DNA from: an uncultured Candidatus Saccharibacteria bacterium
Lineage (GTDB): Bacteria; Patescibacteriota; Saccharimonadia; Saccharimonadales; Saccharimonadaceae
Reading direction: 5' to 3'
NCBI GenBank assembly: GCA_947166125.1
Contig: CAMVCW010000003.1
Span: 1-64,000 of the forward strand
Length of the DNA: 64,000 bases
Under the pieces are notes generated by a model. It was not told the DNA's origin. It did not search any database and worked only from the letters and a program-made list of their open reading frames with translations. Positions 1-64,000 of this stretch are shown piece by piece. The position numbers and the translations under genes were made by a program. Position 1 is the stretch's first letter, and each line of letters starts with the position of its first letter.

Positions 1-720
1 GGTAGTGGCATCTATACAGATGGCTATACTGAAAAGGATGGTGTCTGGACTTGGAATCCAGTCTCTACTGCTATTACTTCTAACTACTACATTTCTGGCA
101 CTTCCGTTAAACCATCTGCTTGGCCAACCAATAACCACACCACGCCATACTCAGCCGAAGGCGACGACGCATATTACTACACATCTAACACTACTGGTAA
201 TGATACAAGGTATAACTCTCTCCAAGCTTGTAAAAACGCAAGTCATACAGAAGATGAATGTAAGCGTTACTTTGCCGGTAACTATTATAACTGGTCTGCA
301 GCTATAGCTTCCAATAATTCTACCAATATAGGTAGTACAGTAGGAGAAATCGCCTCTAACTCTATTTGTCCTAAAGGTTGGAGACTCCCCAATGCCTCTC
401 AAACAGATAACGTTAACAATGAATTTGGTAGAATGTTTTATAATGCAGGAATCACCGTAAATAAATCTGCCGGTAATGAGTCTGTAGGCTACACAACAGG
501 CGGTTTTAATAAACTACGCTCCAATCCTTACTACTTTGTGCGGTCTGGCTTTATCGAAGGCGGTACCCTGGGCAGTCCCGGCGTCTTCGGCGTCTACTGG
601 TCTAGTACGGTTAGCAGTAGTACCGCCGCTTACATCCTGGGCTTTAATAGTACTGATATCTACCCAGCCCGTAACGACGACAGGTACGACGGGTGGTCTG
701 TACGCTGTGTTGCTCGCTGA
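1..720 (+). CDS. FISUMP-domain surface protein, 5' end outside window
   Basis: The reading frame is open from base 1 to the TGA at 718-720 (239 visible residues), so this is the C-terminal part of a larger protein. Seen: the family motifs AGNYYNWSAA, ICPKGWRLP, YWSSTV and the terminal SVRCVAR, shared with three other proteins in the window. This is the Fibrobacter succinogenes major paralogous (FISUMP) domain, which I take to have a C-type-lectin-like fold. The last ~65 codons align without gaps to the DGR template at 20630. Codons at template AAC positions differ strongly, but many other bases differ too, so this template did not write it directly. Probably surface exposed; ligand unknown. 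The start and any signal peptide are not visible. Confidence 0.85.
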   Translation, partial: GSGIYTDGYTEKDGVWTWNPVSTAITSNYYISGTSVKPSAWPTNNHTTPYSAEGDDAYYYTSNTTGNDTRYNSLQACKNASHTEDECKRYFAGNYYNWSAAIASNNSTNIGSTVGEIASNSICPKGWRLPNASQTDNVNNEFGRMFYNAGITVNKSAGNESVGYTTGGFNKLRSNPYYFVRSGFIEGGTLGSPGVFGVYWSSTVSSSTAAYILGFNSTDIYPARNDDRYDGWSVRCVAR

Positions 721-812
721 AATATAGTGAACAGCTGAATCTACTCACGCCTCAAAATCCTCAAAAATTAATCAAAATCAAAAAATTTTACTTCACCCCC
801 CCAATACCACAC

Positions 813-840
813 AAAAATAACCCCTCTCGGGGTTATTTTT
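813..840. terminator. bidirectional intrinsic terminator
   Basis: A GC stem (AACCCC / GGGGTT, loop TCTC) is flanked by A-runs and T-runs on both sides. It lies between the convergent FISUMP gene and rpsH, so it can end both transcripts. Confidence 0.85.
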
Positions 841-850
841 GTATTATTGA

Positions 851-1252
851 TTACCAAACCTTTACTAAGATTTCGCCGCCTAGGCGATTCTTCTTCGCTT
901 CGCGACCAGTCATTAGACCTTTAGAGGTAGATACAATAATCATACCACGGCCAGATTTAATTACTGGTAAATCTTCGGCTGCCGAATACACCCGGCGGCC
1001 TGGCTTAGACACCTTAGAAATCTCGTTGATTTTAGCTACTGTGCCTGGCTCGTTGATCGTAACTTTTAGCACACCGCGTGGTTTGCCATCAGTTACTTCA
1101 TAGCTGCTCACATAGCCATTTTTCACTAAAACTTCTACAACTTGAGTTTTAAGCTTCGAAGTAGGAACGAGAATTTCATTTTTACCAACCATCACAGCAT
1201 TACGAATACGAGTGATAAGGTCAGCGATTTGATCTGTAGATTGTAATGACAT
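851..1252 (-). CDS. rpsH: 30S ribosomal protein S8
   Basis: 133 residues, the usual S8 length. Seen: N-terminal DLITRIRNAV, a conserved 16S-binding start, and the C-terminal region GRGMIIVSTSKGLMTGREA, typical of bacterial S8. S8 binds the central domain of 16S rRNA early in 30S assembly and can repress spc mRNA translation in E. coli (family knowledge). It is the last gene of the cluster here; a terminator follows at 813-840 where rplF normally stands. Confidence 0.96.
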   Translation of the reverse strand: MSLQSTDQIADLITRIRNAVMVGKNEILVPTSKLKTQVVEVLVKNGYVSSYEVTDGKPRGVLKVTINEPGTVAKINEISKVSKPGRRVYSAAEDLPVIKSGRGMIIVSTSKGLMTGREAKKNRLGGEILVKVW

Positions 1253-1267
1253 TTTCTCTCCTTTCTC

Positions 1268-1537
1268 CTACCAGCTACTCTTAGTTACACCAGGAATTTC
1301 GCCCTTGCTTGCTTTTTCCCGGAAATTAATACGTGAAAGACCAAAGCGGCGCATATAACCGCGTGGACGTCCGTCCAGCATATCGCGGTTTTTTAGCCTA
1401 GTTGGTGAAGCGTTGCGTGGAAGTTTTTGCAAACCTTCCAAATCGCCTGCCGCCTTTAGCTCAGCGCGCTTAGCTTGATATTTTTCGTACATCTTGCGTC
1501 GTTTTTCGTCACGGAGCACTGCAGATTTTTTCGCCAT
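1268..1537 (-). CDS. rpsN: 30S ribosomal protein S14 (zinc-independent type)
   Basis: 89 residues from the ATG preceded by AGGAGA. A longer frame to 1558 would overlap rplE and is less likely. Seen: [14 protein letters not shown] at the N-terminus and the [13 protein letters not shown] signature. No CXXC pairs are present, so this is the C-minus form that does not bind zinc. Part of the 30S head. It lies 1 nt from the rplE stop, so the two are co-translated or co-transcribed. Confidence 0.95.
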
Positions 1538-1538
1538 C

Positions 1539-2135
1539 TTACTTGTCTCCTTTCTCAAACGGCATTCCGAAGAGTTCTAGCAATTTATAGCTTCCTTCCT
1601 TTGAACCATTTTTAATGATAAATGTAACTTCTAGCCCGTGGAGAGCCGCTGCATCTTCAAAAGTAATTTCTGGAAATACAGTCTGTTCCTTTAGACCCAA
1701 GTTATAGTTACCTTGCTTATCAAAAGCCGTGCGGCTTACACCGTGAAAATCACGCACATGTGGCAACGCAATATTAATCAAACGATCTACAAATTCGTAC
1801 ATTTTATCGTTACGAAGCGTAGTGAGATAGCCAACTGGCGCACCCATACCTTTACGAATTTTAAAAGTCGCGATTGATTTCTTTGCCAAACGTGAAGTCG
1901 GTGCTTGACCGGTAATTTTTGCAATTGTTAGTGCTACGGTTTCGGTAAAACGCTTGTCTTCACGTTTCTTACCTACACCACAGGATACAATTACTTTCTT
2001 TAGCTCAGGAACTTGGTTGATATTCTTAAGTCCAAGTTCTTTCGCTAACTTCGCCTTGAGCTCGTTATTGTAAAGAGCTTTGAGGCGTGGTTGTGCTTTA
2101 GCCGTAGCTTTAGCAGCCGTTTTCTTTTCCGCCAT
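1539..2135 (-). CDS. rplE: 50S ribosomal protein L5
   Basis: 198 residues, slightly longer than the common ~180 because of an Ala/Lys-rich N-terminal tail (about residues 1-17). Seen: [18 protein letters not shown] and [15 protein letters not shown], both typical of L5, and a C-terminal [12 protein letters not shown]5 binds 5S rRNA and contacts S13 across the subunit bridge. Its ATG overlaps the rplX stop region by 1 nt. Confidence 0.96.
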
Positions 2136-2428
2136 TATTTAGCCCCTTTCTTTGCCTTAGCGTCTTTTTTATCTGCTTTCTTTGCAGTTTTCTCAAACTT
2201 AGCAGCTTCTACTAGTTTAAGATTGGACATATCGATACCTACATGAATAGTTTTCTTACCACCTGCTGGGTTTAAGTAAGATTTCTTCATGTGGCGCTCT
2301 ACCATACCAATACCTTCTAGCATAGCCTTGCCAGCTTTGCGATCAATTTTTACAATTTTAGCTTCTTTACCTTTATTGTCGCCGGAAATTACTAAAACTT
2401 TGTCGTTGATTTTCAAATTCTGTGCCAT
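2135..2428 (-). CDS. rplX: 50S ribosomal protein L24
   Basis: 97 residues. A KOW motif is visible at the start (INDKVLVISGDNKGKEAKIVK), followed by NPAGGKKTIHVGIDMSN. The last ~20 residues are almost all Lys/Ala/Asp, a tail seen on several proteins of this cluster. L24 starts 50S assembly and sits near the peptide tunnel exit. One nt separates it from rplN. Confidence 0.95.
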   Translation of the reverse strand: MAQNLKINDKVLVISGDNKGKEAKIVKIDRKAGKAMLEGIGMVERHMKKSYLNPAGGKKTIHVGIDMSNLKLVEAAKFEKTAKKADKKDAKAKKGAK

Positions 2429-2429
2429 T

Positions 2430-2798
2430 TTAGAGTACCTCCGGTGCTAAGCTAATAATCTTTGAAAAGCCAAGATCACGTAGTTCCCTAGGGATTGGCC
2501 CAAACACACGAGTACCTTTTGGTGTCTTATCGTCGTTTACCAATACTGCTGCGTTTTCATCGAAACGAATCGTAGAACCATCTGGACGACGAATTGGTTG
2601 ACGAGTACGTACGATTACTGCGCGTACTACAGCCTTCTTCTTTACGTTACCAGTTGGTGAAGCTTCCTTCACAGAACAAGTTACGATATCACCAACCCGA
2701 GCATACCTTGCACGAGTACCGCCAAGCACGCGAATTACTCCGAGTTCCTTAGCGCCACTGTTATCGGCTACTTTTAATCTACTTTCTTGTTGAATCAT
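2430..2798 (-). CDS. rplN: 50S ribosomal protein L14
   Basis: 122 residues, the standard length. Seen: [19 protein letters not shown], the near-universal L14 start, and [26 protein letters not shown] at the end. L14 contacts 16S h14 and is the docking site for ribosome silencing factor in bacteria. The order rpsQ-rplN-rplX is conserved. Confidence 0.98.
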
Positions 2799-2799
2799 C

Positions 2800-3171
2800 T
2801 TAAGCCTCCCCTCCTTCTACTTCTTCAGCTTCTTTAGCTTCAGAAGCAGCTTTAGCCTTTGCGATTTCATCTGCGCCAATTTTCTCAGCTTCGTAAGCTT
2901 TATTGACGTCTTCTTTTAGTTCGACTGTGCCATGCGAACGCTCAATTACTTTCACCAAAGTATAAGCCTTGGTTTTGGAAAGTGGACGAGTCATTGCAAT
3001 TTGTACACGATCACCTTTTTTGGCTTCGTTCTTTTCATCGTGCGCAGTATATTTACGAGTTTTGGTGTACTGCTTGCGATAAAGTGGGTGAGTCTCGCGA
3101 CTTACGATGGAGACGGTAATGGTCTTATCACGCTTGTCGGAGGTCACTGTCCCTACTAATGTGTGCGCCAT
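2800..3171 (-). CDS. rpsQ: 30S ribosomal protein S17 with C-terminal extension
   Basis: 123 residues against ~85 for the family. Residues 1-85 carry the S17 core ([55 protein letters not shown]). The last ~38 residues are Ala/Glu/Lys-rich and likely helical or disordered. S17 binds 16S h11 and h7. Upstream it abuts rplP directly, with no rpmC between, which is unusual. Confidence 0.95.
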
Positions 3172-3172
3172 A

Positions 3173-3592
3173 TTAGAACTCCTCTTTCTTTATAATTTTA
3201 CATTTCACTGGCAACTTATGCGAAGCAAGTCTTAGAGCTTCACGTGCCTGTTCTTCAGTAACATCCGCAATTTCAAACATTACTGTACCAGCCTTTACTT
3301 TAGCTACGTAGAATTGTGGTTCACCTTTACCGGAACCCATTTTTACGTCCAAAGGTTTCTTAGTGACTGGAGTATGTGGGAAAATCCGAATCCAGATTTT
3401 ACCACCACGCTTAATATAACGTGTGATCGCCTGACGTGCAGCCTCAATTTGGCGGCTATTGATGCGCTCGTTATCTAAAGACATCAAACCAAAATCACCA
3501 AATGCCACTGTGTTGCAGCGAGTTGCTACGCCAGCATTTTTACCTTTACGAACCTTGCGGTGCGCTACTTTCTTTGGAATTAAAATCGCCAT
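3173..3592 (-). CDS. rplP: 50S ribosomal protein L16
   Basis: 139 residues. Seen: [16 protein letters not shown] near the N-terminus, [26 protein letters not shown] and [13 protein letters not shown] in the middle, the classic L16 signatures. L16 organises the A-site region of the 50S. The gene ends 1 nt before rpsQ and starts 1 nt after rpsC. Confidence 0.97.
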
Positions 3593-3593
3593 C

Positions 3594-4220
3594 TTACTTT
3601 TCCCCCTTATAGATCCAAACCTTTACGCCTACGATACCAGCAATGGTTGGTGCGTGATGACAGTGAAAATCAATGTCTGCGCGGAGAGTATGTAGAGGCA
3701 CGGAGCCTTCGATAAACTTTTCGCGACGACTCATTTCAGCGCCGTTCAACCGACCAGCCACCTCAATACGTACACCTTTCGCGCCTGCATTCATAGTAGA
3801 TTGCAAAGCCATCTTTACTGCACGACGGAAATTCATACGCTTACCTAGCTGGAAACCAATGTTTTCAGCTACGAGCTTAGCGTTAAGCTCTGGTTTTTTA
3901 ACTTCTTCTACGTTGATCCGGATGGGTCCGTCAACGATTTTTTCGAGCTGTTTCTTTAGCTCATTGATGCCCGCCCCCTGCTTGCCGATTACCGCGCCAG
4001 CCTTAGCTGTCAAAATCGTAATCGTCGTGAGATTAGCGGAGCGTTCAATATTAACCCGCGCGATGGTTGGGCGCGCCTTAAAGCGTTCCTCAATCGTCTT
4101 GCGAATTTTGTCGTCTTCCACGAGCCAGCGACGAAAGTCTGCCTTGCGGGTAAACCACTTAGAAGACCAATCTTTGCTGATCTGGAGACGGTAAGAGATG
4201 GGATTAACCTTCTGACCCAT
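3594..4220 (-). CDS. rpsC: 30S ribosomal protein S3
   Basis: 208 residues. Starts [17 protein letters not shown] domain is visible with the GxxG-type turn [17 protein letters not shown] (about residues 73-87). The C-terminal half has the S3 signature [44 protein letters not shown]3 lines the mRNA entry channel and has helicase activity there. It lies between rplV and rplP, as usual. Confidence 0.97.
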
Positions 4221-4221
4221 A

Positions 4222-4638
4222 TTACTTTTTCTCCTTCTTCGCTTCTGCCTTCTTAGCCTCTGGCTTCTCGGCAGCTTTCTTTACTTTCTCTTCGCCGGCG
4301 ACCTCGACGAATATATTACTACTAATCTTTTCATATGGTAACGCGCGACCACGAGAAGCTGGTACATACCGACGCATCCTCGTACCACTAGTTACAAAAA
4401 TTCTGGCAATACGGATAGTTTTTGGATCAATGCTTACCTTAGAATTATTTAGAAGATTAGCATTGGCACTTTCCACCGCTTTAAGTACTGCACGAGCAGC
4501 ACGGCGTGGAGTATGCTCCAAAATTACTACCGCATCAGCTACATAGCGATCTCTCACCAAGCTAGCTACGATATTAGTTTTGCGTGGTTGAGAATCGATA
4601 CCTTTTTCGTATGCGTGCGCAAAATAAGTTTCCGCCAT
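4222..4638 (-). CDS. rplV: 50S ribosomal protein L22
   Basis: 138 residues. The core (about 1-115) contains KTNIVASLVRDRYVADAVVILEHTPRRAARAVLKAVESANAN and the tunnel hairpin GTRMRRYVPASRGRALPYEK, where macrolide-resistance changes occur in other bacteria. The last ~25 residues are Lys/Glu/Ala-rich. L22 lines the exit tunnel. Confidence 0.95.
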   Translation of the reverse strand: MAETYFAHAYEKGIDSQPRKTNIVASLVRDRYVADAVVILEHTPRRAARAVLKAVESANANLLNNSKVSIDPKTIRIARIFVTSGTRMRRYVPASRGRALPYEKISSNIFVEVAGEEKVKKAAEKPEAKKAEAKKEKK

Positions 4639-4641
4639 ATT

Positions 4642-4935
4642 CTAACCCTTTCCTTTCGCAGCCGCAGCTTCTGCAGCTTTTTTACCACCATGACGGCGGA
4701 ACTTGCGAGTTGGCGCAAATTCGCCAAGCTTGTGCCCGACCATATTTTCCGAAATGAATACCGGAACATGAACTTTACCGTTGTGTACGGCAATAGTCCG
4801 GCCCACCATTTCTGGAGAAATAGTAGATTGGCGCGCCCAAGTCTTGATCACGGTGCGATCTTCCGCGGAGAGAGCAGCAACTTTCTTCGCGAGTTTGTAG
4901 TCTACAAATAGACCTTTCTTAAGACTCCGAGACAT
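4642..4935 (-). CDS. rpsS: 30S ribosomal protein S19
   Basis: 97 residues. Seen: [43 protein letters not shown] and [20 protein letters not shown], all standard S19 sequence. It forms a head complex with S13 and contacts the A-site tRNA. The ATG overlaps the last base of rplB. Confidence 0.97.
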
Positions 4936-5771
4936 TATTTCCTCTTTCCTTCGTGGCGACTGCGCACGATCATTTTATTAGTTTTCTTATTATGACGAGT
5001 ACGATAACCCAAGGTGAGCTGACCCCATGGAGTACGAGGAGCTTTACCTGAACCGTGTCTACCACCATCACCACCACCGTGTGGGTGATCCGTAGCGTTC
5101 ATCACAACACCACGTACAGTTGGGCGAATGCCCTTACGGCGCCTGCGACCCGCTGCACCAATTTTGATGTTTTGATGCTGTACGTTGGATACTGTACCGA
5201 TTGAAGCTTCACAAGCTACCAATACTTTACGCACTTCACCAGATGGCATCTTAAGGGTGGCATAGCCATTTTCTTTTGCCATTAGCTGTGCGCTGGCACC
5301 AGCTGCGCGCACCATTTGTGCACCCTTACCAGGTGTGAGCTCTACAGCATACACAAAAGTACCTACTGGGATGTTTTCAAGTGGCATCCTTGAAGAATCT
5401 TCTACTTCAATTTCGTCACCAGTCTTGAAAGTAGTACCTTTAGTCATCTTAGTATCAGCTAATACATAATAATATGTACCGTTTTGATCTTTCACCCGAG
5501 CAATGCGTGCACTGCGGTTTGGATCGTATTCAATTTCCTCTACCGTAAGAGTTAAATCTTTTGGTAGATTGTAAGTCATAATCCGATAGTGCCGCTTTAC
5601 ACCACCACCACGGTGACGCACAGTAATACGGCCTTGGTTATTCTTACCTGCCTGTTGCTTTTTCGCCTTCAAAAGTGATTTCATCGGCTTGTTTGTGGTA
5701 ATTTGGTCAAAATCCTGAGTAGTCTTTTGCCTTTGAGCCGGCGTAATCGGGCGATACGCTTTAATAGCCAT
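4935..5771 (-). CDS. rplB: 50S ribosomal protein L2
   Basis: 278 residues, standard. Seen: [17 protein letters not shown], the OB-fold and SH3-like core, and the highly conserved C-terminal [26 protein letters not shown] loop, whose His supports peptidyl-transferase centre assembly. The order rplW-rplB-rpsS is canonical. The gene overlaps both neighbours by 1 nt. Confidence 0.98.
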
Positions 5772-6175
5772 TATTTATTCTCCTTCCCTGCATTCTTGTC
5801 GGCCTTTTTGGCTGTCTTTTCAGCTTTTTTGGCTTCCTTTGCGCTGGTTTTAGTTTCTTCAGGTTCATCAAATACACGAATTGAATCACCTTGTTTTAAT
5901 CTCACATAAGCAAACTTCTTGTCCGAGCGTGTAGTAATGCCAGGATAAGCGTGCTTACCTTTACTATATTTAGTTTTCTTACCGTTGCGGATCAAAGTGC
6001 GAACATCCGTTACAGTTACATTAAATTCTTTTTCTACCATCTTGGCGATTTCTTGCTTACCCATCGTTCGCTTCACTGGGAAAACATAAATCCGGTTGGT
6101 CTGTTCTAGATAACTTTTCTCAGTTGCTCTAGGTTCCAAGAGATGAAGCTTAATATCAGTTTGTTTCTCTGCCAT
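5771..6175 (-). CDS. rplW: 50S ribosomal protein L23 with Lys-rich tail
   Basis: 134 residues against ~95-100 for the family. The core has LLEPRATEKSYLEQTNRIYVFPVKR and VRTLIRNGKKTKYSKGKHAYPGITTRSDKKFAYVRL. About 30 C-terminal residues are Lys/Ala/Glu. L23 is the docking site for trigger factor and SRP at the tunnel exit; whether the tail matters there is not visible. Confidence 0.94.
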   Translation of the reverse strand: MAEKQTDIKLHLLEPRATEKSYLEQTNRIYVFPVKRTMGKQEIAKMVEKEFNVTVTDVRTLIRNGKKTKYSKGKHAYPGITTRSDKKFAYVRLKQGDSIRVFDEPEETKTSAKEAKKAEKTAKKADKNAGKENK

Positions 6176-6176
6176 C

Positions 6177-6776
6177 TTACTTCTCCTCTCCTATTAGCCA
6201 ATTTTCAGTAGCTTTCAGCGCCGCTTCGCTAAACACAATCGCATCTGCGTTCATAATATCAAATACGTTTAGATAAGTAGCACGTATCAATTTTACATTT
6301 GGCAAGTTATTAGTAGAACGCAAAACTTCTGGAGTTTTCTCCGCCGCTACTGCAAGTACATTTTTACCTTCAAGCTTCATATCTTTCAAAACTTTTGCGG
6401 CATCTTTTGTCTTACCAGTAAGTTTAACATCTTTATCTAGTACAAATACTGCTTTTTCAGCATTTTTCATAGACAAAGCTTGGCGTACTGCTAAACGCTT
6501 TGAAGATTTTGCCATCTTCTTGGTGAAATTTTCTTCACCAGTGCGGCCAAAAGCCACACCGCCATGGCGCCAGATTGGGTTACGAGTAGAACCAAAACGT
6601 GCTCTACCAGTACCTTTTTGCTTCCATGGCTTCTTACCGCCACCGCGCACTTCGCCACGCTTCAAAGTTTTAGCGTGTGAACTGCGAGAGTTAGCTAGAT
6701 ATGCATCATAAGCAAGCTTTACGAGTTCGTGGTTTTCTACGGTCAAGCCAAATACATCTTTATTTAGTGTAGCCAT
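6177..6776 (-). CDS. rplD: 50S ribosomal protein L4
   Basis: 199 residues, normal length. Seen: the extended loop RSSHAKTLKRGEVRGGGKKPWKQKGTGRARFGSTRNPIWRHGGVAFG, which reaches the tunnel and is near invariant. In proteobacteria L4 represses the S10 operon; nothing in this leader shows such control. One nt separates it from rplC. Confidence 0.97.
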   Translation of the reverse strand: MATLNKDVFGLTVENHELVKLAYDAYLANSRSSHAKTLKRGEVRGGGKKPWKQKGTGRARFGSTRNPIWRHGGVAFGRTGEENFTKKMAKSSKRLAVRQALSMKNAEKAVFVLDKDVKLTGKTKDAAKVLKDMKLEGKNVLAVAAEKTPEVLRSTNNLPNVKLIRATYLNVFDIMNADAIVFSEAALKATENWLIGEEK

Positions 6777-6777
6777 A

Positions 6778-7398
6778 TTACTCCTTTCCCTCCACGCTTA
6801 CGATACCTTTTTTCGGGCCAGGCACAGCACCTTTTAGCCCAATCAAATTGTTCTCCACATCAATATAGGCCACTACCAAGTTCTTTACAGTTACTTGATC
6901 GTGCCCCATGCGGCCTGGCATCTTTTTGCCTTTCCAAACTTTTTGTGGATACATCGAACCAATCGAACCTACACGGCGGATATTACCCTTAAAACCGTGA
7001 GTATTACGAGATTCGTTAAAGTTCCAGCGTTTTACTGTACCAGCATAGCCTTTACCTTTGCTTGTACCAGTCACTGCAACTTTGTCACCTAATTTGAAAC
7101 TTTCAACAGTGAGAGTGTCACCAAGTTTCATACCTTCAGGAAGTTCATCTACACGAAATTCCTTCAAGACTTTAGGATTAATATTTTCACCAGCCTTTTT
7201 AACATGGCCAGTAACCGACTTGCTCAGATTCTTACCCTGACCATATCCCACCTGCACAGCATTATAACCATCAGTATCGACGGTCTTTATCTGAGTCACT
7301 GCGCAAGGGCCAGCTTGAAGGATAGTTACTGGAGTAACTACGCCATCTTCGCCGATGATCTGAGTCATACCAATTTTGGTGCCGAGAATGACTTGCAT
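6778..7398 (-). CDS. rplC: 50S ribosomal protein L3, first gene of the cluster
   Basis: 206 residues from the ATG at 7398, which has AGGAAAGG upstream and begins MQVILGTKIGMTQ as L3 should. A 21-residue extension upstream is in frame but has no L3 similarity and lies in the leader. Seen: GTSKGKGYAGTVKRWNF and the W-loop with GSIGSMYPQKVWKGKKMPGRMG. L3 shapes the peptidyl-transferase centre. rpsJ, which usually precedes it, is missing. Confidence 0.96.
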   Translation of the reverse strand: MQVILGTKIGMTQIIGEDGVVTPVTILQAGPCAVTQIKTVDTDGYNAVQVGYGQGKNLSKSVTGHVKKAGENINPKVLKEFRVDELPEGMKLGDTLTVESFKLGDKVAVTGTSKGKGYAGTVKRWNFNESRNTHGFKGNIRRVGSIGSMYPQKVWKGKKMPGRMGHDQVTVKNLVVAYIDVENNLIGLKGAVPGPKKGIVSVEGKE

Positions 7399-7556
7399 CC
7401 TGTTCCTTTCCTTTATATTGCCAATTCCGCCTCTGTACAACAGGCAGAATTTTTCTCGCAATTTTTTAATATTTTTACATGTAAATAACTAGACTTTTAG
7501 GCCGGTTTCCGCTCGTGAGTGTCACGGACCTCTCCTTATGTCTAGATAACTCTTAC

Positions 7557-7585
7557 ATTATAGCACACTTTCGCCCCTTTTACAA
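7557..7585 (-). promoter_or_regulatory. promoter of the ribosomal cluster
   Basis: Reading on the minus strand: TTGTAA, 17-nt spacer, TGC-TATAAT. The expected start near 7550 gives a ~150-nt leader before rplC (7399-7550). The leader contains a GC-rich segment (about 7500-7535) that could fold; no S10- or L4-type regulatory structure is recognisable. Confidence 0.8.
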
Positions 7586-7615
7586 CCCTATTTTACATAT
7601 TTCACCCAGGAAAAA

Positions 7616-7639
7616 GGCCCCGGCTTTACAGCCAGAGCC
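7616..7639 (-). terminator. terminator after the small accessory gene
   Basis: On the minus strand GGCTCTGGCT / AGCCGGGGCC forms a stem with a TTAC-type loop, followed by a T-run (A-run at 7611-7615 on plus). It ends the gene at 7654-8121. Confidence 0.75.
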
Positions 7640-7653
7640 AAACGGTGAAAAAT

Positions 7654-8121
7654 TTAACCTACCATTATATCAACATCAACCAATGCTGTCTCGATCGGAT
7701 TTCCGCCCAGATACGTATCAAAGAGCCCTAAGATCTTTTCATCCGCATCACGAAACTTAACCTTATAAATACTGCCGCTATTCGTGGTAACACGAAAAGC
7801 TATCCCTACCAATCTCGGCCACCAAGCCCAGATAAAGACGCGGTCAAGCCAACTAGGACGACGGACCCTATCTATGCTTTTGATGTGCGACGTCAGAATC
7901 ATCGTTCTTCCATCACCAAATCTTTCATCATCGCAAATCTCACCATAAAGCGAGACTGGGTAACCTACAATAATTCCAGCAAAATTAGGATCACGTTCCA
8001 TCGTACTATTGATAAACACCTCGGCAAACTCTGAGCAAATACCCAATGGCGTCTCATCAGGAAAAACAAATTCCCATTTTTTCATACTCCTTTTCTTAAG
8101 GTCCTTGTTTCTGTTTTTCAT
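7654..8121 (-). CDS. uncharacterised accessory protein, family member 1
   Basis: 155 residues, no function recognised. Seen: KKWEFVFPDETP at residues 13-24, a middle segment with ERFGDGRTMILTSHIKSIDRVR, and IAFRVTTNSGSIYKVKFRDADEK near the end. No signal peptide; the hydrophobic patch near 95-110 is too broken for a clear membrane helix. It is a paralog of 8295-8774 (shared WEfaFP..., aFRlTTeSGS) and more distantly of 10504-10902 (WDFVF, SLKIRGYEKFGDKRVITSADI). It has its own promoter and terminator, so each copy is a single-gene unit. Confidence 0.7.
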   Translation of the reverse strand: MKNRNKDLKKRSMKKWEFVFPDETPLGICSEFAEVFINSTMERDPNFAGIIVGYPVSLYGEICDDERFGDGRTMILTSHIKSIDRVRRPSWLDRVFIWAWWPRLVGIAFRVTTNSGSIYKVKFRDADEKILGLFDTYLGGNPIETALVDVDIMVG

Positions 8122-8189
8122 TAAGCACCATCCTTCTTAAGATTTTTTCTGAAAACACAAACAACTACGGAACTACAATTCCACCTTCA

Positions 8190-8218
8190 ATTATACCACA
8201 AATGCCATGAAGAGTCAA
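8190..8218 (-). promoter_or_regulatory. promoter of 7654-8121
   Basis: Minus strand: TTGACT, 17-nt spacer, TATAAT. Strong match; start expected near 8183, leaving a ~60-nt leader. Confidence 0.85.
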
Positions 8219-8248
8219 TATACATTCTCGTTCTTTCGACGAGCAAAA

Positions 8249-8273
8249 AGCTCTGGCCATCACAACCAGAGCT
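8249..8273 (-). terminator. terminator of 8295-8774
   Basis: A perfect 8-bp stem AGCTCTGG / CCAGAGCT with a 9-nt loop, followed on the minus strand by TTTTT. Confidence 0.85.
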
Positions 8274-8294
8274 AATCGACACTAGACAAAAGAA

Positions 8295-8774
8295 TTAGGC
8301 AAAAATGCCACGATAGTGCACCTCATCCGGTGCTCCAAACCTTGCAGTCCAGAGCTGACTCAGGGTCCCTACGGCCGCATCTTTCAGCCATACGGTAAAC
8401 TGTGAGCCACTTTCCGTCGTCAAACGGAAGGCCTGGTCAGGCTTTTTCGGCCAAAACAACCATGACTTAAACCAATTAGCTAAAGATCCTTCTTTAGATG
8501 GAAAAATCTTCTCCATTCTAACCACCGCAGAAGTAGTCGCCCGTACTCCATCTTGAAGATAATCTCCACTAGAAAATACTCCGTGTAATTTCACCTTCAT
8601 GATATCGCCACAGTTAAACACTCTGTCAGTACCCTTTACGAACTTCATCCATTGGCGAACAAATTGCCAACATTCATCTCTTTCTGCCGACATTGGGAAT
8701 GCCAACTCCCAATCATGTACCATCAATACGATGGTAATCGTAGTAATGTTCTTTTCGTCTGTCATTTTTTTCAT
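8295..8774 (-). CDS. uncharacterised accessory protein, family member 2
   Basis: About 159 residues; starts at 8774 or the ATG at 8765 fit the GGGGGA ribosome-binding sequence better than the TTG at 8810. No known domain recognised. Seen: HDWELAFPMSAERDE, a middle MKVKLHGVFSSGDYLQDGVRATT, and FWPKKPDQAFRLTTESGSQFTVWLKDAA. The blocks line up in order with those of 7654-8121 (WEFVFP, RVTTNSGS, FRDAD), so the two are tandem paralogs. Own promoter and terminator. Confidence 0.68.
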   Translation of the reverse strand: MKKMTDEKNITTITIVLMVHDWELAFPMSAERDECWQFVRQWMKFVKGTDRVFNCGDIMKVKLHGVFSSGDYLQDGVRATTSAVVRMEKIFPSKEGSLANWFKSWLFWPKKPDQAFRLTTESGSQFTVWLKDAAVGTLSQLWTARFGAPDEVHYRGIFA

Positions 8775-8838
8775 TCCCCCATAATTTTTAGTATATTTCA
8801 GGTCAGACAAAACACTTCCGGAGTAAACTCCACCTTGG

Positions 8839-8867
8839 ATTATAACACAAGCACTTCAAAAAGTCAA
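8839..8867 (-). promoter_or_regulatory. promoter of 8295-8774
   Basis: Minus strand: TTGACT, 17-nt spacer, TATAAT. Nearly the same layout as the promoter at 8190-8218, in keeping with a duplicated gene unit. Confidence 0.85.
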
Positions 8868-8876
8868 TACATGAAC

Positions 8877-9947
8877 CTATATTTCTAAATATTTGTCAAT
8901 AAACCCATCAATCTTACCATCCAAGACTGCTTCTGGATCAGTTTCCTCATAACCAGTTCGCGTATCTTTCACTAACTTATAGGGCTGCAATACATAATTT
9001 CGTATCTGTTGCCCCCAACCAGCTGACTCACCAGCTCTTAACTCCCCAATTGTTTCCGCATGCTGTTCCAGCTGCATCTGTACCAATTTACCTCTTAAAA
9101 TTTCCATTGCTTTCTCTTTATTCTGCAGCTGTGAACGCTCATTTTGAATCGCCACCACAGTATTGGTAGGTAAATGCGTAATCCGTACCGCCGAGTTCGT
9201 AGTATTCACGCTTTGCCCACCATGCCCACCAGAATGATATACATCTATCCTGAGATCCTTATCACCAATCTGTACCTCTGTATCCGCCTTAATCACCGGC
9301 AAAATCTCCACTAGCGCAAATGATGTCTGCCTTAGATTATTCGCGTTAAAAGGCGAGAGTCGCACTAACCGATGTACGCCATGCTCGGATCTTAAAAGTC
9401 CATAAGCGTTTGTGCCGGAAACTTCATAAACCGCAGTTTTAATACCTGCCTCTTCACCTTCCACTCGTTCCAAGCAGATTACTTTAAATCCTTGACGCTC
9501 AAAATAACGTAAATACATCCGCTCTAGCACACTAGCCCAGTCCATCGCCTCTGTACCACCTGCTCCAGAAGTAATCCGCACGATCGCATCTTTAGCATCG
9601 TACGGCCCAGTAAATCGCAATGCTTTCTTCAATTCCGCAAACTTTTTTTCCATCGCAGTTATTTGTTCGGAAAATTCATCTTTCATACTTTCATCAGATA
9701 ACGCCATTAATTCTTTTAAGTCACTAATCTGTGCCTTCAACAATTCGTACGGCTCCGTTTCGCTCTGTAATTTCGCCAGTTCCTGGTTTTTCGCCGTGGC
9801 TTCCTCTACATTTTTCCAAATATCCGGCTCCGCCACCTCTTTTTCTAATTTAGCCAATTTCTGCAATTTTTCTGCAATTTTCAATTTCTCATACACCTTC
9901 AAAAATTCCGCTTCCAAAATATCCAATCTCTTCGCCAATTCCTGCAT
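8877..9947 (-). CDS. prfB: peptide chain release factor 2
   Basis: 356 residues. RF2 recognises UAA/UGA and triggers peptide release. Seen: the stop-codon selector SPF (about 198-200), the catalytic GGQ in SGGHGGQSVNTTNSAVR (about 243-245), and the coiled N-terminal domain. The whole protein is in one frame, so the programmed +1 frameshift of many RF2 genes is absent. The ATG at 9947 lies 7 nt after a TATAAT; the ATG at 9956 falls inside that -10 box, so I choose 9947 and infer a leaderless mRNA. RF2 fits UGA as a true stop in this genome. Confidence 0.95.
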   Translation of the reverse strand: MQELAKRLDILEAEFLKVYEKLKIAEKLQKLAKLEKEVAEPDIWKNVEEATAKNQELAKLQSETEPYELLKAQISDLKELMALSDESMKDEFSEQITAMEKKFAELKKALRFTGPYDAKDAIVRITSGAGGTEAMDWASVLERMYLRYFERQGFKVICLERVEGEEAGIKTAVYEVSGTNAYGLLRSEHGVHRLVRLSPFNANNLRQTSFALVEILPVIKADTEVQIGDKDLRIDVYHSGGHGGQSVNTTNSAVRITHLPTNTVVAIQNERSQLQNKEKAMEILRGKLVQMQLEQHAETIGELRAGESAGWGQQIRNYVLQPYKLVKDTRTGYEETDPEAVLDGKIDGFIDKYLEI

Positions 9948-9954
9948 AATCCCC

Positions 9955-9960
9955 ATTATA
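9955..9960 (-). promoter_or_regulatory. -10 box of prfB (leaderless start)
   Basis: Minus strand TGA-TATAAT, an extended -10, ends 7 nt before the ATG at 9947. Confidence 0.7.
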
Positions 9961-9974
9961 TCACAATAAAAAAA

Positions 9975-9990
9975 TAGCCCTTACGGGCCA
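9975..9990 (-). terminator. terminator of 9995-10252
   Basis: GGCCC-GTAA-GGGCT stem followed by a T-run on the minus strand. Confidence 0.75.
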
Positions 9991-9994
9991 TTTT

Positions 9995-10252
9995 TTATTG
10001 TGTGAGGTGCCAGGACAAATCGCGCGAGTTAAACTCTAGCGTCAACCTTTCCCGACCAACGAGCACATCAAAGATATGCAGCGCCACCCCGCCCGCAAAG
10101 CGAATTTGCGTACGCAGTAGTTCTGTGATTTCGGTTTCACTCTCCCCGCGCCGCCGAAAAGTCAGCGGTTGGCAAGGAGTCATTTCGTAACCGAAAAGGG
10201 CCATCACCTCGACCTGCTCTTGTGTTTTAATATTTTTGTTAAAATTTTTCAT
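9995..10252 (-). CDS. small uncharacterised protein
   Basis: 85 residues with a good AAAGGAG ribosome-binding site 5 nt before the ATG. Seen: a central basic stretch LTFRRRGESETEITELL and a C-terminal half RFAGGVALHIFDVLVGRERLTLEFNSRDLSWHL. I do not recognise the family. No signal peptide or membrane segment. A ~135-nt leader with a hairpin precedes it, and its own terminator follows. Confidence 0.65.
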   Translation of the reverse strand: MKNFNKNIKTQEQVEVMALFGYEMTPCQPLTFRRRGESETEITELLRTQIRFAGGVALHIFDVLVGRERLTLEFNSRDLSWHLTQ

Positions 10253-10281
10253 AAAGACTCCTTTAAAATAAATTTATTAGA

Positions 10282-10332
10282 GTCATTTATGTGAGCCTGT
10301 TTTATTGGCTCCTGGCTACAAGCATAAATGAC
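10282..10332 (-). promoter_or_regulatory. leader hairpin before 9995-10252
   Basis: GTCATTTATG (10282-10291) and CATAAATGAC (10323-10332) are a perfect 10-bp inverted repeat. Inside it GAGCC / GGCTC forms a second helix. It lies in the 5' leader of the 85-residue gene, about 30 nt before the ribosome-binding site. Confidence 0.5.
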
Positions 10333-10393
10333 AATACCTGCAGCTTTTAACTTTTCTCTGTGCCAGGGACCGAAGTATAGCACGAGCAATTTA

Positions 10394-10399
10394 ATTATA
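10394..10399 (-). promoter_or_regulatory. -10 box for 9995-10252
   Basis: Minus strand TGC-TATAAT (extended -10), start expected near 10387; divergent from the promoter at 10424-10452. Confidence 0.65.
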
Positions 10400-10423
10400 G
10401 CATAATCGATGCAACCACCATAA

Positions 10424-10452
10424 TTGATTTCTTTACGTTTTTATGTTACAAT
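10424..10452 (+). promoter_or_regulatory. promoter of 10504-10902
   Basis: TTGATT, 17-nt spacer, TGT-TACAAT. Confidence 0.7.
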
Positions 10453-10503
10453 ACTAAAGCACTTTAACAGGATTGTTCTTAATACTTTAACGAGGTGATA
10501 TCA

Positions 10504-10902
10504 TTGAGAAGACTTTATAATTGGGACTTCGTTTTCGATAAAAACGACAACCCAATAGAGCATCAAAAGCTAGCCAAATCTTTCATCGACTTTCTTTACA
10601 GTCCCCAAAAGCTTTTCGAGACGAATAAGTCTCTAAAAATCAGGGGTTATGAAAAATTTGGCGACAAACGCGTCATTACGTCAGCAGACATCATAGGTAT
10701 CAAAAGAACAAAAATAAGCCTACTGGATACTTACAGGATTTGCACTGGGCATTTCGAAAAAATGAGCGGAATTTACCTCATGAAGGACGCAAGAGAACGC
10801 TTTTTCTTGTTTTCCCCTCAAGATATGAACACAACAACAGCCCGCATCCTCTATGATTCATACAACGGCTACGATACCCCACTAACATATATACAAGAAT
10901 AA
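10504..10902 (+). CDS. uncharacterised accessory protein, family member 3
   Basis: 132 residues from TTG at 10504. The GTG at 10495 belongs to the sequence GAGGTGAT, a strong ribosome-binding site placed for the TTG, so TTG is preferred. No domain recognised. Seen: LYNWDFVFDKNDNP at the start, SLKIRGYEKFGDKRVITSADIIGIKR in the middle. The same blocks occur in order in 7654-8121 (KWEFVFPDETP, ERFGDGRTMILTSHI), so it is a distant paralog on the opposite strand. Monocistronic with its own promoter and terminator. Confidence 0.65.
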   Translation: MRRLYNWDFVFDKNDNPIEHQKLAKSFIDFLYSPQKLFETNKSLKIRGYEKFGDKRVITSADIIGIKRTKISLLDTYRICTGHFEKMSGIYLMKDARERFFLFSPQDMNTTTARILYDSYNGYDTPLTYIQE

Positions 10903-10918
10903 AGAATAATCCTATACC

Positions 10919-10944
10919 GCCCCGATTTTCATATCGGGGCTTTT
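10919..10944 (+). terminator. terminator of 10504-10902
   Basis: Perfect 8-bp stem GCCCCGAT / ATCGGGGC with a short loop, then TTTT. Confidence 0.85.
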
Positions 10945-10964
10945 ACATATACCACAAAAAATGT

Positions 10965-10970
10965 TATAAT
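10965..10970 (+). promoter_or_regulatory. -10 box of dus (leaderless start)
   Basis: TATAAT ends 6 nt before the GTG start of dus, so transcription should begin at or next to the start codon. Confidence 0.65.
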
Positions 10971-10976
10971 AACTAG

Positions 10977-12053
10977 GTGAATATCTGGAATAATTTACCT
11001 AAACCTTTTCTGATTTTGGCGCCTATGGAAGGCGTTACAGACATTATGTTTCGTCAAGTTATCGCGCGTGCCGGTCGACCAGATTTGTTTTTTACGGAGT
11101 TCACCAATGTTTCTTCCTACGCCTCCGAAAAAGGCCGCCGCAACGCTCTAGAAAGATTAGAAGTCGCCCCCACAGATAGCCCCATCATTGCCCAAATCTG
11201 GGGCAAAAATCCTGAGCATTTTTCGGAAACTTGCCAGGCGCTTGGTAATCTTGGTTTTTCCGGCGTAGATCTTAATTTTGGCTGCCCCGATAAACATGTC
11301 AATAAAGCCGGCGGTGGCGCCGCTATGATCAAAACCCCAGACTTAGCCGTAGAATGTTTTAGAAATGCAAAAAAATCTACCTCCTTACCCGTCTCCGTTA
11401 AAACCCGCCTCGGCTGGAGCGCACCGGAAGAATATAAAACCTGGCTACCAATTTTGCTCGCCGAACATCCTGCTGCTCTCACCATACATCTTCGCACCAA
11501 AAAAGAAATGAGCAAAGTCCCAGCCCACTATGAGCTAATCCCAGAAATTATTGAGTTACGTAATCAAATCAGCCCAGAAACTAAACTCATTATTAATGGC
11601 GACATTAAAGATAAAATCCACGCTCTAGAGCTACATCAAAAATACCCCGAGATAGACGGCTTTATGATTGGCCGCGGCGTTTTCGCCAACCCCTATTGTT
11701 TCACCGACCATCAACCCACCAGAGAGGAATTGATGAAGCTTTTGAAAATGCATTTAGACTTGTATGAAAAATATACAATTCCCACAAATATTGAGGAACA
11801 TAAAGGCAAAATCTGCCAAAGGCAGATTCTTGCCGCCGAAGGGGCGGAGCAATGTGATAAAATCTCCGATTATCACATTGCGGAGCTTCCGAAATATTGT
11901 AGGAATTACGAGCCTCGACATATTTCATACGAACCACTTAAACATTTCTTCAAAATCTACGTCAACAATTTCCCCGGCGCCAAGGAACTTCGCGCCAAAC
12001 TCATGGAAACCCACTCCGCAGAAGAAGCCCACAAAATCCTTTCCTCTCTCTAA
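10977..12053 (+). CDS. dus: tRNA-dihydrouridine synthase with an in-frame repeat insertion
   Basis: 358 residues, GTG start. Dus enzymes reduce uridine in the tRNA D-loop using FMN and NADPH. Seen: LAPMEGVTDIMFR at the N-terminus, the catalytic-Cys loop DLNFGCPDKHVNKAGGGAAM, SVKTRLGW, the FMN-binding INGDI and GFMIGRG. The C-terminal helical domain resumes at YEPLKHFFKIYV. Between, residues 271-316 are encoded by a 138-bp palindromic repeat (11787-11924) with a second copy at 13518-13634. The insertion keeps the frame and lies between the barrel and the end of the helical domain, so the enzyme is probably still active. Without it the length (312) is near normal. Confidence 0.92.
   Translation: MNIWNNLPKPFLILAPMEGVTDIMFRQVIARAGRPDLFFTEFTNVSSYASEKGRRNALERLEVAPTDSPIIAQIWGKNPEHFSETCQALGNLGFSGVDLNFGCPDKHVNKAGGGAAMIKTPDLAVECFRNAKKSTSLPVSVKTRLGWSAPEEYKTWLPILLAEHPAALTIHLRTKKEMSKVPAHYELIPEIIELRNQISPETKLIINGDIKDKIHALELHQKYPEIDGFMIGRGVFANPYCFTDHQPTREELMKLLKMHLDLYEKYTIPTNIEEHKGKICQRQILAAEGAEQCDKISDYHIAELPKYCRNYEPRHISYEPLKHFFKIYVNNFPGAKELRAKLMETHSAEEAHKILSSL
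11787..11924 (+). repeat. palindromic repeat, copy A, inside dus
   Basis: Contains, in order: hairpin GGCAAAATCTGCC / GGCAGATTCTTGCC; the block GCCGCCGAAGGGGCGG; and a perfect 11-bp hairpin CAATGTGATAA / TTATCACATTG. The ends AATATTGAGG and CCTCGACATATT form an outer imperfect inverted repeat. It shares ~100 bp of clear similarity with copy B, and both hairpins carry compensating changes between copies. Length is 138 bp, a multiple of three. Confidence 0.8.
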
Positions 12054-12059
12054 TTCTAT

Positions 12060-12259
12060 GCTAAAATAACCCTATGGGGTTGACACTTTAACAATTAATG
12101 GCGGTACGAAGAAAGGAGGAATATGGTTTTTGAATTATTCTTAAATTTTAGAATTTTCAAAGTAAAAATTATCTTCATCCGTAACGGACGAAGATAACCT
12201 AACCTACAATTATTCTATCGCACACTAATTCAAAAGTCAACCCCAAAAGGATAACTACT
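12060..12259 (+). ncRNA. conserved leader element E1, encodes a micropeptide
   Basis: An extended -10 box (TATGCTAAAAT, ending near 12066) opens a ~190-nt leader of the MurD gene. GGGGTTGAC (12076-12084) pairs perfectly with GTCAACCCC (12236-12244), enclosing a micro-ORF at 12123-12197. The end of that ORF folds as ATCTTC-TCCG / CGGA-GAAGAT. The same promoter, ORF start, 3' hairpin and CGCACACT...GTCAACC tail recur at 53990-54181. Confidence 0.65.
12123..12197 (+). CDS. micropeptide in leader E1 (24 aa)
   Basis: ATG with AAAGGAGG just upstream, TAA at 12195-12197. The peptide begins MVFELFL, has a central KVKII and ends in basic NGRR. The related peptide at 54045-54116 shares MVFEL, K.KII and the basic end, although the nucleotides between differ. 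Hydrophobic and cationic, so it could touch a membrane, act as a leader peptide, or simply overlap a structured RNA. Function unknown. Confidence 0.55.
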   Translation: MVFELFLNFRIFKVKIIFIRNGRR

Positions 12260-13489
12260 ATGAAAATCGCACTACTAGGCTATGGCAAAGAAGGCCAAGC
12301 CGCTGAAAAATATTTTAAAACACATTTTAATGCCAAATGTGATATTTTTGAAAATTTCACCCCCGAAGAGATAAAACAGAGAGATTATTCGTCCTATGAT
12401 ATAATTCTGCGTTCACCATCCGTCCCACCGTTAGGACTACCAAACGAATCTAGTCTCACTCGATATTTCTTCGATCACTGCCCTTGCCCCATTATTGGCG
12501 TTACCGCCACCAAGGGCAAAGGCACTACTTGTTCATTCATTAAATCCATTCTAGACGCATTAAGTAGCGACGCTTGCCTAGTCGGTAATATCGGCACTCC
12601 AGCCATAGAAGTTCTAGATAATCTGAAGCCTACCTCGGTCGTAGTCTACGAAATGTCTAGTTTTCAGCTCTGGGATCTTGAAAAATCTCCTCATATCGCC
12701 GTACTCGGCCACCTCGAACCAGACCATCTCAATGTCCACAAAAATTACGCCGATTATTTAAACGCCAAAGCCAACATTACTCGCTGGCAAACCGCGAATG
12801 ATTACTTAATTTATTACTCCAAAAATCCTGAGACTGTCAAAATCGCCAATACCTCCAAGGCCACCAAAATCCCTTATCCATACGAAGTTTCAGATGATAT
12901 CCTAAAAGCAATCTATCTTTCTGGTAAACACAATCAAGAAAATGCTTTGGCTGCCATCGCCGCCGTAGCAAGCTATAAAAATATCTCACCAAATGAATTT
13001 ATCAGGGAGAAAAAAACAGAAATTATCAACGGTCTTAGTAATTTCCGTGGCTTGCCTCACCGCTTGGAGTTCCTTCGCGAATTAAACGGCGTCAAATACT
13101 ACGACGACAACTTCTCTACCAACCCATCCTCTACGCGCGTTGCAGTTAATTCGTTCCCAGGCAACAACTTAGTCTTAATTATTGGCGGTCGCGACAAAAC
13201 CAACTATAAAGATTTACCAGAAATTTACGAAATTCTTCAAGCTCCACAGATTAAGAAAATCGTTCTAATAGGCGAATCTGGCCATGAACTCGCCAAACAG
13301 TATCAAGACAATCGCTTTACCTTAGCCAAATCCCTGGAACAAGCAGTAAACATAGCTCAAAAATCCGCTGAAGAACTACAAAACTCAATCGTCATTATGT
13401 CCCCCGCCGCCGCCAGTTTTGATATGTTTGAGAACGTTTATGACAGAGGTGAACAATACCAAAAAATAATATCCACGCTTAACAACTAA
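12260..13489 (+). CDS. murD: UDP-N-acetylmuramoylalanine--D-glutamate ligase (MurD-type)
   Basis: 409 residues. MurD adds D-Glu to UDP-MurNAc-L-Ala in the cytoplasm, using ATP. Seen: N-terminal Rossmann start ALLGYGKEGQAAEKYF, the Mur ligase P-loop GVTATKGKGTT (about 80-90), YEMSSFQLWDLEKSPHIAVL, LEPDHLNVH, SGKHNQENALAA, the C-terminal LPHRLEFL and YDDNFSTNPSSTRVA, and MSPAAASFDMFENVYDRGEQY. All are MurD hallmarks. Other peptidoglycan genes are not adjacent. Expression is from the E1 leader. Confidence 0.92.
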   Translation: MKIALLGYGKEGQAAEKYFKTHFNAKCDIFENFTPEEIKQRDYSSYDIILRSPSVPPLGLPNESSLTRYFFDHCPCPIIGVTATKGKGTTCSFIKSILDALSSDACLVGNIGTPAIEVLDNLKPTSVVVYEMSSFQLWDLEKSPHIAVLGHLEPDHLNVHKNYADYLNAKANITRWQTANDYLIYYSKNPETVKIANTSKATKIPYPYEVSDDILKAIYLSGKHNQENALAAIAAVASYKNISPNEFIREKKTEIINGLSNFRGLPHRLEFLRELNGVKYYDDNFSTNPSSTRVAVNSFPGNNLVLIIGGRDKTNYKDLPEIYEILQAPQIKKIVLIGESGHELAKQYQDNRFTLAKSLEQAVNIAQKSAEELQNSIVIMSPAAASFDMFENVYDRGEQYQKIISTLNN

Positions 13490-13517
13490 TTTCTAGGGTA
13501 TTATTTTATAATTCATC

Positions 13518-13634
13518 AATATCGAGGGACATAAAGGCAAAATTTACTCTTAGGTGAATTTTGCCGCCGAAGGGGCGAAATGATGTGATAAAATTTATTA
13601 TCACATCACGTAGCTCCCGAGACATGATGAAATA
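13518..13634 (+). repeat. palindromic repeat, copy B, intergenic
   Basis: Second copy of the element inside dus. Shared blocks: AATATCGAGGGACATAAAGG, the hairpin GGCAAAATTTACT / GGTGAATTTTGCC, GCCGCCGAAGGGGCG, and the perfect hairpin GATGTGATAA / TTATCACATC. It lies between the convergent MurD and M16 genes. The sequence is too decayed at its 3' end to fix the boundary. Confidence 0.75.
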
Positions 13635-13659
13635 TAAAAACTAAAAATATAGAAAATAA

Positions 13660-14931
13660 TTAAAAGTTTAGCCTATTTTCCAAACTACTTATAAACGCTT
13701 TCTCAGTAGACGATACCGCTGCAAACCCCTTAATACCGCTCCCAGCAAACTCTCGCGCTAGCTCCACCATCTTAAATTTATCAATAGACTTAATCAAATT
13801 CGGCATCGAATCATATTTCACCACTGCCTCGTTAGTGAAATAATTTTCCGCATAATAATCTGCAATTTGCCCTACCGTCTGCGCCCCCATCTGGAACCGC
13901 CCCATCGCATACGATTTTGCCGCCAAGAAATCCATATCCAGTATTTCACCGTTCAAAGTCTTCATCAGCTCCGTCTGGATTAATTCAAATAAAGCTTCAG
14001 CATTTTCGACATTTACTTCTCCATCAAAATCCCAATACGAGTTAGTCGCATTTGAGGCTACAGACGAACCCATCCCATATACCAATCCACGCTTCCTAGC
14101 CGCCCCAAAAATCTTTGAATTTGTAGTCCCATTCAAAATATGATTTAAGCAGTTCATCGCAAACACTTCATTTGGCTCTAGATGCCGCGGCGTCACCAAA
14201 GAAAACCCAAAAGTAATATTTGAAGCGTCTTTTCGCCGAATCGACACCGCCTCACCAGTATGCAAATCTGCCACCGGTATTTCAAACTTCTCCCCCTCTT
14301 TTAGCTCCCAAGCGTTCAGCATTTTCATAATTTTATGCTTCCGCCCCTTCATTTTACCGGCAATAATAAACAACATATTCCTTGCTGTGTGCGTACGCCT
14401 GTAATGTTCACGGATATCCTTCAGCTCAATATTGGCAATCGTCTTAATCCGCTCTGGCAAATCTAAAATATCTTCACCCACCGCCTGCTGCACTCTTGGC
14501 CAAAGTAAACGGTAGTAATCGTTCATATAACCGGTAAGTTCGCTTTTTACGTTCGCCTTCTCGCTCTTCAGTTCTTCTTCGTTAAACTTTGGCTGACAAA
14601 TCGACACCCGCTGTAAGTCCATAATTCTTTCCCACTCAAAATCCGCACACTCCGTCTCATAGCATACCGATATATCCGAGGTCCAAGCATTATGATAAGC
14701 CCCATTTTTTGTAAATTCTGCCTCAAAAGCCTGCTCGTCTTTATATTTCGCATTGGCACCAAAAGCCAAATGCTCTACTAAGTGCGGTATTTCATACACC
14801 TCTTTGTTCTTGGCATACATCATCCCCGCCCGAAACTGTATCCGAGTAGACATTACACTAGCCCCAGGGATATCTATAAGTAGCCCCTTAGCTCCATTTT
14901 TTAGTGTAATTTCTTCGACTGAATGTTTCAT
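13660..14931 (-). CDS. M16 family zinc peptidase
   Basis: 423 residues. Seen: the inverted zinc motif HLVEH at about residues 50-54, the following NGAYHNAWTSDISVCYETE stretch, and the C-terminal inactive-like half (FGFSLVTPRHLEPNEVFAMNCLNHIL, GLVYGMGSS). M16 enzymes (PqqL, mitochondrial processing peptidase, YmxG/YmfH types) cleave small peptides inside a closed chamber. No signal peptide, so likely cytoplasmic. TGA-TATAAT lies 9 nt before the ATG. The substrate is unknown. Confidence 0.88.
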   Translation of the reverse strand: MKHSVEEITLKNGAKGLLIDIPGASVMSTRIQFRAGMMYAKNKEVYEIPHLVEHLAFGANAKYKDEQAFEAEFTKNGAYHNAWTSDISVCYETECADFEWERIMDLQRVSICQPKFNEEELKSEKANVKSELTGYMNDYYRLLWPRVQQAVGEDILDLPERIKTIANIELKDIREHYRRTHTARNMLFIIAGKMKGRKHKIMKMLNAWELKEGEKFEIPVADLHTGEAVSIRRKDASNITFGFSLVTPRHLEPNEVFAMNCLNHILNGTTNSKIFGAARKRGLVYGMGSSVASNATNSYWDFDGEVNVENAEALFELIQTELMKTLNGEILDMDFLAAKSYAMGRFQMGAQTVGQIADYYAENYFTNEAVVKYDSMPNLIKSIDKFKMVELAREFAGSGIKGFAAVSSTEKAFISSLENRLNF

Positions 14932-15076
14932 GTAACCCTTATTATATCATATCTTGACCTCTCTAGGAAACGAGCGAGAGAAAACTTATTTTCTCTCTGA
15001 ATCAACGCCGAGAGGACAACTTTTCGAAGAAAAGTTGACTTTTTACGCCGGTTATGCTATAATTAGATTATCGGGT
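14932..15076. other. intergenic hairpins between M16 gene and secA
   Basis: Two perfect hairpins: GAGAGAAAA / TTTTCTCTC (14984-15000 region) and CAACTTTTC / GAAAAGTTG followed by TTTTT on the plus strand (15018-15042 region). A plus-strand TGC-TATAAT follows near 15055, facing the 3' end of secA. I cannot say which transcript these serve; one may end secA transcription. Confidence 0.4.
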
Positions 15077-17875
15077 CTATTTCCGCTTAGCTTTTGATTT
15101 CTTCTTTTTAGAAGATTTTTTCTTACTACTACCTCTTTTTACTACCTTCACAGAAGTTTTGCCACTAGCGCCCTTTTTCTTAAACTCACTATCCAAATTT
15201 TTATCGCCCGCCGAAATTTCATTAACACCCTTTTCAGTCTGCGATTCGGCCATCTTGGTTAATTCAGATTCATATTCTTCACCATCCGTCACATCATCCG
15301 CTGCTGCTTCTGCCGGCGTAATAGATAGTAGTATCTTTAGTACTTCTTCGCGCAAATTCCTCTGTAAACCATCAAATAGCTTCTGCGATTCCGAACGATA
15401 TTCTACCAATGGATCGCGCTGCCCCACACTACGCCAGTGAATCCCTTCACGCAAATGCTGCATATTCTCAAGATGCTGCATCCATAAAGTGTCCAACACC
15501 TTCAGATACACCTCACGTTCCACTTTGCGCATCGTTTCAGCACCAAATTCCAGCTCTTTCTTATGATAAGCCTCTTCCACCGCTTCTAGTGCTAATTTTT
15601 CACGTTCCTTTTCTTTACGAATTAGCCCAATTCCGTGAATTAAATCATCATCAAAGTCAAATACCGCTTTAAATTCTTCATCAAACTTCTTATTTACCCG
15701 TGAAGAAAATTCTGTCAACATTTTAGTTTCATCACGCATCAGCCGCTTGATCTCTGGGAAGATATTATCACCTTCCAAAATCTTGCGCCGCATCATATAC
15801 ACCACTTTGCGATGGCGGTTGATTACATTATCATACTGTACCACATTCTTACGAGAATCAAAGTTAAAACCTTCTATCCGTTTCTGCGCCGCCTCTAGAG
15901 TCCGCGAAATAGCTTTGGTCTGGATAGGCATGTCATCATCCACGCCTAAGCGCGTCATCAGCATCTTTACCCTATCACCCTGGAAAATCCGCATCAGATC
16001 ATCTTCACAACTCACAAAGAATTGCGTTGTACCAGGATCGCCCTGCCGGCCGCCACGACCTCTTAGCTGATTGTCTACCCGCCTAGAGTCATGCCGTTCC
16101 GAGCCTATCACCACCAAGCCACCCAGCTCTTTTACGCCTTCGCCTAGTTTAATATCCGTACCACGACCCGCCATATTGGTAGCCAATGTAATCGCACCCT
16201 TTTCGCCGGCTTTTGCGATAATCGCCGCCTCTCGCTCATTATTTTTCGCGTTTAAAATTTCATATGGCAAATCAAACTGTTCCAGATATCGTGCAATTTC
16301 TTCATTGTTCGCGATAGAACCAGACCCCACCAATACCGGCTGACCCTTTTCGTGATATTTTTTAATCTCCTCCGCAATCGCCTTTAGTTTTGCTGCCTTA
16401 GTTTTATAAATCAAGTCGTCTTTATCTATGCGCGCAATTGGCTTATTCGGCGGGATCTGAATTACATCTAGTGCATAAATCTGCTGGAACTCCTCCGCTT
16501 CAGTAAACGCCGTACCCGTCATACCAGATAATTTCGTATACAATCTAAAGAAATTCTGGAAAGAAATCGTCGCAAGTGTCATAGATTCCTGTTTTACCAC
16601 CACACCTTCTTTGGCCTCTATTGCCTGATGCAAGCCCTCATTGTAGCGCCGCCCCTGCATTAACCGGCCAGTATGTTCATCTACAATAATTACTTCGCCA
16701 GAATTGGTTACTACATAATCTTTATCGCGCTTAAAGATAATTTCTGCCCGAATTGCCTGTTCCAAATGATAAACCAAACGCGTATTTTTGGTAGAGTATA
16801 AATTCTCTACGCCCAAAATCTCTTGGACTTTCTCAATCCCTTTATCTGTCAAGGTCACGCTACGTCGTTTTTCATCTAGGATATAGTCCTCTGGCACCAA
16901 ACGACTCGCCACCTTGGCAAACTGATAGTAACTCTCTGGATTATCCCCCGCTGGCGCTGAAATTATAAGAGGAGTCCGCGCTTCGTCAATTAGGATGGAG
17001 TCCACCTCGTCGACAATCGCAAAATTTAGACCCCGTTGACGTAAATATTGCACTTCGCTGGTCATATTGTCACGAAGATAATCAAAACCAAACTCATTAT
17101 TGGTGCCATAAGTAATATCCGCCGCATAGGCTTCCTTACGAGTAGCCGGTTTCAAATGACGAAACCTTTCATCGTCGTGCTCTTCGTTCTCATACTCACT
17201 ATCATATACATAGGAAGCGTTGTTAATAATCACACCCACGCTCATGCCAAGAAAATCATAAATTGGACCATTCCACCCAGCATCGCGCTGCGCCAAGTAA
17301 TCGTTTACCGTCACGACATGCACACCACGACCAGTCAAACCGTTTAGATATGCCGGGAGCATTGCCACCAAGGTCTTGCCTTCACCGGTTTTCATCTCGG
17401 CTACTGCACCCTCATGCAATACCATACCGCCTATCAACTGTACGTCATAAGGTCGAAGTCTCGCTACACGCTTAGCAGCTTCTCGCGCCACCGCAAACAC
17501 CTCCGGCAATAGTTCATTCAAAATTTTTACGTCACTCACTGGTGGGCGCTTCTTGCCAGTTTTGTTAATACCCTGCTCGGCACGTGCCACCCTCAAAGCT
17601 TTGTCGATTTTTCGCTTAAATTCTTCTGTTTGCTCGGCCAACTCTTCGTCGCTCATAGCCTCATATTTCGGCTCTAGCTTATTAATCTCTTGAGCTTTCT
17701 TCCACATACGCTTCAAAGTTTTCTTTTGCGCATCACCAAAAATCCCCTGCAAAAACTTTGTCAATGCGGACTTATCTGCCAACTTGTCAGTAGGTTTCTT
17801 CTCTTTCCGCAATTTCGGTTTTTTGTCAACTTTTTTCACATCAGCCTTCACAGCCTCTTTAGGTTCTTTCGTCAT
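15077..17875 (-). CDS. secA: preprotein translocase ATPase SecA
   Basis: 932 residues. SecA drives unfolded secretory proteins through SecYEG. Seen: Walker A MKTGEGKT at about 161-168, the Walker B/DEAD-like VDEVDSILIDEARTPLIIS, NMAGRGTDIKLG, and LRGRGGRQGDPG in the second motor domain. The N-terminus has an extra ~35-residue Lys-rich tail. The C-terminus lacks the zinc-binding CXCX(n)CH motif and ends in a Ser/Lys tail instead. GGAGG precedes the ATG. Confidence 0.97.
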   Translation of the reverse strand: MTKEPKEAVKADVKKVDKKPKLRKEKKPTDKLADKSALTKFLQGIFGDAQKKTLKRMWKKAQEINKLEPKYEAMSDEELAEQTEEFKRKIDKALRVARAEQGINKTGKKRPPVSDVKILNELLPEVFAVAREAAKRVARLRPYDVQLIGGMVLHEGAVAEMKTGEGKTLVAMLPAYLNGLTGRGVHVVTVNDYLAQRDAGWNGPIYDFLGMSVGVIINNASYVYDSEYENEEHDDERFRHLKPATRKEAYAADITYGTNNEFGFDYLRDNMTSEVQYLRQRGLNFAIVDEVDSILIDEARTPLIISAPAGDNPESYYQFAKVASRLVPEDYILDEKRRSVTLTDKGIEKVQEILGVENLYSTKNTRLVYHLEQAIRAEIIFKRDKDYVVTNSGEVIIVDEHTGRLMQGRRYNEGLHQAIEAKEGVVVKQESMTLATISFQNFFRLYTKLSGMTGTAFTEAEEFQQIYALDVIQIPPNKPIARIDKDDLIYKTKAAKLKAIAEEIKKYHEKGQPVLVGSGSIANNEEIARYLEQFDLPYEILNAKNNEREAAIIAKAGEKGAITLATNMAGRGTDIKLGEGVKELGGLVVIGSERHDSRRVDNQLRGRGGRQGDPGTTQFFVSCEDDLMRIFQGDRVKMLMTRLGVDDDMPIQTKAISRTLEAAQKRIEGFNFDSRKNVVQYDNVINRHRKVVYMMRRKILEGDNIFPEIKRLMRDETKMLTEFSSRVNKKFDEEFKAVFDFDDDLIHGIGLIRKEKEREKLALEAVEEAYHKKELEFGAETMRKVEREVYLKVLDTLWMQHLENMQHLREGIHWRSVGQRDPLVEYRSESQKLFDGLQRNLREEVLKILLSITPAEAAADDVTDGEEYESELTKMAESQTEKGVNEISAGDKNLDSEFKKKGASGKTSVKVVKRGSSKKKSSKKKKSKAKRK

Positions 17876-17916
17876 AAGCCTCCAAACAGAATTAACTTCC
17901 CCCCTATTTTATCATA

Positions 17917-18279
17917 TTATTTCCTCTTAATAAAGAGGCTTCGCAAGCTTTTCTTCTGACGATGTGGCTGCATTTCTAGCTTATATCTCCGAATCTGCCC
18001 GAGCAACTTAGCCTCTACCAAATCCACCCCAGCAAAAACATTAGAGCATTCATCTCTTGCTGCAATTACCTTACCGCCAGGAATATCCATTGCTACCGAA
18101 ATCTCATATTTTTCACCCTTACTCTTGCCAATTTCAGCTACCACGATCTTAGCTACTACGTCCTTTTTGAATCCGCGTGGCAAATATCTATCCAGCTTGC
18201 CAATTCGTTTTTCAGCATATTTCTTAAACGGCTCTTCAATTCTGTAGCCATTGCCACTCATTTCAATTTTTTCAATCAT
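17917..18279 (-). CDS. hpf: ribosome hibernation promoting factor, short form
   Basis: 120 residues, matching the short HPF/YfiA class without the C-terminal dimerisation domain. Seen: N-terminal IEKIEMSGNGYRIEEPFKKYAEKRIGKLDRYLP and the basic C-terminus MQPHRQKKSLRSLFIKRK. HPF sits in the mRNA/tRNA channel of idle 30S subunits. It follows serS with a 1-nt gap and precedes secA, as in several bacteria. Confidence 0.88.
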   Translation of the reverse strand: MIEKIEMSGNGYRIEEPFKKYAEKRIGKLDRYLPRGFKKDVVAKIVVAEIGKSKGEKYEISVAMDIPGGKVIAARDECSNVFAGVDLVEAKLLGQIRRYKLEMQPHRQKKSLRSLFIKRK

Positions 18280-18280
18280 T

Positions 18281-19525
18281 TTAGATCTCCTCTCTATTGT
18301 TTAAATATGGCCTCAGCACTTCTGGCACTTTTAACCTACCATCTGGCGTTGCGTAATTTTCCAACATTACCACTAGTGCACGCGCCAAAGGTATTGCCGT
18401 ACCGTTTAGTGTGTGCACATACTCTACGGTGCCGTCTTTACGTCGTACTCGCACATTGCAAGCTTGTGCCTGGAAATTAGTACAGTTAGAACAACTCGTG
18501 ATTTCTTGATATTTCTGATTTACTGGAGACCAATACTCCATATCATATTTTTTAGCCGCTGGCGCACCGAGATCCCCTGCTGCAATATTCACTACATGGT
18601 ATGGTATACCTAGCCCTTGCCAAATATCTTCTTCTATTGCCAAAATCTTTTCATGCATTTCTTTGCTTTGTTCTGGCAAACAAAATACATACATCTCCAA
18701 TTTATTAAATTGATGCACCCGGAATAGCCCACGCGTATATTTACCATATGTTCCAGCCTCTTTCCTAAAACACGCCGAATACCCCGCATAAAGTAGCGGT
18801 AATTCATCCTCATCAATAATTTCATCCATATGATAGCCAGTAAGTGGCATTTCCGCCGTGGCAATCATTGCCAAATCTTCACCCTCTATATAATACTCAT
18901 CAGACTGTTCCGAGGTCCGCGGATTAAAACCACAGCCCTCAAGCACCCGCGATGACACCATATCTGGTACCGTCATATAGGTAAAGCCGTGTTCTAGTAC
19001 TTTAGAAAGTCCATATTGTAAAAGCGCGTTCTCCAGCAAGGCTAGTTCACCTTTCAAATAGTAAAACTTCGCCCCCGCCACCTTTGCGCCACGCTCAAAA
19101 TCCACCCAATCACGGCTCACGGCATAATCTAAATGATCTACACCCGTCTCATGATTTTCGCCCCAGCGCTTAATTTCTACACTATCTTCTTCTCCGCCTA
19201 ATGGCACATCGTCAAAAATAATATTCGGCACGGTCTTAATTAGTGCTTTTAAAGCCCCCTCAGTCTCGCCAAGTTTTGCCTCTTTCTCAGCTAGCTCTAT
19301 TTTTATTTTCTTCCCCGCCTCAATTAGCTCCGGCTCCGGCTTACCACCCTTCATTTTGGCAGCTATCTCATTACGTTTCTGTCTAAGCTCCTCTACTTTT
19401 GCTAATTCGGTCTTCCTTTTGTTATCTATATCCAATATTTCACGTATATTTACTTTATAGCCCTTTTCCTTAGCCGATTTTTCTACAAGTTCTAAATTTT
19501 CTCTAATAAACTTCACATCTAACAT
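18281..19525 (-). CDS. serS: seryl-tRNA synthetase
   Basis: 414 residues. Class II synthetase that charges tRNA-Ser. Seen: the N-terminal coiled-coil arm (about 30-105), motif 2 FRKEAGTYGKYTRGLFRVHQFNKLEMYVF, ATAEMPLTGYH, and motif 3 LNGTAIPLARALVVMLENY. Length is typical. Transcribed with hpf. Confidence 0.97.
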   Translation of the reverse strand: MLDVKFIRENLELVEKSAKEKGYKVNIREILDIDNKRKTELAKVEELRQKRNEIAAKMKGGKPEPELIEAGKKIKIELAEKEAKLGETEGALKALIKTVPNIIFDDVPLGGEEDSVEIKRWGENHETGVDHLDYAVSRDWVDFERGAKVAGAKFYYLKGELALLENALLQYGLSKVLEHGFTYMTVPDMVSSRVLEGCGFNPRTSEQSDEYYIEGEDLAMIATAEMPLTGYHMDEIIDEDELPLLYAGYSACFRKEAGTYGKYTRGLFRVHQFNKLEMYVFCLPEQSKEMHEKILAIEEDIWQGLGIPYHVVNIAAGDLGAPAAKKYDMEYWSPVNQKYQEITSCSNCTNFQAQACNVRVRRKDGTVEYVHTLNGTAIPLARALVVMLENYATPDGRLKVPEVLRPYLNNREEI

Positions 19526-19570
19526 GCCCTCATTATATCACTATTCCAATAAATCTGCTATAATAGAGAA

Positions 19571-20422
19571 ATGGAAAATGCTTTCACAATCTTACCAATG
19601 AGCCAAAATTTTACTCTCGTCCCTGGCGAAACTTACACTGGCTCCATCACCGTAGTTAATCCCGTAAATTCCACGAGCGATTTCGCTTATTCTGTCTCTG
19701 TTTCTCCATATAACGTCATTGGCGAAGATTACCAAGCCGACATCTCAAATGTTTCCGCCTACTCCAAAATCGCGGATTGGATCACTATCGATAATCCTAC
19801 TGGTTCCATCAAGCCCAACGAATCTCAAGAAATCAATTTTACTATCAACGTCCCAGCCGATGCTGCAGCCGGAGGCCAATATGCCGCCATTATGGTGTCT
19901 TCCGATCCTTCCAAGCAAGAGTCCGAAGGCGTTTCTATTAATAACGTCTTTGCCCTTGGTAGCATTATTTATGCCGACGTAGAAGGCGAAGTTACCCATG
20001 AAGGCTCCATTCTGCAAAATAACATCCCAGAATTTTCTACCGTTACACCAGTAGCCGTCAGCGCCCTACTAGATAACCATGGCAATGTTCACGAAAACGC
20101 AATTTTTGCTTTAAATGTCACCAATGCTCTTACTGGCGAAAAAATCTTCCCCACCGACGAAGATCAAAACAATCATTTCTCCGAAATAGTCATGCCAGAA
20201 ACTACCCGATATATCACCCGCAATATAGATAATCTCCCTGCCCTTGGCATAGTAAAGGTGGAGCAAACTATTTACTACAATAATGAAGTTTCTACAGTCA
20301 GCAAAAATATTGTCTTGTGTCCTATCTGGTTCTTCTTCTTGGTAGCACTTGTTATTTTCAGCATTATTGGCTTCATTGTAGCTAGCGTCCGCCACCATCG
20401 CCGTAAAAAGTCTACCATTTAG
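19571..20422 (+). CDS. membrane-anchored protein with DUF916-like beta domains
   Basis: 283 residues. Seen: MSQNFTLVPGETYTGSITVVNP and PTGSIKPNESQEINFTINVPADAAAGGQYAAIMV, which look like the bacterial DUF916/WxL-associated beta-sandwich. One membrane helix lies near the C-terminus (about 250-272), followed by a basic tail RHHRRKKS. The beta domains should be outside, yet no signal peptide is visible: TATAAT ends 6 nt before this ATG and an in-frame stop lies just upstream, so no longer start exists. It ends 18 nt before the DGR template -10 box. Role unknown. Confidence 0.7.
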   Translation: MENAFTILPMSQNFTLVPGETYTGSITVVNPVNSTSDFAYSVSVSPYNVIGEDYQADISNVSAYSKIADWITIDNPTGSIKPNESQEINFTINVPADAAAGGQYAAIMVSSDPSKQESEGVSINNVFALGSIIYADVEGEVTHEGSILQNNIPEFSTVTPVAVSALLDNHGNVHENAIFALNVTNALTGEKIFPTDEDQNNHFSEIVMPETTRYITRNIDNLPALGIVKVEQTIYYNNEVSTVSKNIVLCPIWFFFLVALVIFSIIGFIVASVRHHRRKKSTI

Positions 20423-20439
20423 TATAAGTTGTATTACAA

Positions 20440-20445
20440 TATAAT
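20440..20445 (+). promoter_or_regulatory. -10 box for the DGR template RNA
   Basis: TATAAT with start expected near 20452, ~180 nt before the template repeat. The -35 region is weak. No gene lies between it and the repeat, so the template RNA is its likely product. Confidence 0.5.
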
Positions 20446-20451
20446 GGGGGA

Positions 20452-20877
20452 AATTGCAACGGGAAACCGCTATCCCATAATACTACCGGACCGTATTTTT
20501 CATTAATCCCGCCAGCGCTTTCTCTAAAATGCAACTTTACAAAAAGAGTTGGATGAGCCCACTCCTATATGATAGAAGTCCCATTAAAACCACTATTTTC
20601 TACGGGAAGTAGTGGCCAAAGCAGCTCTGGAATCCCCTCTATGGTTTGTGCGGTCCGGCAACGTCAACAACGGTAATCTCAACAATCCAGGCTCTGAAGC
20701 GAACTACTGGTCTAGTACGGTCAACAGCAGCAACAACGCCTACAACCTAAACTTCACGGCTACTAACGTTAACCCGGCCAACAACAACAACAGGAACAAC
20801 GGGAGGTCTGTGCGCTGCGTAGCGCGCTGATATTAGCTCCCTCTCTCCTCTCTTCTCCGCAACTCTTTTCTCCCCCA
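20452..20877 (+). ncRNA. DGR template RNA (predicted)
   Basis: Predicted transcript carrying a ~180-nt leader and the template repeat. AAAAGAGTTG at 20542-20551 is the exact complement of CAACTCTTTT at 20860-20869, so the ends can pair and close a ~310-nt loop around the template. In studied DGRs the flanks of the template are needed for RT binding and cDNA priming. The 3' end is not known; it may run antisense into the RT gene. No protein is proposed although a frame stays open through the repeat. Confidence 0.6.
20630..20869 (+). repeat. DGR template repeat (TR)
   Basis: 240 bp aligning without gaps to 22907-23146 (minus). By hand about 25 positions differ and all are A in this copy; C, G and T positions are identical. 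In the frame of the target it has 18 AAC and 2 AAT codons, the classic layout that diversifies residues without making stops. The last ~60 bp (GCGCTGCGTAGCGC and the pyrimidine-rich end) are identical in both copies, as expected for the homing region. Confidence 0.95.
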
Positions 20878-22044
20878 CTATTTTTCAAAAACCCAACCAT
20901 TCGCATCGAACACCTCTTTTTTTAATTTATTCGCATCTAAATGCATCATAATTCCCAGATACGAGACTATACTCTCAGTATCCTTATATCCATACATAAG
21001 CCCAATCGAAGCTAATCGAAACTTTTTCTGCAATCTATCGCTCGGGTACAAACAATGCGGATATACTCTTGCCCCCAAAAAACTCATCCCCTTTTTTACT
21101 TCTTGATAATATCGCTTCTGTTTATGTAAAGTTAGCCCGAGCTTTGCATTCAAAAAATACTCTATTCTTAATATATCACTTTTTAATTTTTCATATTCTT
21201 CTTCTGGCACCATAATAAAAAAATCATCCACATATCGTCCATAGTTCTTATATCCCAAATTATAAAAAACGAATCTATCTAATTGATCCAAATAAATATT
21301 TGACACCAACTGCGAAGTAAGGTTGCCAATTACTATACCTTGCCCTGGTGGCTGTCCAAAAAGACTCTTCTTTGGAGGCAATACTCCAGGACTCCAATTT
21401 ACTACCGGTCCACGCTTCCACGCTTTGCTTACCGGATCATCAAAAAGTACTCTTCGCCACAAAAAATCACAAATTTTATACATCTGGTATCCCATCCGAT
21501 CGTTCATTACGTCTTTAAATTGCTGCTTCAGCCCCCAACTCACGCGCTCATATAATTTCTCACGCGGCAAACTCATAAAATAGCCCCTTATATCTAGTTT
21601 TACAATGTATGCTTTTTTTGTATAATTATTAGTGACTTTTTGCATAAATTTTTGTGCACGTCTCATACCAAAAAGCGTCCCTTTTCCAACCCTACATGAA
21701 TAAGAATCATAAAGGAATCTTCTATCCCACCATCCCGCCTGCATATTGTAAAGAAAATGGTGCACTACCCTATCCCGAAACGGCGCCGCAAAAATTTCCC
21801 TTACCATCGGATCAAATATTACAAACGATACACTAGCACTTGGTTCATAACGATATTCCAATATCGAATCTCGTAAATTCACTAAATTTCTTAGCCAATG
21901 AAGCTCAAAGCTATGCTCATCGCATGTCTTGATCTTACCTTTCCTGGCTTCCGTAAATGCCGCCGTCAGCTCTTCCAGCAGCCACTGGCGTAATCCATCT
22001 CGATAAATCTTATCTACCTTATTTTCTGGATCGATCGGTTCCAC
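20878..22044 (-). CDS. DGR reverse transcriptase
   Basis: 388 residues. It copies the template RNA into cDNA with errors at adenines, and the cDNA replaces the variable region of the target. Seen: IFAAPFRDRVVHHFL (about 84-98), motif A KLDIRGYF with Asp151, the DGR-type IGNLTSQ at 239-245 in place of the group II intron-type QGxxxSP, catalytic YVDD at 271-274, and FLGARVYPH near 322-330. No maturase, endonuclease or integrase domain is present, which separates it from group II intron RTs. The ATG lies inside the last codons of the upstream avd-like gene (26-bp overlap), so the two are translationally coupled. Confidence 0.96.
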   Translation of the reverse strand: MEPIDPENKVDKIYRDGLRQWLLEELTAAFTEARKGKIKTCDEHSFELHWLRNLVNLRDSILEYRYEPSASVSFVIFDPMVREIFAAPFRDRVVHHFLYNMQAGWWDRRFLYDSYSCRVGKGTLFGMRRAQKFMQKVTNNYTKKAYIVKLDIRGYFMSLPREKLYERVSWGLKQQFKDVMNDRMGYQMYKICDFLWRRVLFDDPVSKAWKRGPVVNWSPGVLPPKKSLFGQPPGQGIVIGNLTSQLVSNIYLDQLDRFVFYNLGYKNYGRYVDDFFIMVPEEEYEKLKSDILRIEYFLNAKLGLTLHKQKRYYQEVKKGMSFLGARVYPHCLYPSDRLQKKFRLASIGLMYGYKDTESIVSYLGIMMHLDANKLKKEVFDANGWVFEK

Positions 22045-22861
22045 GTTTTATTTGTCTATCTATTCTTTTCTCTATATCCAGTACATTTTCGCCCACCTTC
22101 ATACAATTTTCCCTAGTCCATAATTTCAATCCTGCTACTATCTGCAATTCTATCAATAGCTGATGTATCGTCTGTCGCATTTCGCGCCAATATGGCAATA
22201 AATCTTCTGGTCTATTCCTCCCACACTCTGCCATTTTATAGTATGTTCGAATCACCTCATCCATTATATTCACCATCCGCTCGCCATTGGTAGCACTAGA
22301 AAGTTTATCCATCCTCCTATAACATATTCTATGTAGTCTAGTTGATACTTCTATTAATTTTTGATACAATGCCGGATCAATAAAGTCCACTTTTACGATG
22401 CTGTTTACTGCAAGTTGCCTAATACTCTCCTCATTTTTAATTCTGTCCAATTCTTCTTCAGTTAAAGCTTTTTTTAACTCAAAAATCATACACTTATCTT
22501 TTATCTGCTCTTTTTTATACAGTCCCACTTTTTCCAACCTGCTTCTTACCACATCAAATCCTCGTGTCCGTATTCTACCTATATCATACTGAATATAAAA
22601 ACTATCAAAATCATCAGTCATTGTCACCGGCACTCCTAGTGGTAAACACACCATATATTTATATATTAGTGCCGAATGTTCACTCATCTCACACCACCCC
22701 ATCTCACCATCACACGGTATTACCAAAATATACTTTCTATTGTTCGATTCAAACTTTATCGCTCTACGTTTGAGCCTATCGTATTCTTTTCTTTCTATTC
22801 TACCAATTTCTTCAAAACTTCTATTTTTAGTTTCATTTTTTTCATCCACTTTCATGGTCAT
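22019..22861 (-). CDS. DGR accessory protein, Avd-like helical domain with extra N-terminal domain
   Basis: 280 residues. The C-terminal ~115 residues (ALYQKLIEVSTRLHRICYRRM ... LLPYWREMRQTIHQLLIELQIV ... VLDIEKRIDRQIKRG) are predicted to form amphipathic helices like the Avd/four-helix-bundle proteins that bind the RT and template RNA. The first ~165 residues are a separate, mixed alpha/beta region (RKYILVIPCDGEMGWCEMSEHSALIYKYMV; FDSFYIQYDIGRIRTRGFDVVRSRLEKVGLYKK, a possible winged helix) that typical ~110-130-residue Avd proteins lack. Its position directly before the RT supports the role. The Avd assignment rests on context and helix pattern, not on a recognised signature. Confidence 0.75.
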   Translation of the reverse strand: MTMKVDEKNETKNRSFEEIGRIERKEYDRLKRRAIKFESNNRKYILVIPCDGEMGWCEMSEHSALIYKYMVCLPLGVPVTMTDDFDSFYIQYDIGRIRTRGFDVVRSRLEKVGLYKKEQIKDKCMIFELKKALTEEELDRIKNEESIRQLAVNSIVKVDFIDPALYQKLIEVSTRLHRICYRRMDKLSSATNGERMVNIMDEVIRTYYKMAECGRNRPEDLLPYWREMRQTIHQLLIELQIVAGLKLWTRENCMKVGENVLDIEKRIDRQIKRGTDRSRK

Positions 22862-22870
22862 ATCATAACC

Positions 22871-22876
22871 ATTATA
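22871..22876 (-). promoter_or_regulatory. -10 box for avd-RT
   Basis: Minus strand TGT-TATAAT, 9 nt before the ATG at 22861. It lets avd-RT be expressed apart from the target gene. Confidence 0.6.
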
Positions 22877-22906
22877 ACACCATTTTCCTATTCATCGGTC
22901 TCGACA

Positions 22907-23146
22907 AAAAGAGTTGCGGAGAAGAGAGGAGAGAGGGAGCTAATATCAGCGCGCTACGCAGCGCACAGACCACCCGCGGTACCTGAGGTTGCCGTTGGCC
23001 GGGTTAACGCCAGTAGCCGTGAAGTATAGGCCGTAGGCGTAGTAGCTGCTGAGGACCGTACTAGACCAGTAGTACGCTCCAGAGCCTGGATAGTTGAGAT
23101 TACCGTAGTAGACGTAGCCGGACCGCACAAACCATAGAGGGGACCC
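22907..23146 (-). repeat. DGR variable repeat (VR) in the target gene
   Basis: Counterpart of the template at 20630-20869. Template AAC codons appear here as TAC, GGC, CTC and CGC; an AGG became TGG and a GAA became GGG. It covers the last ~65 codons of the target plus 39 bp past the stop. Relative to the template it is an inverted repeat. Confidence 0.95.
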
Positions 23147-24583
23147 TATTAGTTTTTTATCATTATTAGTAATACCGTCGTTATAAAGACCGTTGACTCT
23201 GGCAAATTCACTAGTAGAATTTACTACGTTACCTTTGTATGAGATAGTGGGCAGTCTCCAGCCTTTAGGACAGATAGAGTTCTGTGGGTTCCTGTTAATA
23301 GCATCTGGATCACTAGTACTACCATAAGTAGAGTTTGTTAGGCTACTACTATCGTCACTAGCTATTGCTGCAGACCAGTTGTAGTAATTGCCTACAGATA
23401 GATGTCTATTGGCATTAGTTCTATCTTGAGTGAAATGTGCACAACCAGCGCTTGCATTGAGATAGTTGCAGTTTGGCGTACTATCATCGCCATCCCAATA
23501 CCATTCACCTGGATCTAGGGAGTAGGCTACATTATAAGAGTTAGCCCAATTAGTACCAGCCCCGGTAGCGGAATGCTTGGTAGTATTCTGTGGTGTCCAA
23601 GAAATCACATTTTTTGTAGCATCATAAGAATAATCTTTGCCGTATGCTCCAGCCATAGAGTTATCGTTAAGATCGGTATCATTAGAAGTTAAAGCGGTAT
23701 CTGGAGATAAATCTAGGTCTAGATTCTGCGTCATCCAACAATGTCCATCCTTCAGTTTAGTCACCCAGTACAGTTTATTGTCCCTAGTGTCCACCAAACG
23801 AATAGAGTTATTTTCATCAACCGAAGTTGCAGAGGAACAAATACTATTCTCCATATCCTGCATCTTGTAAAACTGTCCGCTATCCCCAGTCACCGGATCG
23901 GTTACTGTTATTTTCTGTTTTCCTGCCAAAGCAAAGGCATTCTCTAAAGTCGCAGTAGGTTGGGCTGCGGTAGATGGGTGAAGCATCACATATTTCACCT
24001 GTCCACTATATGTAGCGGCAGGCTGAGTGCTTATTGTATATACCGCATAAGTAGTATTGAAAGCCGAGTCCACACCAGTAGCCGTTCCGGCACCCAAAGA
24101 TGCTACCTTAGTCCACTGGTTCGGGACACTAGTATAATCCGTATATTCAGATACGATGCTAGGAGTATAATCACCAGTCCCGCTAGCAGTCAGCTTCATC
24201 GCCCAACTAGACGTACTGCCGCCGGCCGCTGCATCTCCAGTCTGAATATCAGACGCAGAACCCAACGTAGAAGCCAGGACATTAGATCCTTCAGTACCAC
24301 CAGTAGAGCCAATCGCATAAACCACATAGCCATTTTTATCATTACATGACGTATTAATCTTCGTTGCGCCAATATTTTCTATCCTCTGTCCGCTTACTAT
24401 AGAAGTCGTATGTGCAGACGTCAAAGTTCCAATCATGGTACAAGAAACAGGGATACGAACACTAACATTATCCAAAGCAGAATTATTCAACGCATACACA
24501 CAAGAATTGGCTAAACACGCACCGACAAGACTAGTCACGCCAACAAGCCCAGTCGCAATAATCCCCTTACTCATACCTCTCAT
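22946..24583 (-). CDS. DGR target: FISUMP-domain surface protein
   Basis: 545 residues. N-terminus MSKGIIATGLVGVTSLVGACLANSCVYA is a signal sequence or membrane anchor (the ATG at residue 4 is the alternative start). Residues ~40-220 form a Thr/Ser-rich region probably of beta structure; ~230-545 is the FISUMP domain: FYKMQDMENSICSS, LVDTRDNKLYWVTKLKDGHCWMTQNLDLDLS, VGNYYNWSAAIAS, ICPKGWRLP, YYWSSTV, and the end WSVRCVAR. The variable residues fall in the last ~65 positions, as in C-type-lectin-fold DGR targets, where they form the ligand-binding face. Likely an adhesin or receptor with a diversified tip, perhaps for host-cell attachment (inference). A TGG-TAGAAT box lies upstream near 24632. 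Confidence 0.93.
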   Translation of the reverse strand: MRGMSKGIIATGLVGVTSLVGACLANSCVYALNNSALDNVSVRIPVSCTMIGTLTSAHTTSIVSGQRIENIGATKINTSCNDKNGYVVYAIGSTGGTEGSNVLASTLGSASDIQTGDAAAGGSTSSWAMKLTASGTGDYTPSIVSEYTDYTSVPNQWTKVASLGAGTATGVDSAFNTTYAVYTISTQPAATYSGQVKYVMLHPSTAAQPTATLENAFALAGKQKITVTDPVTGDSGQFYKMQDMENSICSSATSVDENNSIRLVDTRDNKLYWVTKLKDGHCWMTQNLDLDLSPDTALTSNDTDLNDNSMAGAYGKDYSYDATKNVISWTPQNTTKHSATGAGTNWANSYNVAYSLDPGEWYWDGDDSTPNCNYLNASAGCAHFTQDRTNANRHLSVGNYYNWSAAIASDDSSSLTNSTYGSTSDPDAINRNPQNSICPKGWRLPTISYKGNVVNSTSEFARVNGLYNDGITNNDKKLIGSPLWFVRSGYVYYGNLNYPGSGAYYWSSTVLSSYYAYGLYFTATGVNPANGNLRYRGWSVRCVAR

Positions 24584-24676
24584 CTTTGCTAATCCCCGTT
24601 TACTTTCATGGTTATTTATTTTATTCTACCACACTTTTTCGTTTTGTAGCAAGACTTTTATGTTTATTTTTGCAAT

Positions 24677-25462
24677 TTAGCTAAAAATTTCGTTATACAT
24701 TTTCTGCCAATCAGATAAATGCAAATCCCCCGGCCGCGCATCAATATCTATCCCTAGTTTCGTAAATATAGTCGTCAGTTCTTCTTTAGATTTTAGTCCC
24801 GCCAAATTATGTATTAATTTCTTCCGCGGTGCACCAAAACCTTGCCGTACTAGTCTAAACACTTCTTCTTTCACTACCGGTACATGCGGCCGCAAAACTA
24901 TTACCTGGCTATCCACCTTTGGTGGCGGCGTAAATTCTGCTCGCCCCACTACCGGCCCTAGCTCTACGTCGGCATAATTTTTCACAAAAAGACTTAACAT
25001 CGTCTCCTTATTGCTTACAATCCTCTCCGCCACCTCCTTCTGGATTAGCAACACTATTCGTTTTGGCCGGTTTTTCATCTTCAATAATTTCTCTATAATC
25101 GGGCTAGTAATATAATACGGTATATTTCCAGCCACACTATATGGCTGCGGCAAATCGTCAAAATCACAATCCAAAATATCCGCATTTATTACTTCTAAAT
25201 TTTTACCCGGAAAAGACTTCGGCAAATTTTCCGCCAAATTTTTATCATATTCTACCGCTATCACCCTATTAAAGCGTTTCAGTAGACTACTCGTCAAAGT
25301 TCCAAGCCCCGGCCCAATCTCCACTACTAACGCAGATTTTTCGGAAGAAACGGACGCGCTTCCTTCAGCTACATTTCCTGCCGCTAAATCAGCAATTTCA
25401 TCCAGAATCGCCCGATTTTTCAACCAATGCTGTCCTAAAGATTTTTTATTCTTCATCCCCAT
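24677..25462 (-). CDS. rsmA: 16S rRNA (adenine1518/1519-N6)-dimethyltransferase
   Basis: 261 residues. Dimethylates two adenines in the 16S 3' hairpin late in 30S assembly. Seen: SLGQHWLKNRAILDEI at the start, the SAM-binding VVEIGPGLGTLTSSLL, the catalytic NIPYYITSPIIEKLL, and a full C-terminal domain (RLVRQGFGAPRKKLIHNL). It differs from the shorter Erm-like protein at 31796. It directly follows the G5/lysozyme-like gene on the same strand. Confidence 0.94.
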   Translation of the reverse strand: MGMKNKKSLGQHWLKNRAILDEIADLAAGNVAEGSASVSSEKSALVVEIGPGLGTLTSSLLKRFNRVIAVEYDKNLAENLPKSFPGKNLEVINADILDCDFDDLPQPYSVAGNIPYYITSPIIEKLLKMKNRPKRIVLLIQKEVAERIVSNKETMLSLFVKNYADVELGPVVGRAEFTPPPKVDSQVIVLRPHVPVVKEEVFRLVRQGFGAPRKKLIHNLAGLKSKEELTTIFTKLGIDIDARPGDLHLSDWQKMYNEIFS

Positions 25463-25465
25463 AAT

Positions 25466-26500
25466 CTAATACCAGCCGTGCGCATACCAGAAATTAATCG
25501 CCTCTTGCCAACCACCATAACGACTCACATACCCAGACATCCATCTAATCTGTGTTACTGGATTCGTTTCCCAATCTGCCCCTGCTGCAGCCATTTTGCT
25601 ACCCGGTAAAGCCTGTGGGATACCATACGCACCAGACGGATTCGCCGCATCTACCCTACAACCACTTTCATGATAAATCAAATCCAGCGCTGCAGATAAA
25701 TCCGCTTCACTCACACCTGCTTGCCGTGCCCAACTTGCACAAGTCTCCCACTCTGGCGGAATAGACTTCTTTGCCCCCACCGCCACAATTCTATCCACTG
25801 GCGCCTTAATGATTTCCTCAGAAACAAGCTCCCTAGATACCTCCACATTATCTACATATAATATATTATATGTAGCTCTTTTTTGCCCAACTTCACCCAG
25901 CTGCCGCACCTCGCTCTTGCCCTTTTCCATGCTAGCATCTTTTTCTTCACGTTCTCCAAAAGGGATCTCTTCATCTATTGTCAACGTCCTGCCACCATTG
26001 CGCGTAATCTCATATACACTTGCTACACCTGTTTCCAAAAAATCTTTATTTGGCACAAAATCTATCTCATCGCCGTCATACACTGTAATTCCAGCCTGAC
26101 CAGCAATTGTTTTAGTATCGTAACTCGCCGTCATTAGGTATTTAGTAGTCTTACCATCCTTTACTATCACTGGCCGCGCCCTATATATATTAATAAAGAA
26201 ATTGTCCGCGTTTATCTCAGTATCTAAGCTCGGTTCTACTATATCACCAGTATTTATTATGATATTTGCCCGCTCTATAGCCTCTTTTACGGTTTTAGCC
26301 TCAGTTTTTACCGTCAATTTATTTTCTTCATCATAAAAAGTAACGAATTTAGCGCCCTCAGTTATATATGTATTTGTAGATTCGTCACCTTCAGCAGAAG
26401 CATTTCTTACCGTCACCCCCGCAACCACTGCAAAAATAATCACTAAAGAAATAGCTATCACAAAACCAAAAGCTTGCTCGATTTTACGCGAAAGCCTCAT
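25466..26500 (-). CDS. cell-wall lytic protein with DUF348, G5 and lysozyme-like domains
   Basis: 344 residues. One N-terminal membrane helix (about 12-33), then ubiquitin-like DUF348 repeats (VTFYDEENKLTVKTEAKTVKEAIERANI; ARPVIVKDGKTTKYLMTASYDTKTIAGQAGI), a G5-like segment (EEIPFGEREEKDASMEKGKSEVRQLGEVGQKRATYNILYVDNVEVSRELVSEEIIKAP), and a C-terminal transglycosylase-like domain (LDLIYHESGCRVDAANPSGAYGIPQA ... EAINFWYAHGWY; catalytic Glu in YHESG). This matches the Rpf/YabE layout. It probably trims peptidoglycan at the surface. The next gene on the strand is rsmA, 3 nt away. Confidence 0.88.
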   Translation of the reverse strand: MRLSRKIEQAFGFVIAISLVIIFAVVAGVTVRNASAEGDESTNTYITEGAKFVTFYDEENKLTVKTEAKTVKEAIERANIIINTGDIVEPSLDTEINADNFFINIYRARPVIVKDGKTTKYLMTASYDTKTIAGQAGITVYDGDEIDFVPNKDFLETGVASVYEITRNGGRTLTIDEEIPFGEREEKDASMEKGKSEVRQLGEVGQKRATYNILYVDNVEVSRELVSEEIIKAPVDRIVAVGAKKSIPPEWETCASWARQAGVSEADLSAALDLIYHESGCRVDAANPSGAYGIPQALPGSKMAAAGADWETNPVTQIRWMSGYVSRYGGWQEAINFWYAHGWY

Positions 26501-26544
26501 ACCCCAATTATATCACACTTATGCCAAAAAGTCCACCCCTATTA

Positions 26545-26711
26545 ATAAAAACCTGTGCGAGGGCAGGTTTTTAAACAATTTTCTAGGTGGTGACAAAACA
26601 TCTATTTTAGCCAAAACAGCTCTACACTCTCCACCCTGTTACTAAACATCTCCCAAATATTTAGTTTTACTAGGCTCAGGCCACTTTCAACGTCGGATTT
26701 GGTCCAAACCT
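26545..26711 (-). ncRNA. candidate small RNA, class unknown
   Basis: Occupies most of the 394-nt gap 26501-26894. On the minus strand TTGACA (26740-26745), a 16-nt spacer and TGC-TAAAAT (26718-26723) form a strong promoter, and AAAACCTG / CAGGTTTTT (26547-26572) a terminator ~165 nt downstream. No good ORF lies between. Inside, GGGTGG can pair with CCACC and CTAAA with TTTAG. It does not show the conserved cores of RNase P RNA, tmRNA or SRP RNA that I know; 6S-like RNA cannot be excluded. Confidence 0.55.
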
Positions 26712-26894
26712 GATTTTATTTTAGCATAGGCAAAATACCTGTCAACCTTGTTTTTTCAAACTATTTATGGTTTAATTTATTCGCAATTTTAGCTATTTTA
26801 CAGAGACAATTTTCAAAAACCGAACACCATCTACTTGACATTTTTCACAAAAATTTTATGCCATAAATACTTTCCTATGGTATACTTAAGCTAT

Positions 26895-27509
26895 ATGAAC
26901 TGGAGGAAATGGTTAGACGAATTCGTCTTAGCTGGCAAAGGTATTTTGCTCGCCACCAAAGAAAAACGTTTTTGGTATGGTTTTATTCCAGCATTTTTGT
27001 TCTTTGGTTTCTTGATGAACCTACTTTCTGGTGGATTCGCCAAATTCGAACTCATGTCCGCTCTAGGTTTTCCTGGTAGCCTAAAAATTATCGCTGATTG
27101 TTTTATTGCAATTTTTGGCGTCAATCAACCCTTCTTAGATTGGCTACCCATCTTCGCTATTTCTATCCTACAAGGCATTTTAATTGGCTTGATTATATTG
27201 CTCTGGAATAAGAAAAAAGAGCAAAATTCCGCCAATCTAGAGAAAGCCGGCATTATTACTGGTCTAATTGCTCTAGGTGCCGGCTGCCCCACCTGCGGGA
27301 CCACTTTACTTACTCCGCTTATTGGGGCAATCTTCTCTACTGGCGGCCTAGCCATTACTGGTGCAATTTCCACCATTATCACTTGGCTCGCCATCATCAT
27401 CGCTATTTTATCCCTCAAGCGCCTAGGTGAAGAAACCTATGTTACAATAATTAATGAAAAATATCTCGCCAAGAAAGCGAAAAAGGAGCAAAGTGAAAAA
27501 AGCATTTAG
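26895..27509 (+). CDS. membrane protein with CPTC motif, possible thiol redox partner
   Basis: 204 residues from the ATG at 26895; a TGG-TATACT box ends 8 nt before it, so upstream in-frame ATGs are not used. Four or five hydrophobic segments are visible (about 28-48, 52-80, 92-112, 130-160, 165-185). Segment four carries GAGCPTCGTTLLTPL, a CXXC pair at the membrane face. The next gene, overlapping by 17 bp, is a DsbA-like protein with CPYC. Together they suggest a disulfide-forming pair in which this protein plays the DsbB/VKOR role (inference). It is not homologous to DsbB by any signature I can see. Confidence 0.7.
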   Translation: MNWRKWLDEFVLAGKGILLATKEKRFWYGFIPAFLFFGFLMNLLSGGFAKFELMSALGFPGSLKIIADCFIAIFGVNQPFLDWLPIFAISILQGILIGLIILLWNKKKEQNSANLEKAGIITGLIALGAGCPTCGTTLLTPLIGAIFSTGGLAITGAISTIITWLAIIIAILSLKRLGEETYVTIINEKYLAKKAKKEQSEKSI

Positions 27510-28188
27510 AATATTTGGCATCTTAGCTATTATTGTGGTAATTATTGCCGCAATCACAGCCAGCATGAACACCACTCCATCCAATGCCGATAGGGTATGG
27601 GATGAACAAATGACTATCGGTAATATGGATGCCAAAAATTACTTCATCGTTTATTCTGATTTAGTTTGCCCATATTGTATCGCCTTTGAAAACGCTATCG
27701 TAGAACACGAAGAAGAATTTCAAAAATATCTAGCAGAAAACGATATATTATTTGAAGTTCGGCTTTCCGATTTTCTTTACGAATACGGTGAATCTAATCC
27801 TATTCACTCACGTTATTCCGCTCTTGGCGCTTACTGCGCTAAAAAGGAAAATAAGTTCTGGGACTATTATAACTTGGCAGTCTCCAGTATCTGGAACGAT
27901 TATTTCAAAGTCTCCGGCAAATCTGCTTTTTCTAAATTATCTGGCATCGGCAAAGAATATTGGATTGATATCGGCAAACAAGTAGGCCTCAGCGAAGATT
28001 TCGAAAATTGCGTCAAAAACGAAGACACTCTAGACGAAATCAAAACTAATGCTACCAAAACTTCCAAACTTGCTCGTGGTATGCCATATTTCAAATTCAA
28101 CGATTATACCAGCTCTGGCTTCGACCTCTCCTGGGATTATCAATATGTGCTAATGTATTTCCAAGCCGGATTAGAAAGTAAAAAATAG
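27493..28188 (+). CDS. DsbA-like thioredoxin-fold protein, membrane anchored
   Basis: 231 residues from GTG at 27493, which has AAAGGAG upstream; an ATG at 27454 is the alternative and adds 13 basic residues. One N-terminal membrane helix (IFGILAIIVVIIAAITAS), then a thioredoxin-fold domain with the active site VCPYC and the cis-Pro region RGMPYFKFND. The helical insert between them fits DsbA/BdbD-type oxidases. Likely extracytoplasmic, oxidising surface or pilus proteins. Coupled to the preceding CPTC membrane protein. Confidence 0.85.
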   Translation: MKKAFRIFGILAIIVVIIAAITASMNTTPSNADRVWDEQMTIGNMDAKNYFIVYSDLVCPYCIAFENAIVEHEEEFQKYLAENDILFEVRLSDFLYEYGESNPIHSRYSALGAYCAKKENKFWDYYNLAVSSIWNDYFKVSGKSAFSKLSGIGKEYWIDIGKQVGLSEDFENCVKNEDTLDEIKTNATKTSKLARGMPYFKFNDYTSSGFDLSWDYQYVLMYFQAGLESKK

Positions 28189-28194
28189 ATAGTC

Positions 28195-28381
28195 AACAAA
28201 TAGTTACTTTTATTAGCATAATGAGATTTAGACCAGATTTGTTTGGTATAATTTTTACAACCTAGCAACGAAAAAATGTCCCTAGCGAACCAAAGTGAGC
28301 GACTAAAGACATTTTTTCTTGACCTATGTTGTAAAAATTACAAGCCAAACAAGTCCAAGCTAATAAAAGTAACTATTTGTT
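28195..28381. repeat. long-armed palindrome between convergent genes, copy 1
   Basis: Perfect 23-bp outer arms (28195-28217 and 28359-28381), a second stem (TTTGG..ATTTTTACAAC / GTTGTAAAAAT..CCAAA) and an apical AAAAAATGTC / GACATTTTTT hairpin that is a terminator on both strands. The core AGCATAATGAGATTTAGACC and GTCCAAGCT recur in copy 2 (55898-56081). The right arm covers the first two bases of the rarA stop codon. Confidence 0.75.
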
Positions 28382-29558
28382 AATAATCCCATATTTTTTC
28401 GTTTTTGATACTATCCGGCAGATAGTTCTTATCCAGATGAAATCCAGCCTCCCATTTTTGCCCTTTCCCGTATCCTAAATCCTTCATTAGTTTGGTCGGC
28501 GCATTTCTTAACCAAATCGGTACTGGCTCATTTGGCGATTTGCGCGCCAAATCTAGGGCTTTATACCACGCATCCGTTGCAGCTCGTGATTTCTTAGATT
28601 TTGCTAGCGCCACCGCCGTATGCGCCAACATTAGCCCAGATTCCGGCATCCCCACCCTTTCCACAGCCTGAAAACAGGCCGTAGCTAGACTCAATGCCCC
28701 ATTCCCTGCCAATCCTATATCTTCCGAAGCAAATATCACCATTCGCCGTGCAATAAATTTCGGATCTTCCCCCGCCTGCACCATCCGTGCCAAATAATAC
28801 AATGCTGCGTCCACATCGCTACCCCGCATCGACTTAATAAACGCCGAAATCGTATCATAATGTTTATCACCCTTTTTATCATGCCCAGGCATCTTACGCC
28901 CAGCCGCTTCTAGCACTATCTTATCATCTACTTTTTCCGCTAAAGACAGCGCCAATTCCAAATCCCCTAGTGCCGACCTAGCATCACCACCAGATAGCTC
29001 CGCCAATAAATCTATTGCCTTTTTCGTCACCCGTTTTGTAGCTTTTTCTGCCTTTATCGCTCGTTTCAGTACTTCCAAAATTGCTTCTTTACTTAGCGGT
29101 GCCACTACCACCACGCGCGATCTACTAAGTAGCGGCGATATCACTTCAAAAGATGGGTTTTCCGTAGTGGCTCCAATTAATGTAATTAATCCAGATTCCA
29201 CATGTGGCAAAAACGCATCTTGTTGCGCCTTATTAAATCTATGAATTTCATCCACAAACAAAATCGTTCGTGTACCCAAGTTCCAATTCACCCTCGCGCG
29301 TGCCACCACGTCTTCCACGTCTTTTTTACCAGCCGTCACCGCCGAGATCTCCACGAAATCCGCCTTGAATTCACTGGCGAGTATTCGTGCCAAGGTAGTT
29401 TTACCAGTACCTGGTGGCCCCCAAAAAATCAGATTCACCGGCTCACCTTTTTTCACGATTTCCGTCAAAATTTTACCATTGCCCACAATCTCTTCTTGCC
29501 CCAAAACATCAGATAGTTTCTTGGGGCGCATCCGCTCCGCTAATGGTACTCTATTCAT
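28380..29558 (-). CDS. rarA: replication-associated recombination protein A (AAA+ ATPase)
   Basis: 392 residues from ATG at 29558, whose N-terminus PLAERMRPKKLSDVLGQEEI is typical. A start at 29585 would lie across the -10 box. Seen: Walker A GPPGTGKTTLARIL, Walker B ILFVDEIHRFNKAQQDAFLPHVE, sensor 1 GATTENPSFEV, and a C-terminal tetramerisation domain (FIKSMRGSDVDAALYYLARMV). RarA/MgsA/WRNIP1 proteins act at stalled replication forks. TATAAT ends 7 nt before the ATG, so the mRNA is probably leaderless. Confidence 0.95.
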   Translation of the reverse strand: MNRVPLAERMRPKKLSDVLGQEEIVGNGKILTEIVKKGEPVNLIFWGPPGTGKTTLARILASEFKADFVEISAVTAGKKDVEDVVARARVNWNLGTRTILFVDEIHRFNKAQQDAFLPHVESGLITLIGATTENPSFEVISPLLSRSRVVVVAPLSKEAILEVLKRAIKAEKATKRVTKKAIDLLAELSGGDARSALGDLELALSLAEKVDDKIVLEAAGRKMPGHDKKGDKHYDTISAFIKSMRGSDVDAALYYLARMVQAGEDPKFIARRMVIFASEDIGLAGNGALSLATACFQAVERVGMPESGLMLAHTAVALAKSKKSRAATDAWYKALDLARKSPNEPVPIWLRNAPTKLMKDLGYGKGQKWEAGFHLDKNYLPDSIKNEKIWDY

Positions 29559-29565
29559 ATCTAAT

Positions 29566-29571
29566 ATTATA
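29566..29571 (-). promoter_or_regulatory. -10 box of rarA (leaderless start)
   Basis: Minus strand TATAAT, 7 nt before the chosen ATG. Confidence 0.6.
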
Positions 29572-29643
29572 TAATATTTTCGCAATTTCTGAATTTTTAT
29601 GGTAAAATTAAGCTAACATTAACACTAAAGGAGTTATAAAAAA

Positions 29644-30081
29644 ATGTCCGATTACGAGGCATATCAACTATTCAATAGCGTAAGCAATAACAGCTCTTAC
29701 ACTTCAGCCGCAACAGGCGCCAGCATCTGGGGCATCATCGCCTTAATACTCGCCATTGTCGGCGGTATCTTGGTTTATTTCCTCTTCGTCAAAGCAAAAA
29801 CAGAACCAAAAGGCAAATTTGCTAAATGGCTCAAAGATTTTCTATCTTTCAAAATTATGTGGATTGAACCAATCCTCAAAGTTGTTTACTATGTTGCTAC
29901 CATCTTCACGGTGCTTTATTCCTTCACTTTCCTAGCACTCGGTGGCTATGGCTTCTTAATGTTCTTGATGTGCCTAATACTTGGTCCGATCATCATCCGC
30001 ATCGTTTACGAGGCAACCATGATGTTCATCATGATTTGGCGAAACACCAGAGACATCGCCGAAAATACCAAAAAGAAATAA
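29644..30081 (+). CDS. DUF4282-like membrane protein
   Basis: 145 residues with AAAGGAG before the ATG. Three hydrophobic segments (about 28-50, 75-97, 98-125) and the motif DFLSFKIMWIEPILKVVYYVATIFTVLYSF, matching the DUF4282 pattern. N-terminus is Ser/Asn-rich and probably outside or disordered; C-terminus basic. Function of the family is unknown. A terminator follows at 30099-30124. Confidence 0.75.
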   Translation: MSDYEAYQLFNSVSNNSSYTSAATGASIWGIIALILAIVGGILVYFLFVKAKTEPKGKFAKWLKDFLSFKIMWIEPILKVVYYVATIFTVLYSFTFLALGGYGFLMFLMCLILGPIIIRIVYEATMMFIMIWRNTRDIAENTKKK

Positions 30082-30098
30082 ACCATACCAACATCACA

Positions 30099-30124
30099 AA
30101 ATCTCCCCAACAGGGGAGATTTTT
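30099..30124 (+). terminator. terminator of 29644-30081
   Basis: ATCTCCCC / GGGGAGAT stem with AACA loop and a T-run. Confidence 0.85.
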
Positions 30125-30163
30125 CTTTACCAAAAACTCAAATATGTGATATAATATACATAC

Positions 30164-30239
30164 GGTTCTGTAGCTCAGTTGGTAGAGCAGAGGCCTGAAG
30201 AGCCTTGTGTCACTGGTTCAAGTCCAGTCGGAACCACCA
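30164..30239 (+). tRNA. tRNA-Phe (GAA)
   Basis: 76 nt with full cloverleaf: acceptor GGTTCTG / CGGAACC, D arm AGCTCAGTTGGTAGAGC, anticodon loop CTGAAGA (GAA), TTCAAGT T-loop, encoded CCA. A TGA-TATAAT box lies at 30147-30155. First of three tRNAs in tandem. Confidence 0.96.
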
Positions 30240-30250
30240 CTTTAAAAAGT

Positions 30251-30327
30251 GGGTCGGTAGCTCAGCTGGTTAGAGCACGGGCCTTTTAAGCCCGGTGTCG
30301 AGGGTTCGAGCCCCTCCCGACTCACCA
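30251..30327 (+). tRNA. tRNA-Lys (TTT)
   Basis: 77 nt. Acceptor GGGTCGG / CCGACTC, anticodon stem CGGGC / GCCCG with loop CTTTTAA (TTT), T-loop TTCGAGC, encoded CCA. Eleven nt from tRNA-Phe. Confidence 0.96.
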
Positions 30328-30335
30328 TTTTTTAT

Positions 30336-30412
30336 GGGCGGTTAGCTCAGTTGGCTAGAGCGCGTCTTTGACGTAGACGAGGTCACAGGTTCGACTCCTG
30401 TATCGCCCACCA
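30336..30412 (+). tRNA. tRNA-Val (GAC)
   Basis: 77 nt. Acceptor GGGCGGT / ATCGCCC, anticodon stem CGTCT / AGACG with loop TTGACGT (GAC), T-loop TTCGACT, encoded CCA. Eight nt from tRNA-Lys; a strong promoter begins 1 nt after its end. Confidence 0.96.
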
Positions 30413-30471
30413 TTGACAAAATATATAAAGTATGATATAATGAAAATATAAGGCTCTACAGCCTATTTTTT
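30413..30471 (+). promoter_or_regulatory. consensus promoter followed at once by a terminator-like hairpin
   Basis: TTGACA (30413-30418), 17 nt, TATAAT (30436-30441): a perfect consensus. Start near 30448, then AGGCT-CTAC-AGCCT (30451-30464) and a T-run. The product would be about 25 nt unless read-through reaches hisS. A second box, TGA-TATAAT (30484-30489), lies 9 nt before the hisS ATG. Confidence 0.65.
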
Positions 30472-30498
30472 ATTCCTATATGATATAATTAAAGTACT

Positions 30499-31803
30499 AT
30501 GAAAAAATTAAATACTTCCCCAATTTCTGGCATGCAAGAGCTTTTGCCCGAAAAGCAGGCCATTTTTAACAACCTTAAAAATAAAATTGCCGAAGTATAT
30601 CATAATCATGGCTATCTAGATATCGAAACTCCATCCATCGAACGTACCGAAATACTTCTCGCCAAAGCCGGCGGCGACACCGAAAAACAAATTTACAAAG
30701 TCATCAAGACCACCGAAGCCGCCGAAGATTCCGACCAAGCTCTTCGTTTCGATCACACCGTACCCCTCTCCCGCTATGTCGTAGAGCACGAGAATAATCT
30801 AGCTTTCCCTTTCAAAGTTTCACAAATCGGCCCTAATTTTCGCGGCGAACGCGCCCAAAAAGGTCGCTTCCGCGAGTTTTACCAATGCGATATAGATGTT
30901 ATTGGTCGCAGTAATATCTCCATTTCCTACGATGCTGATGTTATCTCCACTTTAATCCAAACTTTCAAAAGTTTTGGCCTCAAAACTCCAATTCTTGCCC
31001 GCATCAATAACCGCAAGATTCTCACTGGTTTATTAGAAGCCCTAGATCTCACCACATATTCTGTCGATATTTACAGCATCATCGATCACTCCGAAAAGGT
31101 TCCGGTCGAAAAAACTACCGAAAATCTCACCGAAATTGGTCTTTCCGAGGAAAACATCAAAAAAATTCTCGCTTTCATCAATCTCCACGGCGAACGTTCT
31201 TTCGTTGTCAAAAATCTTGGCAATCTCGGTATTGATAATCCTACCTTTATCGAAGGCGCCTCCGAATTAGATCAAGTTCTTTATCTTCTAGAAACTATGG
31301 GGCTCAAAGATCAAATCATTGCCGATATGAAAATCGTCCGTGGACTAGATTACTACACTGGTACCGTTTTTGAATTTATCTTGCCAGAACACAAATCCAT
31401 TGGCTCCGTCTGTGGTGGTGGCCGTTACGAAAACCTCACTGGCTATTTCACCGACCAAAAATTCCCCGGCGTTGGCGGTTCCATCGGACTTACTCGCTTA
31501 TTCTACGTTTTAAACGAAGAACAACTCCTACCAGAACGGTCCGCTAATCCTATAGATTACGCCATCATCCCCATTTCAGAAAACGAATTAGATTTTTCTT
31601 TCCAAGTGGCCGACAAACTTCGTGTTAGAGGTAGTTCCGTCACTGTAGTTCTCACCGATAAAAAGCTCGGCGACAAGCTCACCTACGCCGCCAAGCTTGC
31701 CAAAAACGGCATCGTTATTGGCGAATCCGAAGCCGCTTCAGGTAGTTTCAAAGTCAAAAATTTCACCACCGGCGAAACTACCGATCTCAATTTAGATGCG
31801 TAA
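30499..31803 (+). CDS. hisS: histidyl-tRNA synthetase
   Basis: 434 residues. Class II synthetase for tRNA-His. Seen: SGMQELLPEKQAIF, motif 2 FRGERAQKGRFREFYQCDIDVIG, the HisRS signature LVRGLDYYTGTVFEF-like VRGLDYYTGTVFEF, GGGRYENL, and a C-terminal anticodon-binding domain from about 345. It overlaps the next gene by 8 bp. Confidence 0.97.
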   Translation: MKKLNTSPISGMQELLPEKQAIFNNLKNKIAEVYHNHGYLDIETPSIERTEILLAKAGGDTEKQIYKVIKTTEAAEDSDQALRFDHTVPLSRYVVEHENNLAFPFKVSQIGPNFRGERAQKGRFREFYQCDIDVIGRSNISISYDADVISTLIQTFKSFGLKTPILARINNRKILTGLLEALDLTTYSVDIYSIIDHSEKVPVEKTTENLTEIGLSEENIKKILAFINLHGERSFVVKNLGNLGIDNPTFIEGASELDQVLYLLETMGLKDQIIADMKIVRGLDYYTGTVFEFILPEHKSIGSVCGGGRYENLTGYFTDQKFPGVGGSIGLTRLFYVLNEEQLLPERSANPIDYAIIPISENELDFSFQVADKLRVRGSSVTVVLTDKKLGDKLTYAAKLAKNGIVIGESEAASGSFKVKNFTTGETTDLNLDA

Positions 31804-32356
31804 TCATTTACTTTCTCAACATTTTCTCAAATCTCCCCGTCTAGCGTTAATTTTAATTGGCCATTCCAATCTTAAAAAACGCGACGCCGTAATAGAGATC
31901 GGCGCTGGCTCCGGTGTTATCACTAGTGCTCTCGCTCACCGCGTACGTCACGTTATTGCCATCGAGCCAGATCATACCACCGCCGAAAAACTTCGTGCCA
32001 ATCTCAAAAAGCGCGGCATAGAAAATGTCGAAATCATCGAACAAGATTTTCTAGACTATACCTTGCCTACTAGCGCTTACAAAGTTTTCAGCAATCCCCC
32101 TTTCCACCTTAGCTCCAAGATTATACATAAATTAATTGAAGCAGACAATCCACCAGAATCATTTTATCTTATACTCCAAAAACAATTTGCCTTAAAACTC
32201 TTAAATACAGACCGCCACTACACCTCCCAGCTTGGCTTACAGCTCATCCAAAATTACCAAACCAAAATCCGTTTGCCCTTAAAACCTACCGATTTCACCC
32301 CACCACCAGCTGTACCTACTGTATTTTTTGAAGCCAAAAGAATCAAGCAAGATTAA
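31796..32356 (+). CDS. Erm/KsgA-family rRNA adenine methyltransferase, short form
   Basis: 186 residues, against ~245-260 for full Erm or RsmA; the C-terminal helical domain is missing. Seen: LLSQHFLKSPRLALILI at the start, SAM motif AVIEIGAGSGVITSALAHRVRHVIAIEPD, and catalytic motif IV FSNPPFHLSSKIIHKLI. NPPF replaces the NIPY/NLPY of RsmA and Erm. The true RsmA is at 24677, so this is a second enzyme with another target, perhaps 23S rRNA as for short Erm-like proteins (inference). Overlaps hisS by 8 bp and converges on the ABC transporter gene by 4 bp. Confidence 0.8.
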   Translation: MRNHLLSQHFLKSPRLALILIGHSNLKKRDAVIEIGAGSGVITSALAHRVRHVIAIEPDHTTAEKLRANLKKRGIENVEIIEQDFLDYTLPTSAYKVFSNPPFHLSSKIIHKLIEADNPPESFYLILQKQFALKLLNTDRHYTSQLGLQLIQNYQTKIRLPLKPTDFTPPPAVPTVFFEAKRIKQD

Positions 32357-34143
32357 TCTCCATCCAAAAACGCACCACTCTGCCGCGACCACAATTTTTG
32401 GTACTCACCACCCCGCGCCAGTAGCTCCGCATGCGTACCCTGCTCCACAATTTTTCCATCATTCAATACTACGATTTTATCTAGCCCTGCAATCGTAGAT
32501 AATCTGTGCGCCACCACTATAGAAGTTCGCCCTTTCATCAAGTTGTTTAGCGCTTCTTGTATCAAAGCCTCACTTTCCGAATCCAGCGCCGAAGTCGCTT
32601 CGTCTAGCACCAATATCGGCGCATCTTTCAATATTGCCCGTGCTATCGCAATTCTCTGCCTCTGCCCACCAGATAGCTTCACCCCCCGCTCCCCCACCAT
32701 TGTTTCGTAGCCGTCTGGCAACTTCTTGATGAACTCATCCGCATTAGCCAGCTTTGCCGCCTTCAAGACTTCTTCCTTACTTGCGCCTGGCCTACCATAG
32801 GCAATATTATCAAATACTGTCCTATGGAACAACGAAGATTCCTGCGGCACATAAGCTATCGCTTCGCGCAAACTCTGCTGCGTTACATTACGAACATTTT
32901 GATCGTCAATCATTATCTTGCCCGCATCAACATCTGCAAACCTAAGCAACAACTTAGTTAGAGTTGTCTTCCCAGAACCAGAAACACCCACCAAACCAAC
33001 CCTCTCACCTGGTGCTATAGCTAGCGAATAATTCTTGAAAATAGGTTCTTTTGCATCCTTATGCTTAAAAGTAATGTCGCTAAAATTAATTTTTGCCTTA
33101 TTTATCACTAATTTCTTAGCGCCCGGTTCGTCAACCACATCATCTTTCATATCCAAAATCTCAGTCAATTCACGTGCATCCCCAAACACCCGGTTCAAAG
33201 ATTTAAATATAGAATGTATGCTCCAAAGATCAGATAATATATTCTGGCTATAGTTTACAAGTAGCACTAACGTTGCTACCGACACGCCAAACCAATCTTG
33301 CGCACCAATCATAAAAATCACAATCAATATAGTCAGCCCCACACCCACACCGTCAAAGAAATAGTTACGCTTAGTATTTTGCTTTAAACTTTCAAAAATA
33401 GTCTTATACCACTCATTTTGATATCTTGCATATCTAGTACTTTCATACTTTTCTCTAGCATAAGATTTAACTGCCACGATATTAGATACTGAATCAGCTA
33501 ACTGTCCAGTACACTTATTGGAGGCTTTTGCCTCGCGTTCATGTATCGGCGCCAATTTCTTAAACCATACCGCCGAAATCGCAATAAAAATCATTACAAA
33601 TACTATAATCCCCACCACAAATAATGGCGCTCTAGGAATCAATACAATTATTATCATTAGTAAGTCCAATAGTACCGGAAAAATATTCCAGAAAAACTCG
33701 TCCATCAGCCGCTCATATGCGCCCACAAATTTGTTCGTCTGCGACACAAGCGAACCAGAAAATCTATCCGAATGAAATTGCATGGATTGTGCGCTGATTG
33801 TATCAAAAGCCCTACAACTCAAATCATACATAACCTTGATCTCCATTTTCCAAACACACCACATTCTCAGCGGACCAAACACGAAACTTCTCAACATCGT
33901 TGCCACAATCAACAAAATCGCCTTTGGCAAAAGTGCCAGCATTAAATCTTCGCCACGCAACCCCTCTGATATGGTTTGAATCATATCCGCAAGCAAAAGT
34001 GGTGTCAATATATTTCTCAAAAATATTACAATCGGAGTAGTAATTAATCCACCAGCCGCCAATCCTTTATATTTTTTTGTTGCGCTCAAAAAATAATACA
34101 GCGTTCTTTTCGTACAATTATTCTTACTTTTACCTTCTGTCAT
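32353..34143 (-). CDS. ABC exporter (fused membrane and ATPase domains)
   Basis: 596 residues. Six-helix exporter-type membrane domain (about 25-340), then the ATPase: Walker A GVSGSGKTTLTKLLL, signature LSGGQRQRIAIARAI, Walker B PILVLDEATSALDSE, and switch His in VVAHRLST. Works as a homodimer, or heterodimer with an unlinked half. The substrate cannot be told; the family exports drugs, lipids or peptides. Monocistronic; its 3' end overlaps the Erm-like gene by 4 bp. Confidence 0.93.
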   Translation of the reverse strand: MTEGKSKNNCTKRTLYYFLSATKKYKGLAAGGLITTPIVIFLRNILTPLLLADMIQTISEGLRGEDLMLALLPKAILLIVATMLRSFVFGPLRMWCVWKMEIKVMYDLSCRAFDTISAQSMQFHSDRFSGSLVSQTNKFVGAYERLMDEFFWNIFPVLLDLLMIIIVLIPRAPLFVVGIIVFVMIFIAISAVWFKKLAPIHEREAKASNKCTGQLADSVSNIVAVKSYAREKYESTRYARYQNEWYKTIFESLKQNTKRNYFFDGVGVGLTILIVIFMIGAQDWFGVSVATLVLLVNYSQNILSDLWSIHSIFKSLNRVFGDARELTEILDMKDDVVDEPGAKKLVINKAKINFSDITFKHKDAKEPIFKNYSLAIAPGERVGLVGVSGSGKTTLTKLLLRFADVDAGKIMIDDQNVRNVTQQSLREAIAYVPQESSLFHRTVFDNIAYGRPGASKEEVLKAAKLANADEFIKKLPDGYETMVGERGVKLSGGQRQRIAIARAILKDAPILVLDEATSALDSESEALIQEALNNLMKGRTSIVVAHRLSTIAGLDKIVVLNDGKIVEQGTHAELLARGGEYQKLWSRQSGAFLDGD

Positions 34144-34230
34144 ATTTATACTATACCATAATTTTTCATTTTGCCAAAATCATTTTCTGATATTTTTATA
34201 CATTTTTCACACAGACCAAAAACCACATGC

Positions 34231-34471
34231 TATAATTAAATTGCTACATTTCGTTACAAACGCTAAGCGTTTTTAATATTCTACAATTTAATAATATGTC
34301 GAACAGTTTTAACGGCACCGTAAGGACCGAGTTGTTCGACATATGCTTAGCATATTTGCAACGAAGTGTAGCACCTTGCGGTGCCATTTTTGTATACGCC
34401 TTTTCATATATTACAAAGATGGCACCGCATCCTAAGTGAAAAACTCTAAGTGAGGTAAAAGGTAAAACAGG
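34231..34471 (+). ncRNA. FISUMP leader RNA, copy L1
   Basis: Fills most of the 328-nt gap 34144-34471. TGC-TATAAT (34231-34236) starts a ~230-nt leader. Helices: P1 34241-34255 with 34360-34373; P2 GCTAAGC 34262-34268 with 34345-34351; P3 34294-34305 with 34333-34344 (12 bp perfect). The P3 loop holds GGCACCGTAAGG (34314-34325), which can pair with CCTTGCGGTGCC (34374-34385) next to ATTTTT. That same strand can instead pair with ATGGCACCGCA (34419-34429), 11 bp perfect. The two pairings exclude each other. Copy L2 at 56964 keeps the layout with different stem sequences. Confidence 0.75.
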
Positions 34472-35932
34472 ATGCGGAAAATATACATATCATATATAGC
34501 AACAATTAGTATATTAAGTTTAGTATATATTAACAATACTTCTGCCTTAGACTATTCTAGTAATGTAGGCATAGGGTTTACCTTTAATCCTACATTATCT
34601 ATTAGTCTTAGCTCTAATGACTTAGTTATTTCTAATCTAGTTCCTGGTAGTATGGAAGATAGTAATAGTATTAATGTAAGTGTTGCTACTAATGCTTCAT
34701 ATGGATATATGTTATCTGCTAATGTAGGTGATGATATTCATAATAATAGCAATCTAACTCATAGCAATAACACTAATATATTTAGTAGTGTAGCCACAGA
34801 TGCAGATTTAGCTATTTTAACTACAGACAATACTTGGGGCTATAGTACTTCACTAGATAATGGTAGTAGTTGGAGTAATTATAATGGATTATCTAGTTCT
34901 ACTAGTACTACACTAATAGACAATAGTAATACTGCAGATAGTACTAGTAATATAGACTTTAAAATAGGGGCTAAAGCTAGTAGTACTCAGGCTAGTGGAA
35001 CTTATACTAATACCATTAACTTTATTGCAGTAACTAAGGTAGCACCTATGAGTTTATTAGATTCCTTTATAGCATCAGGAGCAGAACAATTAAATGGTTA
35101 TTATAAAATGCAGGATATGACACATGATATATGTAATAATGTAGATATAGAAGAATCAGAACTACAATTAATAGATATAAGAGACAATAAAGTATACTGG
35201 GTAGCTAAACTCAAAGATGGTAATTGTTGGATGACGCAGAATTTAGACTTAGACCTAGACAGTAACAGAACCTATACTCACTGGGATACGGATTTAGGGT
35301 GGAGTACGGAAGATGGTAGCACTGTAGATGAGAATGCTACTTGGAGACCTACCCACTCTACTATTGACTTTGATGGAGCTAATACCAACCAAGTACCGGG
35401 ATGGATTAATAGCAATACAGAACCATATTCTGCTAATCCTGGAGACATATATTATTATACTTCTAATTCAGATGCAGACGATATTAAGTATAATTCATTA
35501 CAAGAATGTATAACAGCGGGCCATAATGACTGCGCGCATTATCATACTGGAAATTATTATAATTGGAGTGTTGTTGTAGGGAGTAATGATACGAGTGGAA
35601 TAACGAGTGGGAGTGCGCCAGACTCCGTGTGCGCTAAAGGATGGAGATTGCCAAACAATAATTCTGCACATTTTCAATACCTAGCCAACCTTTACGAAAT
35701 AGCAATCAACACTTCTCTAAAATTACGCAATCAACCTCTATGGTTCACACGATCAGGCTATGTAAAAAATACTTCATCCAGTTTTCGTTCTTCATATGGA
35801 TTCTATTGGTCTAGCACAGCCAAAAATGGAACTAATTCATATCATTTATATTTTTATCGTTCATCATATAATGCATCATTTTTTTACTATGATAGATATT
35901 ATGGATTTTCCACACGTTGTATCGCTAGATAG
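34472..35932 (+). CDS. FISUMP-domain surface protein, AT-rich
   Basis: 486 residues. N-terminal hydrophobic segment (about 5-24, ISYIATISILSLVYINNTSA) is a signal peptide. Residues ~28-195 form a Ser/Thr/Asn-rich beta domain (VGIGFTFNPTLSISLSS ... ASGTYTNTINFIAVTK) shared with 57174-58727. Then the FISUMP domain: YYKMQDMTHDICNN, LIDIRDNKVYWVAKLKDGNCWMTQNLDLDL, TGNYYNWSVVVGS, VCAKGWRLP, FYWSSTA, and the end FSTRCIAR. The C-terminal block is one codon longer than the DGR template. Codon use is much more AT-rich than in the neighbours, so recent transfer or different selection is possible. Confidence 0.88.
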   Translation: MRKIYISYIATISILSLVYINNTSALDYSSNVGIGFTFNPTLSISLSSNDLVISNLVPGSMEDSNSINVSVATNASYGYMLSANVGDDIHNNSNLTHSNNTNIFSSVATDADLAILTTDNTWGYSTSLDNGSSWSNYNGLSSSTSTTLIDNSNTADSTSNIDFKIGAKASSTQASGTYTNTINFIAVTKVAPMSLLDSFIASGAEQLNGYYKMQDMTHDICNNVDIEESELQLIDIRDNKVYWVAKLKDGNCWMTQNLDLDLDSNRTYTHWDTDLGWSTEDGSTVDENATWRPTHSTIDFDGANTNQVPGWINSNTEPYSANPGDIYYYTSNSDADDIKYNSLQECITAGHNDCAHYHTGNYYNWSVVVGSNDTSGITSGSAPDSVCAKGWRLPNNNSAHFQYLANLYEIAINTSLKLRNQPLWFTRSGYVKNTSSSFRSSYGFYWSSTAKNGTNSYHLYFYRSSYNASFFYYDRYYGFSTRCIAR

Positions 35933-35966
35933 TATAAATACTCAAAACAAGGCGTCATAAAAATGA

Positions 35967-35972
35967 TATAAT
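35967..35972 (+). promoter_or_regulatory. -10 box of glyS (leaderless start)
   Basis: TGA-TATAAT ends 6 nt before the glyS ATG. Confidence 0.65.
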
Positions 35973-35978
35973 TACTCT

Positions 35979-37337
35979 ATGAACAATCTAGAAAACATTG
36001 TAAGTTTATGTAAACGCCGTGGATTCATTTTTCCTGGTTCTGATGTTTACGGCGGTATGGCCGGCACCTGGGACTATGGCCCGCTCGGCGTCATGCTCAA
36101 GAAAAAAATCATGGATGCCTGGTGGAATTACTTCGTAGAACAACGCGATGATATATATGGCGTAGATGCCGCCATCTTGATGAATCCTAGAACATGGGTA
36201 GCCTCTGGTCACACCGCTACCTTTGCCGACCCACTCGTAGAGTGCAAAGAATGCAAATCTCGCTTCCGCGCCGACAAAATCGCCGATAGTATTAGCGAAT
36301 CCGTCACCACAGAAGAATTCTTGGCTACCCATACCAAATGCCCAGTTTGTGGCAAAGAAAATTGGGGCCCAATTCGCAAATTCAACATGATGTTTGCCAC
36401 CCATGTGGGTGCCGTTTTACCAGAAGATAATACCGAAAACGCCGAACTAGCCGCCAAATCCACCGCCTATCTTCGCCCCGAAACCGCCCAAGGTATTTTT
36501 ACTAATTATAAAAACGTAGTAGATACTATTTACCCTAGTTTACCTTTTGGCATTGCCCAGCAAGGTAAAGCTTTCCGCAACGAAATCTCCCCACGTGATT
36601 TTATCTTGCGCGACCGTGAATGTACGCAAATGGAGATTGAATACTTCGTTCATCCAGATACCTGGGAAGAAAACTTTGAGAAGATGCGCTCTGCACAACA
36701 CAATTTCTTAGAAAATATCGTAGGTTTACCACAGGACAAACTCCACGAATATGAAGTCCCCGCCGCCGACCGCGCCCACTATAGTAAACGCACTATAGAC
36801 TTCATGTTTGATTATCCAAACGGCGAAGAAGAACTCATGGGCTTAGCCTACCGTACAGATTTCGACCTAGCTAACATTCAGCGCGAATCCGGCAAGTCTA
36901 TGGAATACCGCGATAAAGTTACTGGCGAAACATTTATTCCGCACGTTATCGAGCCGTCCATTGGCGTAGAGCGTTTGTTCCTTGCAATATTATCCAACGC
37001 CTATACCGAAGAAAAAGTTGCCGACAAAGACGAAACACGCATCGTGCTAAAACTCCCAGAAAACTTGGCACCATATAAGTTCTGCGTTTCCCCACTGCTC
37101 AAAAACAAACCAGAGCTCGTAACCAAAGCCAAAGAAGTCTACGATAAATTACGTGCCAAGTATAGCAACGTTACCTGGGACGATTCCGGCAACATTGGCA
37201 AACGTTATCGCAAACAAGACGAAATCGGCACACCAAAATGCGTAGTTATAGATTTTAACACCTTAGAAGACGACACCGTTACCGTACGCGATCGCGACAC
37301 CACTGAGCAAATTAGAGTAAACATTGCCGAGCTCTAA
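35979..37337 (+). CDS. glyS: glycyl-tRNA synthetase, alpha2 type
   Basis: 452 residues. Single-chain class II GlyRS as in Gram-positives and eukaryotes, unlike the alpha2-beta2 enzyme of E. coli. Seen: CKRRGFIFPGSDVYGGMAGTWDYGPLGVMLK, a zinc-ribbon-like insert with CKECKSRF and CPVCGKENWG, motif 2 FRNEISPRDFILRDREFTQ-type FRNEISPRDFILRDRECTQMEIEYF, PHVIEPSIGVERLFLAIL (motif 3), and the C-terminal anticodon domain. Likely leaderless. Confidence 0.96.
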   Translation: MNNLENIVSLCKRRGFIFPGSDVYGGMAGTWDYGPLGVMLKKKIMDAWWNYFVEQRDDIYGVDAAILMNPRTWVASGHTATFADPLVECKECKSRFRADKIADSISESVTTEEFLATHTKCPVCGKENWGPIRKFNMMFATHVGAVLPEDNTENAELAAKSTAYLRPETAQGIFTNYKNVVDTIYPSLPFGIAQQGKAFRNEISPRDFILRDRECTQMEIEYFVHPDTWEENFEKMRSAQHNFLENIVGLPQDKLHEYEVPAADRAHYSKRTIDFMFDYPNGEEELMGLAYRTDFDLANIQRESGKSMEYRDKVTGETFIPHVIEPSIGVERLFLAILSNAYTEEKVADKDETRIVLKLPENLAPYKFCVSPLLKNKPELVTKAKEVYDKLRAKYSNVTWDDSGNIGKRYRKQDEIGTPKCVVIDFNTLEDDTVTVRDRDTTEQIRVNIAEL

Positions 37338-37375
37338 CCCCTTATGTTATAATTAGGCCATAATAAGGAGATATT

Positions 37376-37912
37376 ATGGCTGAAAAAGCTAAGAAAAACA
37401 ATAAAAATCTAATTATTGGTATTTGCACAGGTGTACTCATTATCGCCGTAGTAATAGTTGCGGTTATTTTTGCCACCAGAAGCACTCTAAATGATTCTTA
37501 TTTTGTATCCGATGGCAGCAAGTATGTCCTCACTGTAGATAGAGACATGCTAGAAACCGAAAATAAAGAAAATTCGCCAATCAAGACACATGTAGTTTAC
37601 TATTATTCTGGCGACGCCATCACAGGCGTAACCACCTATATGGAATTTGCCGATGACGCCACTGCCAAAGCTGCATTAGATTTATACAAAAATGCCGACC
37701 AAACCGGTGTTAAATCTCTCAAAACTAACGGCAAATATCTAGTAGTAGAAATGACAGAAGATCAATACAAAGATATCACTACTTCCGACGTAAAACAGCA
37801 AGTAGAGTTCATGGAAATGCTGAAAAAATCAGGCACCAATAATTCAGATAACACAAACGAAGAGACCACAGAAGTTACAGAAACCGACAACACTACCGAT
37901 GAAACAAAATAA
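37376..37912 (+). CDS. membrane-anchored protein of unknown function
   Basis: 178 residues with AAGGAG before the ATG. One N-terminal membrane helix (NLIIGICTGVLIIAVVIVAVIFA, about 11-33) with basic residues before it, then an exterior domain: DSYFVSDGSKYVLTVDRDMLE, VYYYSGDAITGVTTYMEFAD, YLVVEMTEDQYKDITTSDVKQQVEFMEMLK. The C-terminal ~25 residues are Thr/Asn/Glu-rich and disordered. No family recognised. Confidence 0.7.
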   Translation: MAEKAKKNNKNLIIGICTGVLIIAVVIVAVIFATRSTLNDSYFVSDGSKYVLTVDRDMLETENKENSPIKTHVVYYYSGDAITGVTTYMEFADDATAKAALDLYKNADQTGVKSLKTNGKYLVVEMTEDQYKDITTSDVKQQVEFMEMLKKSGTNNSDNTNEETTEVTETDNTTDETK

Positions 37913-37931
37913 AGCCTAACTCTCCACAAAA

Positions 37932-37960
37932 TATCCCCGCCGAACAGCGGGGATATTTTA
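37932..37960. terminator. bidirectional terminator
   Basis: TATCCCCGC / GCGGGGATA with a 6-nt loop and flanking A/T runs between two convergent genes. Confidence 0.85.
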
Positions 37961-37976
37961 TACCTTGCCAGATTTC

Positions 37977-38618
37977 CTATTTAGTAGGTTCTTCCATTGC
38001 TTTCTTGGCAGCATCAATCGTCTCCGACACCGCAGAACGAACTTGCTCCACTGCATCCTCTACACCTTTTCTGAATTTTACATCTGGGTGCGCTTCTAGA
38101 AAACGTTCAATTGAAGCCTTGATTACCGCTTTAGCTTCTTTTACGCCTTCGAAAGCCTTCACTTTAGTAGTACCAGGCTTCTTCAAATCTTTATAGTGAT
38201 TAAAATGGAACTCGATTTGATTAATTAACTGCTTTGGTAAGTCTTCCAATTTTTGATATTTGTCGCCATTGTTGCGATCATCTGCCGGCACACAAATAAT
38301 CTTGTCATCTACTTCGCCGTCATCCACGAATTTCATTACACCAAGAATCTTAGCCTTCATCCAGATGCCCGTAGTAAGTGGCTGATCGGTAATCATTAAT
38401 ACATCCAGCTCATCGCCATCTTCATCAATAGTTTGTGGAATAAAACCATAGTTGCAAGGCTTTGCAAAAGCCATAGGCTCCACGCGATCCAACATAAAGC
38501 AAGCATGCTCACGATCCCACTCAATCTTGTGGTTAGAACCCGTTGGGATTTCAATCACCACATTTAATTCGCCTTTTTCGTAATCGCCAGGCGTTAAGAC
38601 TTTGTTAAAATCTGCCAT
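37977..38618 (-). CDS. ppa: inorganic pyrophosphatase, family I, with C-terminal extension
   Basis: 213 residues versus ~170-180. It hydrolyses PPi made by biosynthesis. Seen: VVIEIPTGSNHKIEWD, CNYGFIPQTIDEDGDELDVLM with the DxDxxD metal site, and VPADDRN. About 35 extra C-terminal residues (FRKGVEDAVEQVRSAVSETIDAAKKAMEE) form a likely amphipathic helix of unknown role. Confidence 0.94.
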   Translation of the reverse strand: MADFNKVLTPGDYEKGELNVVIEIPTGSNHKIEWDREHACFMLDRVEPMAFAKPCNYGFIPQTIDEDGDELDVLMITDQPLTTGIWMKAKILGVMKFVDDGEVDDKIICVPADDRNNGDKYQKLEDLPKQLINQIEFHFNHYKDLKKPGTTKVKAFEGVKEAKAVIKASIERFLEAHPDVKFRKGVEDAVEQVRSAVSETIDAAKKAMEEPTK

Positions 38619-38660
38619 TTTGTCTCCTTTGTTTATTATCTATATTATATCATATAGCTG

Positions 38661-39350
38661 TTAAACCCTACTCGCCATCTTTGTAAAACTTACTATCTTT
38701 TGCAACATTTCCGGAGTAGTTTTTACTCGTTTTGCCACATTTAAATCTGTAGTCAAAAGTAATCTAAGCATTTTTATCTCATTCACGCCAAAATCCCCAT
38801 TATCGTGTAGCACAAAAGAATTTTCGCCGATATTCCAAAAATATCTCAATTCTGGATTTAATTTCTCGCCATCCGCATCGCGATAAAGATTTATCTCTTC
38901 GCCGGCAGCCTTCCCTAGTCTCATCAAAAACCAACTTTCTGTCAGCTCGTCATCATCACCCATATCAAGCGACGCAAGACTCTGATCAATAATCTCAAAG
39001 TATTCTGAACTATCTGAATTTTCCGCCGTTCGACTTATTTTCTTTAACATCATCGCAGCAAGTTCCATTTTTGTAAAATTTTTTATTATATTACCATGAT
39101 ATTTTTGCATTTTTACGCTTGTAATCACACCAAACTCCCCACGCCCTAGATGAATATTATAATTAGATAGTGTAAACATTTCTATCCCGCCCGCCAGCTT
39201 AGATTTTTCTTTCCTTACACCTTTTGCAATTGCGGAAATTTTACCATATGGAGTAATTAAATTCAGAATCCTATCTGCTTCCGCATAATTTGTGCGCCTT
39301 AGCACGTATCCCATAGTTTTTACGTCTTTATTTTGTATATTGTTCAACAT
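38661..39350 (-). CDS. recO: DNA repair protein RecO
   Basis: 229 residues. RecO helps load RecA on SSB-coated DNA. Seen: GYVLRRTNYAEADRILNLITPYGKISAIAKGVRKEKSKLAGGIEMFTLSNYNIHLGRGEFGVITSV, the OB-fold N-terminus of RecO. The usual C-terminal zinc cysteines are absent. It overlaps the upstream response-regulator gene by 23 bp, so they share a transcript. Confidence 0.85.
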   Translation of the reverse strand: MLNNIQNKDVKTMGYVLRRTNYAEADRILNLITPYGKISAIAKGVRKEKSKLAGGIEMFTLSNYNIHLGRGEFGVITSVKMQKYHGNIIKNFTKMELAAMMLKKISRTAENSDSSEYFEIIDQSLASLDMGDDDELTESWFLMRLGKAAGEEINLYRDADGEKLNPELRYFWNIGENSFVLHDNGDFGVNEIKMLRLLLTTDLNVAKRVKTTPEMLQKIVSFTKMASRV

Positions 39351-39675
39351 AACGCCTAACGTCCTTTGGCTTCATCGTGTCTTTACTAAGTACTCCCACC
39401 ACTCCATATATAGAAAAATCTCGTCCGCCTAAATCCAATGAAGATATTATTACCACAGGAATTTTTGCCGTATCGATATAAGAAACTAGTTCATTTAGAA
39501 AAGTAAAACCATCTGGCCCCGTAAGCAATATATCTAAAAAAATCATCTCTGGCAAATTGCCATCAGCGATTTCTGCCATCGCAGCATAAGCATCAGAAAA
39601 TATTTTTGTTTCTTTTTTTGTCGCCAAAGCTACACACTCAGCCATCACTTCGTCATCGTCAACTACAAAAATCAT
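39328..39675 (-). CDS. stand-alone response-regulator receiver domain
   Basis: 115 residues, a receiver domain and nothing else. Seen: acidic pocket DDD at 6-8, phosphate-accepting Asp48 in MIFLDIL, IISS at 76-79, and Lys98 in LSKDT. No DNA-binding or enzymatic output. It overlaps the kinase stop codon by 1 nt, so the pair is coupled. Output must be by protein contact. Confidence 0.9.
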   Translation of the reverse strand: MIFVVDDDEVMAECVALATKKETKIFSDAYAAMAEIADGNLPEMIFLDILLTGPDGFTFLNELVSYIDTAKIPVVIISSLDLGGRDFSIYGVVGVLSKDTMKPKDVRRYVEQYTK

Positions 39676-40355
39676 TAAAACAAACTCGCTTGTTTAGAAA
39701 TTGGTAAATCTACATAAAAACTCGTACCGTCACGATGCCGCACTGCCCCCACATTGGCATTCATGTAACGAGAAAACCTCGACGCAATGTAAAGCCCCAG
39801 CCCAGAAGACCCCGGCCGCATAGCAATAGAAGTTGGTTTTTCAACCCAACCACGCTTAATTTCGCGCCAAACATCCATCGGCAAAGCCGGCCCATAATCC
39901 CGCACTACAATTTTTACTTTATCTTTAAAATCTTTCACCATCAATTCCGCCCTAGTCTCATCGCCAGAATAATGCATAGCGTTTAACAAAAAATTATACA
40001 CCACGCTATAAAGCAAATCTCTATTAGCAGTCACCAATCTAGAACGATTACTATACCGAATATACAAATCTCTTTTATTGTAGTGAAAAAGATATTCCAA
40101 TTCACGAGTTACGGCATCACATACTTCACGCACCGCCACCGGCTCCATCGCAAACAATCCATCTTCTAATCGCCGAATCTTCACAAGATCATTAACTTGT
40201 TTAATCGCCCGCTCCGACACACTCACCATCCTAGACCTAATTTGTTCATTTTGGCCACTTATATTATCAAAAGACAAAGCTAACTGCCTCAGCACTGCAA
40301 GCGGTGCCTTCAGCTCATGCGCCGCCACCAAAATTCCATCGACCTCCTTCTCCAT
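39675..40355 (-). CDS. histidine kinase without sensor domain
   Basis: 226 residues from the ATG at 40355; TGC-TATAAT ends 7 nt before it, so a longer in-frame start at 40493 is not expected. The HisKA helix begins almost at the N-terminus with AAHELKAPLAVLRQL (His13). ATPase boxes: NFLLNAMHYSG, VVRDYGPALP, SSGLGLYIASRF, and a final GTSFYVDLP. No membrane segment, PAS or HAMP domain is present. A cytoplasmic kinase with an unlinked input. Confidence 0.88.
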   Translation of the reverse strand: MEKEVDGILVAAHELKAPLAVLRQLALSFDNISGQNEQIRSRMVSVSERAIKQVNDLVKIRRLEDGLFAMEPVAVREVCDAVTRELEYLFHYNKRDLYIRYSNRSRLVTANRDLLYSVVYNFLLNAMHYSGDETRAELMVKDFKDKVKIVVRDYGPALPMDVWREIKRGWVEKPTSIAMRPGSSGLGLYIASRFSRYMNANVGAVRHRDGTSFYVDLPISKQASLF

Positions 40356-40377
40356 ACCCCCTATTATAGCACACCTC

Positions 40378-41145
40378 TTAGGCGTTAAAGATGATAGTTT
40401 CCAGCAGCTTATCAAAATCTTCTTTGAACAGTACGCTATCTGTTTGCAAGATTGCGGTTTTATCACGAATCTTAAATACCACGACATACCCACTTAAATC
40501 CGTACCAGGAATTGTGCCGGTATAACGATTCGCCGTCACCGTAGTGCCTTTTTCCACATTTCCTACCGTCACGGACTCTACGGTCAAATTAGAGTTCTTT
40601 TTATCCATCGCTTTTTGATATTCTTCCGCCACATTATCAAAACTCTCATTACGAATCGTTACACGCAAAGCATTTATCGTGTCCTTACCTACAGCGTCTA
40701 CCTGAATCGGATTAAAGTAAGCATTAAAATCACCACCGCTTGATGCATCGGCTGCTACATATACACTCCAAGTCTTAGGATATTCAAAAGTAAGTTGTCC
40801 ATAATCTGCCGGCCCAGAAAAAGTCTTGTACGGATATTTTTCACGTTCGCGAAACTCTTCTTCATCTTTTGTAGCCTGTTCGTCCTTCGCTTCAGCTGTA
40901 GCTATTGCCAACTTTCCGTCTAAGTCGCTTTGCGCCTCGTCATATTGCACATACATCCAAATAAACAACCCAATAAACGTCACAGCAATCAATGAAACGA
41001 TAATAATTACGATAGTTTTAACTAACCCAGAAATATCTTTTTTCTTTTCCGGCATCAACTGCACTTGCTGCACCATCGGCATCCCATTACCTGCTGGTTG
41101 CACAGGAATAGTATTTTGTACCGGCGGCATCTGTCCATTATCCAT
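40378..41145 (-). CDS. membrane-anchored protein of unknown function
   Basis: 255 residues. Pro/Gln-rich cytoplasmic tail (1-35), one membrane helix (about 43-67, LVKTIVIIIVSLIAVTFIGLFIWMYV), a charged coiled segment, then an exterior domain with FEYPKTWSVYVAADASSGGDFNAYFNPIQV and GYVVVFKIRDKTAILQTDSVLFKEDFDKLLETI, resembling PsbP-like domains of Gram-positive lipoproteins. Same overall design as 53261-53914. Role unknown. Confidence 0.7.
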   Translation of the reverse strand: MDNGQMPPVQNTIPVQPAGNGMPMVQQVQLMPEKKKDISGLVKTIVIIIVSLIAVTFIGLFIWMYVQYDEAQSDLDGKLAIATAEAKDEQATKDEEEFREREKYPYKTFSGPADYGQLTFEYPKTWSVYVAADASSGGDFNAYFNPIQVDAVGKDTINALRVTIRNESFDNVAEEYQKAMDKKNSNLTVESVTVGNVEKGTTVTANRYTGTIPGTDLSGYVVVFKIRDKTAILQTDSVLFKEDFDKLLETIIFNA

Positions 41146-41160
41146 GAGCTTATTATATCA

Positions 41161-41358
41161 TTATTTTGTAAAATCTTCATCCAATATTTCAATTTCGTTT
41201 TGCAGATTACTCAGATCTTCTTGCAGCTCTTTCGCTAAATTAATTGCCATTTTATATTTTTCCGCCGCCTTATCCAGAGAAAAATCATCCGAATAAAACC
41301 ACTCTTTAGCCTTTTCCAATTCTTCAAATTTCTGATTCAAACTTTTAGTTTCGCTCAT
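41161..41358 (-). CDS. xseB: exodeoxyribonuclease VII small subunit
   Basis: 65 residues: FEELEKAKEWFYSDDFSLDKAAEKYKMAINLAKELQEDL, the helical hairpin of XseB. It binds the large subunit and tunes its nuclease. It overlaps xseA by 14 bp. Confidence 0.88.
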   Translation of the reverse strand: MSETKSLNQKFEELEKAKEWFYSDDFSLDKAAEKYKMAINLAKELQEDLSNLQNEIEILDEDFTK

Positions 41359-42439
41359 ATACTTCCTTTACTTCTGCTTTAATTTCTTTATCATATGTTG
41401 TAATTTTTACAACATTACCAGGAGAAATTTTACCATTCAAAATTGCATAACCTTGCTTTAGTACTTTTTCAGGATTCAATGCTACCAACATTTTTATCTG
41501 GTTAGATAATATCTTTCTAAAATCCACTATTTTCATATTTATCACATTTCTAATTTGCGCCACAACCTCCACACTATCTTTTTTAAAATCTTCCGCCCGA
41601 TTAATTATCACTCTAAACAGCTCGTTGATTATCATCGTTATCGCCCATTTCATATTTTCGCGATCCGGAGTCAACATTTCTGCCGCATTGGAAGGCGTCG
41701 AAGCCCTAACGTCTGCCGCCAAATCACACAACGATTCATCTACCTCATGTCCAATGCCAGTAATCACTGGTATCTTGGACGCCGCCACCGCCCGCACTAG
41801 CTCTTCATCATTAAATGCCGCCAAATCGTCTGCCGATCCACCACCGCGCAAAATCGCAATCATTTGTACATTGTTTCGTTCATTAAAATATTTTAATGCA
41901 CGAATTATTTGATCTGGAGCATCTAATCCTTGCACTTGCGTATGCGCCACTTGTATCTTCAGTCCACCCCACCTTGCATTAATTATTTTAATAAAATCTG
42001 CATACCCAGCCGCCGCCGTACTAGAAATTACGCCAATTTTCGTAAGATCTTTCGGTATTTGGCGTTTACGCTCTGTCGCAAAAAGTCCTTCATCTGCCAA
42101 TTTCTTTTTTAATATCTCGTAGGCTTTTTTCAAGCTACCTTCCCCCACCGGCCTTACTGCCTGCACCGTAAAAGAAAACTTCCCCCATTTTGTAATCTTC
42201 GGCACGCCCCGCACTACCACTTTCATGCCATCTTCTAGTGGCATCCGTAGTTGGAATAATGTCATAAAGCAAGGGATACTTGATTCCGCATCTTTTATAT
42301 CAAAAAATACCCATTTTCCCTGATTAACCTTAAAACTCGCAACCTCCCCTTCAATCAATATACTGCCATAGGCGTACTCCAAAGTTTGATTCGCTACAGC
42401 AATAAAATCAGTTGGTGAAAATTTAATTTCATTTTCCAT
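41345..42439 (-). CDS. xseA: exodeoxyribonuclease VII large subunit
   Basis: 364 residues from ATG at 42439. Seen: OB-fold with GSILIEGEVASFKVNQGKWVFFDIKD, the catalytic region IGVISSTAAAGYADFIKIINARWGGLKIQVAHTQVQG, RGGGSADDLAAFNDEELVRAVAASKIPVITGIGHEVDESLCDLAADVRASTPSNAAEML. Degrades single-stranded DNA in repair. Shorter than the E. coli enzyme, mostly in the coiled-coil part. Overlaps the flippase-like gene upstream by 11 bp. Confidence 0.94.
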   Translation of the reverse strand: MENEIKFSPTDFIAVANQTLEYAYGSILIEGEVASFKVNQGKWVFFDIKDAESSIPCFMTLFQLRMPLEDGMKVVVRGVPKITKWGKFSFTVQAVRPVGEGSLKKAYEILKKKLADEGLFATERKRQIPKDLTKIGVISSTAAAGYADFIKIINARWGGLKIQVAHTQVQGLDAPDQIIRALKYFNERNNVQMIAILRGGGSADDLAAFNDEELVRAVAASKIPVITGIGHEVDESLCDLAADVRASTPSNAAEMLTPDRENMKWAITMIINELFRVIINRAEDFKKDSVEVVAQIRNVINMKIVDFRKILSNQIKMLVALNPEKVLKQGYAILNGKISPGNVVKITTYDKEIKAEVKEVYERN

Positions 42440-43475
42440 TCTTTTTGCCTTGAATAGCTTTGTAATACGGCCATGCTCCAGACACAATCGTAAATACCAG
42501 AGTAATCACCCGTGTCATCACTGTAATAATGGTAGCCGTTGGAAAATCTACACCAAGCGCAATCATTACGCCCGCCATGCCAAGTTCATACAAGCCATAT
42601 GGTACAATTCCGTCAAATACCGAACCAATCGCCTCCCCCACCATGATAAACGGCAGCAGCTCCGGCCTCCCCAACGAAATAGCTACAATCCAATATGTCG
42701 TAATTTCGCAAAAACTATAAATTAACCCCCACATTGCTGGCTTTTTCAAATACCGCTTATTTTCTTTCGCAATTTTTACACTCTCATGAATATCTGCAAA
42801 ATAACTACTAATTTTATCGTATCGCATCAGCTGTTTCTTACGCCCAAAAGTAAGAAGTCTTACCATAACATTCATCAACCTAGAAACAGTTCTTGAAAAA
42901 AATTCTATTCTCTTTCCACTGCTTGCGATATAAACCACAAACCACAAAAAGAAGAACACGCCCATATTCATGAGCAGCGACACCGGAATAATCCACATCG
43001 CATCCGAAGGGATTAAATTAAAAATTAAAAGTATCGCTATAGCGACCAAGGCCTGTGCGTAATTTATAACCGTAGTTACCGCATATCTAAAAAGATACAA
43101 GAAACTAGCTTGCCCGGCAGAAACATTATATGGCATCAAGCGATAAGTCAAAAATGCCAATCCGCCCACACCACCCGCCGGTATCGCATGGTTAACAAAA
43201 TTAAGTTCCGTAGAGATTCTTAGTATTTCGCCATTACTAAATTTCTGTACATTTTTACGATTTCTAAGATATGAAAAGAAAATCTGCCCACAGGCATAAT
43301 ACATAAACAATTGCTCAGGTATTAATAAAAGTAGCACAAAAACATTTGTTTCCTGCAAATGATTCAATGTATCTAAAATATCTGGCCAGTTCTGATATAC
43401 TACATACGCCACTAAAAAAATCGTCAAAATAGACAAAATTGTCCTAAAAGAAAACTTACTCTTTTTCTTAGCCAT
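42429..43475 (-). CDS. lysylphosphatidylglycerol synthase TM-like / UPF0104 membrane protein
   Basis: 348 residues, about 8 membrane segments. Seen: NHAIPAGGVGGLAFLTYRLMPYNVSAGQASFLYLFRYAVT and the late GEAIGSVFDGIVPYGLYELGMAGVMIALG, the conserved loops of the LPG_synthase_TM/AglD family. Members act in lipid or glycolipid transfer and flipping. No catalytic MprF synthase domain is attached. Confidence 0.82.
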   Translation of the reverse strand: MAKKKSKFSFRTILSILTIFLVAYVVYQNWPDILDTLNHLQETNVFVLLLLIPEQLFMYYACGQIFFSYLRNRKNVQKFSNGEILRISTELNFVNHAIPAGGVGGLAFLTYRLMPYNVSAGQASFLYLFRYAVTTVINYAQALVAIAILLIFNLIPSDAMWIIPVSLLMNMGVFFFLWFVVYIASSGKRIEFFSRTVSRLMNVMVRLLTFGRKKQLMRYDKISSYFADIHESVKIAKENKRYLKKPAMWGLIYSFCEITTYWIVAISLGRPELLPFIMVGEAIGSVFDGIVPYGLYELGMAGVMIALGVDFPTATIITVMTRVITLVFTIVSGAWPYYKAIQGKKNGK

Positions 43476-43495
43476 AACCAGATTATATCACAAAA

Positions 43496-43515
43496 ATAAC
43501 CCCTAACGGGGCTAT
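43496..43515 (-). terminator. terminator after rpmA
   Basis: ATAGCCCC / GGGGTTAT with GTTA loop and T-run on the minus strand. Confidence 0.8.
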
Positions 43516-43520
43516 TTGAT

Positions 43521-43793
43521 TTATCTTACTTCTACGCGAACACGCGGCAAACTTTTACCAGAGAAGTGAGTCTTCTTGGTTTTCACAAAAGTTACCACAC
43601 CATCCTTTGCGGCATGAATAGTGAAGTTGCGTGACATATAAGTACCTGGGCCAGCAATCTTCGTGGCACCAGTTTGGCGAACTAATACTTCGCCATTTTT
43701 AACTTTTTGGCCGCCAAAGCGCTTAACGCCAAGGCGCTGGCCGGCATTGTTGTGGACGTTCTTGGCGGTACCGCCAGCTTTTACGTGTGACAT
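43521..43793 (-). CDS. rpmA: 50S ribosomal protein L27
   Basis: 90 residues. Seen: RLGVKRFGGQKVKNGEVLVRQTGATKIAGPGTYMSRNFTIHAAKDGVVTF, typical L27. The N-terminus is SHVKAGGTAKN, with no Firmicutes-type cleavable extension. The L27 N-terminus reaches the peptidyl-transferase centre. Directly after the methyltransferase gene, without the usual rplU partner. Confidence 0.96.
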   Translation of the reverse strand: MSHVKAGGTAKNVHNNAGQRLGVKRFGGQKVKNGEVLVRQTGATKIAGPGTYMSRNFTIHAAKDGVVTFVKTKKTHFSGKSLPRVRVEVR

Positions 43794-44882
43794 TTATTTC
43801 TTCCTTAATATTATTATATCTCTCGCTACGACTTGGTTTTCTCGATGATAAAGTAACCCCTCGCGCGATTTATTACTAACATTATACCCCATATCGTCAA
43901 TGTCGTCAAGTATATCCATACGTTCATATATACCGTTCCCTCTCAACCAGGCCGGCACAGCTATTGTCACTGGCGTATCGCTCTCGATTTGAGATAATAT
44001 ATTCTTCAAAAAGCCCAAAACTATAGATTTACATTCTATTTTTTGTTCCTTCAGCTCCATGTCTGCAGGAATTCGCGAAAAAGGCTTACCCAAATACCCT
44101 TCGCACGCCACTGCGTCAATCGGCTGACTCCACCGAAAAGAAGTAGCATCCCCCACTTCCACCATATATCCCTCAAATCCAAAATGTTTCAAATTTTTTT
44201 CACTATATTCTACCATTCTTTCACTTAAATCAGTTCCATACGCTACGTAGCCCATCAATAAAGCCTCTTGCAATACCACGCCGGTTCCGCAAAATGGATC
44301 CAGCACTCTGCTACCAGCTTTTAGCGAACCACACAAATTAATCAAAATTTGTGCCAACTTCGGTGGCAACATTCCTACCTTCGCATCCCTAGCCGGCCGC
44401 GCCTGATCGCGTTTAGTATATGCATCTATATCTTGCACGCCAATTACTTTATACCAATCATTATTGACTTTAATCAACTCAATCTTACGTTCATTTTTAC
44501 CGCACAAACCATTATGAAGCGAGGTCGCTGTGGAAAGTATTGCTTCCTTATTTTCTACGACTCGCACACTCCTTCCGTGTCGCACTAAAATCTTTTTTAA
44601 TTTTAAAGCTTCTATCGTAGCTGTTTTCTTAGTAGCGCGTCCGGAATAATCACTAACTCCCAAAGTTATTTTTCCTTCAGGTAATTCGCGCAAAAAATCT
44701 AGCGGCTTTTTAGTCATTTTTTTGGCAATTTTCAAACAACCACCTAGCCTATCTATGTCCGGCACTGTATTTTCTTCAAAAACTGCAAGGTTATTAGAAA
44801 TCTTTTTTACACTTCTAAACAGAGCCTCTAATTCTGCAATTGATATTTCTGGTTGCCTACCCAATACTGCCAAGTAACTCAT
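43794..44882 (-). CDS. tRNA guanine-N2 methyltransferase, Trm11/TrmG10 type
   Basis: 362 residues. Seen: MSYLAVLGRQPEISIAELEALF at the N-terminus (THUMP-like region to ~150), then a Rossmann MTase with PKLAQILINLCGSLKAGSRVLDPFCGTGVVLQEALLMGYVAYGTDLSERMVEYS and a divergent motif IV AVACEGYLGKPF in place of DPPYG. The family adds m2G at tRNA position 10. The altered motif IV makes the exact target uncertain. It overlaps tyrS by 4 bp. Confidence 0.8.
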   Translation of the reverse strand: MSYLAVLGRQPEISIAELEALFRSVKKISNNLAVFEENTVPDIDRLGGCLKIAKKMTKKPLDFLRELPEGKITLGVSDYSGRATKKTATIEALKLKKILVRHGRSVRVVENKEAILSTATSLHNGLCGKNERKIELIKVNNDWYKVIGVQDIDAYTKRDQARPARDAKVGMLPPKLAQILINLCGSLKAGSRVLDPFCGTGVVLQEALLMGYVAYGTDLSERMVEYSEKNLKHFGFEGYMVEVGDATSFRWSQPIDAVACEGYLGKPFSRIPADMELKEQKIECKSIVLGFLKNILSQIESDTPVTIAVPAWLRGNGIYERMDILDDIDDMGYNVSNKSREGLLYHRENQVVARDIIILRKK

Positions 44883-46114
44883 TTTACAATCAAGAATTTA
44901 TTTTTACCTTTTTTAATTATCGCAGTTTGTATCAACTCAATATCGTCCTGCACTTTTACGCCATTTATCGTAATTGCACCTTGCGCTAAAAATTCGCGAG
45001 CTTTTTTCTTTGACGAAGCCAAGCCGCTAGTAACTAATGCATCTACCAGCATGGCTCCTTTATCAATAGTTGGTAGATAATTAGCAAATTCAATTATTTC
45101 ATCTTCAGAAAAATCTGCAAAATTTGTATTCCTATCAAACAAAACAGCCGTCAAATTTTCTATAGCTTCTGCATTCTTTTTGCCATGCACTACTTCAGTA
45201 ACCCCACGCGCCAAAGCCTTTTGTGCAATACGTTTTTCTGGCGCCATTCTGTGTTGTTCCAAAATATTTTCAATTTCTTCTTTACCATAAAGCGTATAAA
45301 TCTTTATTAGATATTCTACAGCCTCATCAGACTGATTAAGCCAAAATTGATAAAAATCGAAAATCGGCGTATAGTTACCGCTGCCATTATCAGTTGCTGC
45401 CAACCAAATAGCATTGCCTTCAGACTTACCGAATTTTCTTCCGGTTACCGGATCAATAATTAACGGCGTAGACCACACATCCGCATTACCATTTTCTAGT
45501 CTTCTAATTAAATGTATCCCACTAGTACAGTTTCCGTATTGGTCTGCCCCACAAAGTTGCAAACTCACTCCATGTTCACGGTATAAATGCAAGAAGTCAT
45601 AACCCTGAATCAAAGTATAAGAAAATTCCGCATAGCTAATTCCACCACCACCCTCGCCAATTCTATTCTGCACAAACTGCCGGTCCAAAAGCTGTGTCAT
45701 GGAAAACGCTTTTCCCACCTCGCGCAAAAAATCCAGATATTTCATATTACGGAACCAATCCAGATTATCCACCATCTTTACATTTTCCGCACTCACTACA
45801 CGTTCTATTTGGGCTTTAATACATTTTTTGTTATGTTCTACTTCATCCAAAGATTTCAACTCACGTTCATCATTTTCTTTCGGGTCACCGATCTGCCCAG
45901 TTGCACCCCCCACCAACAAATATGGCTCATAACCATGCCGCACAAAACATGCACACATCATCAACGCTGCCAAATTACCAATCGTCAAAGAATCAGCCGA
46001 AGGATCAGCTCCCCAATAAAATTTTTTAGATTCACGATTATCTAAATCTTCTGGATTATCTAAAGTAATCTCAGCTTTAAAGCCACGATAAATCAATTCT
46101 TCTGATAATTTCAT
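44879..46114 (-). CDS. tyrS: tyrosyl-tRNA synthetase
   Basis: 411 residues. Class I. Seen: FYWGADPSADSLTIGNLAALMM with the HIGH-equivalent TIGNL, the KMSKS-equivalent KFGKS in GRKFGKSEGNAIWL, the Tyr-binding SYTLIQGYDFLHLYREHGVSLQLCGADQYGNCTSGI, and a C-terminal S4 domain (LVDALVTSGLASSKKKAREFLAQGAITINGVKV). Confidence 0.96.
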   Translation of the reverse strand: MKLSEELIYRGFKAEITLDNPEDLDNRESKKFYWGADPSADSLTIGNLAALMMCACFVRHGYEPYLLVGGATGQIGDPKENDERELKSLDEVEHNKKCIKAQIERVVSAENVKMVDNLDWFRNMKYLDFLREVGKAFSMTQLLDRQFVQNRIGEGGGGISYAEFSYTLIQGYDFLHLYREHGVSLQLCGADQYGNCTSGIHLIRRLENGNADVWSTPLIIDPVTGRKFGKSEGNAIWLAATDNGSGNYTPIFDFYQFWLNQSDEAVEYLIKIYTLYGKEEIENILEQHRMAPEKRIAQKALARGVTEVVHGKKNAEAIENLTAVLFDRNTNFADFSEDEIIEFANYLPTIDKGAMLVDALVTSGLASSKKKAREFLAQGAITINGVKVQDDIELIQTAIIKKGKNKFLIVK

Positions 46115-46126
46115 AGAATCATTTTA

Positions 46127-46564
46127 TCATAATTTCTCTATTGTTGCACCCACCCTGGCGCGGTTGGCCCACTCGTCAGCCATTTCGTTATACTTGGTAC
46201 CAACATGCCCCTTCGTCCAATACAAAGAAACCTGGCTATTAATATATAGCCCATACAATTCCTTCACGATATCCAAATTCTTAATCTCGCCACTCTTCTT
46301 TTTCCAACCTTTTTCCTTCCATCCGGCGCCCCATTTTTGAAGCACATTAATCCAGAATTCCGAATCTGTATGAATTTCACAATCCTCATCGCCGGCATAT
46401 TTTATTGCTGCAATTAATGCTTTGCCTTCCATCCTAATATTCGTCGTGTTTTTATCCTTTCCTAGTACCACTGGCTTAGCACCATCTTCTTGCACTTCTA
46501 TAACAGCAAACCCCCCATCGCCAGGGTTTGGCACCGCACTTCCATCAGTCCATAAAATTTTCAT
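46127..46564 (-). CDS. rnhA: ribonuclease HI
   Basis: 145 residues. Removes RNA from RNA-DNA hybrids. Seen: ILWTDGSAVPNPGDGGFAV with first catalytic Asp7, IRMEGKALIAAIKY with the catalytic Glu, HTDSEFWINVLQKW with the Asp, and a basic handle WKEKGWKKKSGEIKN. WTKGHVGTKYNEMADEWANRA completes the site. Confidence 0.93.
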   Translation of the reverse strand: MKILWTDGSAVPNPGDGGFAVIEVQEDGAKPVVLGKDKNTTNIRMEGKALIAAIKYAGDEDCEIHTDSEFWINVLQKWGAGWKEKGWKKKSGEIKNLDIVKELYGLYINSQVSLYWTKGHVGTKYNEMADEWANRARVGATIEKL

Positions 46565-46593
46565 ATACTCTATTATAACACGCTATTTCTACA

Positions 46594-49551
46594 CTAGTAT
46601 CTTGGCGATAGCTCTTGCTGATAGGCTGTGACTATTTTACCACTCTTCACCACGTCAGATTCACCATTAGCCCATAGATACAAAGAAGTATCATAATTTA
46701 TAATTTCTGCCGGAATTGCAGTATTATATCCTGTTGCTGCACCATACGTCCGTTTTAATGTCAAAGTGTCAGCTATCACTGAGCCATTAATCTTAAGTTT
46801 TGTAGAATTTTTCTCTGCATTGATATTATCAGAATCATAGCAATCATTAATGTTCCCATCCGCAATCAGTACGGCATCAATTCTTTCTACTTTACAATTT
46901 ATTAATATGTTTCCTTTTACGTAGATAATAGTTTTTGGTATCTCTTTCAAATTACTATAGTTTTTACCGTCAGTATACTTGATATCCTGCGTAATTTTTA
47001 AATCACCATCACTACGATATACATTGGTGCCAGCTTCAGTCTCTTCCGGCCCGCTCCATATATCACCACCGATCACCTTTATTTCATCAGCAAATCTCGA
47101 AATCAGCACTGATTTGTCGTCAGATCTAGTATTGCCACCCTCAATTTCACCAACAACATTTTTAGCACAATTCATATTTGCAAAACTTAATGCATTCCTA
47201 GCACAATAGTTTAAAGGATTTTCCTCACTTCCACCCAAGTCAGACACTCCACTTCCGCCCCAAGCCAACCTTGCATCCTCGGTAGAACTAAATCCAGTAC
47301 CAGCACCACTACTAAATCCACTTACTTTACCATTTGCTACCAGTCCCAACTCCGCCCATGATCCAAAAACATAAAACGGTCCACCATTATTTAATATGTC
47401 ATTAAAATTATTAAACCCATCAACATGCTGTTTTTCACTCGCTAGCAGCTCCAAATCTCCTGCCGAATATATACTGCCACCCCACACCTGGAAACTCGGT
47501 TTCTTGGCTATTGTAAATTCTTTCCATTCAGAATATGCCCAAGACGCGGCATTGCCCGAATCATAATAATCTTTTGCCAAATTATCGTCACTACCACTAT
47601 CTTTAGGATAAACTGCAGATCTTATTCTGATTTTTGTTCCCGCTGGCAAATCCGGTATATTAATTTGCGTCTTTGTACTCATATCATCTTTAACGGTCTC
47701 CTCAAGAATATCCGCATCAGTATGCAAATCACCACCTATGCCATCTTTACTATAACAATTTTCATAATTTTCCCCGTAACAAGCTTCTACTTTCCACTTT
47801 GCTCCGTCCACTCTGGTAGCATAAGTTTCATTCAAGAGTTCGTTATATTTTAGGCTAGTCGTAATGTTGTAATTTACATCTGCCTTCTCGCCCGCATACA
47901 TAATATTATTAGTTGTTAATATTTCCGTCCTATTTATGAAATTGTAAGGCACTAAAACCTGAGCAATTTTATTTATATTACTAACATCAATTTTAGCTAC
48001 CACGCTTACCGACGACAAATTGTATTTGTCATCACTACCACTAGCAAAACTAACCCCCTTTGGAATAGTCTTCACTTTACCTCCGGCATTATTGGTTTCT
48101 ACCGCCTCTACCAATTTCTTACCCACATCAGTCTTCAATACAGAGTAGTCATTATTCTCTTTCTTCTCTTGAGTGTCATTATCTTCATACATATAATCCT
48201 TAGAGTAAGAAAGCTCATCACTGCTTACCGTAAAACCATTATTCCAATTGTTTAATGCATTAGATTTCTTACCATTGTATAAAGTCTCCGACCAGCAATA
48301 GCCCAATAATATAGAATTGGGCACAACCGTAGCGCATGGTCGACCATTATTAAACGCACCAAGCACATTCCCACCGTTTATAATCTGCAACTTTTCCGGA
48401 CGCACCCTACGAGTATATTGAGCCAAAGGCGTATATTCCGCTTGATATGTTACCGAATCTCCCGGCTTACCATAAATCGTTTCAGTATAATTATTATATT
48501 TTTCCGTTGTATTATTTTTAACTTTTATACCTAAAGAAGTCTGGGTGCTACCCAACGCCCGAACACAAGCCATCGTGTAGACATTACTTGTCCCCTCCTG
48601 ATCGTTCGGAGCAAATTCCAATTTCTCACAAACTACCATACCTGGATACAATGTTAGCTCACCACTCCTATTCACTTCCGCCTCATTAGAATTAAAAGTT
48701 CCCGTTTTCAAATTGCTATTAGATAATATAGCTTTTCCATTAGTAAATCCTACTTCTATCAAATTAGAGCTTCTAGATATTACATAATCCGTAGAGCCAT
48801 CGCCACTCGTACGCTTTAACGAATGACTAAAAGACGCCTTGCATCCATCTGTGGCAGAGCAATTATCTATTGTAGTAAAACTAAAACTAGCTTTGTCGGT
48901 ATACCCCACCGTCACGGTATTCGTGCCAGAAGCCACAGACTTACCTTCAAATGTGCTACCATCAGCTTCATCAGAATAGCAAAATGCCCCCACCGTATCC
49001 CATGTAAAAGCCAAACTACCAACGTACGAAAATTCCGGATGAGCCTTGACGTACTTTACCATTTTTTCGTAACTGCTTTTAGCTTCAACTGCACTAGCAT
49101 AACCTATCGGCCTCAAATATTCAGAAACAGTACCACCATAGCCGCCCATTGCTGCCGAATTATGTGGAGCCTGTGGCAAATTTTTATCTCTCTGTGTTGA
49201 TACCTGATATCCAGTACTTCCCCCACCATTGTATACCTCTAGCCCATAATTATATACATACTGCCCTTTTTTACACCCCCTAATAGCAATCGGAGTACCC
49301 GTATTGCTAGTGTAATAAAAACGCACCCCACCTTCTGGCAGATCTTTAAGTACTTCGTATTTTTGCCAAGAAGCCCCATAGCAAGTATCCCACCAATCCG
49401 TCCAATAGCTCAAATTACTCGGACGACAACCGCCATTCGTAGGGTTATTTCCTGGTATAATCGCTCCATCAGCAAACACAGAGTTACCACCAATCGAGCA
49501 AGAAAAAACCATACCAAACACCAAAACAACTTTTAACAATTTCCTATGCAT
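46594..49551 (-). CDS. large secreted or surface protein
   Basis: 985 residues from the ATG at 49551, which has GGGAGG upstream. Signal peptide HRKLLKVVLVFGMVFSCSIGGNSVFA. No known domain recognised; Thr/Ser/Asn/Gly-rich with paired cysteines (CRPS...CYGAS, CKKGQ, CSATDGC, CYGENYENC), which a DsbA-type enzyme could oxidise. There is no LPXTG motif and no clear C-terminal membrane helix, so the anchoring is unknown. The most interesting neighbour is the small membrane protein immediately upstream (1-nt gap). Confidence 0.75.
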   Translation of the reverse strand: MHRKLLKVVLVFGMVFSCSIGGNSVFADGAIIPGNNPTNGGCRPSNLSYWTDWWDTCYGASWQKYEVLKDLPEGGVRFYYTSNTGTPIAIRGCKKGQYVYNYGLEVYNGGGSTGYQVSTQRDKNLPQAPHNSAAMGGYGGTVSEYLRPIGYASAVEAKSSYEKMVKYVKAHPEFSYVGSLAFTWDTVGAFCYSDEADGSTFEGKSVASGTNTVTVGYTDKASFSFTTIDNCSATDGCKASFSHSLKRTSGDGSTDYVISRSSNLIEVGFTNGKAILSNSNLKTGTFNSNEAEVNRSGELTLYPGMVVCEKLEFAPNDQEGTSNVYTMACVRALGSTQTSLGIKVKNNTTEKYNNYTETIYGKPGDSVTYQAEYTPLAQYTRRVRPEKLQIINGGNVLGAFNNGRPCATVVPNSILLGYCWSETLYNGKKSNALNNWNNGFTVSSDELSYSKDYMYEDNDTQEKKENNDYSVLKTDVGKKLVEAVETNNAGGKVKTIPKGVSFASGSDDKYNLSSVSVVAKIDVSNINKIAQVLVPYNFINRTEILTTNNIMYAGEKADVNYNITTSLKYNELLNETYATRVDGAKWKVEACYGENYENCYSKDGIGGDLHTDADILEETVKDDMSTKTQINIPDLPAGTKIRIRSAVYPKDSGSDDNLAKDYYDSGNAASWAYSEWKEFTIAKKPSFQVWGGSIYSAGDLELLASEKQHVDGFNNFNDILNNGGPFYVFGSWAELGLVANGKVSGFSSGAGTGFSSTEDARLAWGGSGVSDLGGSEENPLNYCARNALSFANMNCAKNVVGEIEGGNTRSDDKSVLISRFADEIKVIGGDIWSGPEETEAGTNVYRSDGDLKITQDIKYTDGKNYSNLKEIPKTIIYVKGNILINCKVERIDAVLIADGNINDCYDSDNINAEKNSTKLKINGSVIADTLTLKRTYGAATGYNTAIPAEIINYDTSLYLWANGESDVVKSGKIVTAYQQELSPRY

Positions 49552-49552
49552 T

Positions 49553-50047
49553 TTATCCTCCCGCTGCATAATCACTATTTTCTACCACTAACCGTATTTT
49601 TTCATTGTATTCTTCGCTAGCCTCTTCATCGCCCAGTAGGCTATAATATTCCCTTAGCGCCGCAAAATACAAAATATCATACCCGTCATCCAATAGCTCA
49701 CTATCTATCATTTCGAATTGTCCTACAAAAGATTCCAATTCGTTGTTATTTAACAAATATCTACCGTATTCTACCCTTGTCTCCGCCTTGCCAACATCCG
49801 TACCCGCCTCAGCTATCGTTTGCTCATACAGCTTTTTAGCCTCGTCTACAGACATTTCTGCCGCACGTTCATTTATTTCTTCCAAAGCTGCAGTATGCAT
49901 GGGCGGAAATCCACCTGTATTTTCATCATTCATTTTCAAAAAACGCATTGTCAAAATCGTAGCAACGATTACTGCAGCCAAAATCAATGAGGCAACCAAA
50001 ATAGCAATCCAAGTCTTTTCCTTTCCCCACACCTTTCCCTCTGTCAT
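49553..50047 (-). CDS. membrane-anchored TPR-like protein
   Basis: 164 residues. One N-terminal membrane helix (about 12-34), then helix pairs resembling TPR repeats (MSVDEAKKLYEQTIAEAGTDVGKAETRVEYGRYLLNNNEL; DILYFAALREYYSLLGDEEASEEYNEKIRLV). Transcribed with the large surface protein, for which it may be a scaffold (inference). Confidence 0.7.
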   Translation of the reverse strand: MTEGKVWGKEKTWIAILVASLILAAVIVATILTMRFLKMNDENTGGFPPMHTAALEEINERAAEMSVDEAKKLYEQTIAEAGTDVGKAETRVEYGRYLLNNNELESFVGQFEMIDSELLDDGYDILYFAALREYYSLLGDEEASEEYNEKIRLVVENSDYAAGG

Positions 50048-50088
50048 GATATCATTTTACCACAACCACAATAGAAATCGCAACAAAA

Positions 50089-50119
50089 AGTGTTGTAGAT
50101 TTTAAAAATCCACAACACT
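50089..50119 (-). terminator. terminator of the clp unit
   Basis: AGTGTTGT / ACAACACT arms with an inner GATTT / AAATC stem, followed on the minus strand by TTTTT. Confidence 0.8.
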
Positions 50120-50134
50120 ATAATTACATAATAA

Positions 50135-50716
50135 CTATTTAATTATTTCGTCAATTATTCCGTATTCCTTCGCCTCTTCCGCGCTCATCCAATTATCACG
50201 ATCCATGTCCTTTTCCACTTGTTTCACATCTTTACCCGTATTTTTCGCGAAAATTTCTGCCAAACGCTTCTTGAGGAACACACCCTCGCGCAACATTATT
50301 TCCTGATCAGTAATTTTACCTTCCGTACCAGAAGATGGCTGATGTATCATCACTCGCGCATTCGGCAAGCAATATCTTTTACCTTTTGCTCCACACGACA
50401 ACAACATCGCTCCCATTGAAGCCTGCAGTCCAATCCCAATCGTTTCTACATCTGGTTCAATATAGTTCATCGTGTCAATTATCGCAAGGCCATCATATAC
50501 CGATCCACCAGGTGAGTTAATATATAGTTTAATGGGTTTTTTAGGATCTTCGTGCGCCAAATATAGTAACTGCGCCACTACTAAATTCGCCGTATGCGCA
50601 TTTACGTCTTCACCCAAGAAAATTATCCGGTCATTCAAAAGCCGCGAGTAAATATCGTACGCTCGCTCGCCCTTATTGGTCTCTTCCACCACCGTAGGCA
50701 CTAAATAATTTTTCAT
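50135..50716 (-). CDS. clpP: ATP-dependent Clp protease proteolytic subunit
   Basis: 193 residues. Forms a 14-mer chamber fed by ClpC. Seen: [16 protein letters not shown], nucleophile Ser100 in [11 protein letters not shown], His125 in [11 protein letters not shown], and [19 protein letters not shown] with the Asp region. Starts 4 nt after the clpC stop, so both are under the CIRCE promoter. Confidence 0.97.
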
Positions 50717-50720
50717 TATT

Positions 50721-53189
50721 TTACTCCTTAACTAATTTTAATTTCTTATTTACTAATTTCAAAGTCGGGATATCGCCTTTTTGCAGGTTTCCGGCAATAA
50801 TTTCTTCAGAAAGTAGCGACTCCACTTCGTCTTCAATTTTTCTGCGCAATGGTCTCGCGCCATTTTTTGGATCATAACCTTCATTAATCAAATAATCTTT
50901 CGCTTTTTCGTCTATCTTTATACCGATTCCCTTAGTAGCCAGCCTTCGCCTGAGATCAGAAATCAAATTATCAAATATTTTTTCTACATTTTTCCGTGTC
51001 AGCGCATGGAATACCGATATATTATCCAGCCTATTAATTAATTCTGGCCGCATCACTTTCTTTAACGCTTTCATCGCATAAGATTTATTTTCTTCATACT
51101 CTTCCACCAAAGCTTTTTTATCTTTCGCCGTTTTCGCCGTAAAACCAAGTTCGCTCTCTCTATACATATCTGCCGAACCCAAGTTGGAAGTCAAAATCAC
51201 TATCGTATTATTAAACTTAATTTTATTACCCTGCCCATCCGTTAATACTCCATCTTCTAAAATTTGCAAAAGCAAATTGAATACATCCGGATGCGCCTTC
51301 TCGATCTCGTCAAACAATATCACAGAATATGGCTTACGCCGTACCGCTTCCGTCAACTTTCCGCCATCGTCATAGCCAATATATCCCGCCGGAGCACCTA
51401 CCAGCCGCGACACATTATGTTTTTCACCAAATTCGCTCATATCTATTTTCACCAACGCGTTTTCCCCACCAAACACTTCACGCGCTATTACTCGTGCTAG
51501 TTCCGTTTTACCTACGCCAGTCGGCCCCATAAATAAGAACGAACCAATCGGGCGCCTAGAATCCGCAATCCCGCTCCGGCCACGTCGTATCGCCTTAGCT
51601 ACCGCACTCACAGCTTCATCTTGTCCAATAATCGATTTCTTCAGCTCATCTTCTAGGTTTATCAACATTTTCATTTCACTACCATGTACTTTACTCACCG
51701 GTATTCCAGTTTTCAGTGATACCGCCGTTGCTAAATTCTCTTCCGTAAGTGTCGGATTTTCTGTTTCTTTTACGCCGGCTTTTTCTAGCTTCTCAATTTC
51801 TTGCTCCAGCTTTGCGAGTTCCGTCTTCAAATTTGCAGCTTTTTCATAGTCCTCTTTCTCCGCTGCATCAGAAATCTTATTCTCTAGCGTCGCTTTTTCA
51901 ATTTTCATCTTCTTATATTTGCCGCCACCTTTTTTGTCTGCCGCCACCTTACAAATCGCCGAAGCTTCATCTATAATGTCTATTACCTTATCCGGCATAA
52001 ATCTATCGTTAATATACCGTTGCCCCATCGTAATCGCCGTTTCCAAAATTTCATCCGGTATTACTACGCCGTGATGTTTTTCGTAGTGTTTTTTAATACC
52101 TTTCAAAATTCTAAGCGTCACCGCCGCCGATGGCTCCTCTACTATTACAGTTTGAAACCGCCTAGAAAGTGCCTTATCTTTTTCGATAGATTTCCTATAT
52201 TCATCCAAAGTTGTTGCACCAATCAAATTAATAGAATTTCTAGCTAGTGCCGGTTTTAAGATATTCGCCGCATCCATACTCCCTTCACTAGATCCCGCAC
52301 CGCTAAGCAAGTGAATTTCATCAATAAACAGTAACACCGAGTCATCACCCGTAGCTTCATCTATAATTCCTTTAATTCTTTCTTCAAATTCCCCACGGAA
52401 TTTTGTCCCCGCCACTACAGAAGATAGGTCTACTTGATAAATATGTTTGCCGATCAAATTTCCGGGCACTTCATTCTTGGCAATTCTAGTCGCTAAGCCT
52501 TCCACGATTGCCGTTTTACCTACACCCGCCTCACCAATTAGTACCGGGTTAGATTTTGTCCGCCGCGACAGCACTGTTACTACTCGTTCTATTTCGTTTT
52601 CGCGCCCTATCACGGTATCCAGTTTTCCGGCTTTCGCTTCTTCTGTCAAATCTTTCCCATATCTTGTCAAAAATTTCAGAGGCGACTTTTTTAAATATTT
52701 CGCTTTTTCAGCTTTAATTTTCTCATCCTTGGTTTGCTCTTCCACCAAGTCCTCAATTTCATCTAGTAGTTTTTCTGTATCCACCTTTAGTCCGGTTAAT
52801 ATCAGCGAAGCTCGCGAATTTGGCTGAGAAAGCAAAGCATACAATATATGTTCGGTACCTATCACGGTTAACCCTTGCTCACGTGTATAGTTTTGCGCCA
52901 TCCGAAGCGTCAAAATCACCGCCTCAGATAACGACATCATCGCCATATCACTTCCCGGCACCTCTACCGCAGTCTTATTCAGCGCTTTTTCCACTTCTTC
53001 CAGTGTAGCACCTTGATCACGAATCATTTTTGCCCCAGTAGACATATCTATACTCATAATACCAAGCAGTAAATGCTCCGTCCCCATATAGCCATTATTG
53101 TATCTTTTGCTGTAAAAATCCGCCTTTTGCAGCGCAAACCGCGCATTTTCACTCAACCGATTCATTATTTCACTAAATTCTTCTTGCAT
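50721..53189 (-). CDS. clpC: AAA+ protease chaperone ClpC
   Basis: 822 residues from ATG at 53189. Seen: two N-terminal Clp repeats ([28 protein letters not shown]), first AAA+ Walker [16 protein letters not shown], a UVR-type coiled coil ([26 protein letters not shown]), second AAA+ Walker [22 protein letters not shown], and the C-terminal domain [18 protein letters not shown]. Unfolds damaged proteins and feeds ClpP. The mcsA/mcsB/ctsR genes that control clpC in Firmicutes are absent here. Confidence 0.96.
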
Positions 53190-53198
53190 AATACCTCT

Positions 53199-53236
53199 AT
53201 TGTAGCAAATTAGCACTCACAATGCAAGAGTGCTAA
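53199..53236 (-). promoter_or_regulatory. clpC promoter overlapped by a perfect CIRCE operator
   Basis: TTAGCACTC-N9-GAGTGCTAA at 53210-53236 is the exact CIRCE consensus bound by the heat-shock repressor HrcA. On the minus strand TTGCAT (53222-53227), 17 nt and TGC-TACAAT (53199-53204) form the promoter, so HrcA would block RNA polymerase. The ATG lies 9 nt after the -10 box. Confidence 0.93.
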
Positions 53237-53260
53237 TTTACTAATTTTTTTATTTCATTT

Positions 53261-53914
53261 CTAGTTTTTATCAAAGCTAGAAGTTAGAACATTGTTTGCT
53301 ATATCGTAAAGTATCCATCCATCATTATCGCTTACCATAACGGAACACCTCAAGCTATTACTTTCAGTAAGATACTCACAGGAAACAATTTCAGTTACAC
53401 CAATAGTACTATCGCTTACGAGAATATTATCATTATTGTCCTTGATATACAAAACACCATCAGTGACTTCAGTCGTAAGCGAAACATCTCCATTGCCAGT
53501 TTCGATTACATTACTCTCAGATGAATTTTTATTCATCGTATCAATTTGTTCGTTCAAAAGCGTAATTTGTTCCGATAGTTCACTATTTTGCTTCTTCAGT
53601 GTGCTAATCTGTGAATTTAACTGCTCTTTCTGCGTATTACCATCCATCATCGCCCATACACCAAATCCTACACCACCAATAGCAACAATCAAAAGCAGCA
53701 CCACAGCCAATATCCAGCCAGTCTTCTTACCACCTTTGCCATCCACTACGGACGGTCCATTGTCAAACGTAGGTTCGCCTGCTGCTGATGTTGTTGGCAC
53801 CGTCGGCGTCACCGGCCTCACAGGCCTTGTCGGATTTACTGGGTTAACCGGATTCACAGGCTTCGCCGGACCAACCGGTTGCCCCGCTCCAGGCATACTT
53901 CCATTTGGTTGCAT
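53261..53914 (-). CDS. membrane protein with Pro-rich tail and coiled coil
   Basis: 217 residues. N-terminal Pro/Val/Asn-rich repeats (KPVNPVNPVNPTRPVRPVTP, about 18-40), one membrane helix (about 69-90, GWILAVVLLLIVAIGGVGFGVWAM), a coiled coil (about 95-127, KEQLNSQISTLKKQNSELSEQI), and a small beta-rich end. No family recognised. Monocistronic, with TGT-TATAAT and GAAAGGA upstream. Confidence 0.7.
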   Translation of the reverse strand: MQPNGSMPGAGQPVGPAKPVNPVNPVNPTRPVRPVTPTVPTTSAAGEPTFDNGPSVVDGKGGKKTGWILAVVLLLIVAIGGVGFGVWAMMDGNTQKEQLNSQISTLKKQNSELSEQITLLNEQIDTMNKNSSESNVIETGNGDVSLTTEVTDGVLYIKDNNDNILVSDSTIGVTEIVSCEYLTESNSLRCSVMVSDNDGWILYDIANNVLTSSFDKN

Positions 53915-53989
53915 TTATTTTCCTTTCAAATTACTTATGTTTAAATTATAACACAAAAATTTTACCCTATTACAAGATATTATGCTAAA

Positions 53990-54181
53990 ATCTACCTAAG
54001 TGGGGTTGCAAATTTAAAAGTAAATGCGGGAGAAAGAAGGCGTTATGGTTTTTGAGCTAGAACTAATCTTCGGATTAATCAAGACAAAAATCATCCTCTT
54101 CCGAAGAAGAGGGTAAACATAACTTAAATCAATTCTACCGCACACTCAGTCAAATGTCAACCACACTTTTAAAGGAGGTAT
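53990..54181 (+). ncRNA. conserved leader element E2, encodes a micropeptide
   Basis: Second copy of the element at 12060-12259, here in front of the AMP-forming ligase. Shared: extended -10 TATGCTAAAAT, GGGGTTG, a purine-rich ribosome-binding stretch, ATGGTTTTTGA, a 3' hairpin (here CCTCTTC / GAAGAGG), and ATTCTACCGCACACTcagTCAAatGTCAACC. The outer pairing is weaker (GGTTG / CAACC). Confidence 0.65.
54045..54116 (+). CDS. micropeptide in leader E2 (23 aa)
   Basis: ATG at 54045, TAA at 54114-54116. It begins MVFELEL, has KTKII in the middle and ends FRRRG, matching the peptide at 12123 at about half of its positions. Codons differ at many silent sites (for example GAA/GAG at residue 4), hinting at selection on the peptide. 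Function unknown. Confidence 0.55.
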   Translation: MVFELELIFGLIKTKIILFRRRG

Positions 54182-55912
54182 ATGTTAAAAATCAAGCATC
54201 AGAAGCGCGACCCATTAGTCCCGCCCATCAGCGTATCAGCATTATTTAATTTGTCCAGTTTTGGCCACAACGACGACATCGTAGCCAATCAAAAAGAGCT
54301 AGACTTCACCCGCCGCGAGCTAAAACAAGACATCAAAACTCTCGCCAAAGCCTTCCTAGAACTCGACCTTAAAAAGGGCGACATCATCACTGTTGCTACT
54401 GGCCGCAGTATGTACGAAAACATCCTGATTTTCTTCACTGCCAACCGCCTCGGTATTATTGTGGCTTTCTTAGACGAAAAAACTACTCGCGACACCCTAC
54501 TTCACTACCTAGACGAATTCAATTCTCCACTTCTCATCACTTACAAAGCCACCGATAAACGTATCAAAGATTTAAAACATGACGCCAAATCGGTTAAACA
54601 CATTATCAATCTAGACGGCCGCACCGTAGATGAGGCCGGCCCAGACGACGAACAATCAGAAGATATTGAATTCCATGCTCTAGATGGATTTTTATTAAAC
54701 GGTCATCAACCTATCACTAAAATTGCCGAAAAACACCACGGCCATATTCCGCGCCACACTTTTTCGGCCAATCGCGAGGCGCTTATTTCCTTCACTTCTG
54801 GCTCCACTTCCGGGCCTAAACCAATGGTCTTTACCAATAAAGCCCTCATCGCCTCCGCCATTTATTCCAAAGTTGCCTCAGACGTCAAAATGTGGGACAA
54901 AGAACTCCACTCCTGGATGAGCTACGTCCATCTTGATTGCCCTTATGGTTTAGTAGTCTCCGTACTCGCACCTATCTGTGGTGGCGGCGAAGTCGTTTTA
55001 ACTCCCGATATCGACGACACCAATCTAGATTACTACATCGGCAAAAATCCCAACACCATCTTCGGCATTCCGCCACTTCTCGAAGCTATGCCTAATCTCA
55101 AAGAAGATACGGATATTTCTGATCTCAAAATGTTTGCCTCTGGCGGTGAACGCCTAGAAAAATCCGCTTCTCTCGCGGCCCTAGATTTCTTCAAATCTCG
55201 CGGCCTTAAAAATATCAAAATCAGTAACGGCTACGGCGTAGGCGAAGCCCTCGGTCTTATTTCTACCGCTGTCGGCAACCGCACTTACAATCCAGATTCC
55301 GTCGGCCAAATCCCAGCCGGCGTTCACACCATGGTACTAGATCCAGACACCGGCGAAGAGCTAAACTTTGGCAAAACCGGCATCCTCTATGTCACTGGCA
55401 AACACATCCTCAGCCGTTATTATAATCGCCCCGAACTCACCGACGACAAAATCATCACAATCCACGGCCGAAGATTCGTCAAAACCGGCGATCTCGCCTA
55501 CGTTACCGAAACCGGCTTTATTACTTTGGTCGGACGCGCCACTTTCTTTATCAATAATCTCCCTGCCAAAGTTTACTACGAAGTTGTCCGTGCCGCCGTT
55601 TCTAAATCCGAGCTAGTCAAAAAATGCTACGTCGTAAAAGGCCCAGATCCCAAATTGAAACTTGCCGCCTACGCTTTTGTCGTCACCAACGATGGCGTTG
55701 GCCACAATAACGATATTCGTCAACAAATCATAGCCAAAGCCTCCGAGCCTTTTAATCTCGGCCGTCGCCGCATTACACTTAAAGATTATGAGCTGCCCAA
55801 GAAAGTTATTTTCTTAGACGATCTCCCGCTCACCAAAGCCAACAAAACCGATTTCAGAAAACTCGAACGCATGGCTAAGGAATTAGGTAGCGTAGAAAAT
55901 ACTAATAAATAG
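54182..55912 (+). CDS. AMP-forming acyl ligase (ANL superfamily)
   Basis: 576 residues with AAAGGAGG before the ATG. Seen: P-loop ISFTSGSTSGPKPMVFTNKAL, SNGYGVGEALGL (A5-like), RFVKTGDLAYVTETGFITLVGRA with the hinge region, and a C-terminal LPLTKANKTDFRKLERMAKEL with the catalytic Lys. It activates a carboxylic acid as AMP ester, then loads CoA or a carrier. No CoA-ligase or carrier-protein neighbour reveals the substrate. The last codons lie inside a palindrome arm and give the ending NTNK, the same as GalU on the other side. Confidence 0.85.
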   Translation: MLKIKHQKRDPLVPPISVSALFNLSSFGHNDDIVANQKELDFTRRELKQDIKTLAKAFLELDLKKGDIITVATGRSMYENILIFFTANRLGIIVAFLDEKTTRDTLLHYLDEFNSPLLITYKATDKRIKDLKHDAKSVKHIINLDGRTVDEAGPDDEQSEDIEFHALDGFLLNGHQPITKIAEKHHGHIPRHTFSANREALISFTSGSTSGPKPMVFTNKALIASAIYSKVASDVKMWDKELHSWMSYVHLDCPYGLVVSVLAPICGGGEVVLTPDIDDTNLDYYIGKNPNTIFGIPPLLEAMPNLKEDTDISDLKMFASGGERLEKSASLAALDFFKSRGLKNIKISNGYGVGEALGLISTAVGNRTYNPDSVGQIPAGVHTMVLDPDTGEELNFGKTGILYVTGKHILSRYYNRPELTDDKIITIHGRRFVKTGDLAYVTETGFITLVGRATFFINNLPAKVYYEVVRAAVSKSELVKKCYVVKGPDPKLKLAAYAFVVTNDGVGHNNDIRQQIIAKASEPFNLGRRRITLKDYELPKKVIFLDDLPLTKANKTDFRKLERMAKELGSVENTNK

Positions 55913-56081
55913 GTTTTGTCAGCATAAATGAGATTTAGACCAGATTTTTGAACGTTATTTTCACAACTTAACAATGAAAAAATCTCCCCCAGCGTAGCGA
56001 CTAAGGAGATTTTTTCTTGACTTATGTTGTAAAAATAAAAAGTTCAAAAGTCCAAGCTGACAAAACCTATTTATTAGTATT
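55898..56081. repeat. long-armed palindrome between convergent genes, copy 2
   Basis: Perfect 26-bp arms (55898-55923 and 56056-56081). They include the last four sense codons and the stop of the ligase gene on one side and of galU on the other. The inner part matches copy 1: AGCATAAATGAGATTTAGACC, GTCCAAGCT, GTTGTAAAAAT, and an apical AAAAAATCTCC / GGAGATTTTTT terminator for both strands. Confidence 0.8.
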
Positions 56082-56903
56082 CCCGCACACAACGTTATTC
56101 GCGTGCAGCCACCCTTCCACCGAGCCACCATCTAAATATTCACCATTCGTAGGTGCCACACGCATTACGCCACCATCTTTAATATAGGCGTCTATCGGGT
56201 CAGTTACCAAATATTCCTGATCTAGCGGTCCAAAATCATTTTCGTGCACATATTTCACAATTCGCTGCAATAAATCCGGCGTCATTATATACTTAGACAC
56301 ATTTATCAAATTACTTGGCGCTTCCTCCGGCTTCGGTTTTTCTACTACATGAGTCAATTTTCCATCTTCTGTCGCAAGCACTCCGTACTTTCCTACCTTT
56401 TCCAATGGTATCTCCACGCCCAGTATCGCGCTTTCATTCTCACCGGCTGCCTTTATCAAAGCTTCTGCCGCATTTTCACCACCCGGATTCCAAATAAAAT
56501 CATCACCCATAAATACCAGTACCGGCTCATCTATATTATATTCTTCCACGACCATCGCTATCGGCACCGCTGTTCCATACTTCGCCGCCGGATCCTGCAC
56601 AGTATAATGAATTGTCACATCATCTGGCAAAGTCTTAGCTAGTTTCAATCTATCTTCCTTACCACGATCAATCAAATATTGATTAAGCGCCAAATTATCC
56701 TTATAAAACTCCTGCACCTGACATGGCTCCACATTGGATATCACCATATAGATATCTTTTACGCCCGCTTTGATTAAATCTTGTACCGAATAATCCACCA
56801 ACGGCCGATTCCCCACCGGCAACATAGATTTTTCAATAATTTTGGTAATCGGTAAACGCCGCGTACCCCACCCCGCAACTGGAATAATAGCTTTCGTAAT
56901 CAT
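56067..56903 (-). CDS. galU: UTP--glucose-1-phosphate uridylyltransferase
   Basis: 278 residues from ATG at 56903 (MITKAIIPVAGWGTRRLPITKI). Makes UDP-glucose for glycans and glycolipids. Seen: KSMLPVGNRPLVDYSVQDLIKAGV, FMGDDFIWNPGG, VEKPKPEEAPSNL and DGGSVEGWLHAN. TGC-TATAAT ends 9 nt before the ATG, so the in-frame extension upstream is rejected. The C-terminus NTNK comes from a palindrome arm. Confidence 0.94.
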   Translation of the reverse strand: MITKAIIPVAGWGTRRLPITKIIEKSMLPVGNRPLVDYSVQDLIKAGVKDIYMVISNVEPCQVQEFYKDNLALNQYLIDRGKEDRLKLAKTLPDDVTIHYTVQDPAAKYGTAVPIAMVVEEYNIDEPVLVFMGDDFIWNPGGENAAEALIKAAGENESAILGVEIPLEKVGKYGVLATEDGKLTHVVEKPKPEEAPSNLINVSKYIMTPDLLQRIVKYVHENDFGPLDQEYLVTDPIDAYIKDGGVMRVAPTNGEYLDGGSVEGWLHANNVVCGNTNK

Positions 56904-56963
56904 AATGCCCCAATTATAGCAAAACTCTACATTATTTTCCATCAAAAATTATTTCGGCTATGG

Positions 56964-57173
56964 TATAATAAAAGAGCAAAACTACAATTCGTGATCGAAG
57001 GTTTTTTAACCATTTGGTCCACAATAAATACGGCACCGTAAGGAACCGATTGTGGACACCTTTGGTCAAACAATTGTAGTTTTGCACCCCTTGCGGTGCC
57101 ATTTTTGTATACGCCTTTTCAAAACAAATATGGCACCGCAACCGAACAACTCTAAGCGAGGTAAAACAACATA
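56964..57173 (+). ncRNA. FISUMP leader RNA, copy L2
   Basis: TGG-TATAAT (56964-56969) starts a ~200-nt leader. P1: 56976-56989 with 57072-57085 (14 bp perfect, sequence unlike L1). P2: GATCGAAGG with CCTTTGGTC. P3: GTCCACAAT with ATTGTGGAC. The P3 loop has GGCACCGTAAGG (57032-57043); CCTTGCGGTGCC (57089-57100) can pair with it, or with ATGGCACCGCA (57130-57140). GTATACGCCTTTTCA and ACTCTAAGcGAGGTAAAA are shared with L1. Confidence 0.75.
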
Positions 57174-58727
57174 ATGCGGCGTAAGAAAAACATAATATTA
57201 AATTCAAGAAACATAACACCCCATTTTACAGGGAAAGAAAAAATCATAACATTGGTTTTTACAATCATAATGTTAACTTTTGCAAACATAATAAATATTT
57301 CCGCCTTAAGTTATCGAAGTAATGTAGGGGTAAGTTTCACCTTTAACCCCACACTTTCCATTAATATTTCACCTTCAAATCTAACAATAGATAATCTCAC
57401 TCCGGGCACCACTAGCGATAGTAATGTAATTAATATTTCCGTAGCTACTAACGCAGCATACGGCTATACCTTATCCGCCATAATGGACGGTAATAATAGC
57501 AATCTAACTCATAATAATGGAGCCAACGTATTTAGCAGTATAACCACAGATGCCGGTTTATCTAGTTTAACTACAGATAATACTTGGGGATATAGCTATA
57601 AACTCTCAAATGATACTAATTGGAATAATTATTCTGGCCTATCTACTGAAACCAGTAAAACCTTAGTTGATTCAAACGATCAAACTGTTATACCAATAGA
57701 CTTTAAAATAGCGGCTAAAGCCAGTAATACTCAAGCTAGCGGAACTTATACTGGAACTATCAACTTTACTACAGTGACAAAACCTAAGCCTATTAGCTTA
57801 GCTGATGCTTACGCTTCAGCGGGTAAAACTATGCACAATGGATATTATGTAATGCAAGATATGACTTCTGCTATTTGTAATAGTGTAGAAGATATTGGTG
57901 CTCAATTACAAGTTATAGACATTCGTGATGATAAAGTCTACTGGATATCTAAGTTGGCGGATAATCATTGTTGGATGACGCAGAACTTAGACTTAGATTT
58001 ATCACCAGGAAAACCCCTAACATCTTACGACTCAGACTTATCTACAGATGCTAACGTATATACAAACACCAGTGAAGAAGGTCCGTATGCTTTAAAAAAA
58101 GATAACGAAGAATATGGATATATATACAACAATGGTGCTAGCACTTGGATACCAGAAAGGTCAACAATAGCCTATAACAATTTGAACTCGACTACCTGGC
58201 AAAACAGCTTAGACCACCCATATTCATATGACTATTTAGACGCCAACGGGAATCCAGTTTATCCAGATACTGACGCTACAAAAGAAATCGCCGGCAACCA
58301 TGGGTTCTCTGGTAATTACTATAATTGGAGTGCAACTATAGCCAGTAATAATTCTAGCGTATTAACAACTGGCACAGCTGGTGATACTACAAAAAATCCA
58401 AAGAATTCAATCTGTCCAAAAAATTGGCGACTACCCATTATAACCTATAGCAACTCAACAAACGAATTTGCAATTTTAAACAACTTATATAATAACGGGC
58501 TTGCTAATACTTCTACAGGATTAGTCACGTCCCCACTATGGCTCATAAAGGCTGGGTCTACCAGTTCGGGTAGCGTAAGCTCGAATTGGGGATTCTACAG
58601 GTCTAGCACCGTATACGGCGAATTTCAGACCTTAATTATGAGATTTGGCACCAACAACGTATATACTAGCGAAATACCTTACGGTACAAAAGAATCAGGT
58701 TTCTCTATCCGTTGCCTCGCCCGGTAG
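57174..58727 (+). CDS. FISUMP-domain surface protein
   Basis: 517 residues. An N-terminal basic stretch then a membrane/signal helix (about 25-48, IITLVFTIIMLTFANIINISA). Residues ~52-215 are the beta domain also found in 34472-35932 (VGVSFTFNPTLSINISPS ... ASGTYTGTINFTTVTK). FISUMP domain: YYVMQDMTSAICNS, VIDIRDDKVYWISKLADNHCWMTQNLDLDLS, SGNYYNWSATIAS, ICPKNWRLP, the end FSIRCLAR. Its C-terminal block is the most divergent: YRSSTV replaces YWSSTV. Driven by leader L2. Confidence 0.88.
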   Translation: MRRKKNIILNSRNITPHFTGKEKIITLVFTIIMLTFANIINISALSYRSNVGVSFTFNPTLSINISPSNLTIDNLTPGTTSDSNVINISVATNAAYGYTLSAIMDGNNSNLTHNNGANVFSSITTDAGLSSLTTDNTWGYSYKLSNDTNWNNYSGLSTETSKTLVDSNDQTVIPIDFKIAAKASNTQASGTYTGTINFTTVTKPKPISLADAYASAGKTMHNGYYVMQDMTSAICNSVEDIGAQLQVIDIRDDKVYWISKLADNHCWMTQNLDLDLSPGKPLTSYDSDLSTDANVYTNTSEEGPYALKKDNEEYGYIYNNGASTWIPERSTIAYNNLNSTTWQNSLDHPYSYDYLDANGNPVYPDTDATKEIAGNHGFSGNYYNWSATIASNNSSVLTTGTAGDTTKNPKNSICPKNWRLPIITYSNSTNEFAILNNLYNNGLANTSTGLVTSPLWLIKAGSTSSGSVSSNWGFYRSSTVYGEFQTLIMRFGTNNVYTSEIPYGTKESGFSIRCLAR

Positions 58728-58740
58728 TACCGACGGGTAG

Positions 58741-58903
58741 CCGAAATCTGTTTTTTCAGCAGCATAAAATGATTTGGGTTTTTAACACGTATATTCCTGA
58801 CGCAACCAAGAAAGTTGCCCGCTAAGGCAAGCTTTCCTGGATTGCCAGTGTATGACATGCTTAAAAATCCAAGTCCCGCTGCAGAAAAAATAGATTCGGA
58901 CAG
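58741..58903. repeat. long-armed palindrome between convergent genes, divergent copy 3
   Basis: Imperfect ~22-bp arms (58741-58763 and 58882-58903), an inner stem GATTTGGGTTTTTAA / TTAAAAATCCAAGTC, and an apical AAGAAAGTTGCC / GGCAAGCTTTCCT hairpin. AGCATAAAATGA and AAGTCCCGCT recall the cores of copies 1 and 2. The remaining gap to gpmI (58904-58976) holds an AGACC...GGTCT inverted repeat and nothing else I can name. Confidence 0.55.
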
Positions 58904-58976
58904 ACCCCGCCTGTTTCATAGGCACAAACAAAAATTTGGTTTTGAAATTATTAGGTCTGCATGAAGTTATTAGAAA

Positions 58977-60623
58977 CTATTTCACCTCAATCAGTGACGC
59001 ATCCCAACTTTCAGGATAATCATTTTGCCCCAGCAGTACCGCCATTGTCGCCGCGATATTAGCCAAGCCTGGATTATACACCGGCGCCAACTGATATTTC
59101 ACCTTATTTACTGTATTATCATAAATAATACATGGCACTTTATTGGTAGTATGCGAAGTTTTCTTCGCGCCATTAGCATCTAATAGCTCTTCTGCATTGC
59201 CATGATCGGCCACCACCACCAAGCACCCGCCAAGCTTATCCACTTCCGCAGCAATTCTAGCCAAACTCAAATCTATCGCTTCCATCGCCACAATCGTCGC
59301 TTCCATATCCGCCGTGTGTCCCACCATATCACCACCCGGAAAATTCAATCGCACAAACTTATAATTCGGCATTTCGGCAATCACTCTATCCGTAATTTCC
59401 GCCGTCCGCATCCAGGGCCGCGTCTCGTAAGGCTCAGTGCAAGAATCTATTTGCACATGTTCTTCCCCTGCCGCCTTTTCGTAGCTATTGCCATTAAAAT
59501 AGTATGTTACATGCCCAAATTTCACTGTCTCGCTCACCGCCAATTGCGATACGCCCCGCTCGCCCAAAAATCTATTCAAAGTTTCGTTTATCGCTACCGG
59601 CTCCACCAAGCGATGTTCCGGCACATGCGTGTCCGAATTATACTCCGTCATCCCCGCAAAATATACATCATCCGGCGTATAATTTCCCCGATTAAAATAC
59701 GGAAAATCCCAATAGGTAAACGCCATTGCAATTTCTATCGCCCGATCCGCCCGAAAATCAAAATAAATTAATGCGTCACCTTTTTCGATTTTTCCCACCG
59801 GTTTTTCATCATTGTCCACTACTACAAAAGCAGGCAAATTTTGGTCTTGCACACCAGGATGCACTCTCCGCAAAATAGAAATTGCTTCCTCGGCAGATTT
59901 AAAGTAATAGTCCGCTTCTCCATTTACCATCATGTCCCAACCACGCGCCACCATTTGCCAGTCGTTCTCATACCTATCCGATACGGTCGTCATCCTCCCA
60001 CCACCAGATGCAATCTTGATATCTGCATCCGGAAACTGCGTTACAAAAGCTTCAAAACGTTGAATATACTTCGGCTCCGCCTGAGGCGCTACGTCCCGCC
60101 CATCAAATATCGCATGTATGCGCATTCGCCGCACACCATCACGATAAGCTTGTGCCACCATTTGTTCTAAATGTGAAATATGGCTATGCACCCCACCATC
60201 AGAAAAGATTCCTGCGAAATGCAAAGTTCGCTGGTTTATTTCTCCATTATACCACGAATTACTACTTTTGTCAAGATTATCTTGCCCTTCCTTATCAAGC
60301 ACCCTTAAAATCGCCCCCTTCCAAGCATTAGATTTAAATATTTCGCCCGTATCAAATTCTTCGTTTATCCGTGCAATACCCTGCTTTATTGCCCGACCAG
60401 CACCCATCGTATTATGTCCTACTTCGGAGTTCCCCATCTGTCCAGATACCAAGCCTACCGCTTCGCCAGAAGCATCTAGCGCAATATGCGGATATTCTCG
60501 TGCCGCTCGTCCCAAGAAAGAAGTCCTTGCTTTACTAACTGCGTTACCTGGCCCATCTGGCGCCAAACCAACCCCATCCAAGATTGCCAAAACTATCGGC
60601 CCATCATACGATAATTTATCCAT
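58977..60623 (-). CDS. gpmI: 2,3-bisphosphoglycerate-independent phosphoglycerate mutase
   Basis: 548 residues from ATG at 60623. Mn-dependent interconversion of 3- and 2-phosphoglycerate in glycolysis. Seen: VLAILDGVGLAPDGPGNAV (metal Asp), GQMGNSEVGHNTMGAGR with the catalytic Ser, HIHAIFDGRDVAPQ-type RIHAIFDGRDVAPQAEPKYI, RLNFPGGDMVGHTADMEA, and VVADHGNAEELLD with the second metal site. TACAAT ends 6 nt before this ATG; an ATG at 60629 abuts the box and longer starts lie upstream of it. Confidence 0.95.
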   Translation of the reverse strand: MDKLSYDGPIVLAILDGVGLAPDGPGNAVSKARTSFLGRAAREYPHIALDASGEAVGLVSGQMGNSEVGHNTMGAGRAIKQGIARINEEFDTGEIFKSNAWKGAILRVLDKEGQDNLDKSSNSWYNGEINQRTLHFAGIFSDGGVHSHISHLEQMVAQAYRDGVRRMRIHAIFDGRDVAPQAEPKYIQRFEAFVTQFPDADIKIASGGGRMTTVSDRYENDWQMVARGWDMMVNGEADYYFKSAEEAISILRRVHPGVQDQNLPAFVVVDNDEKPVGKIEKGDALIYFDFRADRAIEIAMAFTYWDFPYFNRGNYTPDDVYFAGMTEYNSDTHVPEHRLVEPVAINETLNRFLGERGVSQLAVSETVKFGHVTYYFNGNSYEKAAGEEHVQIDSCTEPYETRPWMRTAEITDRVIAEMPNYKFVRLNFPGGDMVGHTADMEATIVAMEAIDLSLARIAAEVDKLGGCLVVVADHGNAEELLDANGAKKTSHTTNKVPCIIYDNTVNKVKYQLAPVYNPGLANIAATMAVLLGQNDYPESWDASLIEVK

Positions 60624-60639
60624 AAGCATATTGTACCAC

Positions 60640-60668
60640 AAAAAGTGGCCCCGCGGGGGCCACTTTTT
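60640..60668 (-). terminator. strong terminator after the YfcC-type carrier
   Basis: AAAAAGTGGCCCC-GCG-GGGGCCACTTTTT, a perfect 13-bp palindrome working on both strands, between the carrier gene and the gpmI promoter. Confidence 0.9.
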
Positions 60669-60682
60669 ACCAAAGTGCAGCT

Positions 60683-62530
60683 CTAAAGCGAGAATAAGCA
60701 AAGTACAATTATATTCACTATCGCGATACAGGCCACCACTCTAATCCCCCACTTAAACCAAGTAGAGTAATCCACTTTTGCCAATGCCAAACCTGCCATA
60801 ATCGCACCACAAGTTGGTGTAATCAAATTCACCAAACCATTGGCCGCTACGATAGTCATAGCTGCTACGTTGGTGCTGTAACCAAGCTGCGCCGCCACAG
60901 GCGTAATAATTGGCGTAGATAGCGTAGCAAGTCCAGAGGATGACGGCACCAATACCGAAAGCACCACATGAAGCAAGTAGTTCAAAGGCACAAACGCCAT
61001 TTCTGGCAAAGACGCTAGCCATGTTGCCGCATTTACTACGATGAAGTTATCAAGAGAAGTCTGCGCCATCAACACCGAAGCGCCACGTGCTACCGCAATC
61101 ACCAATACTACCCCAATCATATCATCCGCACCATCAATGAACGTGTCAATAAATCCATGTTCGCCGTTGCGGTTAATAATAGAAATCAAGATAGACATCA
61201 GCAAGAACCACAGTGCCGCTTCATAGAACCACCAGTTACCAAGCGATGCGCCAGTCAACCAACCAGTCCAATCGTCAAAGAACGTAATTCCAAAATCACC
61301 CCATGGTATAAACCCAACAATCATCACTACGAATGTCAAGGCAAATAACACCAGTGAAGCAATCTGCTTACCTGTTAGTTTCAGATTATCATCTTCACTC
61401 TGCAAATATTTTGCATATTTCTTTTCAGCTGCCGCCTGCTCACGTAAGCTTAGGAATGTAGAGCCCTTATCCCGTTGCACTTTTTTGGCATACTTTATCA
61501 CGAAGAACGCCGCAATCGCCAAAGTTGTGAGCCATAGCACTACCGCAATCAAAATCACCGTACCTTGATTGAATTCAATTCCGGCATCTTTCATAGCGGA
61601 TACAGCCACGCCAGTCGCAAATGGGTTAATCGTAGAGCCAAGCACACCGGCACCCGCACCTAGAAGGATTGTTGCTACACCTACCAATGGATCCAACCCA
61701 GCCGCAAACATTGTTGCCGCAATTAGCACATAGAACCCTACGCTTTCTTCTAGGAATCCATAAGTCGTACCCATTACCGAGAAAATCAGCATCAACGTCA
61801 AGATTAGCAAGTATTCTTTGCCATGCATTTTCTTCACTAAAATTTTAATCCCAGTCTCTAGCGCCTTGGTCTTTGCCATGATGGCCAAGAATCCGCCTAG
61901 GATCATCACGAAAATACACACGTCGATTGCATTTTCAAATCCGAGTATCGGAGCCATCAACACTTGATAAAGTTGCGCCCCTTCTACACCAGATCCATCC
62001 ACAATCACGCAGCCATCTTCGCCATGTGCTTCTTCACAAGCTTCTTTACTATCAAAAGTTTCTGGTTCGGTTTTAGTCTCAGAAACAAGCACGGCTTCCC
62101 CGGTAGTTTCTGCACCGTTTGTTGCCTCTTCACCAGCAAAGACGGTCTCACTCTCCACCGCGCGATTACTCATCTCATCACTAGGCACTTCGCCATCTTG
62201 CACCATCCTGGGTGCCGGCGTATTTTCACCGGTCACTTCATCGCCCACCGCAGGCTCAAAACTTTCACCTTCCGGCAAAGCCGTCTCGTTCGGCTTAGCT
62301 GGCGCCTCGCCATTTAGCTCTGCTGGACCACCAGCCGGCATTTCACCTTCCCACTCGCCTGGCCCAACTTCTACACTAGCCGCATCCTCTTCTGAAGGTG
62401 CCGCCATGTACTTGGCTTTTGGCAACACATGTGACAAAATACCAAGCAAAATGATTAAAATCATAATAATCGAATATGCTGACAGCATTGCACGACTGCG
62501 TTTTTTGCTCCGATTTTTCTTTCTAAACAT
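60683..62530 (-). CDS. YfcC-type carrier, probable arginine/ornithine antiporter, with acidic insert
   Basis: 615 residues. First membrane helix ~17-37, then ~145 mostly acidic residues (about 40-185, rich in Glu/Gly/Ala/Pro), then ~10-12 helices typical of the YfcC/C4-dicarboxylate anaerobic carrier family (GFLEESVGFYVLIAATMFAAGLDPLVGVATILLGAGAGVLGSTINPFATGVA; VLVPSSSGLATLSTPIITPVAAQLG; NLITPTCGAIMAGLA). It follows arcB-arcA on the same strand, so arginine uptake in exchange for ornithine is likely (context inference). The acidic loop should be outside the cell and is not part of the family core. Confidence 0.85.
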   Translation of the reverse strand: MFRKKNRSKKRSRAMLSAYSIIMILIILLGILSHVLPKAKYMAAPSEEDAASVEVGPGEWEGEMPAGGPAELNGEAPAKPNETALPEGESFEPAVGDEVTGENTPAPRMVQDGEVPSDEMSNRAVESETVFAGEEATNGAETTGEAVLVSETKTEPETFDSKEACEEAHGEDGCVIVDGSGVEGAQLYQVLMAPILGFENAIDVCIFVMILGGFLAIMAKTKALETGIKILVKKMHGKEYLLILTLMLIFSVMGTTYGFLEESVGFYVLIAATMFAAGLDPLVGVATILLGAGAGVLGSTINPFATGVAVSAMKDAGIEFNQGTVILIAVVLWLTTLAIAAFFVIKYAKKVQRDKGSTFLSLREQAAAEKKYAKYLQSEDDNLKLTGKQIASLVLFALTFVVMIVGFIPWGDFGITFFDDWTGWLTGASLGNWWFYEAALWFLLMSILISIINRNGEHGFIDTFIDGADDMIGVVLVIAVARGASVLMAQTSLDNFIVVNAATWLASLPEMAFVPLNYLLHVVLSVLVPSSSGLATLSTPIITPVAAQLGYSTNVAAMTIVAANGLVNLITPTCGAIMAGLALAKVDYSTWFKWGIRVVACIAIVNIIVLCLFSL

Positions 62531-62590
62531 TTTCGTTCCTTATTAAGTTAATATTATTCCCACCAAAATAGCCTATTATTAATTTCCTCG

Positions 62591-63820
62591 CTAATCCTCC
62601 TCTCTGACGAGTGCCATCGCCATACAATGCGAGCCACCACGCCCGCGCGATAATTCTGAACTCGGAATTTCAATTACTTTTACGCCATGTTTTTTCAAAG
62701 TTTGGTTCGTCACATAGTTTCTATCATATGCAATTACCACGCCCGGTCGCACACAAAGTAAGTTCACACCATCGCTCCATTGCTCGCGTTCTGCATCGAT
62801 TCGCTTACCATTGCCACATTTAATTAATTCCACTTTGTTCAAGTGTAGATACTTCTCTAATACCTTTTGCAAACTTTGATGAATTTCTACAATCTCAATC
62901 TCGCCACCCCGCCCAGCACTAATTTCATAAATTGTAGAAATATCCATGATCGCATCTTGTACCGCAAACTTATCTACGTCTACTTGTGTCATCACGGTAT
63001 CTAGATGCATGAAAGAACGCTCATCTGGAATATCTATTGCTAACACATATTTAAATTCATTTTTCTTGTCTTTAAATAATCTACGCGCAAAGTCCGCAAT
63101 CGCATCTGGTTCGGTGCGTTGCGAAATACCAATTGCCACTACCTCTTTAGATAGTACCTGAATATCGCCACCTTCAATACAATACGGCTCTTCGCGATCA
63201 TAATATAATTTAGTATCTTCATAAAATGGGTGATATTGATATACGTATTCCATAAAGATAGATTCACGCGTCCTAGTCACCGACCACATTTTGTGCAGTG
63301 TCGCACCATATCCCACTGTAGCCATTGGGTCACGTTGGAAATATAAATTCGGAATTGGATCAATAATCATCCTACCAGTATCGCGCGTTGCATAAAACCC
63401 AGATACTTTGCCTAGTTTCTTCAATTCTGAAATATCAATTCCGGCAATACATTTGCGAATCATCTCTTTGGTATCTTTGATCGCATTTAAAAAGTCAAAA
63501 CAATGTTTTGCTACTTTTGGCGAAGTTACGCCAGCCTCGGCAATAAACTGCTCCAAAAACTTTTTCCGCACTGTGCGGCCACCCGCTTCCAAAGCTTCAG
63601 CTGCGAGATCCACCAAATACACCACTTCTACACCTTCCGCACGCAAAGCATTGGCATAAGCATCATGTTCTTGCTGCGCAATTTTTAAGTATGGGATATC
63701 GTCAAACAACAATCTTTCCAAGGTATTCGGAGTCAAATTCAAAAACTCCTCGCCTGGCCTATGCATCAACACTTTTTTCAAAGGTTTGATTTCGCTAAAA
63801 TTAGCAATTGAACTTTTCAC
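62591..63820 (-). CDS. arcA: arginine deiminase
   Basis: 409 residues, GTG start. Converts arginine to citrulline and ammonia. Seen: KKVLMHRPGEEFLNLTP, NLYFQRDPMATVG, CIEGGDIQVLSKEVVAIG, SFMHLDTVMTQVD with the active-site His-Leu-Asp, and the catalytic Cys (about 399) in SRGRGGSHCMAMAL. No signal peptide. It starts directly after arcB; together with the carrier it forms the arginine deiminase pathway, which yields ATP through carbamate kinase (not in this window). Confidence 0.96.
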   Translation of the reverse strand: MKSSIANFSEIKPLKKVLMHRPGEEFLNLTPNTLERLLFDDIPYLKIAQQEHDAYANALRAEGVEVVYLVDLAAEALEAGGRTVRKKFLEQFIAEAGVTSPKVAKHCFDFLNAIKDTKEMIRKCIAGIDISELKKLGKVSGFYATRDTGRMIIDPIPNLYFQRDPMATVGYGATLHKMWSVTRTRESIFMEYVYQYHPFYEDTKLYYDREEPYCIEGGDIQVLSKEVVAIGISQRTEPDAIADFARRLFKDKKNEFKYVLAIDIPDERSFMHLDTVMTQVDVDKFAVQDAIMDISTIYEISAGRGGEIEIVEIHQSLQKVLEKYLHLNKVELIKCGNGKRIDAEREQWSDGVNLLCVRPGVVIAYDRNYVTNQTLKKHGVKVIEIPSSELSRGRGGSHCMAMALVREED

Positions 63821-64000
63821 TTATTTTTCCTCCTTTTTATATAGCGTTAAGAACATTACTGCTTTAATTGTATGCATACGATTTTCTGCTTCGTCAAATA
63901 CTATCGATCTTTCCGATTCAAATACTTCGTTAGTTACTTCCATTTCTGTCAAACCAAATTTCTCGTTCATTTCCTTACCCACTTTAGTATTTAAATCATG
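63821..64000 (-). CDS. arcB: ornithine carbamoyltransferase, C-terminal part
   Basis: Open on the minus strand from the window edge to TAA at 63821-63823 (59 residues visible). Seen: [47 protein letters not shown], the C-terminal signature of catabolic and anabolic OTCs. The position before arcA makes the catabolic enzyme (citrulline to ornithine and carbamoyl phosphate) the likely role. The start lies outside the window. AAAAGGAGG near its 3' end serves as the arcA ribosome-binding site. Confidence 0.92.

Follow-up and report, generated by a model that had tools for sequence, protein, structure and literature searches.

A putative attenuator-type leader RNA upstream of surface-protein and other genes in Saccharibacteria and other Patescibacteria

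Two leader regions in the window, i.e. the 64,000-nucleotide stretch of Saccharibacteria DNA that was analysed, were judged from sequence comparison to belong to a previously uncatalogued class of leader that is of the transcription-attenuator type or resembles a riboswitch. The narrower reading, a new class of cis-acting Patescibacteria leader RNA working as a transcription attenuator, is favoured here with moderate confidence, and the leader probably decides whether the gene downstream of it is transcribed. The first leader, L1 (34231-34471), adjoins the 5' side of an open reading frame for a secreted FISUMP-domain protein of 486 amino acids (34472-35932; TIGR02145 E = 1.3e-9, just under the cut-off). 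The second, L2 (56964-57173), lies upstream of a gene for another secreted FISUMP-domain protein of 517 amino acids (57174-58727; TIGR02145 E = 4.6e-7, below the cut-off). All features of both leaders are on the plus strand.

L1 starts with the -10 box TATAAT (extended, TGCTATAAT; 34231-34236), which was absent from the list of a generic promoter scan (no -35 match). The 5' strand of helix P1 (34243-34256), with the predicted transcription start at 34243, is complementary to the 3' strand (34359-34372) in a fixed 14-bp register. In the minimum-energy fold the P2 strand GCTAAGC (34262-34268) pairs with GCTTAGC (34345-34351), and the 5' strand of P3 (GTCGAACA, 34298-34305) has its partner at 34333-34340. 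The loop of P3 contains strand 1 (GGCACCGTAAGG, 34314-34325), the putative pseudoknot partner of strand 2 (CCTTGCGGTGCC, 34374-34385). Strand 2 is common to the pseudoknot, to a predicted local terminator and to an alternative pairing with strand 3 (ATGGCACCGCA, 34419-34429); strand 3 may also pair with the start codon. The local terminator GCACC-UUGC-GGUGC-CA-UUUUU was detected by a terminator scan at 34371-34391, with the U-run at 34387-34391, and the final bases GC of P1 double as part of it.

The elements of both leaders follow one another in the order -10 box, P1 5' strand, P2 5' strand, bulge, P3 5' strand and loop with strand 1, continuing with the 3' strands of P3, P2 and P1, ACC(CC), strand 2, ATTTTT, strand 3, Shine-Dalgarno sequence and ATG. 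The bulge between the 5' strands of P2 and P3 frequently contains UUUUA, and a small hairpin is possible there in some copies. In L2 the -10 box was found at 56964-56969, strand 1 at 57032-57043 and strand 2 at 57089-57100 (both by sequence and structural alignment), and strand 3 at 57130-57140. The part of L2 from P1 to the end of the U-run (56976-57106) scored 96.6 bits (E = 5.6e-21) with a covariance model that had L2 in its training set. As described in the first-pass annotation, the two leaders share this layout while P1, P2 and P3 are swapped for other complementary pairs. The folding z-score was -5.9 for each leader, and none of 200 shuffled sequences was equally stable.

P1 begins 12 nt after the first T of the -10 box in both leaders. 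The same distance was found in 125 of 158 copies and, judged by eye, in a second class of Patescibacteria. The predicted transcription start thus coincides with the beginning of P1.

A 22-base pattern, allowing up to three mismatches, matched 34 places in the 0.82-Mb genome to which the window belongs, while the reversed pattern matched none. A covariance model search of the same genome gave 39 true copies, L1 and L2 included; four antisense matches overlapped sense copies and were discarded as stem ghosts. Such a search was the test that the first-pass annotation had set for itself, and the helices were intact in the copies newly found. A reading frame followed in 31 of the 34 copies fetched (two of the 31 frames were cut), and the other three copies ran off the contig end. 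The complete downstream proteins had about 490-660 amino acids and mostly finished in the FISUMP signature (..VRCVAR); the genome contained 34 FISUMP (PF09603) matches. Several contigs of this genome broke within leader copies, as repeats would cause (contigs C1, positions 1-46, and C4, positions 1-44, and the ends of C2 and C5), and contig starts in three further genomes (G231, G998 and G1004) also fell inside leader copies. Because of such assembly breaks, copy numbers in draft genomes are probably underestimates.

The sequences of P1, P2 and P3 differed in every copy, and complementarity was kept. In a structural alignment of 24 copies from this genome, in which P1 was placed from the promoter and ACC and variable stretches were padded with N, 98.9% of the cells of P1, P3 and the pseudoknot were paired. 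Double changes amounted to 199, compared with 54 +/- 6 in shuffles, and only about 40% of cells were paired when the partners were slid by 1-3 columns. A set of 26 diverse members, in which another Patescibacteria class was represented, had 99.0% of its cells paired and 281 double-change cells vs. 81 in shuffles; here the places of P2, P3 and strand 1 had been located by best match. As the copies are related, these cell counts do not represent independent events. Since the position of P3 had been optimised, partners were also swapped between copies: all eight P3 pairs formed in 31 of 34 real cases but in 2.5% with swapped partners, and at least 13 of the 14 pairs of P1, which has a fixed register, formed in 34 of 34 real cases but in 2.9% after swapping. 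In the U.G wobbles of P1 the U was always on the 5' strand and the G on the 3' strand, and 23 of 37 were at pair 8 or 9. By this covariation the leader is a real structured RNA, as the first-pass annotation had proposed, and it has the conserved, structured 5' domain expected of a riboswitch.

The pairing of strand 1 in the P3 loop with strand 2 directly after P1, also part of the initial description, was found in 100% of cells in the 24 copies and in 99.2% in the 26 diverse members. Four of its pairs were doubly changed in the latter set, in 8, 3, 7 and 10 sequences. In a 15-member set 99.3% of pseudoknot cells were paired, vs. 59% in a control mis-registered by three columns.

Strand 2 can alternatively pair, through GGUGY, with the end of P1 and the adjacent ACC, giving a local hairpin that is followed by the U-run. 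ACC and GGUG were unchanged in 161 copies, although the search pattern for copies itself required them. ACC was kept even where it lies outside the pseudoknot helix (L123 and L125). The outer pair of the hairpin changed in step between G-C and A-U: among 158 copies the penultimate base of P1 and the pyrimidine of GGUGY read GC/CC in 91 and AC/TC in 47, vs. AC/CC in 17 and GC/TC in one. In two copies found by the covariance model, L255 (GACAACC:GGUUGUC) and L270 (GACACCCC:GGGGUGUC), both sides of the hairpin and strand 1 were altered together. The U-run comprised at least five residues in 145 of 158 copies, a proportion inflated by the demand for TTTTT in the scan of named genomes. A terminator-like hairpin with a U-run thus lies between promoter and gene (34371-34391 in the scan of L1), the arrangement of an intrinsic-terminator attenuator. 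The U-run most likely belongs to this small local hairpin, in which case pseudoknot and terminator would compete for strand 2. The nearest-neighbour energies, about -7 to -7.6 kcal/mol for the local hairpin, about 7 kcal/mol for opening three pairs of P1 and about -17.6 kcal/mol for the pseudoknot duplex before any pseudoknot penalty, indicate that the states can compete. The expression platform and the folded domain, both conserved, are thus mutually exclusive at the sequence level, as in a riboswitch, and the comparison supports the first-pass proposal of exclusive pairings with attenuator-like logic.

The same proposal had taken the helix of strands 1 and 2, followed by ATTTTT, for the terminator. 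This helix does abut the U-run, but the local hairpin fits a terminator better, given the invariant ACC and the covarying outer pair. Nevertheless the local hairpin has no more than 5-6 pairs, the outermost of which is a mismatch in the 17 copies with GGUGCC, while the pseudoknot helix, being flush with the U-run, might itself terminate. Such a pseudoknotted or long-loop terminator would lie between an A-tract and a U-tract and be relieved by strand 3 or by a factor that takes strand 2. The helix has 10-12 G/C-rich pairs, and A-rich sequence precedes strand 1; its pair beside the U-run covaries from C:G to G:C in 8 of 26 sequences, and this reading would give strand 3 a clear job. However, the polymerase reaches strand 3 only when it has already passed the U-run, and strand 3 is undetectable in about two-thirds of the downstream clusters, so that many members would be without relief, and the invariant ACC and the linkage of the P1 end with GGUGC/GGUGUC would be left unexplained. 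We consider this explanation unlikely.

The further alternative noted at first, the pairing of strand 2 with strand 3, proved to be real but accessory. In 23 of 72 downstream clusters, among them the main FISUMP families of the own genus and some others, strand 2 had a partner beyond the U-run that outscored 95% of shuffles. In the downstream family of L1 the duplex of strands 2 and 3 reached -19.0 kcal/mol, compared with -9.9 kcal/mol in shuffles, and in L143 and L207 the match appeared perfect by eye over about 15 bp. As it was significant in only 23 clusters, strand 3 is, on these comparisons, an accessory that belongs chiefly to the FISUMP branch. In L1 its pairing with the start region was striking (CCGCAUCC:GGAUGCGG; p = 0.025 for the family). 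As a general rule, start-codon sequestration by strand 3 was rejected as too weak, with p <= 0.05 in 5 of 26 clusters and a mean of -9.1 vs. -7.5 kcal/mol for mismatched combinations. One further locus, L221, has no P1 and was left out of the class; its strand 2 forms, together with a perfect strand 3, a long inverted repeat close to a reading frame resembling that of ribosomal protein S12.

The competing pairings of strand 2, the U-run and the balanced energies lead to the attenuator model. By sequence comparison, the promoter sets the start of the RNA at P1, the stem consists of P1, P2 and P3, and the loop strand of P3 pairs with the strand directly after P1 to give the pseudoknot. If the pseudoknot is formed or stabilised, be it by a ligand, a protein or another RNA, no terminator would arise and the gene would be read. 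Without it, strand 2 would form the hairpin with the end of P1 and ACC, followed by five U, and transcription would stop after about 150 nt. In the FISUMP branch strand 3 may compete for strand 2 as well and at times mask the start codon, which might add a translational layer.

Reading of the same RNA by a dedicated RNA-binding protein, as an antitermination or stability element, instead of by a small ligand is possible, if somewhat doubtful, and concerns the trigger only. RNAs recognised by proteins typically combine conserved loops with stems of free sequence; the leader precedes up to 39 genes of a single family in one genome, and the downstream genes elsewhere have no common metabolite. 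On the other hand, the conserved residues that stay unpaired are not the same in the FISUMP branch as in the other branch (UAARCA, GUGAAUGG). The downstream genes have no pathway in common, and none points to a ligand.

A complete unit of promoter, structure and terminator, with core strands common to all copies of a genome and stems private to each, could also be a standalone trans-acting small RNA of about 150 nt, with incidental readthrough into the gene. A same-strand gene, however, lies within about 20-240 nt of nearly every readable copy, and in nearly all branches a reading frame begins soon after the U-run; a purely trans-acting RNA is accordingly rated improbable. It is also conceivable, as a speculative idea to which we give a very low probability, that the 39 leaders make up one RNA-only network. 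Terminated RNAs of about 150 nt would then cross-pair in trans via the core of strands 1, 2 and 3, so that expression of the surface proteins would be coordinated or mutually exclusive, and the private, rapidly rewritten P2 and P3 would confine cross-pairing to the core.

The leader is widespread in Saccharibacteria and present in at least one other class of the ultra-small Patescibacteria. It was found in 17 of 38 genomes at the genus level, several of which had 8-19 copies, in 25 of 151 at the family level and in 85 of 393, from 33 genera, at the class level. In a second Patescibacteria class 8 of 240 genomes were flagged, one of them by a match (L278) that reads as a plain terminator. The large scans scored only 10-21 candidates per genome, so that these counts are lower bounds. 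No leader was found in seven genomes of other bacteria. One weak match came from an Oscillospiraceae bin that is likely misbinned, and single leaders in rabbit-gut MAGs ('Lapin') assigned to Clostridia/Oscillospiraceae (L162, L172 and L210) are most likely on misbinned Saccharibacteria contigs. Nearly all named copies were from Candidatus Saccharibacteria, many of them from ruminant gut. Three matches (L258, L264 and L278) were discarded as plain terminators. A viral origin or spread was rejected: of ten pattern matches on viral contigs, the nine that were checked (all but L248) were ordinary terminators without P1 and strand 1.

The downstream genes qualify the original designation as a FISUMP leader. 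The readable copies of the own genome do precede secreted FISUMP-type proteins, a family of variable surface proteins, but elsewhere, in Saccharibacteria and in the second Patescibacteria class, the leader also precedes restriction-modification, T4SS-pilin and envelope genes. The non-FISUMP set comprised 51 distinct proteins without a metabolic theme. Eight belonged to restriction-modification or defence (four N6/N4 methyltransferases, a cytosine methylase, Tsp45I, an HsdR N-terminus and GmrSD), and there were two T4SS pilins, three OmpA, three DUF4352 and several small TM2-like membrane proteins, the latter named by eye.

In 22 pairs the same locus could be compared between the own genome and related MAGs, and the leaders were identical or nearly so in six. 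In the other 16 pairs mean identity was 0.92-0.95 for P1, 0.92 for the loop, 0.98 for strand 2 and 0.89 for the 1-kb flanks, compared with 0.67-0.68 for P2 and 0.52-0.53 for P3 (0.40 in unrelated paralogs). Single P3 values are noisy, as the windows had 8 nt. In most same-locus comparisons P2 and P3 are thus rewritten, while P1, the loop and the flanks are kept. The contrast was sharpest in L022/L237, with 0.99 in the flanks, 0.95 just upstream and 0.25-0.40 in P3; L028/L160, one of the 16 differing pairs, retained P3. Shuffling of P2/P3 modules between leaders was rejected, as no donor was found among 117 leaders.

Similarity at shared loci often broke off at +16 to +48 from TTGCGG, and such an abrupt end just 3' of the leader indicates that the gene was swapped. 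In L022/L237 the gene was replaced and similarity returned in the downstream flank at +1930. Together with the upstream flank staying similar, these breaks would suit a conserved core that is mainly a DNA recombination site, folded like attC, with gene cassettes exchanged beside it. Integron attC sites likewise combine conserved structure with free stem sequence and adjoining exchangeable genes. The leader, in contrast, sits 5' of the gene inside a promoter-terminator unit, with P1 at a fixed distance from the -10 box and a U-run followed by a reading frame. The core RYYYAAC/GTTRRRY was not found, the P1 ends not fitting GTTRRRY and the P1 pairs varying freely, and no motif was shared after the genes, at the 3' ends of the presumed cassettes. 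Ordinary homologous recombination over the shared leader sequence can explain the swaps, and we regard a recombination site as highly improbable.

The window also contains a diversity-generating retroelement (DGR) at 20612-24583. Its template repeat (20612-20830) is on the plus strand, and its other parts are on the minus strand: a reverse transcriptase (20878-22044), an accessory open reading frame (22019-22861) and a FISUMP variable protein (22946-24583). In the variable repeat 25 of 63 template adenines were changed, vs. 12 of the 156 remaining bases. DGRs are known to target FISUMP domains (PMC4159848). Several genes behind leaders are similar to this variable protein. The 3' ends of the FISUMP genes of seven leaders (L027, L022, L026, L040, L020, L023 and L033) resembled the template repeat, with an adenine change of 0.41-0.54 vs. 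0.18-0.31, and these genes may be past or remote DGR targets. An insert bounded by AATTCATTA and TTAATGAATT was found between strand 3 and the gene in two own copies (L014 and L024) and in L144, L151, L153, L168, L183 and L216; hairpin-rich in the copies read, it looks like a small mobile MITE-like element. In the own copy L019 a different hairpin-rich insert (ATCTTAGTGGGTCC...GTCACCCGCTAAGAT) occupied that place, separating strand 3 from the start codon, and the start of an insert in L225 was similar.

No Rfam family (release 15) matched the leader at gathering or permissive thresholds, the only hits being tRNAs and sub-threshold chance matches to miRNAs, in keeping with the initial statement that no described class was known. 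The open-access literature, incompletely covered, yielded no description of such an RNA, an absence that is no proof of novelty. Among known systems, the ZTP and preQ1-I riboswitches couple a pseudoknotted aptamer to a downstream intrinsic terminator. For the fluoride riboswitch, too, coupling between the folding of a pseudoknotted aptamer and an intrinsic terminator a short way downstream is described (PMC11077080). The leader resembles all three in having a pseudoknot and an adjacent terminator platform, but its sequence and architecture differ, the distal loop of a P1-P2-P3 stem folding back to the base of P1, and it precedes surface, restriction-modification and pilus genes and has no Rfam match. 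In type III toxin-antitoxin systems (ToxI/CptI), which are sometimes related to defence, a gene is likewise preceded by a pseudoknot RNA and an intervening terminator. Strand 3 (TGGCACCGC) resembles the T-box sequence TGGNACCGC, and the leader, too, has alternative pairings; no T-box covariance-model match was found in the L1 region (E up to 5) or in 14 related loci (E up to 0.5), and unlike in T-boxes the downstream genes are not aminoacyl-tRNA related and strand 3 is not universal. In type III systems the antitoxin is described as a series of RNA repeats by which an endoribonuclease toxin is inhibited (PMC8860590), whereas the leader is a single unit of about 150 nt before unrelated genes. 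No ToxN/AbiQ-type endoribonuclease was present among the Pfam families listed (25 of 32) for 50 downstream proteins, no tandem repeats were seen, and this candidate was rejected. The main text of a human-microbiome catalogue of candidate structured RNAs does not mention Saccharibacteria (PMC8040213).

The rapid rewriting of P2 and P3 with complementarity retained, where flanking identity is as high as 99%, is unusual for a regulatory RNA and calls for a special mutational or recombination process or for strong diversifying selection. If the leader acts as proposed, up to 39 surface-protein genes of a probably epibiotic bacterium with a 0.82-Mb genome would be under one RNA switch, which elsewhere in Patescibacteria would govern restriction-modification and T4SS-pilin genes. 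According to a recent perspective, an inducible expression system for Patescibacteria still needs to be developed (PMC11665869); the leader offers a directly testable handle on gene regulation in these bacteria.
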